This document shows, in pieces, positions 1 through 64,000 of a stretch of DNA of 64,000 nucleotides (position 1 is the first letter of the stretch; every line of letters starts with the position of its first letter). The DNA lies in assembly GCA_905233375.1 (NCBI GenBank), contig CAJOEJ010000004.1:1-64000 (forward strand), in the 5' to 3' direction. A model generated the notes under the pieces. The model had not been told where the DNA came from and did not search any database. It saw only the letters and a list, made by a program, of their open reading frames with translations. The stretch comes from Paludibacteraceae bacterium. GTDB taxonomy: Bacteria > Bacteroidota > Bacteroidia > Bacteroidales > Paludibacteraceae. Both the position numbers and the translations under genes were made by a program.

Positions 1-336
1 CATTGCAATTGTCGATTGTGAATTATCGGTTGCAACCGATGAATCTACATCTAACATCTGCCATGCCTCATAAAATAGACGCATGTACTTTAAGTTAGTC
101 GCAGAATAGCCTCTTAATCCGGGTAATTCACGAAGTAACTGGTCGCTGATCGCCTTGATAGCACCTGCGCCATAAGGAAGTCTGCGTGTGTTGTTGGATA
201 GATATTTACCGATAGCAAAATACACTGCCAACTGAATACGGTTGACATCCTTGTTGGCTTCGTATTGACCTTGCAGAATCGCGGTCTTGATAGTTTCTAC
301 CGCTTGTGATAATGGTATGATAGATGGTGAGTTCAT
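1..336 (-). CDS. DUF1016 / YhcG-like PDDEXK nuclease family protein, N-terminal part only (runs off left edge)
   Basis: Reverse strand reads MNSPSIIPLSQAVETIKTAILQGQYEANKDVNRIQLAVYFAIGKYLSNNTRRLPYGAGAIKAISDQLLRELPGLRGYSATNLKYMRLFYEAW; collinear with the N-terminus of the 60984-62114 protein. Confidence 0.8.
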   Translation of the reverse strand, partial: MNSPSIIPLSQAVETIKTAILQGQYEANKDVNRIQLAVYFAIGKYLSNNTRRLPYGAGAIKAISDQLLRELPGLRGYSATNLKYMRLFYEAWQMLDVDSSVATDNSQSTIAM

Positions 337-353
337 AATATAGTTACAAAATA

Positions 354-370
354 GGCTGCAAAGGTACAAC
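354..370 (-). promoter_or_regulatory. Bacteroidetes-type -7 element (TACCTTTG) followed by CAGCC
   Basis: minus strand GTTGTACCTTTGCAGCC upstream of the DUF1016 start. Confidence 0.55.
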
Positions 371-408
371 AATTTTTGCACATATGCAAGGAAAATCGTT
401 AATTTTTC

Positions 409-438
409 AGTTTAAAGTTGAAAGTTTAAAGTTAAAAG
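409..438. repeat. 7-bp period array AGTTTAA/AGTTGAA/AGTTTAA/AGTTAAA
   Basis: read directly; abuts the stop codon of 439..1782. Confidence 0.8.
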
Positions 439-1782
439 CTACTGTAATTCAGGATGATAGATGATCGGACCTTGCTGCTGACGGTGGTGCAGGAACATGG
501 TCATATAGACCGGGACATACAGCACATTCTCCTGTACCGACACATTCTCATTGCTGAGCACAATCGCGCGGCGGATGCCATACCCGGCATTCGTCAGCAG
601 ATTGTTCAATGCCACATGACGTTGGTAGTCCTTGCCGGACTTGACTTCGAGCGGAATGATCTCGCTGTCCTGCTCCAAGAGGAAGTCCACCTCGCCTTGT
701 TTCTTGCTGTTGAAATAGCGCAGTTTCCATCCGTGCGCATACAGCTCCTGCGCCACCGCATTCTCATAGACAGCACCGTTGTTGATACACACCTCGCCTT
801 GCAGAATCTGCAACTGGATTCCTGCGGCATACTGCGATGCCAACAGCCCCACATCATTCTGGAAGAGTTTGAACAAGTTGCGCAACTCATTCAGTTTGAG
901 CGGCACACGCGGTTCTTCGACGTTGTAGGTCGGCAGCGCCATATCGGCGTCGCGAAGCCATACAAAACTGTTTTCATGTCGCGAGAACTTGATGTGTTCG
1001 TTCAGGTTCTTGAGGATGAACCGCTTGTTCTTGGCATTCAGTTCGGACGGGATGAGTTCGAAGATATCGTTGATATAAAGCTTATTGTCCGGATCGTATC
1101 CGGCGATGTCTCTTTTGTAGAGTGCCAGGATGGCTTGGTGCTCGCGAATCACGCGTTGCAGATCGTTCGTATCCACGTATTTCTGCACAGCAGCCGGCAT
1201 GCCGCCCACGATGAGATAGAGGTTAAAGAGCCGTATCAGTTTCTCATGGATATAGGCATCCACGGGCTTTTGCTGCTCCCATGCTTCACGCACCGACCCG
1301 ATCACTTCGTCCGTCACGCCGATATTGCGGATGAACTCCTCGAAATCCAGGGGATACATCTGGTACTCGTCCAGATACCCTACCGGCACCGAGCGGATGC
1401 TTTGCAGTTCCAGACCTAACAGCGAACCGCTCAGCGCATATTGGAACCGTCCTTCGTCCACAAGCGCCTTCACCCACGTCATGATATCCGGGTAGTCCTG
1501 TATCTCATCGAAGAAGATGAGTGTCTTGCCGGGCGCTAAAGGCTTGTTCGCAAACGCCGATATACGCAGCAGCAGTTCCTGTACGTTCGCTGCGCCGCGG
1601 GGAATGTTCCGCGTCTCCGGTTGCAGCACAAAGTTCATCTCCACCAATTGCAATCCTGCCTGCTTGGCATACCGGCGGATAGCATATGTTTTACCCGTCT
1701 GACGAGCGCCTGTTAGCAGTAACGCCTTATTCGTTGTGGCATAATGACACTCTATAATACTGTCAATGTGTCTGTTAAGCAT
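439..1782 (-). CDS. AAA-family ATPase with C-terminal DUF4143/PD-(D/E)XK-like domain
   Basis: Walker A GARQTGKT, Walker B LIFFDEIQD, C-terminal GEVDFLLE...PLEVKSGK. Confidence 0.85.
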   Translation of the reverse strand: MLNRHIDSIIECHYATTNKALLLTGARQTGKTYAIRRYAKQAGLQLVEMNFVLQPETRNIPRGAANVQELLLRISAFANKPLAPGKTLIFFDEIQDYPDIMTWVKALVDEGRFQYALSGSLLGLELQSIRSVPVGYLDEYQMYPLDFEEFIRNIGVTDEVIGSVREAWEQQKPVDAYIHEKLIRLFNLYLIVGGMPAAVQKYVDTNDLQRVIREHQAILALYKRDIAGYDPDNKLYINDIFELIPSELNAKNKRFILKNLNEHIKFSRHENSFVWLRDADMALPTYNVEEPRVPLKLNELRNLFKLFQNDVGLLASQYAAGIQLQILQGEVCINNGAVYENAVAQELYAHGWKLRYFNSKKQGEVDFLLEQDSEIIPLEVKSGKDYQRHVALNNLLTNAGYGIRRAIVLSNENVSVQENVLYVPVYMTMFLHHRQQQGPIIYHPELQ

Positions 1783-1796
1783 ATTTTACCCCTTTC

Positions 1797-1877
1797 TTTG
1801 TCCGTTTTTCCAACATGTTTTTTGCATGTTTTGTCCGTTTTTCCAACATGTTTTTCGCATGTTTTGTCCGTTTTTCT
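1797..1877. repeat. 33-bp direct tandem repeat, about 2.5 copies
   Basis: unit TTTTGTCCGTTTTTCCAACATGTTTTT(T/C)GCATG at 1797-1828, 1829-1861, 1862-1877. Confidence 0.85.
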
Positions 1878-1883
1878 AAAATC

Positions 1884-1900
1884 CGCTGCAAAGGTACTGC
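1884..1900 (-). promoter_or_regulatory. putative promoter GCAGTACCTTTGCAGCG
   Basis: TACCTTTG motif upstream of the ATPase leader. Confidence 0.5.
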
Positions 1901-2006
1901 TTTTTTTTTAATTGTGCAAGGATTTTGTAAAAAAAATCTTTGGGGACTCAAAAAGAGGAGGGGCAGACAAAAACAGAGCGGGGCGTGAAATTTCACGTCC
2001 CGCCGG

Positions 2007-2092
2007 TACCGCGAGCCGGGGTCGAACCGGCACGCCCATCACTGGGCAAAAGATTTTAAGTCTTTCTTGTCTACCTATTCCAACATCGCGGC
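2007..2092 (-). tRNA. tRNA-Leu (TAA anticodon)
   Basis: GCCGCGA...TTAAAATC...long variable arm...GGTTCGACCCC...TCGCGGTA; class II tRNA with GGTTCGA T-loop. Confidence 0.88.
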
Positions 2093-2130
2093 GATAGAGA
2101 AGCGAGGAATTGGGTCATTAACCACAAATC

Positions 2131-2147
2131 GGCTGCAAAATTACTAC
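2131..2147 (-). promoter_or_regulatory. putative promoter for tRNA-Leu (GTAGTAATTTTGCAGCC)
   Basis: TAATTTTG motif ~40 bp upstream of the tRNA 5' end. Confidence 0.5.
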
Positions 2148-2256
2148 TTTTTTTTTATATATGCAAGAAAAATTTGCATAGTTCGAGATTTTTTTGTAAT
2201 TTTGCACGATTTTTTTGCTTTTATGCCCCACTGAACAGAAAAAAAGCACTTTTTTT

Positions 2257-3312
2257 ATGTACCCTCAACAGATCATTGACGCCCTTCGTCACGTACGTTA
2301 TCCGGGCACCGGAAAAGACCTCGTGGAAAGCGGGATGGTGGAAGACGATATCCGCATATCGGGTTTCGAAGTGTCTTTCTCGCTCATTTTCCCGAAGGAG
2401 AACGACCCGTTCCACAAATCGGTGGTCAAAGCCGCAGAAACGGCGTTGCAGACCTATGTGGATCCGAACGTGACGGCACACATCCATAGCAAGTTTGTCA
2501 AGGAGCAGTCGGGCGGTTCACACCGTTCGCCGATCCACGCCAACCATGTGATTGCCGTTCACAGCGGCAAGGGCGGTGTCGGCAAATCGACCGTAACGGT
2601 CAATATCGCGGTGGCACTGGCGAACAAAGGGTACCGCGTCGGCTTGCTGGATGCGGACATCCACGGTCCGTCCATCCCTAAGATGTTCCACTGCGAGGAT
2701 GCGCGTCCGTATCCGGTGGAGGAAGAGGGTCGCACCCTGATCGAGCCGATCGAGCAGTACGGTGTCAAGATGCTGTCCATCGGTTTCTTCGTGAACCCGG
2801 AGCAGGCGGTCATCTGGCGCGGCGGAATGGCGTCTAATGCGATCAAACAGCTGATAGAAGAAGCCCATTGGGGCGAGTTGGACTATTTTCTGATCGACCT
2901 GCCTCCGGGGACGAGCGATATCCACCTGACGCTCATCTCGGCGCTGAGACTGACGGGTGTCATCGTGGTGACCACTCCGCAGCCGGTGGCATTAGTCGAT
3001 GCGCGCAAGGGCGTGGAGATGTTCCGCAACGAGAAAGTGAACGTGCCCATCCTCGGACTGGTGGAGAATATGGCATGGTTCACGCCTGCCGAACTGCCTG
3101 AAAACAAGTATTATATCTTCGGCAAGGACGGGGGCAAAGCGTTAGCGGAGGAGCTGGACGTGCCGCTGTTGGGTCAGATTCCGCTGGTTCAGTCCATCCG
3201 CGAAGGCGGTGACAGCGGCGTGCCTGTTGCGCTGCAAGCCGGACATCCCGCGGCGGAGGAGTTTGAGAAGATAAGTGACAAGATAGTTGAAAGTGGAAAG
3301 TTGAAAGTTTAA
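2257..3312 (+). CDS. mrp: Mrp/NBP35 family ATP-binding protein (Fe-S carrier)
   Basis: MYPQQIIDALRHVRYPGTGKDLVESGMV; deviant Walker A GKGGVGKST; DIHGPSIPKMF; preceded by TAATTTTG promoter at 2197. Confidence 0.9.
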   Translation: MYPQQIIDALRHVRYPGTGKDLVESGMVEDDIRISGFEVSFSLIFPKENDPFHKSVVKAAETALQTYVDPNVTAHIHSKFVKEQSGGSHRSPIHANHVIAVHSGKGGVGKSTVTVNIAVALANKGYRVGLLDADIHGPSIPKMFHCEDARPYPVEEEGRTLIEPIEQYGVKMLSIGFFVNPEQAVIWRGGMASNAIKQLIEEAHWGELDYFLIDLPPGTSDIHLTLISALRLTGVIVVTTPQPVALVDARKGVEMFRNEKVNVPILGLVENMAWFTPAELPENKYYIFGKDGGKALAEELDVPLLGQIPLVQSIREGGDSGVPVALQAGHPAAEEFEKISDKIVESGKLKV

Positions 3313-3348
3313 AGAAGGCGTCTAGTTGAAAGTTGATAGTTGATAGTT
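3285..3348. repeat. 7-bp period array AGTTGAA/AGTGGAA/AGTTGAA/AGTTTAA...AGTTGAA/AGTTGAT/AGTTGAT
   Basis: read directly; encodes the last Mrp residues and its TAA stop and ends at the next ATG. Confidence 0.85.
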
Positions 3349-4713
3349 ATGTCGAGTCCGATAGAGTTGGGAACAGCGCCGCTGCACAAGCTGCTATTCA
3401 AGTACGCTATGCCTGCCATCATTGCGATGGTAGCGACGTCGCTGTATAACATCGTGGACTCGGTATATATCGGTCACGGCTGCGGTGCGCTGGCGTTAGG
3501 AGCACTGACGGTAGCCAAGCCGTTCATGGATATATGCGCGGCATTCGGCAGTCTGGTGGGCGTGGGTGCATCGTCGCTCTTGGCGATCTACTTGGGCGAA
3601 AAAGACTACGACCGCGCCAACCGCGTGTTGGGCAACGTGATCGTGCTCAATGTCCTGCTGTCCGCCATCGTGATGACCATCGGGCTGATCTGGCTGGATC
3701 CGATCCTGCTGTCGTTCGGCGCAAGCGAAGACACGCTTGTGTACGCGCATGATTATATGGAGATTATTCTCTACGGCAACATCCTGACGCATATCTATTT
3801 CGGTTTGAACAGCATGCTCCGCTCCGCCGGTCATCCCAAGTTCTCGATGATGGCAACGATCGTAGCGGTGATCATCAATATCATTCTCGATCCGGTTTTC
3901 ATCTTCGGTCTGAACATGGGTGTGCGCGGCGCCGCCCTGGCGACGGTGCTCAGTCAGGCGGTAGCGGTGGTATGGCAGCTGATGAAGTTCATGGACAAGC
4001 ATGAGCTGGTTCGTTTCCACCGCGGCATATGGCGTCTGAACCGTCACATCACCCACCGGGCACTTGCTATCGGGCTGTCCCCGTTCCTGTACAATATCGC
4101 CCACTGCTTTGTGGTCATTATCATCAACAACCAGTTGAAGCAGTTCGGCGGCGATTTCGCCATTGCCTCGTACGGTGTCATCAACCGTCTGACGTTCATC
4201 TTTGCGATGATGGTGATGGGTCTGAACCAGGGTCTGCAGCCCATTGCGGGTTACAACTACGGCGCGAAGCAGTACGACCGTGTACGGAGAGCGTTTCTGC
4301 TCACCTCGCTGTACGCTACGGGCGTGATGGCGGTGGTGTTCGTCCTCGGCGAGTTCTGCCCGCGGATGGTGACGCAGGTGTTCACCCACGACCCGGTTCT
4401 CATCGACGGCACCATCCGTCCGATGCGTATTATCTGCTCGACGATGCTTATTATCGGTTTCCAGATGGTGACAGGAAACCTGTTTACCTCGATCGGCAAA
4501 GCAGGCAAAGCGATCTTCCTGAGCCTGACGCGCCAGGTGCTGTACCTGATTCCGCTCGTTTTGTGGCTGCCGACGCTCTTCGCCGACCCGCTGGACGGCG
4601 TATGGTGGGCTATCCCCGTGAGCGACTTTTTAGCCGCTGTCACGGCTGTTATTGTACTAATTTTCGGACTTCCAAAACCTCAAACAAACAACGCATATGA
4701 ACGACAAGACTGA
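3349..4713 (+). CDS. MATE family efflux transporter
   Basis: 12-TM MATE-like sequence; MSSPIELGTAPLHKLLFKYAMPAIIAM; ATG at 3349 rather than the tracked TTG at 3340. Confidence 0.9.
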   Translation: MSSPIELGTAPLHKLLFKYAMPAIIAMVATSLYNIVDSVYIGHGCGALALGALTVAKPFMDICAAFGSLVGVGASSLLAIYLGEKDYDRANRVLGNVIVLNVLLSAIVMTIGLIWLDPILLSFGASEDTLVYAHDYMEIILYGNILTHIYFGLNSMLRSAGHPKFSMMATIVAVIINIILDPVFIFGLNMGVRGAALATVLSQAVAVVWQLMKFMDKHELVRFHRGIWRLNRHITHRALAIGLSPFLYNIAHCFVVIIINNQLKQFGGDFAIASYGVINRLTFIFAMMVMGLNQGLQPIAGYNYGAKQYDRVRRAFLLTSLYATGVMAVVFVLGEFCPRMVTQVFTHDPVLIDGTIRPMRIICSTMLIIGFQMVTGNLFTSIGKAGKAIFLSLTRQVLYLIPLVLWLPTLFADPLDGVWWAIPVSDFLAAVTAVIVLIFGLPKPQTNNAYERQD

Positions 4714-5227
4714 CGATCTCGCCTTGACACGAAGCGCCATGTACCGCCGATGGGTATATATGGCAGTGGCTATCCTTGCCTGTCTCTTCCTGTTCGACAA
4801 ACCTATATTCTCATTCCAGGAGGACAAAGGTATCATCTATGTCCGCAGTTTCTCGATGGACGACAAGACGTTCCTGGTCACCCAGACGGATCTTACCACG
4901 GGTGTCAAGGAGGTGACGGATGCGATGTCCGTGATCGGTTTGTATTACTGCAACAAGGCGCTCCTGTACGGCTGCGTCTTGTGCCTGCTGTGCTTTTTCA
5001 GCGACCGCTGGCGTATTGCCATCGCGATGATGACAGCCGTCATAGCCGGACTCTACTACGGCGTCGTGATCTACTATTCCATCAAAATCGCCGACCTGCA
5101 TTTTGCGACCCTTATGCCGACTTTCTATGTGTTCCTGCCGGCGATCGTATTAGAGCTGATGGTGATGATCCGGCATAATATTATCCGCACCTTCTCCTTG
5201 CGCGAGGAGGCAGCCGAAATGGACTGA
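4697..5227 (+). CDS. membrane protein, DUF4293-like
   Basis: four hydrophobic segments, Bacteroidetes DUF4293-like organisation. Confidence 0.5.
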   Translation: MNDKTDDLALTRSAMYRRWVYMAVAILACLFLFDKPIFSFQEDKGIIYVRSFSMDDKTFLVTQTDLTTGVKEVTDAMSVIGLYYCNKALLYGCVLCLLCFFSDRWRIAIAMMTAVIAGLYYGVVIYYSIKIADLHFATLMPTFYVFLPAIVLELMVMIRHNIIRTFSLREEAAEMD

Positions 5228-5239
5228 CGAACGACTAAG

Positions 5240-5710
5240 ATGGAGATTTTTCTGCTAATCCTTGCTTTTGTATGCATGCTGATTGGTATCATCGGCTGCA
5301 TCATTCCGGGTTTGCCGGGCGTACCGTTTGCCTATATCGGTCTATGGATCGCTCAGGCGACGGAGCGGGTTGATTTCACGTGGCAGGCGCTGCTTATATG
5401 GGGCATTGCGACCGTTGTGGTGTCGATTCTGGACTACGTTGTTCCGGCATGGGGTACGAAACGCTACGGCGGCACCAAATACGGCGTATGGGGCAGCACG
5501 ATCGGCGTGTTCGCCGGGCTGTTTTTCGGAGCGGCAGGTGTCATCATCGGACCGTTGGTTGGCGCTATCCTCGGCGAACTGGTCAGCGGCAAGGAGTGGC
5601 AGCAGGCGCTGCGTGCCGGATGGGGCAGTTTCTTGGGAATCATGGCGGGTACGGTACTCAAACTCATCTGCTGCGGACTCATGACCGTAGCACTCATCCG
5701 GGCTCTCTAA
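5240..5710 (+). CDS. DUF456 family membrane protein
   Basis: MEIFLLILAFVCMLIGIIGCIIPGLPGVPFAYIGL...YGVWGSTIGVFAGLFFGAAGVIIGPLVGAILGEL. Confidence 0.85.
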   Translation: MEIFLLILAFVCMLIGIIGCIIPGLPGVPFAYIGLWIAQATERVDFTWQALLIWGIATVVVSILDYVVPAWGTKRYGGTKYGVWGSTIGVFAGLFFGAAGVIIGPLVGAILGELVSGKEWQQALRAGWGSFLGIMAGTVLKLICCGLMTVALIRAL

Positions 5711-5725
5711 ACAACCGGGAACCAA

Positions 5726-5758
5726 GACAAAGTACAATATACATTGTACAAAAAGTAC
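5726..5758. repeat. degenerate 7-bp period array GACAAAG/TACAATA/TACATTG/TACAAAA
   Basis: read directly downstream of the DUF456 stop. Confidence 0.5.
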
Positions 5759-5818
5759 TTTTTTAAAGAAAAAGGGGCTATTTTTTCTTTTTGATTTGCA
5801 TATATCAAATATTTTTCG

Positions 5819-5826
5819 TAACTTTG
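5819..5826 (+). promoter_or_regulatory. TAACTTTG -7 element
   Basis: TAACTTTG about 20 bp upstream of ATG 5846. Confidence 0.5.
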
Positions 5827-5845
5827 CGCGCTTTTTGTTGATTTT

Positions 5846-6394
5846 ATGAAGATCATAGGCTTTGTATATACTACGGAACGCGTGGAGATGGTTCTCAAAG
5901 GGGACTCTTGTCTTCTCAACGGCGGCAAGCCTCTCTTCCTGCCGGACTGGACGTCCGAATTGGGCGTGACCGAGTGTATGATTCTTCGCGTGAGCCGCTT
6001 GGGCAAAGAGATCGATGAGCGTTTTGCGAACCGCTATTACGATGCGGTGGCTCCGGGAGCGGACTTTGTGGCGCTGGACATCCTGCGCGAGGCGCAAGCG
6101 AACGGACAGCCGTGGACGACCGCTCTCGCCTTTGACTACTCGCTCGCCATCGGAAAATGGATTAATGTACAAAGGGACAATGTACAAGGTACAAAGGACA
6201 AAGGACAAAGGACAAAGGAGGAGTTTGTGATGACGCCCGAAGAGGCGGTCGCCGCAGCCAGCAAGGTCATGACGATCCGGCAAGGGGATCTCATTTATAT
6301 CCACAAGAAGCACACTCCGCGGGTGGTACACAAAGAGGATATCATCCGCACGGAGGCAAACGGAGAAGAGAAATTATACTGCAAGATCAAATGA
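5846..6394 (+). CDS. divergent, shortened fumarylacetoacetate hydrolase (FAH)-family protein
   Basis: GKPLFLPDW...LRVSRLGKEIDERFANRYYDAVAPGADFVALDILREAQANGQPWTTALAFDYSLAIGKW matches FAH-family layout; C-term MTIRQGDLIYI. Confidence 0.7.
   Translation: MKIIGFVYTTERVEMVLKGDSCLLNGGKPLFLPDWTSELGVTECMILRVSRLGKEIDERFANRYYDAVAPGADFVALDILREAQANGQPWTTALAFDYSLAIGKWINVQRDNVQGTKDKGQRTKEEFVMTPEEAVAAASKVMTIRQGDLIYIHKKHTPRVVHKEDIIRTEANGEEKLYCKIK
6166..6215. repeat. stop-free 7-bp array (TGTACAA AGGGACAA TGTACAA GGTACAA 3x AGGACAA) inside the CDS
   Basis: read directly; encodes VQRDNVQGTKDKGQRTKE. Confidence 0.85.
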
Positions 6395-9300
6395 AACGAT
6401 TCGCATTGATACTACTATGTGCATGGATGAGCCTGTCCCTGACGGCAGGTATCCATACCTATACCTCACAATCCGTATTGTCGGAGGGTCACTGGGTCAA
6501 GATACGCGTGAGCGAGTCAGGCGTGTGCCGCATGGGTTTCAATGAGTTGCGCAGCGCCGGTATCGAGCCGACACAGGTGCGTGTCTTCGGCTACGGAGGC
6601 GCCATGAAGAATCAGGATTTCTCGAAACGCAACATAGACGACCTGCCGCAGGTGCCGGTTTATGCAGGCGAGGACTATATCCTCTTCCGGGTACAGGGTC
6701 CGGTCAGCTGGGAGTACAACGGTTCGCGTTTCGTTCATACCCGCAACACCTATTCCGACTACGGCTACTATTTCCTGACGGACGACGCCGGTACGCTCCT
6801 GTCCCCGACGGAGGGCACGGCTGTCAGCGGTACCGCTACCACCGTCACCACGTATATGCACTATCAGGTGCATGACTACGACTCAATCAACCTCATTGAC
6901 CGTACGGGCGTGTCCGGCGGCGGACGGACGTTCTACGGCGAGCAGTTTGCCGGAAACCAGCAGCGTACATTCACTTTCGAAACGCCGAATGCGGTGGCAG
7001 GCGGCACGAACAACGTCTATATGCAGATAGCCGCCAACGCTTCCACGCAGTCCTATTTCGTGGCGTCGGTCAACGGCGGTACGTCCAAGAGTTCGTCCCA
7101 CAAACCGATCCCGGACCACTATACGTTCGGTATCCCGGCTTCCATCAGCGTGACGGGCACCGTTACAGCAGACCGGCAGCAGGTACAACTCAAACTGCAG
7201 AACAGCTCCGCCAGCGCAATGGGGTGGCTGGATTATATCGAGATAACGACTCCGGGCAACCTAGTCATGACGGGTTCATGGATGGATATCCGCACGGACA
7301 AGAACTACAAGTCCGCTACGCCGGTTGAGTTCCGTCTGAGCAACGCCCGCAGCGGCATCCAGATATGGGACATCACCCGCTTGGATGCCATCAGCCGCGT
7401 GCCGGCTACACTGAACGGCGACGTGCTGTCATGGAAAGGCACCCAGGCGGACGGCATCCACGAATACGTGGCAGTAGATGTGAACGGCACGCAGTGGGTA
7501 CACGCCGACATCGTCGGAGAAGTCAGCAACCAGAACCTGCACCGTCTGTCCAACATCGACTATGTCATCATCTGTCCGGACGGCTACCAGGCGGCAGCGA
7601 CCGATCTGGCGCAGGCGCACCAAGCCAAAGAAGGCATCACATGGGCGGTTGTGACCGACCAGGAGGTGTACAACGAGTTCTCCTCGGGTACCCCCGATGC
7701 TACGGCTTACCGGTGGCTGATGAAGATGCTGTACGACCGTGCGAACGGCGGCTCGATTGCCAAACCCAGATGGCTGCTGTTGATGGGACACGGTACATTC
7801 GACAACCGCAAACTGCTGCCCAACTCGGGACTGAACCTGCTGCTCACCTATCAGGCGAAGGATTCGGAAAACGAGGTCAACGCCTATGCGACGGATGACT
7901 ATTTCGGGTTCCTGGACGACAAAGAGGGCGTGAACGACACGCAGGGACGAATGGATATCGGCGTGGGACGTCTGCCTGTTTACAGCGTGGAAGAAGCCCG
8001 CACCACCGTGGACAAACTCATCCGCTATATCCGCAACGAGGAGACCGGCAAATGGAAGAACCAGCTGGTCTATCTGGCGGATGACGGTGAAGACGGCATG
8101 CACACCGAGACCGCGGAGAAGAGTGCCGAACTGGTGCGCAAGAAGAATCCCGATTTCGTTGTACACAAAATATTCTTAGACGCCTATCCGCAGGAGGTGA
8201 ATGCGAGCGGTGAGAGTTATCCTCTCGCCAAGAACCGGGTGCTGAACCTGCTTAAGAACGGTGCGCTGTTCTTCGACTATTCGGGTCACGGCGGTTACAA
8301 CGCCATCACCAACGAGTCGATTCTGAACCTCAAGGACATCGAGAGCATGACGAACCGTCATCAGGCGTTCTGGCTGTTTGTGACCTGTAACTTCGCGCAG
8401 TGCGATGCGGGCAAACGATGTGCCGCGGAGGCGACGGTGCTGAATCCGAACGGCGGCGCTATCGGCATCCTGTCGGCGACCCGTACCGTCTATGCCTCGC
8501 AGAACACCAGCCTCAACCGCGCCGTATGCGACACGCTGTTCGGGCATGCCGATGTATTCCACTACGAGATGACTCTGGGCGAAGCAATCGCTATCGGCAA
8601 GAACAGTCTGGGTTCGGATATGAACAAGATGGCATATGTGCTGTTAGGCGACCCGGCTTTGCGGCTCAACTACCCGACGGACTACCACGTAGAGACGACT
8701 ACGCAGGTGGATACGCTCAACGCGCTCAGCGTACAGCATATAGAAGGACGCATCATCGACGAGGACCATAACACGGTAAACGATTTTGACGGCAAGGTGG
8801 ATATCACCATCTTCGACAAGATGCAGTCCATTCCGACCCGCGACAACGACAACGCAGGTGGCGACCCGCGCGTGATAGCATACAACGACTACCCGAGCGT
8901 TCTCTTCTCCGGCGCGACAGAGGTGAAGGAGGGGTTGTTCAACTACACGTTCATGGTTCCCAAGGACATCCGCTATAACTACGGCACAGGACGCATCGTC
9001 TATTATGCGGTGACGGCGGACTCCCTAGAGACGCTGGAAGCCGTAGGACATTTCGAAGACTTCGTCATCGGCGGTTCGGGCAAGAGCGTGATTGTGGATA
9101 CGGTCGGTCCGACGATGCGCATTTACCTGAACACCATCGCGTTCAAAGACGGCGACAAGACCTACAGCACCCCGCGTTTCTTCGCCGACCTGTACGACGA
9201 ACACGGTATCAATACCGCCGGCGCCGGTATCGGTCATGACCTGATGCTCGTCATTGACGAAGACCCGAAGATGAGTTATTCGCTCAATGAATATTTCACC

Positions 9301-9738
9301 GCGCAGAACAACAGTTACCAGTCGGGACAGGTGAGCTACCTGATGGAAGCTCTTCCGGACGGTCCCCACAGCCTGAGTTTCCGCGCATGGGACCTGCTGA
9401 ACAACAGTACGACCCAACGGCTCAACTTCGTTGTGGAGGCTGGTTTGGATCCGTCCATCTACTCTGTGACCACCTACCCCAACCCGGTGGGTACACAAGG
9501 CATCCTGAACCTGGTCATCCAGTACGACCAGCCGGACGAACTGCTCCAGACGGAGATATACCTCTATACACCCGGCGGACAGATGGTGTACAGCCATCAC
9601 CAGAACAACCCCGACGGGGTGCGTATCCCGCTTAACGAACTCGGACTGCAACCCGGAGTGTATTTCTATCACGTAAAAATCAAATCCGCCACCAGCCGCT
9701 ACAGTGCGACTTCCGGCAAGATCATCGTAACACGATAA
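6391..9738 (+). CDS. porU: type IX secretion system sortase/C25-family peptidase PorU-like
   Basis: gingipain-like DYVIICPDGY, LLMGHGTFDNR, YSGHGGYNAI (His), FVTCNFAQCD (Cys); C-terminal TYPNP...GVYFYHVKI...GKIIVTR sorting-domain-like end. Confidence 0.88.
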   Translation: MKRFALILLCAWMSLSLTAGIHTYTSQSVLSEGHWVKIRVSESGVCRMGFNELRSAGIEPTQVRVFGYGGAMKNQDFSKRNIDDLPQVPVYAGEDYILFRVQGPVSWEYNGSRFVHTRNTYSDYGYYFLTDDAGTLLSPTEGTAVSGTATTVTTYMHYQVHDYDSINLIDRTGVSGGGRTFYGEQFAGNQQRTFTFETPNAVAGGTNNVYMQIAANASTQSYFVASVNGGTSKSSSHKPIPDHYTFGIPASISVTGTVTADRQQVQLKLQNSSASAMGWLDYIEITTPGNLVMTGSWMDIRTDKNYKSATPVEFRLSNARSGIQIWDITRLDAISRVPATLNGDVLSWKGTQADGIHEYVAVDVNGTQWVHADIVGEVSNQNLHRLSNIDYVIICPDGYQAAATDLAQAHQAKEGITWAVVTDQEVYNEFSSGTPDATAYRWLMKMLYDRANGGSIAKPRWLLLMGHGTFDNRKLLPNSGLNLLLTYQAKDSENEVNAYATDDYFGFLDDKEGVNDTQGRMDIGVGRLPVYSVEEARTTVDKLIRYIRNEETGKWKNQLVYLADDGEDGMHTETAEKSAELVRKKNPDFVVHKIFLDAYPQEVNASGESYPLAKNRVLNLLKNGALFFDYSGHGGYNAITNESILNLKDIESMTNRHQAFWLFVTCNFAQCDAGKRCAAEATVLNPNGGAIGILSATRTVYASQNTSLNRAVCDTLFGHADVFHYEMTLGEAIAIGKNSLGSDMNKMAYVLLGDPALRLNYPTDYHVETTTQVDTLNALSVQHIEGRIIDEDHNTVNDFDGKVDITIFDKMQSIPTRDNDNAGGDPRVIAYNDYPSVLFSGATEVKEGLFNYTFMVPKDIRYNYGTGRIVYYAVTADSLETLEAVGHFEDFVIGGSGKSVIVDTVGPTMRIYLNTIAFKDGDKTYSTPRFFADLYDEHGINTAGAGIGHDLMLVIDEDPKMSYSLNEYFTAQNNSYQSGQVSYLMEALPDGPHSLSFRAWDLLNNSTTQRLNFVVEAGLDPSIYSVTTYPNPVGTQGILNLVIQYDQPDELLQTEIYLYTPGGQMVYSHHQNNPDGVRIPLNELGLQPGVYFYHVKIKSATSRYSATSGKIIVTR

Positions 9739-9819
9739 AAACCCATTACAGCCTATGAAGCATATCGCTTGAACATTCAAAACGCAAACCAAGAACAAAA
9801 ATAATAAATGTATAATCAA

Positions 9820-11004
9820 ATGAAAAAAATCTTTATTTTTCTCACAGCGCTTGTGTGCGCCCTCACGGTGAGTGCACAAGTAGATGACACAATGAACCCG
9901 TTAATTACGTCTATGCCGTCGTTGTCGATAGCCCCGGATGCGCGTGCAGCAGGTATGGGTGACTTAGGCGTAGCGACGGAAGCCGATTTCAACTCGCAGT
10001 ACTGGAATCCCGCCAAGTACGCATACATGTACTCGAAAGGCGGTATCACGGCAAACTACACCCCGTGGTTGCGGAAACTGGTCAGCGAGATCGACCTTGC
10101 CTATCTCGCCGGATTCTATAACTTCGGTGACCTCGGCGGCGGTATCGGTGCGAGCTTCACCTATTTCTCGATGGGTGACGTGAGCCTGACGGATGCGAAC
10201 GGCAACACCACGATCACGACCGTACGTCCGAACGAATGGGCATTGGATCTCAGCTATTTCCGCAAGCTGCATGAGTATGTATCGATGGCGGTGGCTGTCC
10301 GCTTCCTCTATTCGGACCTGAACAACGGTGTCAACACCTCTCTGTCCACGGGCAGCGAGATGCACCCGGCATGGACGATGGCGGCAGACATATCGCTGTA
10401 CTACCGCCAGCCGATAGAGATTGCTACCGGCGAGAGCCATTTCAACTTGGGCTTCAGTCTGAAGAACCTCGGCGGCAAGATGACGTATGCCGATGACGGA
10501 AGCAGTAACTTCATCCCCGCCAGCATGAACCTGGGTGTCAGCTACGAGTTACCGTTGAACAAGTACAACTTCCTGACCTTCAACCTCGAGACGAACAAGA
10601 TGCTCGTTCCGAGCCGTTACTCGAAGTATGCAGCAGACCAGACCACCCACAAATACACGCAGGCTGAGTATAACGCGCTCAACCCGGCTCGTGGCTGGTT
10701 CCAGTCCTTCGCAGACGCTCCGGGCGGATCGAAAGAGGAGTTTGACGAGGTTCGCTGGGGTGCAGGTATCGAGTACTCGTACAACAAGCAGTTCTTCGCC
10801 CGCGCCGGTTACAGCTATGAGAGTTACTACAAAGGAAACCGTAACTATCTGACTTTCGGTGCCGGATTCCATCTGTCGATCGTAACGCTGGATGTATCGT
10901 ACTGCGTGGGTCTGGCAGCCTCCAACCCGCTGGACCAGACGATGCGTTTCACGCTTGGTTTCGACCTCGCCGGCATCAAGGATCTGGTGAACAACAAGAA
11001 GTAG
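9820..11004 (+). CDS. porV: type IX secretion system outer membrane channel protein PorV (LptO)
   Basis: signal peptide, LSIAPDARAAGMGDLGVATEADFNSQYWNPAKYAY, beta-barrel; follows porU. Confidence 0.88.
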   Translation: MKKIFIFLTALVCALTVSAQVDDTMNPLITSMPSLSIAPDARAAGMGDLGVATEADFNSQYWNPAKYAYMYSKGGITANYTPWLRKLVSEIDLAYLAGFYNFGDLGGGIGASFTYFSMGDVSLTDANGNTTITTVRPNEWALDLSYFRKLHEYVSMAVAVRFLYSDLNNGVNTSLSTGSEMHPAWTMAADISLYYRQPIEIATGESHFNLGFSLKNLGGKMTYADDGSSNFIPASMNLGVSYELPLNKYNFLTFNLETNKMLVPSRYSKYAADQTTHKYTQAEYNALNPARGWFQSFADAPGGSKEEFDEVRWGAGIEYSYNKQFFARAGYSYESYYKGNRNYLTFGAGFHLSIVTLDVSYCVGLAASNPLDQTMRFTLGFDLAGIKDLVNNKK

Positions 11005-11033
11005 TCCTTTGGGCTATGAAATTCAACCATTCC

Positions 11034-11504
11034 ATGCGCATTGGTTTTGGATATGATGTACATCAATTCGCCCCTGACCGCAAGTTGTGGTTAGGGGGAA
11101 TTGAGGTGCCGTACGAGCAGGGTCTGTTAGGCCACTCGGACGCGGACGTGGCAATCCACGCGCTATGCGATGCCTTGTTAGGCGCAGCAGCTATGCGCGA
11201 CATAGGCTATCATTTTCCGGACACGAAAGGCAATGCGTACGAAGGTATCGATTCGAAGATTCTTCTGCGCCGCGTCATGGAGATGCTGCGTGAAGCCGGG
11301 TATGAATTAGGCAACTGCGACATCACCATCTGCGCCCAGGCGCCCAAACTGAGTCCGTACATCGACGCGATGCAGGCTTGTCTGGCGGAGGTAATGCACG
11401 TTGCCCCCAACCAGGTCAGCATCAAAGCGACAACGACCGAACATCTCGGATTCATCGGTCGCAAAGAAGGTATCGCCGCCTATGCGGTAGCACTGATTGT
11501 ATGA
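11034..11504 (+). CDS. ispF: 2-C-methyl-D-erythritol 2,4-cyclodiphosphate synthase
   Basis: MRIGFGYDVHQF, GLLGHSDADVAIHALCDALLGAAAMRDIGYHFPDT. Confidence 0.95.
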   Translation: MRIGFGYDVHQFAPDRKLWLGGIEVPYEQGLLGHSDADVAIHALCDALLGAAAMRDIGYHFPDTKGNAYEGIDSKILLRRVMEMLREAGYELGNCDITICAQAPKLSPYIDAMQACLAEVMHVAPNQVSIKATTTEHLGFIGRKEGIAAYAVALIV

Positions 11505-11887
11505 GAAAAGGGTTCGTCATAGCGATGTGTCTGATAGCACTTGGGATAAGTGCCGAGACGAATATGGTCAAGCAGATGGTGGCTACGTTCACCACCTTGG
11601 GGGGCGAACCCGAAGTGACCGAAGAAAGCGGGCGGTACGTCCGGCTGACATTAGGAGACAGCGTGCGGGTGGAGTTGTTCAAAGCAGGGGATGAAGATAC
11701 GTGCAAGCACTATGTACTCATCACCGCCTGCGCACCGCAATGCTCCTCGCGCGTACGCGTATATAATAAGGAGTGGGAATATCTCTATCCCGTCGAAGCT
11801 CCGTTCCAATCCATATTCCCGTTAGCCACGATGGATAAAGAAACCGGCCAGATCACCTGGTCGGATAACGATACGTGGGAATATTAA
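11501..11887 (+). CDS. small exported protein, DUF3256-like
   Basis: ATGA overlap with ispF stop; signal peptide MRKGFVIAMCLIALGISA. Confidence 0.55.
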   Translation: MRKGFVIAMCLIALGISAETNMVKQMVATFTTLGGEPEVTEESGRYVRLTLGDSVRVELFKAGDEDTCKHYVLITACAPQCSSRVRVYNKEWEYLYPVEAPFQSIFPLATMDKETGQITWSDNDTWEY

Positions 11888-11892
11888 ACCAA

Positions 11893-11906
11893 TGGTGATT
11901 GGTGAT
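11893..11906. repeat. short 7-bp array, 2x TGGTGAT
   Basis: read directly, between convergent stops. Confidence 0.5.
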
Positions 11907-11908
11907 TT

Positions 11909-12451
11909 TTAGCGGTTTTTGATAAATTCGTATAATTCTTCGGCGATGCGCTCGTCGGAGTATTCGTCGCATATATCCACGTCCAGCACATGGTTGGCTT
12001 TGGCATAAAACGGTTCGCGTGCTTCCAGTTGCGGGGCAATGAAGGACAATAGTTCTTTCTCGGTACGCCCCTGCAGAACCGGACGCTCCTTCAGATCGGT
12101 CAGGCTAAGCCGCTTCGCCAAATGTTCCGGTTTCCAGCGGATATAGATGCTGGTTCCCAACTCCCGCAGACACTCCATGTTATCTTCCCAACACGGGTAT
12201 CCGCCTCCGGTGGCATAGATGACTTTTTCAAAGGGCACCTGATCCGCCAGGTCTTCCACCACATATTTCTCTTTCTTCCGGAAATCCTCCAATCCGTACG
12301 TACGGATATAATCGGCGGTGGAGAGTCCGTGAATCTCTTTGAACGCGGCATCGAGGTCCACGAAATGCCATCCCAGCTTGTCCGCCAGGAGTCTGCCGGC
12401 TGTTGTCTTACCGGCACCCATATAACCGACTAAATAAATGGGGAGGAGCAT
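11909..12451 (-). CDS. aroK: shikimate kinase
   Basis: IYLVGYMGAGKTTAGRLLADKLGWHFVDLD. Confidence 0.93.
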   Translation of the reverse strand: MLLPIYLVGYMGAGKTTAGRLLADKLGWHFVDLDAAFKEIHGLSTADYIRTYGLEDFRKKEKYVVEDLADQVPFEKVIYATGGGYPCWEDNMECLRELGTSIYIRWKPEHLAKRLSLTDLKERPVLQGRTEKELLSFIAPQLEAREPFYAKANHVLDVDICDEYSDERIAEELYEFIKNR

Positions 12452-12454
12452 GGG

Positions 12455-12482
12455 GGATTGGTTATTGGTTATTGCCTATTGG
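12455..12482. repeat. 7-bp array GGATTGG/TTATTGG/TTATTGC/CTATTGG
   Basis: fills the aroK-sufE joint; provides the sufE stop. Confidence 0.8.
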
Positions 12483-12894
12483 CGTAGGCGAGGGCATAGA
12501 GGCGGATTTGCTTGAGCATGGCTGCCACCCCGTTGGAGCGGGTCGGGCTGAGGTGCTCCTGGAGACCAATGCGGTCGATGAAATAGAGCTTGGCTTCCAA
12601 TATCTCTTTGGGCGTATGTCCGCTAAGCACGCTCAGCAACATAGATACGATACCTTGCACCAGCAAAGCATCCGAATCCCCGTTCAGCATCATCTTTCCA
12701 TCCTCCATACGGCAGGTGAACCACACTTTGGACTGACATCCGTCGATCAGGTTCTGCTCCGTTTTGTCGGCTTCGGGCATGGGGTGTTTCTGGAGTTCCT
12801 TGCCGTAGTCGCAAATGAGTTGATAGCGGTCGAGCCAATCGTCAAACGCTTCAAACTCTTCAATAATCGCGTCTTGCGCTTCGTTGATCGTCAT
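12469..12894 (-). CDS. sufE: SufE family Fe-S cluster assembly protein
   Basis: MTINEAQDAIIEEFEAFDDWLDRYQLICDYGKEL...NLIDGCQSKVWF. Confidence 0.9.
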   Translation of the reverse strand: MTINEAQDAIIEEFEAFDDWLDRYQLICDYGKELQKHPMPEADKTEQNLIDGCQSKVWFTCRMEDGKMMLNGDSDALLVQGIVSMLLSVLSGHTPKEILEAKLYFIDRIGLQEHLSPTRSNGVAAMLKQIRLYALAYANRQ

Positions 12895-12899
12895 AGAGA

Positions 12900-13568
12900 T
12901 TAATCCACTTCTTTTATCACTCCGTTGTCGAAGAGCCATTTCTTGCCCGGATAGAGTTCGGGCCACAGTTTGTTATGGGTGGAGACGAGTACGGTTATAC
13001 CCGCTTCGGAGATGGAATGCAACAGTTCCATTATCTCCTCGCCTGTCTCGGCATCGAGGTTTCCTGTCGGTTCATCCGCCAGAATCATCTCGGGCGAGTT
13101 GAGCAACGCGCGCGCTATCACGACACGCTGCTGCTCACCTCCGGACAGCTCGTACGGACGTTTGTAGGCTTTGGTCTCCATCCCGACCTGCTTGAGCACC
13201 TCCATCACATGCTCCTTCATCAGTTTCTTGTCCTTCCATCCCGTAGCACTGAGCACAAAGAGGAGGTTATCCTCGACGGAGCGGTCGGTGAGGAGTTTGT
13301 AGTCCTGGAAGATGATGCCCAGACGGCGTCGGAGGTACGGCAGTTTGCGGCGGCGGATATGGAGCATGTCGTAGTCCAATACCCGCGCCTGTCCTGCTAT
13401 GATAGGCAGCGCTCCGTAGAGCGTTTTCATGAACGACGACTTGCCGCTGCCCACTTTGCCCAGAAGATAGATCGTCTCGCCCTTTCCGACCGTCACATTG
13501 ACATCGTGCAGCACGATCTGCTCTGCCTGACAAATTTCTACGTCCTTATATTCTATCAGCGTATTCAT
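12900..13568 (-). CDS. ftsE: ABC transporter ATP-binding protein, FtsE-like
   Basis: Walker A GKVGSGKSS, signature LSGGEQQRV, Walker B MILADEPTGNLD. Confidence 0.85.
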   Translation of the reverse strand: MNTLIEYKDVEICQAEQIVLHDVNVTVGKGETIYLLGKVGSGKSSFMKTLYGALPIIAGQARVLDYDMLHIRRRKLPYLRRRLGIIFQDYKLLTDRSVEDNLLFVLSATGWKDKKLMKEHVMEVLKQVGMETKAYKRPYELSGGEQQRVVIARALLNSPEMILADEPTGNLDAETGEEIMELLHSISEAGITVLVSTHNKLWPELYPGKKWLFDNGVIKEVD

Positions 13569-15034
13569 TCTTCTTCCGCCTCTTCTATTTGCGCTTTGAT
13601 CTCCTCCAATTTGGCTTTGAGGGCTTCTATCTTGCGCTGCATATCCTCCACCAGTTTGTTGGACGATTTGGACTTGGAGGTAAAGAAGAGGATGTTGTTC
13701 TCCGCTGTTTTTATCTCCTGCTGCAAGCGGTCGCGCATTCTCCGAAGCGCCTCAACGCCCTGGTTGGCAGCCGCCTGTACGGCGCGCTGTGCTTTGGCTT
13801 CACGCCGTTCGCCGCGTGCTTTGGCAGCCGCTTCGCGTTTGGCGGCGAAGAAGGCATCGCAAGCTACGGAGAACTGTTTCCACAAGTCCTCGGAGTACTT
13901 GCGTGTTACAGAACCGATCGTTTTCCACTCCGCCTGAAGATCCATCACGCGCTTGGTGGCTTCATCCCACTCTGCTTTGCCCCATTCGGCATTCGCCCAC
14001 TCGGCATTCACCGCTACCACCTGCTCCAGGATGGCACGTTTGCGCTTGAGGTTGGCGGCAAAAGTATCGCGTATCTCGCGGAAATACTCGGCTTTGGCAT
14101 GGAAGAAACGGTCGCATTCGGCGCGGTACTCATCGTAGATGGACTGGTTGAATTTCTTGGGTGCGAATCCGATGGAACGCCACTCCGCCTGCATCTCCTG
14201 CACCTGCTGCGTCATCTTCTCCCACATCTTGGATGTGATGGGTTCCCCGTTGACGATGGGTTCGTTGAGCGCTTTCAGCCGCTCAATAATCGCCTGCTTG
14301 CGCTCGAGGTTCTCCTGCTCCTTGGCGTGCAGTTCGTCAAAATACGCCTGATGCTTCTTGTTGATAACGGAGGAAGCGGCTTTGAACCTCTCCCAGAGTG
14401 CTTCGCGCAGTTCGCGTGCGACGGGACCTATCTCCGCCCATTCGTCATGGAGCTGCTGCAAGGCGCGGGACGCCTCCACGATGTTATCGTTATTCTGCAG
14501 GCGCTCAGCGGCTTCGCACAAGAGCGTCTTGAGTTCGAGATTCTTCTTGAAATCCAGATCACGGAGTTCGATATTTATTTTGACGAGGTCATAAAACTGC
14601 TCCTGACACTGCTGGTATGCTTTGCGGATCTCCTGGGTATTGGGTGCGGGAACGGCTCCGATGGTCTTCCATTCCGCCTGCAGTTCGCGCATGCGCTGTA
14701 GGTTCGCCATCACGCCGTCGGCATTGGCGCCCTCCACCATCTGACGCATCTCTTCGAGTATCGCCTGCTTGCGGGCGAGGTTCGCCAACTGCTCCTGCGT
14801 TTGCGCAGCGGTTATTTCGGCGCGTTTGGCTTTATACTGCGCCAGCAGTTCCTTGAACTCGGCTTCCTCCGCCTCCAGTGCGGCTACGTCGGGTTCAGCC
14901 TCTTCGTCCGCAGGTTCGGATTCGCTGTAGAAACGCGTTTTGAGACGGTCTACGTCCTCTTTAATTGCCATTACATCCTCAGCCTCAAGTAATTGCTTGA
15001 GTTCATTAATCATTTCTTGTCTTGTGCTTGCCAT
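13565..15034 (-). CDS. DUF349 domain-containing protein (several repeats)
   Basis: repeated LQAEWKTIG / MQAEWRSIGFAPKKFNQSIYDEYRAECDRFF motifs. Confidence 0.88.
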   Translation of the reverse strand: MASTRQEMINELKQLLEAEDVMAIKEDVDRLKTRFYSESEPADEEAEPDVAALEAEEAEFKELLAQYKAKRAEITAAQTQEQLANLARKQAILEEMRQMVEGANADGVMANLQRMRELQAEWKTIGAVPAPNTQEIRKAYQQCQEQFYDLVKINIELRDLDFKKNLELKTLLCEAAERLQNNDNIVEASRALQQLHDEWAEIGPVARELREALWERFKAASSVINKKHQAYFDELHAKEQENLERKQAIIERLKALNEPIVNGEPITSKMWEKMTQQVQEMQAEWRSIGFAPKKFNQSIYDEYRAECDRFFHAKAEYFREIRDTFAANLKRKRAILEQVVAVNAEWANAEWGKAEWDEATKRVMDLQAEWKTIGSVTRKYSEDLWKQFSVACDAFFAAKREAAAKARGERREAKAQRAVQAAANQGVEALRRMRDRLQQEIKTAENNILFFTSKSKSSNKLVEDMQRKIEALKAKLEEIKAQIEEAEEE

Positions 15035-15080
15035 ATTATTGTGGGAGTTTAAATTTCTATCTTGTTTGTTATTATCCGGT

Positions 15081-16187
15081 TTAGTCCGGGAATTCCATCA
15101 GGTACGCCTTGATGAACGCATCTATGTCTCCGTCCATGACGGCATTGACATTCGATGTCTGGTAGTTCGTCCGGTGATCCTTGACGCGGCGGTCATCGAA
15201 GACATACGAGCGGATCTGACTACCCCACTCGATTTTCTTCTTTCCCGCCTCCACCTTCGCTTGCGCCTGACGGCGTTTCTCGAGTTCCAGTTCGTAGAGT
15301 TGCGAGCGCAGGTGACGCAACGCGTTCTCACGGTTCTTGGGCTGGTCGCGCGTCTCGGTATTTTCGATCACTATCTCATCGGGCTGTCCGGTGAGCGGGT
15401 TGATGAACTTATAGTGCAGGCGCACGCCCGATTCGACCTTGTTGACGTTCTGTCCGCCGGCGCCGGAGGAGCGGAAGGTGTCCCAACTGAGGTTGGCAGG
15501 GTTCACCTCGACCTCAATGGTGTCATCAATGAGGGGCACAACGAAGACGGACGCAAAGGATGTCATCCGCTTGCCCTGGGCGTTGTAAGGGCTGACACGT
15601 ACGAGACGATGGACTCCGTTCTCGGACTTGAGATAGCCATACGCCATATCGCCTTCTATATTGAAGGTAACGGTCTTGATACCGGCTTCGTCGCCCTCCT
15701 GGTAGTTGGCGATCGTAACTTTATAATCGTGCTTCTCGCAATACCGCTGGTACATTCGCATCAACTGCTCGGCCCAATCTTGCGCCTCGGTTCCTCCCGC
15801 GCCGGCAACGATCTTGAGCACGGCCGGCATCTGGTCCTCCTCGTGGGAGAGCATATTCTTCATTTCCAGGTCCTCAACCTCTTGTAATGCATGCGCATAG
15901 GCGGCATCCACCTCGTCCTCCGAGACCAGCTCCTCCTTATAATATTCAAATGCCAGTTGCAGTTCCTCCACGGCAGCGCGTACCCCTTCGTAGCCCTCAA
16001 TCCAGCGCTTGATGCCCTTCACCTTGCGCATCTGCGCTTCGGCTGCTTTGGCATCATCCCAGAAGCCGGGAGCCTGGGTATGCAGTTCCTCTTCCTCCAA
16101 CTGAATACGCTTCTCATCAATTTGAAGATAGGTCTTCAGCTTGTCCGCACGCAGTTGAATATCTTTCAATTGTTCAATCGTTATCAT
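15081..16187 (-). CDS. prfB: peptide chain release factor 2
   Basis: MITIEQLKDIQLRADKL; GGQ motif SSGAGGQNVNKVESGVRL; single continuous frame. Confidence 0.93.
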   Translation of the reverse strand: MITIEQLKDIQLRADKLKTYLQIDEKRIQLEEEELHTQAPGFWDDAKAAEAQMRKVKGIKRWIEGYEGVRAAVEELQLAFEYYKEELVSEDEVDAAYAHALQEVEDLEMKNMLSHEEDQMPAVLKIVAGAGGTEAQDWAEQLMRMYQRYCEKHDYKVTIANYQEGDEAGIKTVTFNIEGDMAYGYLKSENGVHRLVRVSPYNAQGKRMTSFASVFVVPLIDDTIEVEVNPANLSWDTFRSSGAGGQNVNKVESGVRLHYKFINPLTGQPDEIVIENTETRDQPKNRENALRHLRSQLYELELEKRRQAQAKVEAGKKKIEWGSQIRSYVFDDRRVKDHRTNYQTSNVNAVMDGDIDAFIKAYLMEFPD

Positions 16188-16287
16188 GTTCAATTCCCAT
16201 TTAGCGCGCAAAGGTAGTAAAAATTTTTGATATATGCAACTATTTTTGGTTTTTTGTCCCGAAAATTTGCATAAATGCAAAAAAAGT

Positions 16288-16302
16288 TGTACCTTTGCAT
16301 GC
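16288..16302 (+). promoter_or_regulatory. TACCTTTG -7 element for recA
   Basis: gttgTACCTTTGcatgc about 40 bp upstream of the recA ATG. Confidence 0.5.
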
Positions 16303-16335
16303 TCAAACGATAAATAATAAAACTACAACAGACAT

Positions 16336-17376
16336 ATGGCAGAGAAACAAACTCCTTCAGCAGACAGGCTGAAAGCGCTGCAAGCAGCGATGGCAAAGAT
16401 CGACAAGGATTTCGGCAAAGGTGCTATCATGCGCCTGGGCGACGAGAAGATAGAAGACGTAGCCGTTATCCCGACAGGCAGTCTCGGACTCAACTACGCG
16501 TTAGGCGTAGGCGGTTACCCGCGCGGACGTATTATCGAGATATACGGTCCGGAGTCGTCCGGTAAGACGACGCTCGCTATCCACGCGATGGCAGAGGTAC
16601 AGAAACAAGGAGGCATTGCGGCTATTATCGATGCCGAGCACGCTTTTGACCGTTTCTATGCCGAGAAATTAGGCGTTAACACCGCCGACCTGCTTATCGC
16701 CCAGCCGGATAGTGGCGAGCAGGCATTGGAGATCGCGGATGAGTTAGTCCGCTCCGCAGCAGTCGATCTGATCGTGATCGACTCGGTAGCGGCGCTGACT
16801 CCGAAAGCAGAGATCGACGGCGATATGGGAGACAACAAAGTGGGTCTTCAGGCACGTCTGATGTCGCAGGCATTGCGCAAGATGACGGCGTCGGTGAACA
16901 AAACCAATACGACAGTCATCTTCATCAACCAGTTACGCGAGAAAATCGGTATCACGTTCGGCAACCCGGAGACGACCACCGGCGGAAATGCGCTCAAGTT
17001 TTATGCATCGGTTCGTCTGGATATCCGCCGCACGGGTCAGATCAAGGACGGCGAGGCGGTCAAAGGAAACCAGGTACGCGTGAAAGTAGTGAAGAACAAA
17101 GTGGCTCCGCCTTTCAAGAAAGCGGAATTCGACCTGATGTTCAACGAAGGTATCTCACGCGTAGGAGAGATTCTGGACTTTGCCGTTGCGACAGAGATCA
17201 TCAAGAAGAGCGGTTCGTTCTTCAGTTACGGCGACACGAAACTCGGTCAGGGACGCGACAAAGTGAAAGATGTGCTACGTGACAACCCGGATTTGTGCGA
17301 GGAGTTAGAGGCAAAAATCTCCGAGAAAGTACAGGAACTCGGTCTGGAAGCCGTATTGAACAAGATAGGGAAGTGA
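16336..17376 (+). CDS. recA: recombinase RecA
   Basis: [63 protein letters not shown]. Confidence 0.98.
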
Positions 17377-17377
17377 T

Positions 17378-17440
17378 ATTATTGGTGATTGGTGATTGGT
17401 GATTGGATATTGGTGATTGGTCATTAGTGATTGGTGAATA
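17378..17440. repeat. 7-bp period array, ~8 units of GTGATTG (variants GATATTG, GTCATTA)
   Basis: exact 7-bp register 17385-17440; begins right after the recA stop. Confidence 0.92.
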
Positions 17441-19002
17441 CTATTCAGTATATCTTAAGCCCGAAGGATGCTCATGAGGCAGAGCAGAAATGGCGGGTGG
17501 TGAAGCGGAGTGTAGATGCACGTCAGCGTGAGCTGAAGGTGCATCTTACTGTTTTAGCGGATGATGCAGGGAAGCCCATCGCCAAAGAAGCCCCTATTCC
17601 CTTGTACGAGCCGCCTGTGTTCCAAGACGTGCATGAGGCGCCCCGATCGGTGCATATCATCGGTGCGGGTCCGGCAGGTCTGTTTGCCGCATTGACACTT
17701 TTGGAGCACGGTATCAAACCTATCATCTATGAGCGGGGGAAGGATGTCAGCGAGCGGAAGAAAGATATTGCATTGCTGAACCGGAACGAAGGACTTAATC
17801 CGGAGTCGAACTACTGTTTCGGCGAAGGCGGCGCAGGTACGTTCAGCGACGGGAAGCTTTTCTCGCGGTCGAAGAAACGCGGTAACATGCAGCGCGTGAT
17901 GGAGTTGTTCCATTATTTCGGTGCGCCGGACACCGTTTTATACGAGGCGCACGCGCATATAGGGAGCGACAAGTTGCCGGGAATCATCAAGCGGATGAGA
18001 GAATGCATCATAGAGCATGGCGGGGAAATACACTTTGAGACTTGCGTGACAAGTCTCAAAGATGTACAAAGGGACAAAGTACAAGGTACAACGGAAACTC
18101 CTATTATCTTAGCGATCGGTCATTCGGCGCACGATACGTACCGGATGTTAGCGGACGAGGGTGTGAAACTGGAGACGAAGGGGTTTGCGATGGGTGTGCG
18201 CATCGAACACCCGCAAGCGTTGATCAACCGGCTGATGTACCATCTTAAAGTACAGAACCCTACCCCTTCCCTCCCCTCGAGGGAGGGAGACAAGATCGTT
18301 CGTTACGTCGGGAATGCGAGTTATTCGATGGTGACGCAAGTGGACGGACGAGGGGTGTATTCATTCTGCATGTGTCCGGGAGGACATATCGTACCGGCAG
18401 GCAGCAGTGCAGACGGATGTGTGGTCAACGGGATGAGTGCGAGTCACCGCAATTCGCCTTATGCGAACAGCGGCATGGTGGTTCAGATCAATCCGGAGGA
18501 CATACCGGGCGATGATCCGTTGCGCGGACTGGCGTATCAGGAAGCGCTGGAAGCGCTTGCGTACCAGCAAGGAAGCCTACCCCAACCCCTCCCAAAAGGG
18601 AAGGGCTTAAAGCCAAACACAGCGCCGGCGCAGCGGATGAAGGATTTTGTAGAAGGGAAAGCGAGCAAGGATCTGCCGAATTGCAGTTATTTGCCGGGAA
18701 TTGTACCGAGCCGTTTGGACCAGTGGCTGCCTGCACATATCGGCAAACGTTTGCAGCAGGGTTTTCGTGATTTTGACCGCAAGTACCCGGGATTCCTGAC
18801 GAACGATGCGGTGATCGTCGGTGTAGAGAGCCGGAGCAGCAGTGCGGTGCGTATTCCCCGTGATCCGGAGACGTTGCAATCAGTGAGCACTCCGGGCTTA
18901 TACCCTTGCGGCGAAGGCGCAGGTTATGCAGGTGGAATCACGAGCAGCGCCTTGGACGGCATCAACGCCGCACTGGCTATTAGTCAGCATGAGGGCAGGT
19001 AA
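17431..19002 (+). CDS. FAD/NAD(P)-dependent oxidoreductase
   Basis: VHIIGAGPAGLFAALTLLEHG, FGEGGAGTFSDGKLFSRSKKRG, GLYPCGEGAGYAGGITSSALDG; start codon (TTG/GTG) lies inside the heptamer array. Confidence 0.85.
   Translation: MVNTIQYILSPKDAHEAEQKWRVVKRSVDARQRELKVHLTVLADDAGKPIAKEAPIPLYEPPVFQDVHEAPRSVHIIGAGPAGLFAALTLLEHGIKPIIYERGKDVSERKKDIALLNRNEGLNPESNYCFGEGGAGTFSDGKLFSRSKKRGNMQRVMELFHYFGAPDTVLYEAHAHIGSDKLPGIIKRMRECIIEHGGEIHFETCVTSLKDVQRDKVQGTTETPIILAIGHSAHDTYRMLADEGVKLETKGFAMGVRIEHPQALINRLMYHLKVQNPTPSLPSREGDKIVRYVGNASYSMVTQVDGRGVYSFCMCPGGHIVPAGSSADGCVVNGMSASHRNSPYANSGMVVQINPEDIPGDDPLRGLAYQEALEALAYQQGSLPQPLPKGKGLKPNTAPAQRMKDFVEGKASKDLPNCSYLPGIVPSRLDQWLPAHIGKRLQQGFRDFDRKYPGFLTNDAVIVGVESRSSSAVRIPRDPETLQSVSTPGLYPCGEGAGYAGGITSSALDGINAALAISQHEGR
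18063..18091. repeat. stop-free heptamer array TGTACAA/AGGGACAA/AGTACAA/GGTACAA inside the CDS
   Basis: read directly; encodes DVQRDKVQGT, near-identical to 6166-6194. Confidence 0.85.
18258..18290. repeat. REP-like imperfect palindrome inside the CDS (CCCTACCCCTTCCCTCCCCTCGAGGGAGGGAGA)
   Basis: C-rich arm, CTCGAG centre, G-rich arm; related to 18574 and 38585 elements. Confidence 0.7.
18574..18613. repeat. REP-like imperfect palindrome inside the CDS (AAGCCTACCCCAACCCCTCCCAAAAGGGAAGGGCTTAAAGC)
   Basis: matches the 38585 element on the opposite strand. Confidence 0.75.
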
Positions 19003-19158
19003 ATGTCTTGGTAATATCTAACCAATATCTAAGAAATATATAAGGAATCACTAACTTTTTGAACGCACTGTATTATATGCATAGTATATAATACTATAAA
19101 TGTCCGAATTCAATCCGGACAAAACATACGAAGCAAAAGAACTGTAAAAATAACATGA

Positions 19159-19191
19159 GAAAAGTGAGAATTTTGAGAATTCTCACTTTTC
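19159..19191. terminator. hairpin between convergent genes
   Basis: GAAAAGTGAGAATT-TTGAG-AATTCTCACTTTTC, 14-bp perfect stem. Confidence 0.75.
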
Positions 19192-19213
19192 TTACTTTTC
19201 TCAGAGCAAATTT

Positions 19214-19897
19214 TTAAAGTTGTACGCCGAGAGCGTTGTACTTCACACCGTTCTTGATGATGACGAGTTGACCGTTCTCGAAGGTCTTAACCGCCTTCAC
19301 AGCAGCGTTAACATTCTCTACACCTTCGGTGGATTCAACCGTAATCTTGCGAACACGTGCACCCGGAGTTGAAACCGTAGCATCAACAGCAGTTGCAGTG
19401 TAAGCAGCCTCTACCCAGATGTAACCATTGGCATCAGCGCCCTCTGCACCTTTATTCTTTGCAGGAAGAGCAACATCAGCACCGGTGCAACCATCGATAG
19501 CAACAGCCGATACCTCACCGCTACCCTTGTTTGCTAATTCAAAAACGATGTTAGAACCTGAACCGGCATACTTAACAGTAACCAGCGCCTTACCTTCCGC
19601 CGTTTTACCATTGCCCGGGAACTCAAAGTAACCGTTCTTGGTATCAATAACGATGTTCTTAACAGCATCACTGTTGTAGTGGAGTACGATATCCTCAAAG
19701 AGGGTTATTTCTACTACCGACATGTCAGCAGGAACTGCAATCAGGAGTTTACCAGTAGCTTCACCTTCTTTTTCTTCAACGACAATGTCCAAAGATGTTT
19801 GCACGTCGTCTGCAGTAATAGTTGCAAAGTCATAAACCTTTGCGTTAATTGTCATAGCTGCAACAACGGCAGCTGCGAAAAGGAAAATTTTCTTCAT
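19214..19897 (-). CDS. small secreted protein with short type IX-like C-terminal signal
   Basis: signal peptide MKKIFLFAAAVVAAMTINA; C-term ENGQLVIIKNGVKYNALGVQL. Confidence 0.6.
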   Translation of the reverse strand: MKKIFLFAAAVVAAMTINAKVYDFATITADDVQTSLDIVVEEKEGEATGKLLIAVPADMSVVEITLFEDIVLHYNSDAVKNIVIDTKNGYFEFPGNGKTAEGKALVTVKYAGSGSNIVFELANKGSGEVSAVAIDGCTGADVALPAKNKGAEGADANGYIWVEAAYTATAVDATVSTPGARVRKITVESTEGVENVNAAVKAVKTFENGQLVIIKNGVKYNALGVQL

Positions 19898-20047
19898 AAT
19901 TGTTGAGTTTTAAATTGTTAATATTTGTTTTTAAACAGATACACTATATCGTATAGAGGTTCTATAAATTATTCCGAGTGCAAAGGTACTACATTTTTCG
20001 GACATATACAAGTACATATTGCCGAAAAATGTAGATTTTTTGATTTT

Positions 20048-21538
20048 TTACTCTGCGGCGTCGGGATCTTTGCCGTTATAGAGGACATTTTTGATCTTTT
20101 TGTAATCCTCAATGGGCATGGGTTTGGGGTTAATCTGGCAGTTGACGAACTTGATATTTTCCGCGTACTCCAGTTTAATACCTCCCTTGTTTCCAATAAT
20201 CATGACATTGTCGAAGAGCAAGTCATGGACAGGTTTTCCTTTCATTCCGAGAATATTGACCGCCTGCTTGCTACCCACGCACATGATGTTGCGGAACGTT
20301 ATGTTGGACCAATCGGGGAAGAAAGCGTCCTTGTTATCCTTGTCGGTCGCGCTGACTCCGGCTCCTTTGTCCGCGTAGCCGGATTCGATATGAATCGCTT
20401 CGCCGAGGATATTTTTCATAATGATGTCCTGGCAGTATATGTCTTCGCACCATCCGCCACGTCCGGGTGCGGATTTGAAACGACATCCGATGTCCGTTCC
20501 CTCAAAATAGCAGTCTTTGACCACGAGGCGCTGCATACCTCCGGAGAACTCGGATCCGATGACAAAGCCGCCGTGCGCATGATAGACCGTATCATATCGG
20601 ATGAGGAAGTCGCGTTGCGGACCGGCATCGACACCTTTCTGTCCCACGCCGCCTTTCATACAGATACCGTCGTCACCGCAAGCGATATTACAGTTGACAA
20701 TGAGTGCGACCTGAATGTTTCCCGGATCCATTGCGTCTCCGTTCTGCGCCCAATGGGGGCAACGGATGTTGACGCCGTCAATAATAAGGTTTTGCACGCG
20801 CGTAGGCACGAAATGGAACTTGGGCGAATTGAGGAGGTGCACATGCTCGAGGATGAGGTTTTTGGAGTCGGTGATATTGACCAAGTGCGGGCGCATCTTC
20901 TCCTGGGTGATCGCATCCGAAGCGATATTGGGAACATTATAGTCCTTTTTGAGGTTGAACGGATACCATATTTTCCAGTTCTTGCTGTTCCCGTCCGCGA
21001 GTGTCGTTCCTCCCATCGCGAGGAGTTCGTTCCACTGGTCTTCACTCACTTTCTTCTGCTTGACCGGACGCCAATAGATACCCTGACCATCAATCGTTCC
21101 GCGCCCTGTGATACCTACGTTCTCCAGTTTGGAGCCGTATATGAGTGCGCGGCATTTCTTGCTACCGTCACGCGGATCGTCGGGTTGCACGTACAGTTCC
21201 TTGTTGGTCGAACCGAGGATGACGGCATTGTCGGCAAGGTGGAGATCCACGTTGGATACCATCTTAACGGGTCCCGTGAGCCATTTTCCATCGGGCACGA
21301 GGAGGTGACCGCCGCCCTGTTTCTTGAGATGCTTGAGGGCATTGGCGAATGCTTCGGTGTTGTCCGTCACGCCGTCTCCCACTGCTCCGAAATCCGTCAA
21401 GGTGACGGTATAATCCGGGAAGACAACGGGTTGCACATGCTCGACCGCACAGGGCAGCTCCGTGTAATACTTGTCATAAGGATTTTGCGCCTGCGCGCAG
21501 AGCGCTACAGCAGCCAAGAGGATAAAAAGCTTTCTCAT
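20048..21538 (-). CDS. glycoside hydrolase family 28 (polygalacturonase-like)
   Basis: signal peptide; FGAVGDGVTDNTEAF, GTIDGQG, NCNIACGDDGICMKGG, HGGFVIGSE. Confidence 0.88.
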   Translation of the reverse strand: MRKLFILLAAVALCAQAQNPYDKYYTELPCAVEHVQPVVFPDYTVTLTDFGAVGDGVTDNTEAFANALKHLKKQGGGHLLVPDGKWLTGPVKMVSNVDLHLADNAVILGSTNKELYVQPDDPRDGSKKCRALIYGSKLENVGITGRGTIDGQGIYWRPVKQKKVSEDQWNELLAMGGTTLADGNSKNWKIWYPFNLKKDYNVPNIASDAITQEKMRPHLVNITDSKNLILEHVHLLNSPKFHFVPTRVQNLIIDGVNIRCPHWAQNGDAMDPGNIQVALIVNCNIACGDDGICMKGGVGQKGVDAGPQRDFLIRYDTVYHAHGGFVIGSEFSGGMQRLVVKDCYFEGTDIGCRFKSAPGRGGWCEDIYCQDIIMKNILGEAIHIESGYADKGAGVSATDKDNKDAFFPDWSNITFRNIMCVGSKQAVNILGMKGKPVHDLLFDNVMIIGNKGGIKLEYAENIKFVNCQINPKPMPIEDYKKIKNVLYNGKDPDAAE

Positions 21539-21564
21539 TGTTTTCTTGTTTTAATACAAAAAGT

Positions 21565-23055
21565 TTAGTACAAATCCCGTACCAAATAGCGCAGATACAC
21601 TTCCAAATTCGTATATCCGGTGACCAAATTGATTTTTTTTGCATCGACCGGGTCTTTCGGATCCAGTCCATAGCGTGTTTCCCATTCGTCCGGAATGCCA
21701 TCATAATCGGAATCGAGGGGTCTGTCGGCATTTTGCAGTTCGGGCCACGCTCCGACATCGGACTGCGTGTCTATAAGTCCTTTGGAAGAACCGTTCGAGC
21801 CGGCATGGGTGTAATTGCCGTTGCGCACTTCGCTAATAATCCGCGTATCAACGTCGTCGCGTCTATGGGAGCATCCGGCTTTAGCGAGCACGGTCTCGTA
21901 CGCCTCTTCCGCCGACTGCTCATGCACGAGCGCCGTCAAGCCGTCCTTCCAGCGGCTATCCGCTTTGCATTGACTCTTTTTCGACGATTCATCCGGAAAG
22001 ACACCTTTCCAGTTATCGGCAGTCACCTCCGTCGAACCCGCCATATAGTTCCCCGTGAGGTAGAACTTACCGGGTTGCACCGTTCCTCCCGGGCTCTCGC
22101 CGCAGTGATCGGCGCATTGCGTAGTCGGATTAAGCAGACGCGTTTTGACATCCGAGTCGGTAGCCGGTCCGGGTTTGTAATAGTTGTTCACAAAATTGAC
22201 GTGACGGCCACCCGCTCCCTTATTGGTTCCTTCGCCGCCATAGGCGGAGTTGCCTCCCCAGTTATAGACCACATTATTGACAAAGTCAATAGGTCCGGCA
22301 CATTTCGCATCCACGTAGTCATGGTCGAAACGGGGATTCCGGCTGTCGTGATGCGCCAGCAGATTATGGTGGAACGAAGCATTCTTACCGCCCCATATAC
22401 CACCGAATCCATGTCTGCCTTTGCCATGTACCGAATTCCGGAGCGACTCGGACACGATACAATACTGCATCGTAAAATCCGTATTGCCATAACAGCTGAC
22501 GCACTCATCGACAGACCACGAGCAGCTGAGGTGGTCAAGAACGACGCCCTTGGCATCGTTGACCGAGACGGCATCGAACTCCTTCTGGCTCTCATCGCCG
22601 AGTCGTACCCGCAGGAACCGTACGATGACGTTATCAGCATTGATGACCAGAGGATAGCCGGCAATGCAAATGCCATCGCCGGGAGCAGACTGCCCGTCAA
22701 TGGTCAGACTGCCGTTCTTGATCCGCAGTTCACGGGTCAGATGAATCGTGCCGGATAAGTTAAAGAGCACGTGCCTTGTACCGGACTGACTCACGGCATA
22801 GCGCAACGTACCGACCATTGGCAGCCCCGTATTGGGATCGTCCGCATCGTCCAGCCGGCTGACACGATAAATGGTTCCTCCATCTCCGCCGGTGACAGAG
22901 GCTCCTCCGCCCTCTATATGGCGGCAGGCGTTCACCAGTTCCTGATCCGAATCAATGACCGGTTCGACCTTTGGCGCCTCGGAAGAAGGTCCGCATGCCG
23001 CCAGGAAGCACAGCAGCATGCAGCCTATTGCTATTTGTTCCGATATTCTCATCAC
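21565..23055 (-). CDS. pectate lyase (PL1-like) lipoprotein
   Basis: lipobox FLAACG; GGDGGTIYRVSRLDD, VLFNLSGTIHL, HHNLLAHHDSRNPR. Confidence 0.82.
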   Translation of the reverse strand: MMRISEQIAIGCMLLCFLAACGPSSEAPKVEPVIDSDQELVNACRHIEGGGASVTGGDGGTIYRVSRLDDADDPNTGLPMVGTLRYAVSQSGTRHVLFNLSGTIHLTRELRIKNGSLTIDGQSAPGDGICIAGYPLVINADNVIVRFLRVRLGDESQKEFDAVSVNDAKGVVLDHLSCSWSVDECVSCYGNTDFTMQYCIVSESLRNSVHGKGRHGFGGIWGGKNASFHHNLLAHHDSRNPRFDHDYVDAKCAGPIDFVNNVVYNWGGNSAYGGEGTNKGAGGRHVNFVNNYYKPGPATDSDVKTRLLNPTTQCADHCGESPGGTVQPGKFYLTGNYMAGSTEVTADNWKGVFPDESSKKSQCKADSRWKDGLTALVHEQSAEEAYETVLAKAGCSHRRDDVDTRIISEVRNGNYTHAGSNGSSKGLIDTQSDVGAWPELQNADRPLDSDYDGIPDEWETRYGLDPKDPVDAKKINLVTGYTNLEVYLRYLVRDLY

Positions 23056-23057
23056 AC

Positions 23058-25019
23058 TTATTCCGCCTCACCCGTTGCATAGTCGTAGTCATTCCACAGC
23101 GTACCGTTGGATGTTCCGACGTTGGACGTGAAGATGGGCCAATACTGGCGTCCGTTCAGGCGCTCGGGATAATCCCGGTCAAACAGCATATAGTTGTCCG
23201 GAGCCAATGCACGGCCGGAGGAGCTGGAATAGATACTGGTCTTCACCCAACCGTTCTCCTTGCTATACGTAGGCGGAACTCCCAGCTCGTTCTTCTCCAA
23301 ACCATACACAGAGTCGATCACGAAACCTTTGATATCCGAGGTCTGGCTATAGGCATCCCCTACATATTTATATTTGATATAGATTGTATCCTGCAACTGG
23401 GCGAACGAGCCATCATGGCGGTTCATCGAATCGAGACGCATGTGCGCCATTTCGAGTGTCTCCTTGAGGATACCCCAACGCATCAAGTCATACTTACGTA
23501 CGTACTCGCCCGTGAGCTCGAACTTACGTTCGTCCTGGAGGTTCTGCATATTCAGCGTCTTGGTGCCCAAGCCCGCGCGTGCGCGTACCTTATTAAAACA
23601 TGCCGCACCGTCGATACCGTAGGTGTTGGTCGGCATATCTCCGCCGATGCCACCGATAGAAGCCTCCGCTGCCATGAGCAGGACGTCTCCGTAACGGATA
23701 ATGGGGAAGTTTACACCCTCATCGTTACCCGTACGGTCGCGAGCCATCCACTCCACACGGTATTTGGCGGCATAGAAGTCACTGATCATCTGACGTTTCT
23801 GATAGAGGATCTGCGCGTCAGTCCCTTTCTCCGGGAACGCAGCCGCGGCATCCGAGAATCCGGATGCGTCATCATACACCCATATATAGCGTGACATGGT
23901 CACGTCACGACGTACGTCTTTACTATCGTAGTCATAATATAAGGTCGGCACGATACCCACTGCCGAGTTGCTGGAACCGCTGACGTTATGCTTCAGAGCG
24001 CCCAGCGCATCCGTCATCTTCGGGCAGTTGTACTGGAGTACCTGTCCACGGCTTCCGTTAGCAAACGCTATCTCCCAGAACACCTCGGAGTTATAATAAT
24101 TGGTCTCATCGGCACACACCTTTTTGAAGATATCCTCATAATTGGTCTGGAACTTCACATCTTCCGCAGAGTTGTTCAGGATCTGCGCACACGCCCACAT
24201 CACTTCGGTATTAAGTTCGGCGCGCAGGGCAGGATCATCCACGAGGAACTCGGGACCGCTCTGCCACGTAGCGGGACGCACTCCTTTTCCGGCATACATC
24301 AAGTCCACACGTGCCAGCATCGCATACGCGGCAGCCTTGGAGGGACGACCGGTATAGTTCGCCGCCGTACCCGGGCACTCGTTGGACCACGGTAACAGTC
24401 TGGCTGCTATCTTCAAATCCTCGCGGATATGTTTCAACACATCCGTACGATCGGATTTCTTGAGGGTCAATCCGGTCTCATCCTTCTGGATAGAGGTAAA
24501 ACGTGCCGGCACATCGCCCCACAGTTTGACCAGTTCGTAATAGCAGAACGAACGGAGGAAATAGCCCTCGCCGAGCATATAACGCATTTTGTTTATCGCC
24601 TCGTTCTTCTTGGGTTCATCGGTCAGCACGGTGTCACCATACTCCTCGATACCCTCGATGAGATTGTTACAACGCTCGATTGCCGTATTGAGGTATCCCC
24701 ACGGGTCTTTACCGCCGGAGCGCGAGATATCACCATCCACCGGCGTGATCGAATAGATGTTATAGAGCGCCTTGCCGGAGTTCTTTGTTCCGTGCTCCAC
24801 ATCCGTGTTCTGTCCTTGAAATCCGCACGCAAGGGTATTGCGATAGGAGTGGTCTGCACCGAATAACTCATAGATACCGGCTACCACCATCTCCGTGTTG
24901 TTCACGTTCGAATACACCTGCGCACCGTCCATCGCGGAAGGCGATGTCGAATCAAAGAAATTGCATCCCGCACAAATCGTTGCGGCTAATGCCAATACAA
25001 TATATTGATGCTTTTTCAT
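23058..25019 (-). CDS. RagB/SusD family nutrient uptake outer membrane lipoprotein
   Basis: lipobox ICAGCNFF; RYMLGEGYFLRSFCYYELVKLWGDVP. Confidence 0.93.
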   Translation of the reverse strand: MKKHQYIVLALAATICAGCNFFDSTSPSAMDGAQVYSNVNNTEMVVAGIYELFGADHSYRNTLACGFQGQNTDVEHGTKNSGKALYNIYSITPVDGDISRSGGKDPWGYLNTAIERCNNLIEGIEEYGDTVLTDEPKKNEAINKMRYMLGEGYFLRSFCYYELVKLWGDVPARFTSIQKDETGLTLKKSDRTDVLKHIREDLKIAARLLPWSNECPGTAANYTGRPSKAAAYAMLARVDLMYAGKGVRPATWQSGPEFLVDDPALRAELNTEVMWACAQILNNSAEDVKFQTNYEDIFKKVCADETNYYNSEVFWEIAFANGSRGQVLQYNCPKMTDALGALKHNVSGSSNSAVGIVPTLYYDYDSKDVRRDVTMSRYIWVYDDASGFSDAAAAFPEKGTDAQILYQKRQMISDFYAAKYRVEWMARDRTGNDEGVNFPIIRYGDVLLMAAEASIGGIGGDMPTNTYGIDGAACFNKVRARAGLGTKTLNMQNLQDERKFELTGEYVRKYDLMRWGILKETLEMAHMRLDSMNRHDGSFAQLQDTIYIKYKYVGDAYSQTSDIKGFVIDSVYGLEKNELGVPPTYSKENGWVKTSIYSSSSGRALAPDNYMLFDRDYPERLNGRQYWPIFTSNVGTSNGTLWNDYDYATGEAE

Positions 25020-25065
25020 AATCGTAACTAAATTTCGTGTTTCGTGATTCTGTTATAGCGATTCA

Positions 25066-28000
25066 TCAGAAAGACAGGTTGATACCAAAGTTAAACGCGC
25101 GGCTCTTTGGGAATGCCGAGAAATCGACTCCGGTAGCCAGCGGGTTGATCTTCGAACGGGTATCCACCTCCGGATCCGCACCCGAGTACGGCGTTACGCA
25201 GAAGAGGTTCGATCCCGTGAAGAAGATACGCGCGGTCTTGATATGCGCCGTCTTCATCCAACGCTCAGGCAGGGTATAACCGACTGTGAGAGAAGACAAA
25301 CGAAGGAAGGATGCATCCTCCACATACTGGTCGGTCAATGCTATATTGTCGCTAATGGGGTTGGCAATGACTGCACCACTGTTCGCCGAAGCGATCGCAG
25401 CGGACATGGCAGCATATTCATCTCCGCTTATACGACCGTCACCACCGGCGGTAAAGCCGTCCGTCGGAATAAACGTACCGTCCTGACGGAAGAGCGAATA
25501 ACGCATACCATATGCCAAGTTCGCCGTCGTATTACGCAGTTTCGACTTGTCGAAAATCGTTCCGTAGTCCAGCGCCGAGAGGTTCACCACCTCGTTACCT
25601 ACGCTATAAGTAAACTGTGTGCTGAGGTCAATCTTACCCCATTTCTCACCTCCGATGTGGAAATTCAGACCGAAACCGCCTTGTACATCCGCCTGGGTAT
25701 TACCCAGAACGATACGGTCTTTTGCATTGATGACGTTGTCGCCGTTCTGATCCACCAGTTTAACCATACCCGGACGCGCCTCACCGAGGATCGTGCTGAC
25801 CGCCTTACCGTCCTCGCCATACCAGCGGTACTTGGTGGGATCATACGACACGAAATCCTCCGGCGTGTACCATCCGGCCGTCTGATAGCCGTAGATGTCA
25901 CCGACTTTCGAGCCCGGCGTAACGAGGAACTCATAGTCCTTGTTGTCATAGTTGGCGCTGAAACATCCAGCCGATACCTGCAACTCGGTCATACCGCCCA
26001 GATCCACCACCTTATTATAATTATGGGAGATATTGGCATTGAAGGTCAAACCGTAGCTCAGGCTCTTGGAACGCTTGTCGAGAATGACTGCATTGACTGC
26101 GAACTCGACACCCTTGTTATCCGTAGAACCGATATTGCGATACTGGTAGTTGTAGCCGCCCAGACCGTACAGGGCATATTTGAGAATCAGGTCTTTGGTA
26201 TTGTTCCAATACAGGTCGATAGTACCGGTCAAACGCTCGTTGAAGAAACCGAGGTCGATACCCAAGTCACGGGTGATCGTCGTCTCCCATTTGAGTTTGT
26301 TGTTCGCCGCAATAATATCCGAACCGCCATCGGTCAGTTTGTTCGTGAACACCTCGTTATTCGCTGTCGAGTTAGACAGATACTCGGCACGGAGGTAACC
26401 CAGATCCACGTTGTTATTACCCACCGAACCGTAGGAGAGACGCAGTTTGAAGTTCGACATCACTTCCTGCGCCGGCTCCATCCACGGCTCGTCGATGATA
26501 CGCCAAGCGACCGCAGCGGACGGGAAGAAGCCCCACTGGTTACCTTTCGCGAAACGCGTGGAAGCGTCCGCACGGAACGTAGCCGTTAAATAATAACGAT
26601 TGAAGAGCACGTAGTTGGCACGGGCAAAGAAGGACAGCATGTTATCCGCCGGATTGACGTAGGAGCGGCTGTTGTATGCTTTTGCCGAACCGATATAATT
26701 GAACACTTCCTTGCCGGTGAGGCTGGCGTCATACCCATAGCCGTTATAGGTACGCAACTCACCGTGAAGGATTTGCATTTCCTCACCGATCAGGATACCG
26801 AGATCGTGGTTCTCGCCCCATTTCTTCTTGAACTCCAGGGTGTTGGTGTTTTTGAAGCGGCTGGATTTGTTATTGGTCATTACCACATGTCCGTAACCTG
26901 CGCCACCAGCGTAGGTCGAACCGTCACCGCTACGGGAGTAGTAGGTCGTCGGACCATAGTAACGGTCCTGATCCTGATAACGTCCCTCATAACCCAACTC
27001 GGTTTTCCAAGTGAACATCTTGGCAAACTTATAGCTTACATACCCCTGCAGGGTGTATTTGTTATCTATCTTGTTGCGATAGTTATGATCAATTGTGGTA
27101 ATGGGGTCATACAACGAACCCATCTGGTCATATCCCTCCATACCCTCAATAGGCTTGTCCTTTGCAAAGAACTCAATCGGGGTATAAGCGATGGCATTCC
27201 GTACACGGCTCTCGGTCTTCGAACCGGCATCGTCCGCCGTATTCGTACCGGAACCGAGAATCTGGGTATTGGAGAAACGCGCCGTGAAGCTCAAAGTCAG
27301 ATCCTTCAAGGGTTTGAACTTGGTCTTGAGGCTGATGTTGTTACGGTTATAATCCGAACCGTACATGATACCCTCGTCGTCCACGCGGTTGTATGACAAA
27401 GAGAAGTTCGCAGTCTTGTTACCGCCGCTGACGGTGAAGCTATGGTTGCTGTTCAGACCATGATGACCAAAAGTCTCTTCCTGCCAGTCCGTTACCTTCT
27501 GATCATGCCAATAGTCCAGAATGGGCTGCAATGGCGGAATGGACTGTGCATCTTCCTTCTTTTGGGTAGCAGCATACTTGGGATCAAAATACTGGTGGAA
27601 GTTCGACGGCATTTCCGTTGCACTACCTTTCGCGCGATAATGAGCATACTCGTACTGCATCAGGATAAAATCGTCCACGTCCATCATGTCGTATTTCTTC
27701 GCCATCTGCTTCCATCCCATATAACCGGAATAGTCGAAATGGATCTGGGTCTTGTCCTCCGCCGTATTATCGGCATCCTTGGTAGTGATGATGATAACAC
27801 CGTTCGCACCCTGCGCACCGTAGATGGCTGTAGCCGCAGCATCTTTCAATACGTCCATGGACTGGATATCGCTCGGAGAGATATCGGAAATCGAGCTGAC
27901 CTGGAATCCGTCCACGATGTAAAGCGGGTCACTGGACTGAGTCAGAGACGTACCTCCACGGACACGGATCTTGACATCGGCATCCGGACCACCTTCCGTT

Positions 28001-28461
28001 GTCGTAACAGACACACCCGCCAACTTACCTTGCAATGCCTCGCTGGCGGAAGCAACCGGAACATCCTTGAGCTGGTCGGCATTCACCGAAGCGACCGAAG
28101 TCACCAAGTCACGTTTCTTGGTCGTACCATAACCGGTAACTACTACCTCCTCGAGCACCTCGTTGTCCTCCGAGAGCACAACATTGATTACATCGCCGGT
28201 GATCTCGATCTCCTGGGTTTTCATACCGATGTAGGAGAAAATCAAGATCTTGGCATCCGCCGGTACATCGATGCTGAAGTTACCATCGAAATCCGTCACC
28301 GTACCGAGCGTAGTACCCTTAACAACTACAGACGCCGAGATAATTGTCTCGCCCGTCTGATCCTTCACTGTTCCGGACACCAAACGCGCCTGCGCATACG
28401 CGCCCACTAAAAGCAAGGCGGATAGCAGCATTGAACGGAACACACTGACATTCAGTTTCAT
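25066..28461 (-). CDS. SusC/RagA family TonB-linked outer membrane protein
   Basis: carboxypeptidase-like N-domain, VVVTGYGTTKKRDLVTSVASV, KIRVRGGTSLTQSSDPLYIVDGF, DVLKDAAATAIYGAQGANGVIIITTK. Confidence 0.97.
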   Translation of the reverse strand: MKLNVSVFRSMLLSALLLVGAYAQARLVSGTVKDQTGETIISASVVVKGTTLGTVTDFDGNFSIDVPADAKILIFSYIGMKTQEIEITGDVINVVLSEDNEVLEEVVVTGYGTTKKRDLVTSVASVNADQLKDVPVASASEALQGKLAGVSVTTTEGGPDADVKIRVRGGTSLTQSSDPLYIVDGFQVSSISDISPSDIQSMDVLKDAAATAIYGAQGANGVIIITTKDADNTAEDKTQIHFDYSGYMGWKQMAKKYDMMDVDDFILMQYEYAHYRAKGSATEMPSNFHQYFDPKYAATQKKEDAQSIPPLQPILDYWHDQKVTDWQEETFGHHGLNSNHSFTVSGGNKTANFSLSYNRVDDEGIMYGSDYNRNNISLKTKFKPLKDLTLSFTARFSNTQILGSGTNTADDAGSKTESRVRNAIAYTPIEFFAKDKPIEGMEGYDQMGSLYDPITTIDHNYRNKIDNKYTLQGYVSYKFAKMFTWKTELGYEGRYQDQDRYYGPTTYYSRSGDGSTYAGGAGYGHVVMTNNKSSRFKNTNTLEFKKKWGENHDLGILIGEEMQILHGELRTYNGYGYDASLTGKEVFNYIGSAKAYNSRSYVNPADNMLSFFARANYVLFNRYYLTATFRADASTRFAKGNQWGFFPSAAVAWRIIDEPWMEPAQEVMSNFKLRLSYGSVGNNNVDLGYLRAEYLSNSTANNEVFTNKLTDGGSDIIAANNKLKWETTITRDLGIDLGFFNERLTGTIDLYWNNTKDLILKYALYGLGGYNYQYRNIGSTDNKGVEFAVNAVILDKRSKSLSYGLTFNANISHNYNKVVDLGGMTELQVSAGCFSANYDNKDYEFLVTPGSKVGDIYGYQTAGWYTPEDFVSYDPTKYRWYGEDGKAVSTILGEARPGMVKLVDQNGDNVINAKDRIVLGNTQADVQGGFGLNFHIGGEKWGKIDLSTQFTYSVGNEVVNLSALDYGTIFDKSKLRNTTANLAYGMRYSLFRQDGTFIPTDGFTAGGDGRISGDEYAAMSAAIASANSGAVIANPISDNIALTDQYVEDASFLRLSSLTVGYTLPERWMKTAHIKTARIFFTGSNLFCVTPYSGADPEVDTRSKINPLATGVDFSAFPKSRAFNFGINLSF

Positions 28462-28615
28462 AAAGAGAATTTGTTTGTGTTGATATTAAAGTTAAATGAT
28501 TTTTATTGCTTGCATCTATTATCAAACGGTGGCAAAATTACTACTTTTTTGCCACATTCATGTGTAAAAATTGACGGAAAAATTACACAGATGCATTTTT
28601 TGCCACTTTGAGTTG

Positions 28616-30583
28616 TCAAAACGGCTCTGCGTAGGTACATCCTTCCCTCCAACGGGAGCATCCGTACCGCGTGTTTCCACGGATGATGAGTCCCTGCCGG
28701 CAAACAGGGCACAACATGCCTGCTTTATTCGACTTGACGTCTCTCACGACGCCGGAAGTCATTTCCTTAAGTTCGTCCAGGAATTGTTGCGGCGTGTATT
28801 CGCCGCGCTCTATCTCCCGCAGTTTCTTCTCCCACAAGCCGGTCAGTTCCGCCGATTTGAGCAGCGGCGAGATGATGGTATGAATGAGGTTAATACCGGT
28901 TTCGGTAGCACGAAGCGATTTGCCTTGCTGGACGATGTATTTGCGCTGGTACAGTTTTTCGATGATGGCGGCACGGGTGGAAGGACGTCCTATACCGTTT
29001 TCCTTCATCGCGTCCCGCAGTTCTTCGTCCGCCACGGTCTTGCCCGCCGTCTCCATCGCGCGCAGGAGCGTCGCCTCGGTATAGTACTGGGGAGGTGTGG
29101 TCGTTTTTTCTTTCAGCAAAGGTTCATGGGGTCCGCTCTCGCCTTGCACAAACGCCGGAAGTGACTTGGTCTCCTCTGCATTCTCCGGGTTTTCGGCATC
29201 ATCGGAGTTGTCCTTTGCGCTTTGTGTCTTGTCTGTTTGTACCGACTCGAAGACGGTTCTCCAACCGGGTTTGAGCACTTCGCGTCCCGTGACCTTGAAA
29301 TCTATCTCCCCCGCTTTCGCCAATACGGTCGTCTTGCTCACCTCGCATTCCGGATAGAACACCGCAATGAAATGCAGCGCCACCAGATCATACACTTTCT
29401 TCTCTTCCGCCGTGAGTCCTTCCGGTCGTTGTCCGGTCGGGATGATGGCATGGTGATCCGTCACCTTCTTGTTGTCAAACACCTTTTTCGACTTGGGAAG
29501 CGAGCCCGCCCCTTTCTTGCCGTCCGCCTTGAGTCCCAACAAGGGTGCCACCTGCGGAAAGAAATCCTTTATACCGGCTAATGTATTCGGTACTTTGGGG
29601 TAGATGTCATCGCTGAGATAGGTCGTGTCCACGCGCGGGTACGTGGTCACGCGTTTTTCATATAAGGACTGGATGAGTTGGAGCGTCTTATCCGCGGAGA
29701 AGGAGTATTTCTTGTTGCAATCGACCTGCAGCGATGTCAGGTCATACAGTTTGGGCGCGTACTCGAGTCCTTTCTTTTTCTCCACGGAAGTGATGACAAG
29801 CGGCAGATCTTTTATAGATTCCACCAATGCCTCCCCCTGCTCCAGAGAAGTAATGGCGTACTCCCCCTCTTCCGCCGGAAGTTGGGCGTTAAAAATCGTG
29901 TCGCGGTAGTTCGTTTTGAGTTCCCAATAGGTGCGCGGCACGAAATGCTCTATCTCCGCCTGTCGTTTGACCACAAGCGCGAGTGTCGGTGTCTGTACCC
30001 GTCCGACGGACAGCACCTGTCGGTTGCGTCCCACTCCCTGCGCATAGCGCAGCGTATAAGCGCGTGTGGCGTTCATGCCCAGCAGCCAGTCGCCGATGGC
30101 ACGCATCAGTCCCGCCTCGTACAGATGCTGGTACTCCGACTGGTCTTTGAGCTGCCGGAATCCGTCCCGGATCGCTTCCTCCGTCAGCGAGTTTACCCAC
30201 AGGCGCTTCACCGGACATTTGCATCCCGCCTGCTGATAGACCCAGCGCTGGATGAGTTCTCCCTCCTGCCCGGCATCACCGCAGTTTATCACCTCGTCCG
30301 CCTGAGCAATCAGGTTTTTGATGATATTGAACTGTTTGTGTACGCCCGCATCGCCGGACACTTTGATGGAGAAGCGCGGCGGAATCATCGGCAGCGAACC
30401 GAGGCTCCATGCCTTCCATTGCTCCGTGTATTCCTGCGGGTCGAGCAACGCGCACAAGTGACCGAAGGTCCAGGTCACCTGATAGCCGTTTCCCTCGAAA
30501 TAGCCATCGTGCTTCTGCTTGGCGCCCAGCACATTCGCTATATAGGCGCCCACAGACGGTTTCTCCGCCACACAAACAACCAT
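28616..30583 (-). CDS. topB: DNA topoisomerase III (type IA)
   Basis: VCVAEKPSVGAYIANVLGA, TYPRVDTTYL, C-terminal zinc ribbon CPVCRQGLIIRGNTRYGCSRW. Confidence 0.93.
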   Translation of the reverse strand: MVVCVAEKPSVGAYIANVLGAKQKHDGYFEGNGYQVTWTFGHLCALLDPQEYTEQWKAWSLGSLPMIPPRFSIKVSGDAGVHKQFNIIKNLIAQADEVINCGDAGQEGELIQRWVYQQAGCKCPVKRLWVNSLTEEAIRDGFRQLKDQSEYQHLYEAGLMRAIGDWLLGMNATRAYTLRYAQGVGRNRQVLSVGRVQTPTLALVVKRQAEIEHFVPRTYWELKTNYRDTIFNAQLPAEEGEYAITSLEQGEALVESIKDLPLVITSVEKKKGLEYAPKLYDLTSLQVDCNKKYSFSADKTLQLIQSLYEKRVTTYPRVDTTYLSDDIYPKVPNTLAGIKDFFPQVAPLLGLKADGKKGAGSLPKSKKVFDNKKVTDHHAIIPTGQRPEGLTAEEKKVYDLVALHFIAVFYPECEVSKTTVLAKAGEIDFKVTGREVLKPGWRTVFESVQTDKTQSAKDNSDDAENPENAEETKSLPAFVQGESGPHEPLLKEKTTTPPQYYTEATLLRAMETAGKTVADEELRDAMKENGIGRPSTRAAIIEKLYQRKYIVQQGKSLRATETGINLIHTIISPLLKSAELTGLWEKKLREIERGEYTPQQFLDELKEMTSGVVRDVKSNKAGMLCPVCRQGLIIRGNTRYGCSRWREGCTYAEPF

Positions 30584-30588
30584 AAGAA

Positions 30589-30653
30589 TTGACGATTGGA
30601 CGATTTACGATTTAACGATTTATTTACGAGTTTTTATTATTTACGATTTACGC
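30589..30653. repeat. 7/8-bp array, ACGATT-type (left of four-helix gene)
   Basis: TTGACGATTGGACGATTTACGATTTAACGATTTATTTACGAG...TTTACGATTTACG. Confidence 0.85.
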
Positions 30654-31025
30654 AGTCGGACGTTCTTGAGAATCTATGGTTTGTTTTATTGTAGTGATTG
30701 AACGAACAATGATTCTTCTTAACTCAATACATTCATCATACAAGTCCTCCACTTGTGTACGAGACAGTAGTTCTGCATCCATAATAACACTCAACCAATG
30801 TGACGTTTCATCTATCTCTTCCTCCACCATTTTAAGTTTGTTTAGAAAATCTTTGTTCGATTTTGCCAAACAAGCAGCTCTATAATTAGCGGCAGGAGAA
30901 GTCCCTGAACGAACTATCTGCTTTGCAATGGCATTTCCTGCAATGTTATTTGGCATTTTATTTACTAACTTAATAATATTAATAGAGAACTTTCTAAATC
31001 TCTCTTTTAGTTCTTCAGTTGTCAT
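30648..31025 (-). CDS. four helix bundle protein (S23 / 23S rRNA intervening-sequence protein family)
   Basis: ELKERFRKFSINIIKLVNKMPNNIAGNAIAKQIVRSGTSPAANYRAACLAKSNKDFLNKLKMVEEEIDETSHWL. Confidence 0.9.
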   Translation of the reverse strand: MTTEELKERFRKFSINIIKLVNKMPNNIAGNAIAKQIVRSGTSPAANYRAACLAKSNKDFLNKLKMVEEEIDETSHWLSVIMDAELLSRTQVEDLYDECIELRRIIVRSITTIKQTIDSQERPTA

Positions 31026-31090
31026 AAATCGTCAATATTTAAAAATGGTCAATCAATCGTACCTCGTCAATCGTCTAATCGTAAATTGAT
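31026..31090. repeat. 7/8-bp array, AATCGTC-type (right of four-helix gene, inverted relative to left array)
   Basis: AAATCGTCAATATTT...GGTCAATCAATCGTACCTCGTCAATCGTCTAATCGTAAATTG. Confidence 0.8.
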
Positions 31091-31094
31091 AGAT

Positions 31095-33383
31095 TTAGTC
31101 TTTTGAACCGTATCCGTATCCGGCACGGAGACCTTTGACACCGTTGAGTACGCAGGCTACGTTATGCATGCGGCCTTGCTCCACCACCTGATTGATATAA
31201 TCGATCATCTCGCCCGGTGTATACTTGTACCGGCAGACGAAAATAGTCATATCGGCGATGCGATCCAACAGATAGGTGTCGCTCACCAGTGCTACCGGCG
31301 CCGTGTCCACGATGATATAATCGTATCGTTTGCGCAGCTCGGCGAACAACTCATCCACCCGGTCAGTCTGCAGGAGTTCCGAGGGGTTGGGAGGAATCGT
31401 ACCGCACGGAATCAGATCGAGGTTGGCGTGCTCGCCGCTCGGAACGATGATATCGTCCAATGCCACCGAGGGTTCCGCCAGGTAATCGGTCAGATGCCCC
31501 TTGGTACTCAGGTTGAAATAGGTAGCCAGCATCGGTTTGCGGATATCCAATCCCACCAGCACCACTTTCTTGCCCAGCATCGCCAGCGAGAGGGCGGTAT
31601 TGGAGGACACATAGGACTTACCGTCCCCGTTGATGCACGATGTCACCAGAATAACCGGCGACTGCGTCTGCTTGGGCAGCACAAAACGCAGGTTGGCGCG
31701 TATCAAGCGGAACAACTCCGCCGAGACGGTCGATTCGCCTTCGTGGATGGCTATATGGGCATTGCGGCTGTTCTGAACCAGCTGCCCTAACATCGGCGCG
31801 TTGATCTTGCGCTCAAATTCCTTGGCATCATCTATCTTGTCATTGAGCAGTACCAGCAGGTAGAGCAGTAACGCCGGCAGCAACAAGCCCAGCAAAACAC
31901 AGAGCATCAGCAGTTTCGGCAGTTTCGGATTCTTGCTGCGCACATCGCGTTGCGGCACGTCCAGTATCTTCGCCGGCATGGAGGTAGCGGCTAACATGAG
32001 GGCGTTCTCCTCCCGTTTCTGATACAGATAGACGTACAGGCGCTCCTTGATCTGCTGCTGGCGCATGACGCGTATATACTCACGCTGCTGTTCGGGCGCA
32101 TTCTCTATCTGACGGTTGAACTTCGTATCCTGCGCCTGCAGGCTGCGCTGGCGTATTTTCAGGCTCTCTCGCACCGAACCGATGGTAGCAATCATATTCT
32201 GCCGCATCGTTGCCAACTGGGCGTTCATCTGCTCGATCACAGGGTTGTCGTCCGTAGCGGTACGCAAGATACGCATCCGCTGCAACTGCAAGGCGTTGTA
32301 CTCCGACAATGCCCCTGCCAGCGACGCGTCCGACACCCCTATATTGGACGGAATGAGGCTGTTACGCTTCGTCTCGTCCCGGAGGAACTCGTCGATATAA
32401 TCCACCAGACTCAGCTGCGTCTCCACCTCCGCCATCGCCCGTTGCTCGGTGTTGCTTGCTTGTAGGAACAACTGCGCCTGGGTGTTCAGGTCGGCTATCT
32501 TGTTCTGCTCCTTGTAATCCGCTACCGCATTCTCTGCATCGCTCAGTTCGGCGGAGATAATTGCCAGACGCTCCTCGATGAACGCCGCCGTGTTGGTCGC
32601 GATCATGTTCTTATCCACCACCGCATTGAGGTTGTACTGCTCGATCATCTGGAGCAGCAACGCCTTGTCGCGTTCGGGAGCGGGGGAAGCAGTAGTGAGC
32701 GTGATGATATTCGATTCCTTCTTGTGCTGCGCCACTTTGATTTTGGAGCGGTATCCGGCAACAACTTTCTCCTTGCGTGCATGTGCCACGCGGTAAGTCG
32801 TGTCCGGGCTGAGCGGACGGTTGGCATGTACGGCTATTGTACCGACTGCCGTCTCGACGGGTTCGCCCAGTTCGCTCACACGTGTCGTAGAGCGGTGGAA
32901 AAAGCCCATCTTCGTTTTGATCTTGTACCCCGACGAAGTGCGTTTGACCCGGACGGTGAACGAACTCATCTGCGCGTCTTCGTTCAAGGCGATATAATCG
33001 ATTTGCAAAGCAGGGTTACGGAACTCCGTCTCCCACCGTAGTCCGCCGCGTTTGGAGTTGTCATCCCACAGGTTGAGTGCGTCAATAGCCTGGTACATCA
33101 GCCCTCGTGAGGACAAAACGACCACTTCGTCTTCCGCCGCCGTGTTACCGCTCAAGCCCAAAGTCATCAGCGATGCCATCGGGTTCTCCGAGCCCTCTTT
33201 CTGACGCAGCATGATCGCCGCATCGGTCGTCCATTTGGGCGCTTTGCGCAGATAATATGCCGTTCCCAGACATACAAACGCACCTACTCCGACAACGAAC
33301 CACCACCAGTGCTCCAGCACTATGCGCACCACTTTGCGCAAGTCTATCTCATTATTCTTCTGATTCATCTTAGTACTAACCAT
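31095..33383 (-). CDS. wzc: polysaccharide biosynthesis tyrosine autokinase (Wzc-like)
   Basis: N-terminal chain-length determinant domain, SPVILVTSCINGDGKSYVSSNTALSLAMLGKKVVLVGLDIRKP, C-term YGYGSKD. Confidence 0.92.
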   Translation of the reverse strand: MVSTKMNQKNNEIDLRKVVRIVLEHWWWFVVGVGAFVCLGTAYYLRKAPKWTTDAAIMLRQKEGSENPMASLMTLGLSGNTAAEDEVVVLSSRGLMYQAIDALNLWDDNSKRGGLRWETEFRNPALQIDYIALNEDAQMSSFTVRVKRTSSGYKIKTKMGFFHRSTTRVSELGEPVETAVGTIAVHANRPLSPDTTYRVAHARKEKVVAGYRSKIKVAQHKKESNIITLTTASPAPERDKALLLQMIEQYNLNAVVDKNMIATNTAAFIEERLAIISAELSDAENAVADYKEQNKIADLNTQAQLFLQASNTEQRAMAEVETQLSLVDYIDEFLRDETKRNSLIPSNIGVSDASLAGALSEYNALQLQRMRILRTATDDNPVIEQMNAQLATMRQNMIATIGSVRESLKIRQRSLQAQDTKFNRQIENAPEQQREYIRVMRQQQIKERLYVYLYQKREENALMLAATSMPAKILDVPQRDVRSKNPKLPKLLMLCVLLGLLLPALLLYLLVLLNDKIDDAKEFERKINAPMLGQLVQNSRNAHIAIHEGESTVSAELFRLIRANLRFVLPKQTQSPVILVTSCINGDGKSYVSSNTALSLAMLGKKVVLVGLDIRKPMLATYFNLSTKGHLTDYLAEPSVALDDIIVPSGEHANLDLIPCGTIPPNPSELLQTDRVDELFAELRKRYDYIIVDTAPVALVSDTYLLDRIADMTIFVCRYKYTPGEMIDYINQVVEQGRMHNVACVLNGVKGLRAGYGYGSKD

Positions 33384-33397
33384 TTAGGATTATTCCA

Positions 33398-34189
33398 TTA
33401 TTTTACAACGGTCACAATTACCGTAGCGGCACTCAGGGCGGTAGAGACGATGCTCAGCCACAGTCCGGAGTTCGCACTGTTCACCGCACGCACTTTGTTC
33501 GGCGCCACATACACCACATCGTTCTGCTGCAGATAATAATAGGGCGAAGCAAACAGATCCGCGCTGCGCAGGTTGATACGTACCACCTCCAGTTTGCCGT
33601 TCACCTCCCTGGTTACCAGCACGTTGTCGCGTCTGCCGTAAGGCGTCAGGTCACCGGCTGCAGCCAGTGCCTCCAGAATCGTCATCCGGTCGCCGTGCAG
33701 AGGCACCTGCCCCGGCGTCTTGACTTCACCCAGTACCGACACCTTCGCGTTCACCAGCTGCAGGTGAACCAGCGGATTCACCACCTGCGCCTCCAGCTGA
33801 CGCTTGACAGCCTCCGCCGCTTCAGTACGTGTCAGACCCGCCACATGCACCTTGCCCAATACAGGCAGCTCCACGTCACCCGCTTCATCGACGATATAGT
33901 ACTGCAACATAGGCGTGGTCTGCACGTTCGTCGAACCGGGTGCGGCAAACGTCACCGTCGGCAGGTTATACGGCGCTACCGCCTCCCTGTCCAGAGCGGA
34001 AACAAAGATGGTCAACGCGTCTCCGTTGCGGATAACCGTCTCAGAACGCGATATAAACGAAGCATTAATCGAATCGATTTTAGACATGTCCGCATCTGCC
34101 AGATAGGTCATCTGTTTTTGCGTGACGCAACCCGTGGCGATCATTGCCACTACAAGCGGGCAAATAAGAATCCGAGATATTTTCTGCAT
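33398..34189 (-). CDS. wza: polysaccharide export lipoprotein (Wza-like)
   Basis: lipobox IATGCVTQ; GDALTIFVSALDREAVAPYN, VLGEVKTPGQVPLHGDRMTILEALAAAGDLT. Confidence 0.9.
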   Translation of the reverse strand: MQKISRILICPLVVAMIATGCVTQKQMTYLADADMSKIDSINASFISRSETVIRNGDALTIFVSALDREAVAPYNLPTVTFAAPGSTNVQTTPMLQYYIVDEAGDVELPVLGKVHVAGLTRTEAAEAVKRQLEAQVVNPLVHLQLVNAKVSVLGEVKTPGQVPLHGDRMTILEALAAAGDLTPYGRRDNVLVTREVNGKLEVVRINLRSADLFASPYYYLQQNDVVYVAPNKVRAVNSANSGLWLSIVSTALSAATVIVTVVK

Positions 34190-34206
34190 AGTAATCAATA
34201 TAAAGC

Positions 34207-34222
34207 GGCTGCAAAGGTACAA
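34207..34222 (-). promoter_or_regulatory. putative promoter TTGTACCTTTGCAGCC for wza-wzc
   Basis: TACCTTTGCAGCC motif. Confidence 0.5.
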
Positions 34223-34331
34223 AAAAATATTGATATACGCAAATATCTGCATTTTTTTTGGATAATTATTTGTGTATATCACAAAAAAACACTAATTTTG
34301 TGGCGAATTTGTATCGTGGGGAGATTTTTTT

Positions 34332-35501
34332 ATGACGCAACAAGAACTATTATCCATCAAGCAGCGGTTCGGAATCATCGGTAACAGTCCGCTGCTCAAT
34401 AGAGACATCGAGATAGCGGTGCAGGTAGCCCGTACGGATCTGAGTGTGCTCATCACCGGCGAGTCGGGTGTGGGCAAGGAGCATTTTCCGAAGATCATTC
34501 ACACCTACTCGGCGCGCAAGCACGGCGCCTATTTCGCCGTCAACTGCGGCGCGATTCCTGAAGGCACGATCGACTCCGAGCTGTTCGGTCACGAGAAAGG
34601 TGCGTTCACCGATGCCAAGAACGAGCACAAAGGCTATTTCGAGATAGCGGACGGCGGTACGCTGTTCCTCGACGAAGTAGGCGAACTGCCGTTGCAGACT
34701 CAGGTGCGCCTGCTGCGTGTGCTCGAGACAGGCGAGTACCTGCGTATGGGTTCGAGCCAGGTGCGCAAGACCAACGTGCGCGTCGTGGCGGCGACCAACC
34801 TCAATATGCGGCAGGCTATTGACGACGGGCGGTTCCGCGAGGACCTGTATTACCGTCTCAACACCATTGAGATACGTGTGCCGGCATTGCGCGAACGCAA
34901 AGAGGACATTCCGTTGCTGTTCCGGAAGTTCTCCGTCGATTTCTGCAACCGTTACCAGATGCCGCCTCTTTCACTCAACGAGGAAGCGACACGGCTGCTG
35001 CAGAACGCCTATTGGCGCGGTAACATCCGCCAGCTCAAGAACTTAGCGGAGCAGATAGCGACCATCGAGATGGATCATCAGATCAACGCCGAGACGCTGC
35101 GCCGCTACCTGCCCCAAGAGGAGAACCGGCAGGATCTGGTGCTCCGCGTAACGGGCAAGGAGCCCGGCAAAGACTACTCGCACGAGATCGGGATACTCTA
35201 TAACCTCGTCATGCAGAACAAGAAAGACCTCGAGGAACTCAAAGCGCTTATGGAGAACGGACGACCGCTTGACATCTCGAGATCCCGGGAGCACGAGAAA
35301 GCGCCCTCTATCGAACTCCCGTCCCGCGACACCGAAGAGATCATACCCATCGAGGAAGACAACCTGCGCGTGGACGACAGCGAGCGGGAACTCATCCGCC
35401 GTGCCCTGGAGCGTACCGGCGGCAACCGCAAAGAAGCCGCAGCGCATCTCGGATTCTCCGAACGGACACTATACAGAAAAATAAAGGAGTATGGACTCTG
35501 A
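34332..35501 (+). CDS. sigma-54-interacting transcriptional regulator (no receiver domain)
   Basis: GESGVGKE, GAFTDA loop, GGTLFLDEVGELP, C-terminal Fis-type HTH. Confidence 0.92.
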   Translation: MTQQELLSIKQRFGIIGNSPLLNRDIEIAVQVARTDLSVLITGESGVGKEHFPKIIHTYSARKHGAYFAVNCGAIPEGTIDSELFGHEKGAFTDAKNEHKGYFEIADGGTLFLDEVGELPLQTQVRLLRVLETGEYLRMGSSQVRKTNVRVVAATNLNMRQAIDDGRFREDLYYRLNTIEIRVPALRERKEDIPLLFRKFSVDFCNRYQMPPLSLNEEATRLLQNAYWRGNIRQLKNLAEQIATIEMDHQINAETLRRYLPQEENRQDLVLRVTGKEPGKDYSHEIGILYNLVMQNKKDLEELKALMENGRPLDISRSREHEKAPSIELPSRDTEEIIPIEEDNLRVDDSERELIRRALERTGGNRKEAAAHLGFSERTLYRKIKEYGL

Positions 35502-35520
35502 AAAACTGAAAACTGAAAAC
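35499..35520. repeat. 7-bp array TGAAAAAC/TGAAAAC/TGAAAAC
   Basis: first TGA is the stop of the sigma54 regulator. Confidence 0.75.
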
Positions 35521-35526
35521 TTTTTT

Positions 35527-36150
35527 ATGTTTATTTCTTGTAAAAATAACAGGCTCCGCAAGAGCCATGATTCAAAGCAACAGAATATCGGAAATTTATT
35601 TACGAATAGTCTGTTGAGTGGAAGCACGCGACATCTGGCAAGATGTGTTATTTTTACAAGTGTTTATCTTTGTTTTTTTCTGCTGAATTCCTCTTGCAGC
35701 ATCAGTTATAAATTCAACGGTGCGAACATCAACTACCAGACCACTCACTCCATTTCGGTCGCCGAGTTCCCCAACAACTCCACGATGGTCAACCCGACCC
35801 TCAGCAACTACCTCTCCGAAACGATCCGCGAGCTCTACCAGCGCCAGACCCGTCTGCAGGTGCTCAGCAAAGGCGGCGACCTCGAACTGGAAGGCGAGAT
35901 CGTGGGGTACGATATCTCGCAGGGCGCCATCTCCGCCAACAGTTATGCGTCCGAGAGCAAACTGACCATCCGCGTCACGGTGCATTTCACCAATAACATC
36001 CACCCCGAGGAATCATTCGACAAGACCTACTCGGCGTACCAGACATTTGATTCCAGCCGTCTGCTGACAGATGTGCAGGATGAGTTGTGCGCAATTATCG
36101 TTCAGGAGATCGCCGACAACATCTACAACGACACCGTCGCCCGGTGGTAA
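35527..36150 (+). CDS. lptE: LptE family lipoprotein (LPS assembly); N-terminus uncertain
   Basis: LNSSCSISYKFNGANINYQTTHSISVAEFPNNSTMVNPTLSNYLSETIRELYQRQTRL. Confidence 0.75.
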   Translation: MFISCKNNRLRKSHDSKQQNIGNLFTNSLLSGSTRHLARCVIFTSVYLCFFLLNSSCSISYKFNGANINYQTTHSISVAEFPNNSTMVNPTLSNYLSETIRELYQRQTRLQVLSKGGDLELEGEIVGYDISQGAISANSYASESKLTIRVTVHFTNNIHPEESFDKTYSAYQTFDSSRLLTDVQDELCAIIVQEIADNIYNDTVARW

Positions 36151-36250
36151 AAACAGCCGTTTAATGTTCCGTTTGACCGAAACAAAGGAACATTTGCACA
36201 TTTTAACAAAAAAAAATGTCGTGAAATTTGCACACGTCATTTTTTTTTAG

Positions 36251-36264
36251 TACCTTTGCAGCCG
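36251..36264 (+). promoter_or_regulatory. TACCTTTGCAGCCG promoter/start motif
   Basis: upstream of secG. Confidence 0.5.
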
Positions 36265-36294
36265 ATTTTGGAAAAATGTAAAAAAAATTATATT

Positions 36295-36615
36295 ATGTAC
36301 ATCTTTATTACTATTTTAATTGTTATCGCCGCTATCCTTCTGACCCTTCTGGTATTGGTTCAGAATAGCAAAGGAGGCGGTTTGGCAGCAGGTTTTGCGA
36401 GCGGCAACCAGGTAATGGGCGCCCCGAAAACGGCTGACTTTTTGGAGAAAGCAACGTGGACGCTCATCGCACTGATTGTTGCGTTCAGCATTGCCGCTGT
36501 AGGTTTCAGCGCCGGACAACAAGCTTCGTCAGAGGAGCAATCGGCTATCGAGGTAGAGGCTGCTCCCGTAGCACCTGCAGGTGAGACGACCGAGCTCCCC
36601 GTTCAAGGCGAGTAA
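36295..36615 (+). CDS. secG: preprotein translocase subunit SecG
   Basis: LLTLLVLVQNSKGGGLAAGFASGNQVMGAPKTADFLEKATW. Confidence 0.92.
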   Translation: MYIFITILIVIAAILLTLLVLVQNSKGGGLAAGFASGNQVMGAPKTADFLEKATWTLIALIVAFSIAAVGFSAGQQASSEEQSAIEVEAAPVAPAGETTELPVQGE

Positions 36616-36633
36616 TCCGAGTGACTTTCCAAG

Positions 36634-36672
36634 AAAAAGGAGAAGTGTTCACCGACACCTCTCCTTTTTTAT
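36634..36672 (+). terminator. rho-independent terminator of secG
   Basis: AAAAAGGAGA...TCTCCTTTTTT. Confidence 0.8.
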
Positions 36673-36686
36673 CTCCGTACACCTTT

Positions 36687-37742
36687 CTAACGGGTGTCTT
36701 TCGATTGCTTTATTCTCATTTGTATCTTGCGTACCTCGCGATTCAATGTATCTACTTTCCCGTTCACCTGCTGCACTTGCTCCAAAGTAACCTGCTTGTC
36801 TTCTTTCAAACCATATATATCTTTCTGTATGCTTTTAAGCATTTCAATGTTTTCCTTGAGATCCTTTGTTGACTTCTTGGTCTGACTTATGCTATAGCAC
36901 AAACTCCAGATTGCCGATGCCAGACCAACTATCACACCGATAATGCCTATATAATATCCTTTCGCGCTATAAGCCAATCCCAAGGATGAATTAAGTTTAT
37001 TGAACGAAGATTCTGATTTGAGAGCAAGCACTTCCAAGTGCGCTATGGTATCTTTAAGTTGTCTCTTTCTGGCTTTGTCTATACATCCGGGAAAAGACCT
37101 TAATAAGAAATTACAATACACCCGTTCATTAAGCGTATCTCTTTCATGCTCACACAAATCCTCCATTCTGTCCCTCATACGGCGGATTCTTGTGCGCTTT
37201 TGCAAATTCGCAGCAATCTTTTCATATGTCAGGGAATGCTCTTTGCATTCCGCATTGAATTTCGTCTCATAGTCCTCGACAAGACGTTTCACTATCTCAT
37301 TACGAACCTTTGTTTCGCTCCAATTGATAGGATTAGATGAAAAATACGGTCTTAATAAGGAATCTTCCGATTCTTCATGAAATATATGCCTATGAAAGAA
37401 ACTTTTGAAGTAATGGTACAAAGCATTCGGCATTTCCGTGCGCAACAGGTTGCAAAGAAAGTCTGTTTGCTCTTCATTCAAATCCAGTCTGTACAAAACA
37501 AAACCTCTTTCATCCGATTCTATATAGCGAAAGAACAACTCTTTGTCTAATTGCTCTCCTCCAATGGAATATTTCAAAGCGATATCATAAGAATCGGATT
37601 CTATCTGACCTTGGACGCAAAACAAAGGAAGTTCGGGAATATCGCGCAAGGTCGCCATATTTAACTGGCGCTGAATAACATGTGGATTCTCCTTTTTATA
37701 TTGGGGAATCCACAACACGTAATAAAATGACTGACTACTCAT
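36687..37742 (-). CDS. hypothetical protein with TM segment and C-terminal coiled coil
   Basis: complete ORF overlapping upstream stop by ATGA; hydrophobic YYIGIIGVIVGLASAIWSLCYSI then heptad-like helix. Confidence 0.7.
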   Translation of the reverse strand: MSSQSFYYVLWIPQYKKENPHVIQRQLNMATLRDIPELPLFCVQGQIESDSYDIALKYSIGGEQLDKELFFRYIESDERGFVLYRLDLNEEQTDFLCNLLRTEMPNALYHYFKSFFHRHIFHEESEDSLLRPYFSSNPINWSETKVRNEIVKRLVEDYETKFNAECKEHSLTYEKIAANLQKRTRIRRMRDRMEDLCEHERDTLNERVYCNFLLRSFPGCIDKARKRQLKDTIAHLEVLALKSESSFNKLNSSLGLAYSAKGYYIGIIGVIVGLASAIWSLCYSISQTKKSTKDLKENIEMLKSIQKDIYGLKEDKQVTLEQVQQVNGKVDTLNREVRKIQMRIKQSKDTR

Positions 37743-38035
37743 TTAATGGAGAAACTAACCCGTCTGATGTAGGTATAGTATAAATCGCTTAGATAGTCAC
37801 GAATAGTCATCTTTCCGAAGAAATCGGAGACTATTTGTTTCGCACGCTTGGAAATCTGGTAGGTATAACCTTTTTCGCTGGGAGCATTCACAATATATCC
37901 GATTGCCTCCAGTTGGCGCACGTTTTCCACACCTATTTTATTTTCCAGTTCATCTATATAGCCACAGGGAGTTCTATATAGCACTTCCAGTACGTCGGTT
38001 TCCGGTATGCTCCTATTGATTCTTTCTGTTGCCAT
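37739..38035 (-). CDS. small winged-helix-like protein
   Basis: ETDVLEVLYRTPCGYIDELENKIGVENVRQLEAIGYIV; translationally coupled to 36687..37742. Confidence 0.55.
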   Translation of the reverse strand: MATERINRSIPETDVLEVLYRTPCGYIDELENKIGVENVRQLEAIGYIVNAPSEKGYTYQISKRAKQIVSDFFGKMTIRDYLSDLYYTYIRRVSFSIK

Positions 38036-38260
38036 ATGATATTTAGTTTGATTTTCGCCGCAAAATTACAAAAAATATTTTATACATACAACTATTCACA
38101 CAAAAAAAGTGCCAAAATTTGCATTTTTTTTGCATTTAAGTCCATTTTCGATGTTTTTGACAGTCTATTGAATATTTTACATACGCAATAGTTTCGTACA
38201 AAATTCGTTCCATTGATTACTTTTTTGAATCATTTTTGAATATTTTGGACTAAAGCAACC

Positions 38261-38294
38261 ACAACAACCCCACCGTAACCGGCAGGGTTGTTGT
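38261..38294 (-). terminator. hairpin downstream of peptide A
   Basis: ACAACAACCC / GGGTTGTTGT. Confidence 0.65.
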
Positions 38295-38320
38295 AATCAT
38301 GTCACCACACGGGCGGAATC

Positions 38321-38467
38321 TTAGAGCGATCCTCCCGGAACCTCAGGAGCTACTTGATGTGCAGGTGCAGGTTGAGGACCGGAACCGGAGTCCAGAAGCA
38401 TTACAAATGCATCGGAACTTACCTGCTCTACTTCCATTTGGGGTTGTATGTAATTCATCTTCTTCAT
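38321..38467 (-). CDS. 48-aa small peptide A (YIQP family)
   Basis: MKKMNYIQPQMEVEQVSSDAFVMLLDSGSGPQPAPAHQVAPEVPGGSL; own TACCTTTG promoter at 38485-38500 and downstream hairpin. Confidence 0.7.
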   Translation of the reverse strand: MKKMNYIQPQMEVEQVSSDAFVMLLDSGSGPQPAPAHQVAPEVPGGSL

Positions 38468-38484
38468 AGTCTTTTTTAAAATCC

Positions 38485-38500
38485 GGTGCAAAGGTACGAC
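38485..38500 (-). promoter_or_regulatory. putative promoter GTCGTACCTTTGCACC for peptide A
   Basis: TACCTTTG motif. Confidence 0.5.
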
Positions 38501-38584
38501 AAATTAATCAAATATACAAATTTTTGACGAAAAAAATTCATTCTGCTTGCATAATTTGAGTTTTTTGCAACTAATTTTGGTATT

Positions 38585-38633
38585 TGCCCATCCCTTTCCC
38601 CTCCTTTGAGGGAGGGGTTAGGGGTAGGCTTTT
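38585..38633. repeat. REP-like imperfect palindrome at the 3' end of the 2584-aa gene
   Basis: CCCATCCCTTTCCCCTCCTTTGAGGGAGGGGTTAGGGGTAGGCTTTTAC. Confidence 0.75.
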
Positions 38634-38636
38634 ACA

Positions 38637-41600
38637 TTATTTTACCATTTTACCGGTTACATCGTACATCTGCTGATCGCGGAGGATGTAAACGTGCTCG
38701 TTGATGATTACCTTCTGAACGCCAGCTTCGTTAGCCTCAGCATTGTCCACACCGGTGGTTACTTGCGGAGCTTTCTTGACAAGGATCAGACCATAGCCTT
38801 CGTTGTTACCCTGTGCGAAGTCATTGGTGTACTCGCTCATCGAGAGGTTCCAGATGATCGATCCATTGTAGGTCAAGTACAGGTCAGCATTCTCCATTTC
38901 CGGAACACTGATTGTGTACTCACCTGCGTTCGGAGCATAGAGCGTCAGACTATACGTTGCCTGGTCGTTAGCCATCGGAGCGTTGACTGCGCAGAGCTTC
39001 ATGCCATATGCATTACCGCTAATACGTGCCACTTTCGGGGTCTGACTCATAAACATCTTCACGAGGTCTTTGTCATGCTCGTAGGTATTGAGAGCATCCT
39101 CGCTTGCCGAGATATAGAGCTTGTCTTTGGATACTTCGTTACCGAAGCGTACAGCGACATCCTTGATCTCATAAGCCTTGCTACGAGCCGGTGCTGCATA
39201 GATTGTTCCAACTTCGTCCATCGACACATCCTCTGTATCATCAGCTTTGTAGAAGAACGGAAGACCTACAGGAATCGTATTCCCCTTAGCAATGGCCACG
39301 TACTCATAAGTGTACGGATCCAGATACTGAACTTTGTGAGCAAACTGACCGCTAATCCATCTCGGGTTACCGAAACCGTTCCATCCCTTGTCGGTATCTG
39401 CGCCAGAACCGTCATATGCCTGAGCACTCATGATGTTCGTCTGGCTCATTTGGCCGGTTACAGAAGCTTTGAAGCGGAAGGTCTGAACGTCACCGTTTAC
39501 GGTCATGATGTAGAATACACCCGGTTGCAGAACGCCAGCGTATTTCTTCCAACCATATTGACCGTTAGCACGGATGTCACCATGATAATCCATGATTGCA
39601 TAATCTACACCATTCGTCAATTTAGCACCGGTAGCTGCATTATAGATGCCGCTGGTAGCGCTAACCGGGAACGGCAGCGAGAATGCGTGCCATTGGTTCG
39701 GATCAGCTTGAACACCTGCCAAACTGGTACCCAAGGTCAAGTCATAGATGATCTCACCGCCGTCAGCAAGAGTGATGTTCGTTACAGAACCCAGCTCAGA
39801 AGCCGAACCTGAGAAATCGCCATTGCTATCCGTTGCACCCATCGTGGTAGCGAAATAAACGGTCGGAGTGGTAGTTTCAGCATTAGCCACGATCTTACTA
39901 CCGTCTTCTACTACCACGTTCTCAGCCGTTGTAGCTTGGTCAATTACAACCGTGGCACCGTTCTTTGCAGTAATGCTCGGCGCCGTTGTCGGCACGTCTA
40001 TGGTCAGCGTTACGTTCGCACCACTTGCCACAATTGGTTCACCTTCGGTATAACCGAGATCAGAAATGTTAACATCTTCAGTTACCACTATAGCCTGACC
40101 GAAGAGTTGGATTTGCTTCTGGTTGCTGTTGTACAGTTTGAAGCGCGGACTACCACTGTTGTATTGGATCCAGTAGTTACCGATAGCAATCTTCACGTTG
40201 CCAGCTTCGAAGCTGATAGCCCAAGCTGTAGCATTGTCCTTTGTATCCCACTTCAGGTCACTCGTATTGCTAAGCGTCAAGTAGTTCGCACCATCCTTGG
40301 TAATATTCCAACCACCTTCTACTTGCTCAAGCGTCAGAACAACTACTGTATTCGGATACGTAGCAATATTATCTGCCAAACTTACATCATCAGTAATAGA
40401 TGCCATGTACTTGTTGCTGCCGAGGTCACCTGCCATTGCGAAGTAACTTACTTCGTCCTTTACATAACTGCAACCCAATGTTACCTGCATGCCGTTAACG
40501 AGTGCGCTTGCGTCAGTTATGAGCGACATCTTGTTCGTCGGAACACTTGTCTTTCTGAACTGAGCTACGAACTCAATATCTGCTGCAACCATCGTGAACG
40601 ATGCACCTGCTTTGTACAGTTTGTCGTCGTACTTCCAACCTTGGAAGGTATAATCGTCTTTCGTCAAAGCGGCCGGGAGCGTAATTGCGTCACCTTCATA
40701 TTGGTCTTCCATCGTCTCTGCGTCACCTGTACCGCCGTTCTTATCGAACGTTACCGTGTAGGTAGCTGCATCATTCCATTGAGCGGTCAGCGTAATGTCT
40801 GCATCGAAGGTATAAGCCTGACCTGCAACATACTCATCATCGCCGTTCTTCCAACCTGCGAACTCGCTGTGCGATTTCGTCGGAGCCTCTGCGCAGATGG
40901 TAAGTTGAGTACCCTTATTGATGATAGCCTTCGGGCATCCACCTTCACCACCGTTTGCATTAAACGTGATAGCTACTTTCTCTGCCGGCGAAGAGGTGTA
41001 CCACATAGTACCGGTATTCTTCTTGTAGAGTTGGATTGCTTCTTGACCAGCATTATTATAATAACGGAAACGATCTTGGTTATTTGCTTTATTGAAACGC
41101 AAGTAGATTGTCGAGCCATCAAAGTTAGCTTTGATCACTGCATTTCCGTCTCCGTCAACAGAGAATGTATTCGTGTAAGTCTTTGCATCTGTAGTTTGCT
41201 TCAAACCATTTGAGTTACTACTTACACCGATATAGTTACCACTATGTGATTTCAGCGTTCCTGCTGTCAAATCAATGGTAAATACAGCATTGTCAATAGC
41301 TTCAGAGTTTGCAATCACGCCATTAGCAATCGTCACAACTACCTTATTACTTACTGCATCCAAAGTAGTTAAGCTACCATCAAATGCTGCACTTGCAGTC
41401 TCATTTACGATCAGGTAGTCACCGTCAACAACAGCTGTTGCTTTCTCGTACTTGCCATAGTTAGGATCGCTGTCATCGTGACGGCTATAGATACCGTAGA
41501 GGCTAACCTCTGCAATACCTGCTTGCGGAGTATATTCCGTAATTGTTTCAGGAGCAACTGCTGTCTCTTCTGCTTGCTCATCAGTAGCCCAACCAACGAA

Positions 41601-44600
41601 GGAGAAGCCTGTCGGAGCCCAAGCAGCACCATCTTGCTCAATCGTGAACGCCACTTCTTGCTCTTTGTCGATAGATGCTTTTGCTTCACCACCTACCATG
41701 AACGAGATCTTGGCAGTAAGTACTTCTTGCCACTGAGCAGTAATCGTTACATTCGCTGCCGGCATATTGAACTGATTGTTCTCTACATCAACAAGCTCAC
41801 CGGCTGCTGTTACAGCCCAACCTGTGAACTTATGTCCAGCCCAAGTCCAAGTGCAAGCAGGCAGCGTTACTTCTGCATTCTCTAATTGGTTATCGATAGC
41901 CTCAGGAGCAGCACCGCTTACGTTCTCACCAGCCTCACCGGTACTGAACGTTACAGCAAAACGCGGTTTAGTTGCAACTACATGAACCGTGAACTCAGCC
42001 GAAGCAGCTTTGTAGATACCATTTGCTGCCACATTAGCAGTAATCGTTACGTCACCTGCTGCAACAGCATGGATCTTATTGTTAATAATCGTTGCTTTGG
42101 TCTCGTCGCCTGATACAAGCGTTACTGCTCCTTCGCTCAACGTAGTGATTGTCAGATCCTCAACAGCGAGGTCTGCTTGACCAACCTCCAACTCTGCTAC
42201 GTTAGCAACCGTTACTTCTACCTCACGAGCAAGAGAGATAACTTGTGAACTAGTCAATTCCAAGGTGTTACTCTGGTAATTCTGCGCTTTACCCTTAATT
42301 ACAACCTCATCATTAACTTGCAGAATGTTATCGTTAGTGAAGCTTGCATTATCAAGGTATTTTCCATCGTAAACATACAACTGACCTTCCGTAGAACCAT
42401 TATCAGAGATATAGTATTTCAGTTTACCGCTACTGATACTTCCTACTTGGCTTACGATACCGCGTACCCACATATATTCTGTGGAAGTAGTGGTATAAGG
42501 CTCAATCAGTACTTTTGCTACAGCTACCGTGTGCGGATCATCTTCGTTGTCGAAGACTTTCTTAACGGTAATTTGATACTCTACACCTTCACTGATAGTA
42601 ATATCACCATAAGTATAAGATACATTGACTGTATAGTTACCGGCTTCACTCATGTTATAACCCGTACATGCAGTAGCCTCCGCTTCCGGATGAGTGTTAT
42701 CGGAAAGAGTAGCAATAACCGTCGGTTTAACGAACTCGTCACCAACGTAGTACTCGGTCTTGTAACCCTCTTTCAGTACGAAGCTTACCAATGTAGCGCT
42801 ACTTACGGTTACACCGAAGTTCTTCGATGTCAGATCATCGTCACCTAACTTAGCATAAACCGTCAGCGTAGTCTCGTTCTCAAGCCACTCGGTCTTGTCA
42901 CCACAATTGAAGGTTGCACCAGCAACAGCCTCTTCATAACCATTGGTAAATACCTCTTTGACGCTTAAGTTAGCCAAGATAGCATCATCGAAGGCCTCGC
43001 CTACCTGGAATCCAGTAGTCGTTAAATCACCTACTATCTCATATGAATCGTGTGCACGTGCGGTGTACTCCAACATCCAGTTAGCTGCACCGATGTTGTT
43101 ATATTGCTCACTCCATGTACCTACAACGGTTACATTGTCACCCAGATTTATATCATCCGCAGAGGTGAAGGGTGCCTTGTTCAAACCTAAACCGTTATGG
43201 CACTTGATCTGTCCTTCGGTCGAACCATTCGCAGAGATATAATACGGAATTTCTTTGTATTGTTCATTGAAAGCGTCTTTTTGGCTAATAATACCGCGAA
43301 CAACGTATTCCTTACCATTCTCCTTGGTCAGAGCAGCAAAGTCAGCGAAGTCGTACGGCAGGTTGATGTTATATTGAGCCTCAGCAACTTCCGAGTTATC
43401 GAAGCCTTCTGCAACAGCGATAGCCTTGATGGTAGTAATCGCACGCTCACTCAAAGAGATAGCAGCTGTATATTTCGTACTGCTGGTTGAAGGAGCTGAA
43501 CCATCAATGGTATAATAGATAGTAGCACCTTCTGTTGTGCAAGCCAACTCAACACTCTGTCCTACATAGTACGTACCTTCGTCAACACTGAACGTCGGAG
43601 TTGCTGCCTGCGGCTGGCAAACTGTAGTGTAACCGGAAATAATTTGCGCTGCCTCTACTTTATATAGATAAGCAATTGTACCTGTAGTATTACTATACCA
43701 ACGGAGACCACCATTACCACTATTATAGTTATGACGCAACGTGTATGTGCTGGCGCTATTCTTAATTTCTCCATTCGTACCCAAAGTAAGTATCTTCTCT
43801 GATGCTGACATCTTAAAGTTACCTGTTGACAAGCCTTCAAGATAACGTTTAGCACCGGATACTTCGCGAATCTTCAAAGCCGAAGCCGTTCCCGACAATG
43901 CAAGCTCTATCGGCGCATTTGTTGCCGGAGTTGTGGTCATTTTACCCCAACCATTGTTTGCATCTGTTGCATCACACGAATTGAAATACCACAAAGTACT
44001 AACCGTGCTTGATTGAGCAGCAGCAATGATATACTTGGCATTCGGATCAAAAGATTGATTAGCAAGTTTAACGTAAGAAATATCGCCTTCCGTTACCGTT
44101 GCATACACAGCATAGATATGATTCTCACCCTTGTTAGGCAGCACGTAGGTTGCGCCTAACTCCGGAGCCGTTGCGCAGTCTGGATCAGTACTCCAACCCA
44201 TGAAGGTCTTGCTGCAAGGAGCAGCAGATGTCGGCAGAGTTACTTCTTCTTTCCAGAAATGATTGCCTGCAAACTCAGTTACACCGGCAGCATCGTGCAG
44301 TTTCAGAACGGCGGCCTCGTGCGTATAAGTTACTTCTACCAACACCTCATCATCCGGCATCGTGAACGAACAAGTAGTCTTGTCTTGTGAGATCGAATAA
44401 TCACCTTCGTCCAAGCCAACAACTGTCCAACCGCTGATTGTATAACCGGCATTCGGAGTAGCGGTTAGAACTACTGCTACATCTTTCAATACGTCAGCTA
44501 CTTCAATTACATCATCACCCGAGGTAGCTACCACTGTACCATTGGCACTGGTGATATTAATTTCGTGACCCGTAGGAGCACTTACGGTAACCGCACAAGT

Positions 44601-46391
44601 AGCAGTAACGGCACCCGAAACAACCGAAGTAGCAATAATATTCACAGGGTCTTCACTTGCAGCAACTGCTGTTACAACACCTGTTTCTGAATTTACCGTT
44701 GCAATATTGGTATTTTCAGAAGACCATATAACACCTGCATATGCATTAGCCGGCTCAACTGCCGTTACGCTCAGTGTCTCACTTGCACCACCTACCAACA
44801 TCTCCAACTCTGTCTTGTTCAGCGTCAGACCTGTTACAGGAATATAAGCGAACGAAACCTCTGCGATAGCGTCCGATGTCGGCATTGCGAATGTATATAC
44901 ACCATCGTTCTCGGTAGTAGTTACCTCATCAGCATTACCGTCTAATACACTAACGGCACTAAATTGATAATAGGTATCAGCAGTCGGTGTCAGCGTTACC
45001 GTTGCACCTTCTGCTACTTGAGCTCCAGAGTTGATAGCATTACCGCCTACGCTTGCAGCCAACGAACCATGTCCGCTTGCTGCCACACCGAATGTCAATT
45101 CGTGCTTTGCAGCGGGGAGCCAAGTAATGTTGATTTGGTCCATGTACATGGCACCGCTTGCCACAATGACCATATAGGTATAACTACCATCTATATCAAT
45201 GTATGCAGAAGCATCGCCTGTGTGATAAGTCAATGTTCCCAATGATGTTTCACCCGAAATTCTTGCAGTTCCGGTATAACCGGTATTGTTTCCATAAACC
45301 GTCAAAAAACGTCCATTTGTATTACTTGTACCTGTTGCCCAAATAACTTGAACGCGTTTTACGGTACCGCCCGAAGTGGTAGATGCGATTTGACGCACAC
45401 TGTTACTACTTTCACTGGTAATTTGAATACAAGCGCCACCTGAGTTCTTAGCTACATATCCGCTATATTTAGCTTCTGAGTGATTATCATTGGAAGCTTG
45501 TTTGTTAGTGAACTGTGTGTAGCTATTACTTGTAACGCCTAAATCAGTAATGGTCAACTCATCAATCACACCTCCAGCAATCGGAGTAAGGGGAGCAGGA
45601 TTTACCGTCAGTTCGTACGAAACAGTTTTTGCATTCAGTGTTTCGCTACCTGCATAAATAGCCTTAATAGTAGTCGAACCTGCCTTAACAAGCGTAATAT
45701 CTCCATTAGCATCAATAGTAGCTACTGCTGTATTGGTACTCTGGTATGTTACCTCCAAAGGCAGCGTATTAGTCAACGAGGGGAAAGAATAAGGCTCATC
45801 ACCAATTGTAACCTCGGCTTCTTCTGCACTCCAAGCGAGTTGCTCGTCCGTAACATCCGTTTTTTCTGATCCGGGATCCGTTGATTCCTCTTTCTCTCCG
45901 TAAATCTCAATCTTGGTAATTTGAGTATTATGACTCGAAGTTACCTTTAATGTATAGATCGTTCCAGCAGCTTGAGATGCAGATGCAATCGCATAGGTGT
46001 TTGTACCTGTAGCACCTGTAGTTTCAGTACTTACAGCGGAACTACCCACAAAGATGTTTTGCTTAGCATTAGTTGATGCACCCGAACGACCGGTTACAAC
46101 AATTTTCGTCGTTTTCCATGAAAATGCAGAAAAAGTCAAAGTAGCATTTTGTTTTCCCAAAATCAAATACTTTGAATTGTTGTACTGGTAACCGCCACCT
46201 GATGTTCCAACAAGAGTAATGCTGATACCATCATGTGTGTAAGTGTTCTCAGCTGTGATTTTAGTGGTAGAGACACCAAAATCATTGGAGGAAAAGTCAA
46301 TTGTGGCTTTTAATTCCTCCGCTGCCCACACTTGCCCGATGCTGAGGACGGCCATCAGCAAACAGGCGAACATTAGTTTTAATTTCCTCAT
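38637..46391 (-). CDS. giant secreted repeat protein (2584 aa): Ig-like, InlB-type, chitobiase-C-like and trefoil-like modules, T9SS-type C-terminus
   Basis: signal peptide MRKLKLMFACLLMAVLSIGQVWA; repeated VTFDKNGGTGDAETMEDQYEGDAITLPA-type units; C-term INEHVYILRDQQMYDVTGKMVK. Confidence 0.85.
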   Translation of the reverse strand: MRKLKLMFACLLMAVLSIGQVWAAEELKATIDFSSNDFGVSTTKITAENTYTHDGISITLVGTSGGGYQYNNSKYLILGKQNATLTFSAFSWKTTKIVVTGRSGASTNAKQNIFVGSSAVSTETTGATGTNTYAIASASQAAGTIYTLKVTSSHNTQITKIEIYGEKEESTDPGSEKTDVTDEQLAWSAEEAEVTIGDEPYSFPSLTNTLPLEVTYQSTNTAVATIDANGDITLVKAGSTTIKAIYAGSETLNAKTVSYELTVNPAPLTPIAGGVIDELTITDLGVTSNSYTQFTNKQASNDNHSEAKYSGYVAKNSGGACIQITSESSNSVRQIASTTSGGTVKRVQVIWATGTSNTNGRFLTVYGNNTGYTGTARISGETSLGTLTYHTGDASAYIDIDGSYTYMVIVASGAMYMDQINITWLPAAKHELTFGVAASGHGSLAASVGGNAINSGAQVAEGATVTLTPTADTYYQFSAVSVLDGNADEVTTTENDGVYTFAMPTSDAIAEVSFAYIPVTGLTLNKTELEMLVGGASETLSVTAVEPANAYAGVIWSSENTNIATVNSETGVVTAVAASEDPVNIIATSVVSGAVTATCAVTVSAPTGHEINITSANGTVVATSGDDVIEVADVLKDVAVVLTATPNAGYTISGWTVVGLDEGDYSISQDKTTCSFTMPDDEVLVEVTYTHEAAVLKLHDAAGVTEFAGNHFWKEEVTLPTSAAPCSKTFMGWSTDPDCATAPELGATYVLPNKGENHIYAVYATVTEGDISYVKLANQSFDPNAKYIIAAAQSSTVSTLWYFNSCDATDANNGWGKMTTTPATNAPIELALSGTASALKIREVSGAKRYLEGLSTGNFKMSASEKILTLGTNGEIKNSASTYTLRHNYNSGNGGLRWYSNTTGTIAYLYKVEAAQIISGYTTVCQPQAATPTFSVDEGTYYVGQSVELACTTEGATIYYTIDGSAPSTSSTKYTAAISLSERAITTIKAIAVAEGFDNSEVAEAQYNINLPYDFADFAALTKENGKEYVVRGIISQKDAFNEQYKEIPYYISANGSTEGQIKCHNGLGLNKAPFTSADDINLGDNVTVVGTWSEQYNNIGAANWMLEYTARAHDSYEIVGDLTTTGFQVGEAFDDAILANLSVKEVFTNGYEEAVAGATFNCGDKTEWLENETTLTVYAKLGDDDLTSKNFGVTVSSATLVSFVLKEGYKTEYYVGDEFVKPTVIATLSDNTHPEAEATACTGYNMSEAGNYTVNVSYTYGDITISEGVEYQITVKKVFDNEDDPHTVAVAKVLIEPYTTTSTEYMWVRGIVSQVGSISSGKLKYYISDNGSTEGQLYVYDGKYLDNASFTNDNILQVNDEVVIKGKAQNYQSNTLELTSSQVISLAREVEVTVANVAELEVGQADLAVEDLTITTLSEGAVTLVSGDETKATIINNKIHAVAAGDVTITANVAANGIYKAASAEFTVHVVATKPRFAVTFSTGEAGENVSGAAPEAIDNQLENAEVTLPACTWTWAGHKFTGWAVTAAGELVDVENNQFNMPAANVTITAQWQEVLTAKISFMVGGEAKASIDKEQEVAFTIEQDGAAWAPTGFSFVGWATDEQAEETAVAPETITEYTPQAGIAEVSLYGIYSRHDDSDPNYGKYEKATAVVDGDYLIVNETASAAFDGSLTTLDAVSNKVVVTIANGVIANSEAIDNAVFTIDLTAGTLKSHSGNYIGVSSNSNGLKQTTDAKTYTNTFSVDGDGNAVIKANFDGSTIYLRFNKANNQDRFRYYNNAGQEAIQLYKKNTGTMWYTSSPAEKVAITFNANGGEGGCPKAIINKGTQLTICAEAPTKSHSEFAGWKNGDDEYVAGQAYTFDADITLTAQWNDAATYTVTFDKNGGTGDAETMEDQYEGDAITLPAALTKDDYTFQGWKYDDKLYKAGASFTMVAADIEFVAQFRKTSVPTNKMSLITDASALVNGMQVTLGCSYVKDEVSYFAMAGDLGSNKYMASITDDVSLADNIATYPNTVVVLTLEQVEGGWNITKDGANYLTLSNTSDLKWDTKDNATAWAISFEAGNVKIAIGNYWIQYNSGSPRFKLYNSNQKQIQLFGQAIVVTEDVNISDLGYTEGEPIVASGANVTLTIDVPTTAPSITAKNGATVVIDQATTAENVVVEDGSKIVANAETTTPTVYFATTMGATDSNGDFSGSASELGSVTNITLADGGEIIYDLTLGTSLAGVQADPNQWHAFSLPFPVSATSGIYNAATGAKLTNGVDYAIMDYHGDIRANGQYGWKKYAGVLQPGVFYIMTVNGDVQTFRFKASVTGQMSQTNIMSAQAYDGSGADTDKGWNGFGNPRWISGQFAHKVQYLDPYTYEYVAIAKGNTIPVGLPFFYKADDTEDVSMDEVGTIYAAPARSKAYEIKDVAVRFGNEVSKDKLYISASEDALNTYEHDKDLVKMFMSQTPKVARISGNAYGMKLCAVNAPMANDQATYSLTLYAPNAGEYTISVPEMENADLYLTYNGSIIWNLSMSEYTNDFAQGNNEGYGLILVKKAPQVTTGVDNAEANEAGVQKVIINEHVYILRDQQMYDVTGKMVK

Positions 46392-46392
46392 A

Positions 46393-46431
46393 ATGTTTGA
46401 GATTTTAAGTTAATAAATATTGATTGTTTTG
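46393..46431. repeat. 39-bp leader repeat, copy 1
   Basis: ATGTTTGAGATTTTAAGTTAATAAATATTGATTGTTTTG, identical to 47093-47131. Confidence 0.9.
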
Positions 46432-46448
46432 TTGTTTTGTTACTATGC

Positions 46449-46655
46449 TCATGCGAAGAACCCTTCGAAGCAGAGATCTTCATCCAGATGCTCCCAATGG
46501 ATACCATAAGGCGAGAGCGTGTAGTTCTCGCGTTCCTCCGCCGTGGCATTGCGCAGACCTTTATAGTCCGCAAAATGCTCGCAAGCCTGTCTGCCATCTG
46601 ATGTCTGAATCCATACATCAGTAGGTGTCAACCATATTTTCTGAACATCTATCAT
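46449..46655 (-). CDS. DUF2442 domain-containing protein
   Basis: VWIQTSDGRQACEHFADYKGLRNATAEERENYTLSPYGIHWEHLDEDLCFEGF. Confidence 0.8.
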   Translation of the reverse strand: MIDVQKIWLTPTDVWIQTSDGRQACEHFADYKGLRNATAEERENYTLSPYGIHWEHLDEDLCFEGFFA

Positions 46656-46852
46656 TTATTAAAATACTCTTTCCAACGCACAGCAATCATTTCCTTGTTT
46701 TCTTCGACCAAAGACTCTGCCAATTTCAATTCCGCCGGTTTCAACCCCTTATTATCCAGCAACGTTACTTCCGGTTCGACTTGGAAGCGCGCCTCCGTTC
46801 CAGCTTTCACAACATGCACATGTATAGGCTCATGGTCGTTCGAGTAGAACAT
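46652..46852 (-). CDS. DUF4160 domain-containing protein (N-terminus apparently truncated)
   Basis: FYSNDHEPIHVHV; ATGA overlap with DUF2442. Confidence 0.75.
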   Translation of the reverse strand: MFYSNDHEPIHVHVVKAGTEARFQVEPEVTLLDNKGLKPAELKLAESLVEENKEMIAVRWKEYFNK

Positions 46853-46885
46853 AAAACGAATTCTTCCCTTCTACTCGCGTCCATC

Positions 46886-47089
46886 TCAACCTAAGATTTG
46901 ACGAAACATATCATCTACACTTTCCGCCTTATAAACACGTCCCTTGCGCACATCTTCCAAAGCGGCATCTATAGCTTTGCGACGACGAGGTTTCAAGCGC
47001 TCTGTTATCACCCCAAGCGAATTAAGATACTGGAATAAACTCTGTCCCGCTCGAGTCCTCTCATTAATATGTACTGCATAACATGCCAT
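46886..47089 (-). CDS. 67-aa antitoxin-like/hypothetical protein
   Basis: complete small ORF; its 3' half is duplicated at 47217-47340. Confidence 0.55.
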   Translation of the reverse strand: MACYAVHINERTRAGQSLFQYLNSLGVITERLKPRRRKAIDAALEDVRKGRVYKAESVDDMFRQILG

Positions 47090-47092
47090 AAT

Positions 47093-47131
47093 ATGTTTGA
47101 GATTTTAAGTTAATAAATATTGATTGTTTTG
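47093..47131. repeat. 39-bp leader repeat, copy 2
   Basis: identical to 46393-46431. Confidence 0.9.
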
Positions 47132-47242
47132 ATTTGTTAAAACCTGATCATTTGTGACAGACGATAGTGCCCCAGTTCCTTAAACTCTTCCAATGTCAAG
47201 AGTTCCTTGCTCTCCAATTCTTCCCTTCTACTCGCGTCCATC

Positions 47243-47353
47243 TCAACCTAAGATTTGACGAAACATATCATCTACACTATCCGCCTTATAAACACGTCCC
47301 TTACGCACATCTTCCAAAGCAGCGTCTATCGCTTTGCGACAACCCTGTTTCAT
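47243..47353 (-). pseudogene. truncated duplicate of the 67-aa gene (36-aa ORF MKQGCRKAIDAALEDVRKGRVYKADSVDDMFRQILG)
   Basis: ~124-bp segment with about 5 differences from 46860-46983. Confidence 0.75.
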
Positions 47354-47370
47354 AGTTTGTTACTATTATC

Positions 47371-47661
47371 TTACGCAACTGCCAGATGGCGACGCTTAAG
47401 AGCGGCAAGCACACATGCCGAAGCAATTGGATTCAATCCGCGGAAGGTCGTACGACGTTTCAACTCTTCAAGAGGCATGTCCAATAGCAATTTAGCTATA
47501 CACTCATCCGCGAAGGAGTTGCTCACTACATTCACCCCTGTAAAATCCAATACCACACGCTCATCCTGCTGCATGAGCTGCAACAATCTCTCACGAGCAA
47601 CGGTTCCTAATTGACGCGTGCCCAAATTCTCTCCGTATTCTCTGAATGCCAAAGTTACCAT
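47371..47661 (-). CDS. STAS-like (DUF4325) protein
   Basis: RERLLQLMQQDERVVLDFTGVNVVSNSFADECIAKLL. Confidence 0.82.
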   Translation of the reverse strand: MVTLAFREYGENLGTRQLGTVARERLLQLMQQDERVVLDFTGVNVVSNSFADECIAKLLLDMPLEELKRRTTFRGLNPIASACVLAALKRRHLAVA

Positions 47662-48308
47662 AACTGCTCTAATTCATTGTCATTTAAAAATATTGTATCA
47701 AATTCATCCGTCACATCAGTCCGGTAAGCAACCACTTCCTGCGGATCTATCTCTATATCGGTCTTAAGTTGCAGATAAACAATTGTACCTTGCCAAAAAT
47801 CACTTTCATTTGTTGTTACAACACCATTCGTTACTTGCATTGTATGGTTTCCTGAGCGGATCTCAAATCTCAAGCCTATTTTTTGGTCAAGCAAAGATGT
47901 TGCATACAAACCAAAACCCATCCCCTCGCCATCTGTTACATTATCTTCGATGCACCGTTTTAACGCTTCTTCTTCCGAGATAGCGCGATATTTCTCATTT
48001 TTTGCCAAGGATGCCCGCACCCCGATTCCGTCATCAGCAATCAGAACACTAAGCATATGAGCATTTTGATTATAATGAGTCAAAACCGTTCCTAATTGTT
48101 TGTCCGTGTGTATAATAACATTATCTAACATCTCATAGAAACAATAGCTAAATGCATCCAATACCGTTTTCTCAATGTCCATATGTTGCATCAGTATCTG
48201 CACTACATGTCGATAAACAGCATCTATAGTCTTCTCGTCGAACACATCTATCGTCACCTCTTCCTCTACTTGCGGGAAGTATTGCTTTATGAGACTTGAC
48301 AAGTTCAT
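47655..48308 (-). CDS. HATPase-fold ATP-binding protein (anti-sigma kinase-like)
   Basis: N box YEMLDNVIIH, G1 DDGIG, G2 GMGFGLYAT; overlaps the STAS-like gene. Confidence 0.8.
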   Translation of the reverse strand: MNLSSLIKQYFPQVEEEVTIDVFDEKTIDAVYRHVVQILMQHMDIEKTVLDAFSYCFYEMLDNVIIHTDKQLGTVLTHYNQNAHMLSVLIADDGIGVRASLAKNEKYRAISEEEALKRCIEDNVTDGEGMGFGLYATSLLDQKIGLRFEIRSGNHTMQVTNGVVTTNESDFWQGTIVYLQLKTDIEIDPQEVVAYRTDVTDEFDTIFLNDNELEQLW

Positions 48309-48731
48309 CGTGTTTCCTTTATGAGATTTTATGTCTATCTGTCATTTTTTTCAAGTCACCCAAAATCACGGGATATATACTATGTATATATAAGGTTGGG
48401 TGGGATGCGGCATTGTCTCGTCTCGTTCTCGGCTCGACCTTGGCTCGGTTCTGTCTTGGTTATTAACAAACAAAAAGACAAAACCGTATAGCAGTTCTGT
48501 CTTTTATCGCGCATCATCCCCCCGCTACGGTCGTGAGACCGGAGGTAAAATGCAGATATATTGCTGTTTGATTCATACCAAAACTGTGTCCGTCAGGACT
48601 TGTTTCAAAACCGGCTGCAAAGTTACAACAAATTTTTGATATATGCAAGCGATTTGCAAAATAAATTTATTTTGTCACCGTTTCACCCTAAAATCACTAT
48701 TTTTCGCACTTTTGAAAGAAAAAAACAAATT

Positions 48732-48764
48732 AAGGTACAAAGGGACAATGTACAAAGTACCAAG
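48732..48764. repeat. heptamer array AGGTACAA/AGGGACAA/TGTACAA/AGTACCAA (same family as 6166 and 18063)
   Basis: read directly. Confidence 0.75.
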
Positions 48765-48943
48765 GAAAAATGTTTTTTAGGTTAATGTCTTTTGAATGAT
48801 TTATACGAAGTGTGGATATGGATGATAAAAAGTACTAAAAGCTTGTTTTTATGGACTTTTTAGCAGCAATTGACACAAAGAGCAAAGCTCTAAATCATTC
48901 ATAAGGGTTTTGTGGGTTTTTTTTAGCAAGTGCCCACTATGAC

Positions 48944-48979
48944 AACAAATGGCTTAAGCCTGCGCCTAAGCCATTTGTT
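48944..48979. terminator. hairpin downstream of peptide B
   Basis: AACAAATGGCTTA / TAAGCCATTTGTT, 13-bp perfect stem. Confidence 0.7.
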
Positions 48980-48985
48980 TTGTTC

Positions 48986-49114
48986 TTAGAAGATCTTCCA
49001 TCTCTTCTTGGGAGCAGGTTCGTACGGCGTACCCGGTGAACTGGGTATCATAATGTTCTCCGACTGCATAGGCAGTGTCTCAACATCCGGTTGTATGTAG
49101 TGTTTCTTTTCCAT
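48986..49114 (-). CDS. 42-aa small peptide B (YIQP family)
   Basis: MEKKHYIQPDVETLPMQSENIMIPSSPGTPYEPAPKKRWKIF; resembles peptide A. Confidence 0.65.
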   Translation of the reverse strand: MEKKHYIQPDVETLPMQSENIMIPSSPGTPYEPAPKKRWKIF

Positions 49115-49130
49115 AATCGTATTATTGGTT

Positions 49131-49424
49131 TTATACATTTGCAACATAGTCCAACTCATGGCGCTTGATGAGCAGCGGGTAACGTTCCGGGTGACGGAGG
49201 GAATCCACTTCCAGATCCACGTCCAACCTGGGCCATTCGATGGCATTATTACCGCTCATCCGCACATCCAGCACTTCATTGATCGTAGCATCTCTCATCC
49301 ACGGCACACGATTGTACGAAAGGAAGTAATCTTGCCCCTGAACGGAAATCATTATTCCCCGGTCGTTAATCATCAATACGTCCACCAATGTGGAGTTGAT
49401 ATTGCTTCTTGAAGTACTCTGCAT
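49131..49424 (-). CDS. DUF2442 domain-containing protein
   Basis: DATINEVLDVRMSGNNAIEWPRLDVDLEVDSLRHPERYPL. Confidence 0.65.
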   Translation of the reverse strand: MQSTSRSNINSTLVDVLMINDRGIMISVQGQDYFLSYNRVPWMRDATINEVLDVRMSGNNAIEWPRLDVDLEVDSLRHPERYPLLIKRHELDYVANV

Positions 49425-49617
49425 AAATTTCTACCATGCTTTGGATTTTGTTAATCTCATGCTGGCTAAAGTCCCCTTTGTAGGCTATTTCCACTTTGGG
49501 TTCCAACCAAATCTTCGCCTCTTTGTTTTCCTTCAATACATGAATATGCATTCGTTCTTCCTCATTGGAGTATATCTTGAATGCGTATCCTTTCTCTTTC
49601 AGGAATATCGGACTCAT
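49366..49617 (-). CDS. DUF4160 domain-containing protein
   Basis: MSPIFLKEKGYAFKIYSNEEERMHIHVLKENKEAKIWLEPKVEI. Confidence 0.8.
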   Translation of the reverse strand: MSPIFLKEKGYAFKIYSNEEERMHIHVLKENKEAKIWLEPKVEIAYKGDFSQHEINKIQSMVEIYAEYFKKQYQLHIGGRIDD

Positions 49618-49852
49618 AGCACTTTTTCAAATCGGCTGCAAATTTACTACAAAAAATTTGAATTACCAAATAAATTGACAAAAATAATGCTTTTGCTAGC
49701 AAAAATGATTGTTTTTGGGCTATTTATTTGGAGTTCGCTACATTTAGCGAACGTAAATTCGAGGTGAGGCGGTGTCATGCACCGCCCCGGTGCCCTCGAA
49801 GTTACTTATCTGACATATGCAAATTTTTGTAGTACTTTTTGCCGTTTTTGCG

Positions 49853-52800
49853 TTATTTCACCACTTTACCCGTTGCATCAAACAGTTTCTCGCCGCGGAG
49901 GATGTAGATATGGTCGTCAATGAGCACCTTGGTACATTGTACGTTGTCCCCCTGTACATTTCCGATTTCTGTCGGCATCTGCTGCGGGTTGGCGATCAGG
50001 AGGAGTCCGTATCCCTCGTTCTGTCCGCGTGTGAGCGTCAGCTCGTACGGGTTGAGCGACAGGTTCCAGATGATCGAACCGTTGAGCGTCAGATAGAGTA
50101 CTGCATCCTCGCGCTGCGTCGGCGTAGAGAGCGTGTACTGTCCATCCGCCGGAGCGTAGAGACCCAGGTTGTACGCTGCCTTGCCGAGATGGAGCGGAGC
50201 ATCCTCCACCGCCAGACGCATTCCGTAGTTGTTCGTCCAGAGGAGTGCGTGCTTAGCGGTTGTACCGTTCAGCGTGGCTACATCATGACCGTACTCGTAT
50301 TGCGCCGTAGCCTCTTCCGAAGCGCGGACATACATCTGGTTAGCGAACGTCTTGGCTCCGTTGCGGGTAATGCGTACGCAGTACTCGTATTTGTCACTTG
50401 TCGCTGTTGCGCGCTCAGGAGCACGGAGCGATCCGTTAATAGTACTCGACAGATCTACATTGGAACTACTGTGGATAAAGAACGGGGTACCGACTACGAA
50501 TGAGCTGGACGCTGCGCTATAGCTCTGATAGCCGCGGTTCTCCTCGTCGTTCTCAAATACTTGTACGCTCAGTGCCGCATCATTCAATGTGATATAATGC
50601 ATGGTCGGGTTAGCCACACCGTTCCAGTTGGAGTTGTTCAGCCGTTCTTCTTCGGTATCGCCTACCGTACTTTCCCATTCACCCAACTCTATCTGGCTCG
50701 GATCGCTGATGGTGTTGCTTGCCGCTTTCAGACGGATAGTGGTCGGCTGACCTGCATTGAATCCTATGAGGCACGCCATGCCGGCAGGCATCTGACCTTG
50801 TACGCGCTTCCAACCGATGTTACCGGACATCGCACGTTTCGATCCGTCATACTCGAACAGGTCGAAGATGTTGGTTCCGCTGCCTGTACCGGAATGCATC
50901 GTTGCACCGCTTGCCGGGTTGATGAATCCATCAGCGAGGTTCACTGCAAACGGCGCCGAGATCATGTACCACTGGTTAGCACTCGTCTCATCCAGTACGT
51001 CTGCATCGCCGTAGAACTTGATATCCATGAAGATGTTTCCGTTCACGGTAGCCGTAGCGTCATTGCCCTTGACCAGTTGTCCGGACTTACCTGCCATCGA
51101 CTCGATCGTCAGGTCGTTGATCGTCAACGCCTTATTATCAGCCACCGTTACCGTACCGCCGTTTTCAATGGTCAAGTTGTCCAAAGTAGCATTCTCGTTG
51201 ATTGTCAGCGTGATATTGTCTTTTACGATGACCATATCGGTATTCGTAACCTCCGATACATTCATATCGCTGCTGATGTTCTTCGCCCACTTGTAGATAG
51301 CGATGTCGCTTTGAGTTGTAGTACCATAACAATTGAACAGATTCGATCCCTTGTTGTAACGCATGATCTTATCCGAATTATTGCCTTGTGCCACAATCGA
51401 AGCCTTCTTATTTACAATATCAATCGCCCATACGCCTTGCATGGTGATACCAGTTTGCGTCTTCAATGCATTTGGAGCATACAGATAACCCTTTTGACTC
51501 GGATCTACATTAGGATCGGTAGTATAAGCTCTATCATAGAATGCATAATAATCATTCTCCGGATCATACTGTAAGAATAGCGGAGCTACATTGCTGGTGT
51601 AAGTCAACGTATCAGCGATCTTTGTTACCGCAGCATCACCACGGTTGCTGGTCTTCTGGTACTTGCTCAGAGCAGCATTATCACCGGCAGCAGCAATCAC
51701 GATGAAGTCACCGGCTTTCAACTGGCTCTTGTTCTGTATCAGGATCCACTTGCCGTCCGATAGATCCGCTGCATCTGCAGTAGCTACATCGATAACTGGC
51801 ATCCAAACAGCGGTGTACGTTCTGTCTTCCGCAGGATTGTCCATGTGTTGGTTAGCCTGTCCGCCGGTGTACATACTGCCGTTCCATTTCCAGCCGATAA
51901 ACTCTTTGCCGGCTTCAACCAATGCAGCTGCCAAATCGAACGTACCACCGTCATATACCTTGATAGGACTTCCGGCTACTTCACTTTCTCCATTCATGAA
52001 ATGTACAAATGCATGGTGGTCTTCGTCCCATTGAGCAACGAGTGTCTCACCGTCAACCGGTACAATATAAGTCATACTTGTACTTTCCGAATAGGTCACA
52101 TCATAATGTGCGGAGTACCAACCTGCGAAGGTGTGATGATCTTTGCTCAATGCACTTCCGTCTGGTAGAGTGATCTCTACATCTGCTTTCTTCGTTACCT
52201 TTTCGTAAGAACCTGTAGCACCGGTACCTGCATCAAACAGCACATCATAACGCGGATCACAATCGGTGATATAGTCAATTTCAGTAACCTCTTTTTCGTA
52301 CGTTACCTCTATCTTCGAAATATCAATACGATAACTATTACTTGTTGCCATATTAACAACTGTCAGTTTATCCGTAGAAAGATCCTCTAATGTAATCTTT
52401 CCGTCTGTTACGGTGCCTGATGTTAATGCAGTAGTATTTCCTGTTGTATAGGAATTGGTCACATATCCATAGGCCGAACCGGTAGTCGTAAACTCAACTT
52501 TAGTAAGCGTTACACCAGATGCTCCCGAAACAGTTATAGAGTTACCATCTTTTTGACCACTTAGTATTTGATATAAGCGCATGCTTGTACCTGTCTGACC
52601 GGGATTTGAAGAACCACCATTCTTTTGTGTAGTGTAAGTAATACCGGTACTGATAGTTCCAGAACTAATCTCACTACTTGCAAATCCGGTCTTAGAAACA
52701 GTAAACTCTTTATTTACATTCTCCGACTTCGACCAAACAGCGTAGTAAGTATTATTTGCTGCGGTTACGCCTGTAGTTGCTGCACCGGTAATAATATTTT

Positions 52801-55800
52801 CTATCGTCGGGTTCTCCGCATTTGCTTCTAATATCCAACCTGCAAACGTATTATGGTCTTTACAATCGGTTACACCTGCTGCATGTGCGCTCGGTGTCGG
52901 CATGTCGTAGGTATTTATCTGAGGATCAAACGTCTCACCCCACAAACCATCGATAAACCGGTCGGCTACAACATCCTCAACTGTCAGCGTGTACGAAGCA
53001 ATCTCTTCTTCGCCGATGTACAGTTTCAAGGTCTTGCCATTATCCTCCAGCGACAGGGCGTCATTGTTAGCAATAGCAACACCGTCCAACTTAGCCGTCC
53101 AAGCGTCTGTGTAGGTCTCTTGTTTGGTGATGGTGTTATCGTCATCACGCATAAAGTTCTCTTTGATAACTACACCAGCCGTGCTGAACTTCTCTACCTT
53201 GTAGTATTCAATCTTCGGAGCAGTTGCAACACTATAATGCGGATCTGCTGCAATCCATTCGTACGTGCTGTACGTAGCCGTAACCGTTACATCATTATCC
53301 GGCATCGTGAATACAACCGGGTTCGTATTCGCAAGAACTACGCCCGTAGCGCTCCAACCGGTGAAGACGTAACCGTCATTCTCCGTTGCGCTCAGCGTAA
53401 TTGAAGTTCCGTAATCAACATTTGCCAAGTCTGCTGCACCTGTAGCCTCAATCGTGTTACCTGTCGGTTGATTCAGCGTTATAGCGTGTGAGTTAATGCT
53501 CCAAACAGCATAGAGAATTACGTCCTCTGCAAACTCGACATCTGCTTGACTGTTATTATATTCCTTGTCGCCACTCGGAGTCGTTGCCCAACCTTGGAAC
53601 GTATATCCCGTTCTGCTGAACGAGTTAGCGTCCAATGTAAACGCACTGTTGCTGGTCGCGTTTTGACTCGTCGTTTCCGGATCCAGCGAACCATCGTTCG
53701 CGTTATAGGTAACGGTAATAGAACCGTTCACCGTTACATCCACCGTTGTCTCATATGCGCAATAGCCATCTGCACCAGCCCAAGCGATCGTAACGATTGC
53801 ACTTCCGGCTTTCACACCGGTGATCTTACCATCCGCAGCTACCGTCAGGACAGCTTCAGCACTGGACTCATAACTTGCCATTCCGTGTGCTGTTCCTGTA
53901 ACTGTCACTGCTACTACATCGTCCACGCTGATCACATTACTCTCGCCGTACTTCGCAGTAGCCGTCCACTCTTCACAGCAATTGGAGATAAACTCAGTAG
54001 CTCCTGCAACCTGCTTGTAAATCTGGAAGGTTTGTTGCGTACTCGTGTAACATGCCCAACGTGGTTGCAAAGCATTGTATTGCATAATTCGTCCTGTACT
54101 ATTGGCATTCGTGAATTGGAAATCACCGTCCGATACACTCATAGTCCAACTGGATGCTGCATTTAGTGTTTCGGAGGTGTATAAGTTATTACCAGTTCCG
54201 GAATAACTCAAATAATCATCACCATTCTTAAATGCATAAGAATTATTAGCCGAACCGGCCATAACAGTCAGCGGATACACACCTGCCGGAGTGGTTGTAT
54301 AAGAAGCCGTTGTACCGATATTGCCAGATACTCCGGAGAGTTCTCGTGTTGCACCCTCCTTCACAAATATCACCACATCACCAACTGCAATTGATGTCGC
54401 TTTCTGCCAGCCACCAACGAGATCGCCGTTAGCCCAAACAGCGTAATAGGTCTCATCTCCGGTCGGAGTGTGGTCTGCATCAGCCTTAGTACCGCTAACA
54501 TTGTCACTCGGATCTTCAGCAGTGCCTGCTGCAACAGAATACCAACCGATAAAGGTGCTATAACCTGCGTTGCAACTTGCCGGCTCGCCTACAGGCAGAA
54601 CCAGTTTATTGCCGGCATTGACCGTCGAAGTGGTTGTTGCTCCGTTAATGGACCAAGTGATCGTATAGATCTGTTGGAAGTTAGCCGTTACCGTTACATT
54701 CTGCGCAGGCATCGTGAACGAAGCGCCATCCTCAGAAGTCGGATTGGTAATCGTTACGTCGCTCGAAGTCCAGTTCACAAACTCATATCCGTCCGGAACG
54801 GTCGTTGTCAGATTGATTGTACCATTATAATGCGCCGTGGTCGTTTGACCCGTTGTGGTAGCACCCGCAGCAGGGGATTGGTTCACTGTTACGGTGTAAT
54901 CAGCATCTGCCCAGATAGCATACAGCGTCACGTCGCCGGTCAGTTCGTAAGCACCTGCCGCCACATCTGCACCGCTACCATTTGCTGCCGTGTTCCATTT
55001 CAAGAAATGCTTGCCTGTCGGAGCGGTAAACGCATTAGCGGCTACCGTTACCGTTCTGTTTGCTGCACTCTCCTCACAACTTACCGGAGTCGCAGGAATC
55101 GGATCCATCGTGCCCGAACCACCGTTTGCGTTGTACTTCAACTGATAGAACGGAACGAAGTGGCAAACGAAGTTATAATCGGTAATGTTATTATTCCAAA
55201 TACGGAACTTACCCGTTGTACCGGTAGGCTCGCTATTCAAGAATGTCTCCTTGTACTCACCTGCTGTACCGTTGCTGACTTTCATTGCCGTCACGCTACG
55301 TGTACGAGAGATACCACGTGCGTCACTGGCCTCGTTATCTACACCGCTATAGACGTAACCGCTTGCGGTCTGCAAACCTACGTAGTAGTCCCATGCTGTG
55401 TTATTCGTGCCATCCAGCGTTACCAATTCCGTCCAATAGGTATTGGCATTATTGGCATCCACCGTAAAGGCTTTCGTGCAGGCTTCTGCAGTCCAATCCG
55501 GATTCTCATGATCGCCCCAACGGAAACCGTAACCGTCCGGCTCAAACTTAGCATGCAGGTTATTTGTCTTATTATCATCCCAGATATGTAATGTACCTGT
55601 TGCACCTTCAGCCAAACCTACTGTAGCATCGGAACTGGTAAACTTCATATCCGCGATGGTGGCATTTGCTGAGAACGATGCCCAAGCCTCATTCTCTCCA
55701 ATCCAGTACTCAGGCCAGTTGTTGCTTCCGTCTTTTCCAGGAACAACAAACGCAAGTGTATATTCGTTGCCGGAACCGCCATTACTGAATCCGCTTTGTA

Positions 55801-58800
55801 TGCCGTTATTGTTAGAATTGAACAAACTGATGCAGTAACCCGAAGGAGCGATAGATGTGATCGTTGCTACCTGAGAAGTAGCCGTTTCACCACAAGCACT
55901 ATTAGTTACAATAACACGATAGTATTTGGTACCTTCTGTTGCTATATTCGGTGTATAAGTTTCAGCTGTTCCTACAGCGCCTTCAATGTCATCCCAACTG
56001 TCATTGTCGGCACTTACCTGCCATTGTTGCGTCAAACTTGCACCTGCCGCACTTGCCGTGTAACCCAAAGCAGTTGCAACATCCGTTGTTAGATAATTAG
56101 TCTTGCTTGCAGGATGAACCGTAAACGTCGGCTTTACGCATTGTAAGTTGGCCGTAACCGTCACATCCGCGGTACCCATCGTGATAGTGGTCGGATTGGC
56201 TGTATTGTCATCCAAACTTGCTCCCGTTCCGGAAATAGTCCAGTTGACAAACTCATATCCGGCTGTAATAGCGGAATATTCAGCTGTTGTTGTGCTGCCC
56301 TCTGCTACACTCGTTGCACCTAATTCTACAGTTGCTTTACCCGTCGGATCAACTGCCGAACTAACGGAATGAGAGGGTATACAGGTAGTAAGGAAAGCGG
56401 AATAAGTTGTAGTTACGCCATCATAGGTAATTGAAATATCATCTACATATCGTACAGCGGTTGTGTTGCTACAATGGAAGCGAACATACAATGCTGTTTC
56501 TCCGTCGAAATCTTTGCTCTTGGATGTATAAGAGCCATTACCAAATCCACTCAATGGATAAGTTTCTGCCGCACTCCAGTTTGACCCATCTGCGGAAGTC
56601 TCAATGATTGCCGAATAGTTACTATTATCGGTCGTACGCTTTAGTTTAAATGAGAAATTAGTTACTTTAACTTTGTCATTAAACGTAATGTATGTATTAT
56701 TTGTATTAATTTTCCCGGCATAAGAACCCGTTGCTCCTTGGCCTGAAGTTTTAATTATTGCATCGGTTATTGTCCAACAACTAGCGTCATCTGCATCTTC
56801 AAACCCGTATGTCTTTGTGACTTCACTTCCTGATGTTTCCTTTTTTGTCCAAACGGCATGGTACTTGATCGTCTTGCCGTTATCACCTTCTACAACAGCC
56901 GGAAGAGTTGCACCCTTCAAATAAACCTTTACATCAGCAGCAGTCTTAGCATCTACCTGCTCTTTCGTCAAGGTCTCTGTCCAAGCTGTTTGCGTCCAAC
57001 CATAGTGTGTAGTACTCGTCTCATCACAAGCGTCGTGATCATGACCATCGGTCAACGTAGGAGCCTCCGGCGTCTCGCCTAACCAATATGTGGTTGAACT
57101 GAGAGCCGAACCACCGTTATTGTAGAACTCAACCGTACATTTCGGTTTCTCGGTAAAGTGCGCTGTGATCTCAGCATTTGCCGTACCCATCGTTACTGTC
57201 ACAGGATTAGCATTAGCATCGCTCAATGACGCGTCCGTTCCGCTAATCGTCCAGTGACTGAACGTATAGTGCGCACTCGGAGTAGCTGTAGCCTTTGTGG
57301 TCTTGCCTTCAACCAAAGTCTCTTTACCCAACTCTACCGTACCACTTACCGGCGAACTCGGATCAATAGCCGATGTCAAATCATGTGTCGTACAGTTCGG
57401 GCTCGTTGTATAAGGAGCACCTGCAGAAGGAACTTTATCACGCTTATACAAATCGATTTGGTTTGTTTGAGAGGTTGCTGGTCTAAAGTATTTGGTATCG
57501 CCACTATAGGATAATTGTTGTGTGGGTTCCGTTACTGATGTAAATGTCCAACTATTCGACTTCGTTGTCCCATAGTCAAAGGTAAACTCATAACTACCAG
57601 CCTGCATTGTAATTGCTCCGGAATTGATGGCAAGATACTTCTCTCCGCTAAATAGAGTTACACGGCTTCCATTCTTCGTAATCGTCCATACGCATGTAGT
57701 ATTTTCTGTCGATTTTACGTTTCCTGAAGCAGAGATGGATACTTCATCCATACGAGCACCGTTCACTGTATTCTTCATACAGTAACTTCCACTCGAAATC
57801 AAATAATCTCCATTAGTCAATTCACCTGCGGAAGTAATCTTCGTGTAGTTATTCGTATAACGGTCTTCTATTGTCGCATAAATCGCATAGAAATGGTTTT
57901 CACCTGCTACCAGAGCCTTGCTTGCCTCTTTGGCAATATACTTTTCACCACTTGGAGCAGTTGGCTGATCGACATACGCTTCGGTGTACCAGCCGTACAA
58001 TTCCGATTCTGTACAAGTAGCAGCAGTATTGGGCAAAGTATAACTATCTGCCTCATAGTACGGATCTGCTTGCGTATGTGCACCTGTTGCATCGTGCAGA
58101 ATAACCGTTGCCGTCTCTTTGGGAGTATTATAAGCGATGCTAACAGCAATAGCGCTTTGTACATTAGCGATAGTTACGCTGGTAGCTGAATTAACGGTGA
58201 TAGCACCGTGTGTACCCGTTGCTGTTACGGTTGGATTGCCCTTATAAGCTGGCGCAGCTGTACAAGTAATCGTCAAATCGCTTCCACATGCAATCGGGTT
58301 AACCGAATAACTATGACTTGCTACACTTGAAGCAATAGTACCATCCGTTACGGCAAAAGTCTTAGTCTTCCATATAGCCCACAGGGTTGTAGCCTCGGTA
58401 ACTGTGATATTGGCACCATTTGCATAAGCAACCGTGCCGGCTGTAGCATTTGCTTCTGAACTTGCCCAACCACCAAACTCCTTGCAAGATGGAGCGGTAT
58501 AACTACGGGCACTGACATCCTCCAACGCTGTTTCGGTGTTATAATCCACTTCTTGAGTCTGATCATCTGTTCCAGTTGCACCGTTCTTCTTGAAAGTAAT
58601 AACCATCTTACCGCTGATATCTATACTTGCCGCCGAGAATCTCTCGTCTCCTGTAGCACAATAGTTGCCTGCGCCCGAGTATGTCGGAGTTACAGAAACC
58701 CAATAAGTTCCTGCACCCGGATTCTCGAATGTATATGTTTTTGCTGTTCCGGCTGTATTACCAGACTTAAGAACACTTGATTGGTCGCTATTATACAACG

Positions 58801-60445
58801 TAACCAGATATCCGGTCTCATTACCGCCTGTCGTAGCACCCCATCCGTTTGCAACCAAATCGTTGCCCGATTGGATCAAACTAATCGGACCGTTAATTGT
58901 GCCAAGGGGTTGGCAGCAATCTGTGGAATATGCGGAACGAGTTGCAACATAAAGTCTTTCTGTAAAGTAAGGTGAACTTGTATAACCATTATTGGTATAT
59001 ACGACCCACTTAGGAGTGGATGAATTGTATTCCAAACAGCATTTATCTTTTGCAGTATTTCTTAAATAGAAGGTGTTATCTGCTCCAGTACTTGATGCTA
59101 TTTCCCAAGTACTATTAGAGGGGGTCAAACTAACCTGATTATTATTATCCGTTGAAGTTGTTCCAAGATAAGAACTTCCTGTTTTTAATTTCCAATAAGA
59201 ACTACTAGCCTCTAAAGTCCAAATCATGTTAGCAGCAGGAGTAATTTTTCCTTGTGCATTTTCAGTCGGTGCATTTGCGTATCCTGGGGTTGTTGTTAAA
59301 ACTTTTGTGTTAGAATTATCAACAACTACGATAACTTTACCCGCTGCTAATTGACTAAGGTCAGTTACACGGGTAAATTCACTTTGATTTGCAAAGACCG
59401 CATAAAAGGTATTACTTTCTCCCAGGGTTACAGAAGTACCCGGCTCATAAAAATTGCTTGATGGTTTTGTGTCCTGTGAAGCCACTTCTCCAGTACTCCA
59501 GCCGACAAAGGCTTTACCTCCACTACAGCTATAGTTGTTTGTGCTTGGCAAAGTGAAACTTTCACCTGATTCATATCCTGTTGTAGTTGCACTTCCACTA
59601 TAATTATTGAGAGTAATAGAAGCCGGAGGATTATTAACCGTAAAATTGACATCCACGTCTTTTGCACAATACGTGGCATTTCCCGCCCAACTTACAGTTA
59701 CTTTTGCGCTTCCTTTCGCTACTGGAGTTACTTCACCTGTAGAAGAATTGACAGTTAAAATATTTGTGTTACTTGACGCATAACTAGCAGAACCATAAGT
59801 TGTGCCAGATATCGATGAAACAGTAGCATGTGTGCCCCCTGCTGTCAATGTGGTTGCGGAATAATTAACTGTTGGATCAGACCAAGACTGACAAGAAGGG
59901 GCTTTAAGTAACACAATACCATAAGTACTTGTTAAATTACTTGAGCCATATTGTTTCCAGTAATTAGCGTCTTTATTAACACCCAAATAATTGGAACCAC
60001 TCGCGAAACGGAATCCAGAAGAATAGGATACAATCCATGTTGTCGGATTTGAGGTGGCCCAAGAAATACCGCTATTCAAATATTTACTTTGACCGCTATT
60101 GTATATAGTGACCGACCGTGACGTTCCAGTACCGGAAACTGTTAAATGCCAGATCTCATTAGCGGTAGTTGTTGTATATGAGTTTGGAATATTGCTTGCA
60201 CTTGTATAGTGCGATGAATATGGGATTCTGGAGTTGTTAAGAGTTCCATAGGTTAAACGCCCATAAGATGTGGTCGTCCTACAACCTACTATCACATAAT
60301 CTCCAGTTGTTAAATCAGAAAGAGAAGTGATTTTTGTAAAAGTCTCTCCCCACATCTGCCCAACGCCAAGCGTGAGCATCATTACAAGCGCCCAAACAAA
60401 GCGCGAAGTCCTTTTAAAACAACAGGGGGGGGGTATTCGCCTCAT
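49853..60445 (-). CDS. giant secreted repeat protein (3530 aa), InlB-type/Ig-like/trefoil-like modules, T9SS-type C-terminus
   Basis: signal peptide RFVWALVMMLTLGVGQMWG; repeated TVTYNANDGSLDPETTSQ..., FSHWTISGTDASLSDANANPVTVTMGTA; C-term IDDHIYILRGEKLFDATGKVVK. Confidence 0.85.
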   Translation of the reverse strand: MRRIPPPCCFKRTSRFVWALVMMLTLGVGQMWGETFTKITSLSDLTTGDYVIVGCRTTTSYGRLTYGTLNNSRIPYSSHYTSASNIPNSYTTTTANEIWHLTVSGTGTSRSVTIYNSGQSKYLNSGISWATSNPTTWIVSYSSGFRFASGSNYLGVNKDANYWKQYGSSNLTSTYGIVLLKAPSCQSWSDPTVNYSATTLTAGGTHATVSSISGTTYGSASYASSNTNILTVNSSTGEVTPVAKGSAKVTVSWAGNATYCAKDVDVNFTVNNPPASITLNNYSGSATTTGYESGESFTLPSTNNYSCSGGKAFVGWSTGEVASQDTKPSSNFYEPGTSVTLGESNTFYAVFANQSEFTRVTDLSQLAAGKVIVVVDNSNTKVLTTTPGYANAPTENAQGKITPAANMIWTLEASSSYWKLKTGSSYLGTTSTDNNNQVSLTPSNSTWEIASSTGADNTFYLRNTAKDKCCLEYNSSTPKWVVYTNNGYTSSPYFTERLYVATRSAYSTDCCQPLGTINGPISLIQSGNDLVANGWGATTGGNETGYLVTLYNSDQSSVLKSGNTAGTAKTYTFENPGAGTYWVSVTPTYSGAGNYCATGDERFSAASIDISGKMVITFKKNGATGTDDQTQEVDYNTETALEDVSARSYTAPSCKEFGGWASSEANATAGTVAYANGANITVTEATTLWAIWKTKTFAVTDGTIASSVASHSYSVNPIACGSDLTITCTAAPAYKGNPTVTATGTHGAITVNSATSVTIANVQSAIAVSIAYNTPKETATVILHDATGAHTQADPYYEADSYTLPNTAATCTESELYGWYTEAYVDQPTAPSGEKYIAKEASKALVAGENHFYAIYATIEDRYTNNYTKITSAGELTNGDYLISSGSYCMKNTVNGARMDEVSISASGNVKSTENTTCVWTITKNGSRVTLFSGEKYLAINSGAITMQAGSYEFTFDYGTTKSNSWTFTSVTEPTQQLSYSGDTKYFRPATSQTNQIDLYKRDKVPSAGAPYTTSPNCTTHDLTSAIDPSSPVSGTVELGKETLVEGKTTKATATPSAHYTFSHWTISGTDASLSDANANPVTVTMGTANAEITAHFTEKPKCTVEFYNNGGSALSSTTYWLGETPEAPTLTDGHDHDACDETSTTHYGWTQTAWTETLTKEQVDAKTAADVKVYLKGATLPAVVEGDNGKTIKYHAVWTKKETSGSEVTKTYGFEDADDASCWTITDAIIKTSGQGATGSYAGKINTNNTYITFNDKVKVTNFSFKLKRTTDNSNYSAIIETSADGSNWSAAETYPLSGFGNGSYTSKSKDFDGETALYVRFHCSNTTAVRYVDDISITYDGVTTTYSAFLTTCIPSHSVSSAVDPTGKATVELGATSVAEGSTTTAEYSAITAGYEFVNWTISGTGASLDDNTANPTTITMGTADVTVTANLQCVKPTFTVHPASKTNYLTTDVATALGYTASAAGASLTQQWQVSADNDSWDDIEGAVGTAETYTPNIATEGTKYYRVIVTNSACGETATSQVATITSIAPSGYCISLFNSNNNGIQSGFSNGGSGNEYTLAFVVPGKDGSNNWPEYWIGENEAWASFSANATIADMKFTSSDATVGLAEGATGTLHIWDDNKTNNLHAKFEPDGYGFRWGDHENPDWTAEACTKAFTVDANNANTYWTELVTLDGTNNTAWDYYVGLQTASGYVYSGVDNEASDARGISRTRSVTAMKVSNGTAGEYKETFLNSEPTGTTGKFRIWNNNITDYNFVCHFVPFYQLKYNANGGSGTMDPIPATPVSCEESAANRTVTVAANAFTAPTGKHFLKWNTAANGSGADVAAGAYELTGDVTLYAIWADADYTVTVNQSPAAGATTTGQTTTAHYNGTINLTTTVPDGYEFVNWTSSDVTITNPTSEDGASFTMPAQNVTVTANFQQIYTITWSINGATTTSTVNAGNKLVLPVGEPASCNAGYSTFIGWYSVAAGTAEDPSDNVSGTKADADHTPTGDETYYAVWANGDLVGGWQKATSIAVGDVVIFVKEGATRELSGVSGNIGTTASYTTTPAGVYPLTVMAGSANNSYAFKNGDDYLSYSGTGNNLYTSETLNAASSWTMSVSDGDFQFTNANSTGRIMQYNALQPRWACYTSTQQTFQIYKQVAGATEFISNCCEEWTATAKYGESNVISVDDVVAVTVTGTAHGMASYESSAEAVLTVAADGKITGVKAGSAIVTIAWAGADGYCAYETTVDVTVNGSITVTYNANDGSLDPETTSQNATSNSAFTLDANSFSRTGYTFQGWATTPSGDKEYNNSQADVEFAEDVILYAVWSINSHAITLNQPTGNTIEATGAADLANVDYGTSITLSATENDGYVFTGWSATGVVLANTNPVVFTMPDNDVTVTATYSTYEWIAADPHYSVATAPKIEYYKVEKFSTAGVVIKENFMRDDDNTITKQETYTDAWTAKLDGVAIANNDALSLEDNGKTLKLYIGEEEIASYTLTVEDVVADRFIDGLWGETFDPQINTYDMPTPSAHAAGVTDCKDHNTFAGWILEANAENPTIENIITGAATTGVTAANNTYYAVWSKSENVNKEFTVSKTGFASSEISSGTISTGITYTTQKNGGSSNPGQTGTSMRLYQILSGQKDGNSITVSGASGVTLTKVEFTTTGSAYGYVTNSYTTGNTTALTSGTVTDGKITLEDLSTDKLTVVNMATSNSYRIDISKIEVTYEKEVTEIDYITDCDPRYDVLFDAGTGATGSYEKVTKKADVEITLPDGSALSKDHHTFAGWYSAHYDVTYSESTSMTYIVPVDGETLVAQWDEDHHAFVHFMNGESEVAGSPIKVYDGGTFDLAAALVEAGKEFIGWKWNGSMYTGGQANQHMDNPAEDRTYTAVWMPVIDVATADAADLSDGKWILIQNKSQLKAGDFIVIAAAGDNAALSKYQKTSNRGDAAVTKIADTLTYTSNVAPLFLQYDPENDYYAFYDRAYTTDPNVDPSQKGYLYAPNALKTQTGITMQGVWAIDIVNKKASIVAQGNNSDKIMRYNKGSNLFNCYGTTTQSDIAIYKWAKNISSDMNVSEVTNTDMVIVKDNITLTINENATLDNLTIENGGTVTVADNKALTINDLTIESMAGKSGQLVKGNDATATVNGNIFMDIKFYGDADVLDETSANQWYMISAPFAVNLADGFINPASGATMHSGTGSGTNIFDLFEYDGSKRAMSGNIGWKRVQGQMPAGMACLIGFNAGQPTTIRLKAASNTISDPSQIELGEWESTVGDTEEERLNNSNWNGVANPTMHYITLNDAALSVQVFENDEENRGYQSYSAASSSFVVGTPFFIHSSSNVDLSSTINGSLRAPERATATSDKYEYCVRITRNGAKTFANQMYVRASEEATAQYEYGHDVATLNGTTAKHALLWTNNYGMRLAVEDAPLHLGKAAYNLGLYAPADGQYTLSTPTQREDAVLYLTLNGSIIWNLSLNPYELTLTRGQNEGYGLLLIANPQQMPTEIGNVQGDNVQCTKVLIDDHIYILRGEKLFDATGKVVK
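60425..60433. repeat. G9/C9 homopolymer in the 5' coding region of the 3530-aa gene
   Basis: aacaGGGGGGGGGtattc, encoding PPP at codons 5-7. Confidence 0.9.
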
Positions 60446-60547
60446 TTTCCGTGCTCACTCCGCACCCTCCATTTCGATTAACAAAAAAGTTAAAATTTTT
60501 CATATTGTTTGTTATTTTTAAATTATTTTCTCTCTTACTTGATCCTT

Positions 60548-60832
60548 TTTTGGACCATTTTTGGTCATTTTTGGACTAACCTCTAAAAATTTGCTCTGGC
60601 ATTTTTGGCACTTTTGGCACTTTCGCCATCAATAGTGCCAAAAGTGCCATTAGTGCCATGCGATTTTTCACATTGAGATTTTGAGACTTTTGAGACACTT
60701 TCGCATAATTCGCTTAATTCGTGTACTTTACAACTGTCTCAATTGTCTCAACTGTCTCAACTGTCTCATGTAAATTTTGCATGGCGATCTTGACGTTCTT
60801 GGCGATATCGCCAATATCGCCACTTTCGCCAG
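60548..60832. repeat. cluster of short-period (8-10 bp) repeats and palindromes upstream of the 3530-aa gene
   Basis: TTTTTGGACCA/TTTTTGGTCA/TTTTTGGACT; GGCACTTTTGGCACT...AGTGCCAAAAGTGCC; 4x AA(C/T)TGTCTC; TTGGCGATATCGCCAA. Confidence 0.88.
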
Positions 60833-60983
60833 TGCATTTTTGCTCTGTCAGTTTTTACTTGTTAAAGATCACTTTTTATAGCAAAACCTTAGTGATTGCT
60901 TATATATTGCTTAATCATTCCTTATTCATTCTCGGTCCTCTCTGCCTCTATTCTTGGATGGATCATTGTGTCATTTCTTCCTT

Positions 60984-62114
60984 TTAATTCTTTTCTCTCT
61001 TCAATAGTTTTCTTAATTCTTCTGCGGATGGTAGTGCCTTATATGTGTCAGGCAATTCGTCTACGCTGCGATATGTCGCTACTCCCATCGGTTTTGATAT
61101 ATCCCGTAGCGCGAACTCTACTTCTGCATTATCTTTATTACGGCAGAGTAGAATACCAACACTCGGATTTTCTTCGGGCAATCGAACTAACTCATCCAAA
61201 GCCGACAAATAATAATTCAGTTTTCCTGCATATTCCGGCTGAAACTCTCCATTCTTCAGTTCAATAGCCACAAGGCATCGCATCCTTCTGTGATAGAAGA
61301 GCAAATCAATAAACCGTTCTTTATTATTTACGATCAGCCGATATTGATTGCCCATGAAAGCAAAATCATTACCAAGCGACATCATAAATTTTCGAACATT
61401 GTTAACTATCTGCTGCTCTACATCGTGCTCATCCACAAAATCAGGATCCTCTATATGCAAAAAGTCAAGCACATTGTCTTCCTTGAATGTCTGCATCGCT
61501 ATCGTGCGTTGCTTGTCATCAGGCAATGTGAGCGCAAAGTTATTAGGCATGGAGCCTGCAGTATGATACAAATCATCCCGTAGTGCTTGCTCCAAACGAC
61601 GATATCCCCAAAACTCCTGTGCACATTTTCGTATATAAAACCACCGCTCGTCGATGTCCTTAACTTTGGATATGATAGAATAATGATGCGTAAATCCAAC
61701 AGCAAGGAAAGCGGAAATGTCCTCATTTGTTATTTCGCTCGTCACTGCCGAGTAAAATATAAACGGTTGTATTTCAGCGCTTTGGGGCATTATGTTAAAT
61801 TCGTTCGGCACTGCCGAGTGAATTTCAAACACCTCACACCATTCCTCATAAAACTGACGCATTTTTCGAATGTTTTTCTCCGAAAATCCCTTCAGTCCGG
61901 GCAGTTCTTGTTGCAGTTGATCAGAGATAGTTTGAATTGCGTTCGTGCCCCATTGGGCATTGCGGCTCTGCTCCGAAATATATTTGCCGATGGAATAGTA
62001 CAAGCCCAGCACCTCGCCGTTCATTTGACGAGCTGCACGGTAGCGACAAACCACAATAGCTTGCTTAATCGCCTTTACCGCTTGCGCATAATCTGCTTTT
62101 ATTATCTGTTCCAT
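60984..62114 (-). CDS. DUF1016 / YhcG-like PDDEXK nuclease family protein
   Basis: ISDQLQQELPGLKGFSEKNIRKMRQFYEEW; ERFIDLLFYHRRMRCLVAIELKNGEFQPEYAGKLNYYLSALD. Confidence 0.92.
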   Translation of the reverse strand: MEQIIKADYAQAVKAIKQAIVVCRYRAARQMNGEVLGLYYSIGKYISEQSRNAQWGTNAIQTISDQLQQELPGLKGFSEKNIRKMRQFYEEWCEVFEIHSAVPNEFNIMPQSAEIQPFIFYSAVTSEITNEDISAFLAVGFTHHYSIISKVKDIDERWFYIRKCAQEFWGYRRLEQALRDDLYHTAGSMPNNFALTLPDDKQRTIAMQTFKEDNVLDFLHIEDPDFVDEHDVEQQIVNNVRKFMMSLGNDFAFMGNQYRLIVNNKERFIDLLFYHRRMRCLVAIELKNGEFQPEYAGKLNYYLSALDELVRLPEENPSVGILLCRNKDNAEVEFALRDISKPMGVATYRSVDELPDTYKALPSAEELRKLLKREKN

Positions 62115-62303
62115 CCTTATTTTCCTTTCAATTCTTTTCTCTCTTACTTGATCCTTTTTTTCGACCCTTTTTGGTTATTTGGGACATACTGAAAAAGACT
62201 GTATATAACAAAACTGACACGGAACAATGTTCTAATTTCGCGACAAAGTCGCTCGAACGATTATTTCCATGCCAGACTGATATGCAGTGTGATCGTGTGA
62301 CGA

Positions 62304-63506
62304 TTAGTACATTAGGCCAAAGAGCCACAATGGTAGTTTGTTCCCCAAAGGGAAATCAAACTCGTCTGAAGCGATGAATGCGTTTTCCGTCTGCGAGATT
62401 TGCTTGCCGTCCTTACTTTTACCGCCGATTTCAAAGGTAAATTTATGATCAATAAGGAAGTCTCCCTTTTTGGAATACTCTACTTGGTGATTATATCCTA
62501 ATTGATTACAGAAGAATGTCTCGCGAACTGTACCCATCTTGGGCTTGTCAAGAGAAAGCGCATAGAGCAGATTAGAGTTCTCCATCAGAATTTTATCCGG
62601 CTTTTGCATCTTCTTAACACTCAAATCGTCGGAGTAAAGCAAGCGAATCAGTTTAGCCTCATGTAGATATTGCAGATACGCAAGTAGAGTGACACGCGAT
62701 ACTCCGATAAGAGTTGATAATTTTGTTACGTCAATTACCATTGGTACTTCTGTCGAAATCACAGCCAACAGCGCTTTAAGTTTCCGAACATTGCCAATAT
62801 CGATGCCTCGTAATTGGGGCAATTCGATATTGAGCAACAAATCAGCAGTACTCTCAACGCGTTGATAGTACGAGTCAAAACTTTCAGTTCCAAAAGGATA
62901 GTATCCCTTTTGTAGATAATGAGGGAAAAACTCTAATGGCCTGCATTTTTTTTGTACTTCCATCGAGATATCCATGCTGTTCGTAAGAATATCGTCCAAC
63001 GTAACCTTTGGCAATTCTATGTTATGATATAATTGCATGTATTCACGAAACGATAATCCCTGCATATCGTAACTAAGGCAGCGACGGGATAAATCAGCTT
63101 GCGCATTGAGAATGTGCAATAGGGAAGAACCGGTAAAGACCACATGTAACTGTTTATAGACATCATAGATTTCTTTAATCTCTTTTGCCCAATATTGTGC
63201 ATTGTGTACTTCGTCCACGAGAAGCAATTCACCGCCCTGCCGATAGAACTGTTCTGCCACATCAACCAAGTTGTGTTGAGCAAAATAAGCATTGTCCAAA
63301 CGGATATAGAGTGATTTATGATTCTCATTATTACCATAATGCAGTTTTTGGTATTGCAACATTAAAGTCGTTTTACCAACGCCACGTGCACCACGAATAG
63401 CGTTTAACCGCGATTCAGCCCATGGAATGTCGTTCATAATCGAACGAACAAACCGCAATGATGTGTCTTTTAACATCTCGTCATTTCGCCTAAATAATGC
63501 TTCCAT
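62304..63506 (-). CDS. AAA-family ATPase with DUF4143-like C-terminus
   Basis: Walker A GARGVGKTT, Walker B LLLVDEVHN, sensor VVFTGSS; C-term GDFLIDHKFTFEIGGKSK. Confidence 0.88.
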   Translation of the reverse strand: MEALFRRNDEMLKDTSLRFVRSIMNDIPWAESRLNAIRGARGVGKTTLMLQYQKLHYGNNENHKSLYIRLDNAYFAQHNLVDVAEQFYRQGGELLLVDEVHNAQYWAKEIKEIYDVYKQLHVVFTGSSLLHILNAQADLSRRCLSYDMQGLSFREYMQLYHNIELPKVTLDDILTNSMDISMEVQKKCRPLEFFPHYLQKGYYPFGTESFDSYYQRVESTADLLLNIELPQLRGIDIGNVRKLKALLAVISTEVPMVIDVTKLSTLIGVSRVTLLAYLQYLHEAKLIRLLYSDDLSVKKMQKPDKILMENSNLLYALSLDKPKMGTVRETFFCNQLGYNHQVEYSKKGDFLIDHKFTFEIGGKSKDGKQISQTENAFIASDEFDFPLGNKLPLWLFGLMY

Positions 63507-63529
63507 ATTCCAAATAATTTAGAATTTCC

Positions 63530-63546
63530 GGCTGCAAAGGTACTGC
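63530..63546 (-). promoter_or_regulatory. putative promoter GCAGTACCTTTGCAGCC
   Basis: TACCTTTGCAGCC upstream of 62304..63506. Confidence 0.55.
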
Positions 63547-64000
63547 TTTTTTTTGATATTACCAAATTTTTTAGGCAAAAAGTTTAATATAGTTAACATT
63601 TTTGAATTAAATTTGTTAAATCTAATTAAACGAATCTTCTTTTTATTTGTTTAGTTAGCCCTATTTGCGATACAATTTTACTACTATCAGTCTTTTTCAA
63701 TATGTTAATGTTCGCTTTGCTTCTTTTTAGTGTAGCAATAAACACTATTGTTTGATGTTTTTAAATTATTACTTATTTATGATAATCAATATTCACCTTT
63801 AAAGAATGTATGCTTGCTTCTTGAGCAAAACCTTCTTGAAATTCTTGCAACGTCATATTGTTTGTTATTTTAATTATTTTCTCAAGCATCCTTGATCCTT
63901 TTACAATTATCTCCGCGTTCTGAGAGAGTTTGTTATTCCCATATCGGGTGTATGTCGGGTGTATGTCGGGTCATGAACGCGACCATCACGGGACCACGTC

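Follow-up and report, generated by a model that had tools for sequence, protein, structure and literature searches.

A block of inverted 9-mer modules in a rumen Bacteroidales genome as probable orphan iteron-type sites for DUF3987-like mobile-element helicases

The 64,000-nt stretch of DNA analysed here (the window) carries at 60548-60832 a 285-bp block so dense in short repeats and palindromes that the question arises what kind of element it is. An earlier note had distinguished five kinds of iteration in it and proposed an iteron-like binding region, a regulatory switch of the adjacent gene for a 3530-aa protein or a repeat-birth hotspot. All five kinds were confirmed in the sequence. The arms GGCACTTTTGGCACT and AGTGCCAAAAGTGCC are exact at 60607-60621 and 60634-60648 and enclose a 12-nt loop, and the four AA(C/T)TGTCTC units (60732-60767) and TTGGCGATATCGCCAA (60799-60814) are exact as well. 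The tandem-array score of the 285 bp was 98, whereas 1000 first-order Markov shuffles averaged 0.7 and never exceeded 20; like an iteron origin, the block contains tandem short repeats of one sequence above chance. The period had been given as 8-10 bp, of which the short-period iteration was borne out, but the dominant period is 9: the self-match of the block was 0.543 at lag 9 and 0.15-0.29 at lags 5-8 and 10-14. When folded as RNA, the block gave z = -6.1 on either strand.

Underlying the five kinds of iteration are three inverted 9-mer modules and a leader of period 10/11 (Table 1). Every module consists of two tandem 9-mer arrays in inverted orientation that converge on each other, and short A/T-rich spacers join the three modules. 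An 11-mer array lying beyond the interval originally noted is part of the same composite.

Table 1. Coordinates of the repeat composites and neighbouring features in the window.
Feature	Position	Strand	Remarks
Second composite	19013-19213	+	11-mer array 19013-19048, AT hairpin, GAGAA module 19156-19203; between convergent genes
3530-aa InlB/List-Bact repeat protein gene	49853-60445	-	neighbour only
Leader, period-10/11 units TTTTTGGACCA/TTTTTGGTCA/TTTTTGGACT	60548-60577	.	related copies at 62126-62180 and 63853-63902
Module 1, word GGCAC	60597-60658	-	three 9-mers, loop, three inverted 9-mers
Inter-module spacer TGCGATTTTTCACAT	60659-60673	.	spacer of the same type in sister species
Module 2, word GAGAC	60674-60768	-	9-mers GAGATTTT/GAGACTTTT/GAGACAC, AT-rich loop 60700-60726, four AA(C/T)TGTCTC
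Stretch shared with sister species	60768-61002	.	98.7% identical to the locus in G015 (RUG12549), contig 11
Module 3, word GGCGA	60782-60831	-	loop-free inverted pair of three 9-mers; most conserved module
11-mer array (AAGGAATNACT-type)	60887-60931	-	ahead of the modules on the minus strand; fixed distance conserved in the composite
DUF1016/YhcG nuclease gene	60984-62114	-	3' end precedes the composite

Is the composite tied to the 3530-aa gene? The home genome is a Bacteroidales MAG of 2.23 Mb (84% complete), of which 1.26 Mb was examined for modules. Apart from the block, genuine inverted 9-mer modules were found there only on contig 19 and at window 19156-19203, and composites numbered three in the 1.26 Mb examined; GGCGA copies amount to a few per genome. 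The parts of a composite come in a constant order: first the 11-mer array, which some composites lack, then a spacer hairpin or CCAAAAATG units, between one and four modules whose words differ, and finally a GCAAATTTTTA-like end. Composites lie between convergent genes (window 19013-19213; L063), behind DUF1016, RhuM-like and HAD genes, and next to many unrelated genes. Recurring in such varied genic contexts, the composite has no specific tie to the 3530-aa gene, and we therefore rejected the suggestion that the block is a promoter or regulatory switch of this giant gene.

Pieces of the block matched 16 of 41 related genomes, and the species-wide genome collection contained the exact GGCGA core in 24 stretches, each from an uncultured Bacteroidales/Paludibacteraceae MAG. 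The GAGAC array occurred in only one of the 184 genera of the order. Among the MAG assemblies compared, which are incomplete, the composite is restricted to one rumen Bacteroidales genus. The GGCGA core was not found in IMG/VR, and a phage or plasmid origin of the block was rejected since nucleotide searches gave no matches in phages or plasmids.

At orthologous sites the module content varies between species. A surface-sugar locus (L126-L132, L143, L145) has modules at the 3' end of its HAD-phosphatase gene; sister species differ there both in the module sets and in the genes that come after the modules (DUF1016, RhuM-like, LicD-like and others). The stretch at 60768-61002 is nearly identical to the sister-species locus, whereas core genes of the home genome and RUG12549 share only 71-79% identity (rsmG 78.9%, FAD-protein gene 70.9%). 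This difference indicates recent horizontal spread or exchange of the stretch and points to a composite that has probably spread in part horizontally. In addition, direct repeats AATTCTTTTCTCTCTT bracket the DUF1016 gene (window 60982-61002, 62126-62146, 60517-60536 and 63853-63902), and the sister locus in RUG12549 looks like a version lacking the DUF1016 unit; the unit may, as this suggests, be a gene cassette exchanged at direct repeats.

Three of the 37 distinct GGCGA elements touch the stop codon of a DUF3987 gene. Genes of this family are present in 49 of the 81 genomes of the genus, and an inverted tandem module (period 7-10) lies within 330 nt of the stop in 53 of the 58 DUF3987 genes of the genus that were examined. 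For 37 DUF3987 genes the distance is at most 15 nt, compared with 2 of 92 control genes of the genus that have a module so close to their stop. In class A the module begins 0-15 nt past the gene, and its first word often opens with the stop TGA. The class B module is about 100-200 nt further downstream, preceded by an 11-mer array that resembles the one in the window and in the same order. The proteins, of about 420 aa, consist of DUF3987 and a C-terminal region with no primase domain detected, and in intact units the DUF3987 gene is followed by the module and then by the start of a conserved small gene. The words behind DUF3987 genes fall into more than ten types. GGCGA occurs at the stop codon of L048, L051 and L167, and GAGAC occurs behind L311, L318 and L326 as well as behind the phage primases L256, L261 and L274. 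The DUF3987-associated modules nearest to module 1 are those of L297 and L336 (a GACAC/GGCAC mix) and of L294/L316/L317 (TGCAC).

Iteron origins adjoin an initiator gene. This adjacency is found for the 53 of 58 DUF3987 genes and for some phage primases, and the block of the window is itself an orphan, with no DUF3987 gene in the 64 kb or the near flank. The two usable DUF3987 copies of the home genome carry other words (GACGG for the copy on contig 10, L307, and AACTTT), so that in this 84% complete genome no cognate protein is known for the three words of the block. The DUF3987 module is followed by a conserved protein of about 140 aa (L339:2550-2966 and homologs), for which NCBIfam and PHROGs gave no match and Pfam none above the cut-off (two relatives tried). 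A second DUF3987 subfamily of the genus (L355, L357, L364, L366, L367) often has, as seen by eye, three direct 8-9-mers and then a CACANNTGTG-like sequence near the stop.

The words behind DUF3987 genes vary together with the proteins. Word distance correlated with C-terminal distance (Mantel r 0.33, 0 of 2000 permutations). The partial correlation of word with C-terminal similarity was 0.37 when the core was removed (0 of 2000 permutations), and that of word with core similarity was -0.26 when the C-terminus was removed. Among the period-8/9 modules, Arg at residue a of the C-terminal winged-helix motif SxaTxcdW is paired with C at position 4 of the word (TGAC, TGGC, TGTC, TTGC), and Ala or Ser goes with G, T or A (TGAG, TGAT, TGAA), in 44 of 44 cases; Glu at residue c goes with G at position 5 in 33 of 33, and Thr mostly with C. 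Textbook side-chain/base contacts are consistent with Arg facing a C:G pair and Glu facing a G:C pair. On a quick tree built from the protein minus its C-terminus, ten changes each were counted for residue a and for position 4, and five each for residue E and for position 5; the independent well-supported pairs agree in 6 of 6 cases. The Fisher values of the word-residue link (2e-10 and 5e-9) overstate the evidence, since the rows are related and the tree is quick, and the independent pairs give a more reliable figure. A weak match to the MCM structure 2m45 was obtained with the C-terminal 42 residues (E 0.068), and the structure model of the putative winged helix is of low confidence.

The code was read and scored on one set, outside which only two phage lineages bear on it. 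A scan of viral contigs with the GAGAC pattern gave 23 contigs from other habitats, several of the matches lying inside open frames. In one lineage (L261 and L274) 25 nt separate the module from a preceding Zn-ribbon/Toprim/AAA primase with the tail SRATVYRW, and in the other (L256) the module starts 12 nt after a frame that ends in ADSTAKRW; both lineages fit the GAG word rule outside the training set. Loci related to DUF3987 were searched for in viral contigs, and none were found. A clear inverted module was lacking in nine DUF3987 homologs that are more distant and come from Bacteroides-type plasmids and phage records; several of them had only short direct repeats. Four of the nine are annotated within a BT4734-DUF3987-DUF4248-HU-smalltalk-amidase locus, which recurs in Bacteroides (L344-L346, L348) and has short direct repeats after some of its DUF3987 genes.

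We consider it probable that the block consists of three orphan iteron-type sites, most likely replication-origin modules, for DUF3987-like mobile-element helicases. A module would be made of inverted tandem 9-mers, each with a 6-base word and a 3-base A/T-rich spacer, in about three copies per arm. In an intact element it would lie just past the DUF3987 stop and be read by the C-terminal winged helix of the protein of that same gene, and the block of the window would represent copies, dispersed or left over, that stand apart from their cognate helicases. From the gene association and the word-residue code, it is very probable that the modules are cognate DNA sites of DUF3987 winged helices, and the iteron-like binding region of the earlier note is thereby supported and gains a candidate class of partner. 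Specificity for a cognate initiator, as in iteron origins, is found for the DUF3987-linked modules and would extend to the orphans. That the bound module would also mark an origin is suggested by analogy and only marginally favoured, and we lean somewhat towards the orphans being dispersed or left-over sites. They could be remnants, trans-mobilised mini-elements or domesticated 3'-end hairpins.

Iteron origins near satellite and plasmid initiators are the nearest known analogue. Those of plasmids and of the phage satellites P4, SaPI/PICI and PLE likewise have short tandem repeats whose sequence is specific to the cognate initiator and which lie in or beside the replication gene, and the RepA_N iterons are 8-9 bp repeats built of converging inverted repeats (PMC7145576). 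The modules described here differ in that they are facing arrays in the form of a hairpin, often start in the stop codon and have DUF3987 as a putative initiator; moreover, many are orphans stacked with other words, and their origin role is putative. In PMC5862659, DUF3987 domains are predicted to be helicases of mobile-element replication, and the PrimPol-PV1 primase/helicases resemble our proteins in the DUF3987 ATPase domain followed by a C-terminal winged helix that may recognise the origin; the proteins of about 420 aa differ in having no detected primase domain. No cognate site for PrimPol-PV1/DUF3987 is described in the excerpts consulted, and the literature we found names no site for DUF3987 proteins. 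Literature searches also found no repeats of this kind in Bacteroidetes.

The word-residue code indicates recognition and not its purpose, and the modules could instead be operators by which the DUF3987 winged helix controls its own gene or the following small gene, the orphans being scattered regulatory sites. The position of the module in intact units, ahead of the small-gene start, would fit. However, the modules adjoin a stop codon and not a promoter, the orphans stand beside unrelated genes and sometimes between convergent ones, and the equivalent layout in phages comes after replication primases; we regard this explanation as rather unlikely. The same mosaics could also be transcribed 3'-end hairpins of the REP/BIME kind, serving as terminators or mRNA stabilisers and spreading as selfish intergenic repeats. 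Like REP/BIME, the composites are mosaics of imperfect extragenic palindromes in mixed order and number. The modules often touch stop codons, one strand is slightly more stable in 26 of 35 of them, and in three sister species an ordinary bidirectional intrinsic terminator hairpin stands in place of the composite at window 19003-19213. Yet such hairpins would predict neither the code nor the DUF3987 association, the elements also occur within tandem gene runs, and a terminator scan, for which a stem should run directly into a T-run, missed the three modules at 60.6 kb (the GAGAA module at 19 kb was called on both strands). REP/BIME reach more than 100 copies per genome (PMC2817692), in contrast to our three composites in 1.26 Mb, and differ from modules with internal 9-nt periodicity, genus-specific words and a DUF3987 partner. 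Hairpins of this kind are thus quite unlikely to account for the block. Strand-specific RNA structure was rejected because the strand bias is only mild; an Rfam search gave nothing above the gathering score, only sub-threshold microRNA hairpin look-alikes, and the usual attC core sites were not visible by eye at the module ends.

REP/BIME are associated with RAYT transposases, for which no link to the modules was found. Pfam Y1_Tnp was weak or absent. A diverged RAYT/Y1-transposase-like family with an HIH motif, missed or weak in Pfam, occurs in many genomes of the genus (G000:C10:87341-88000 and relatives; in G000 and G015 and not in G021); none was seen beside modules, and one copy lies about 3 kb from a DUF3987 unit. 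RAYT/REP mobility was set aside, the signal being weak and unlinked. The remaining suggestion of the earlier note, a repeat-birth hotspot, would have slippage and template switching at palindromes make and homogenise the arrays with no binding protein. The genus is indeed rich in short-period arrays (periods 7, 11 and 15), and the copy number within arms varies (L166, L177). But the word families are common to different loci and species, and slippage is not expected to change word and residue together at ten and five points of the tree. The hotspot is highly improbable and finds no support as an explanation: the modules are recurring families, of which intact members turn up elsewhere in the genome and in other species, and words beside DUF3987 genes match the encoded protein.

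Most short-period arrays in the 1.26 Mb have period 7 (n=187) or 11 (n=51), and none were found in shuffles; arrays of period 11, 14 and 15 also occur in the genus. Degenerate heptamer arrays (CCAATNA, GTACAAN, AGTTGAN; in the window, for example, 17380-17437 and 6169-6219) number about 15 per 100 kb in the genus and about 1 in other families, and those of GTACAAN lie within coding regions, translated as VQCTK-type stretches (L007:3940-4015; NVQCTKV in the C-termini of giant genes). Short tandemly repeated repetitive (STRR) heptamers occur in cyanobacteria, and similar short-period arrays such as TTGGTCA are found in this genus too. The block differs from these in its period of 9 and its inverted arms, the heptamers of the genus forming separate arrays.

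Beyond the reading of the block as orphan DUF3987 sites, we tentatively propose a broader one, which is possible rather than likely. A portable winged helix and an inverted 8-9-mer array may be swapped together among unrelated replication helicases and primases of bacteria and phages under a simple specificity code (Arg at a for C, Ala/Ser for G/T/A; Glu at c for G, Thr mostly for C). The array alone would spread between species as a non-autonomous origin-type element and stack in intergenic DNA, awaiting a cognate helicase.

DUF3987 proteins are common in the mobile DNA of Bacteroidetes, where a role as replication helicases that recognise origins through their tail is predicted. The modules, located at the 3' end of the DUF3987 gene itself, provide a candidate site for them. 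With matched proteins for more than ten types of word, the two-residue code would make a testable protein-DNA recognition code. Moreover, the orphan stacks suggest that the sites may spread unaccompanied by their gene, a point relevant to the way in which satellites and remnants make use of mobile-element replication.
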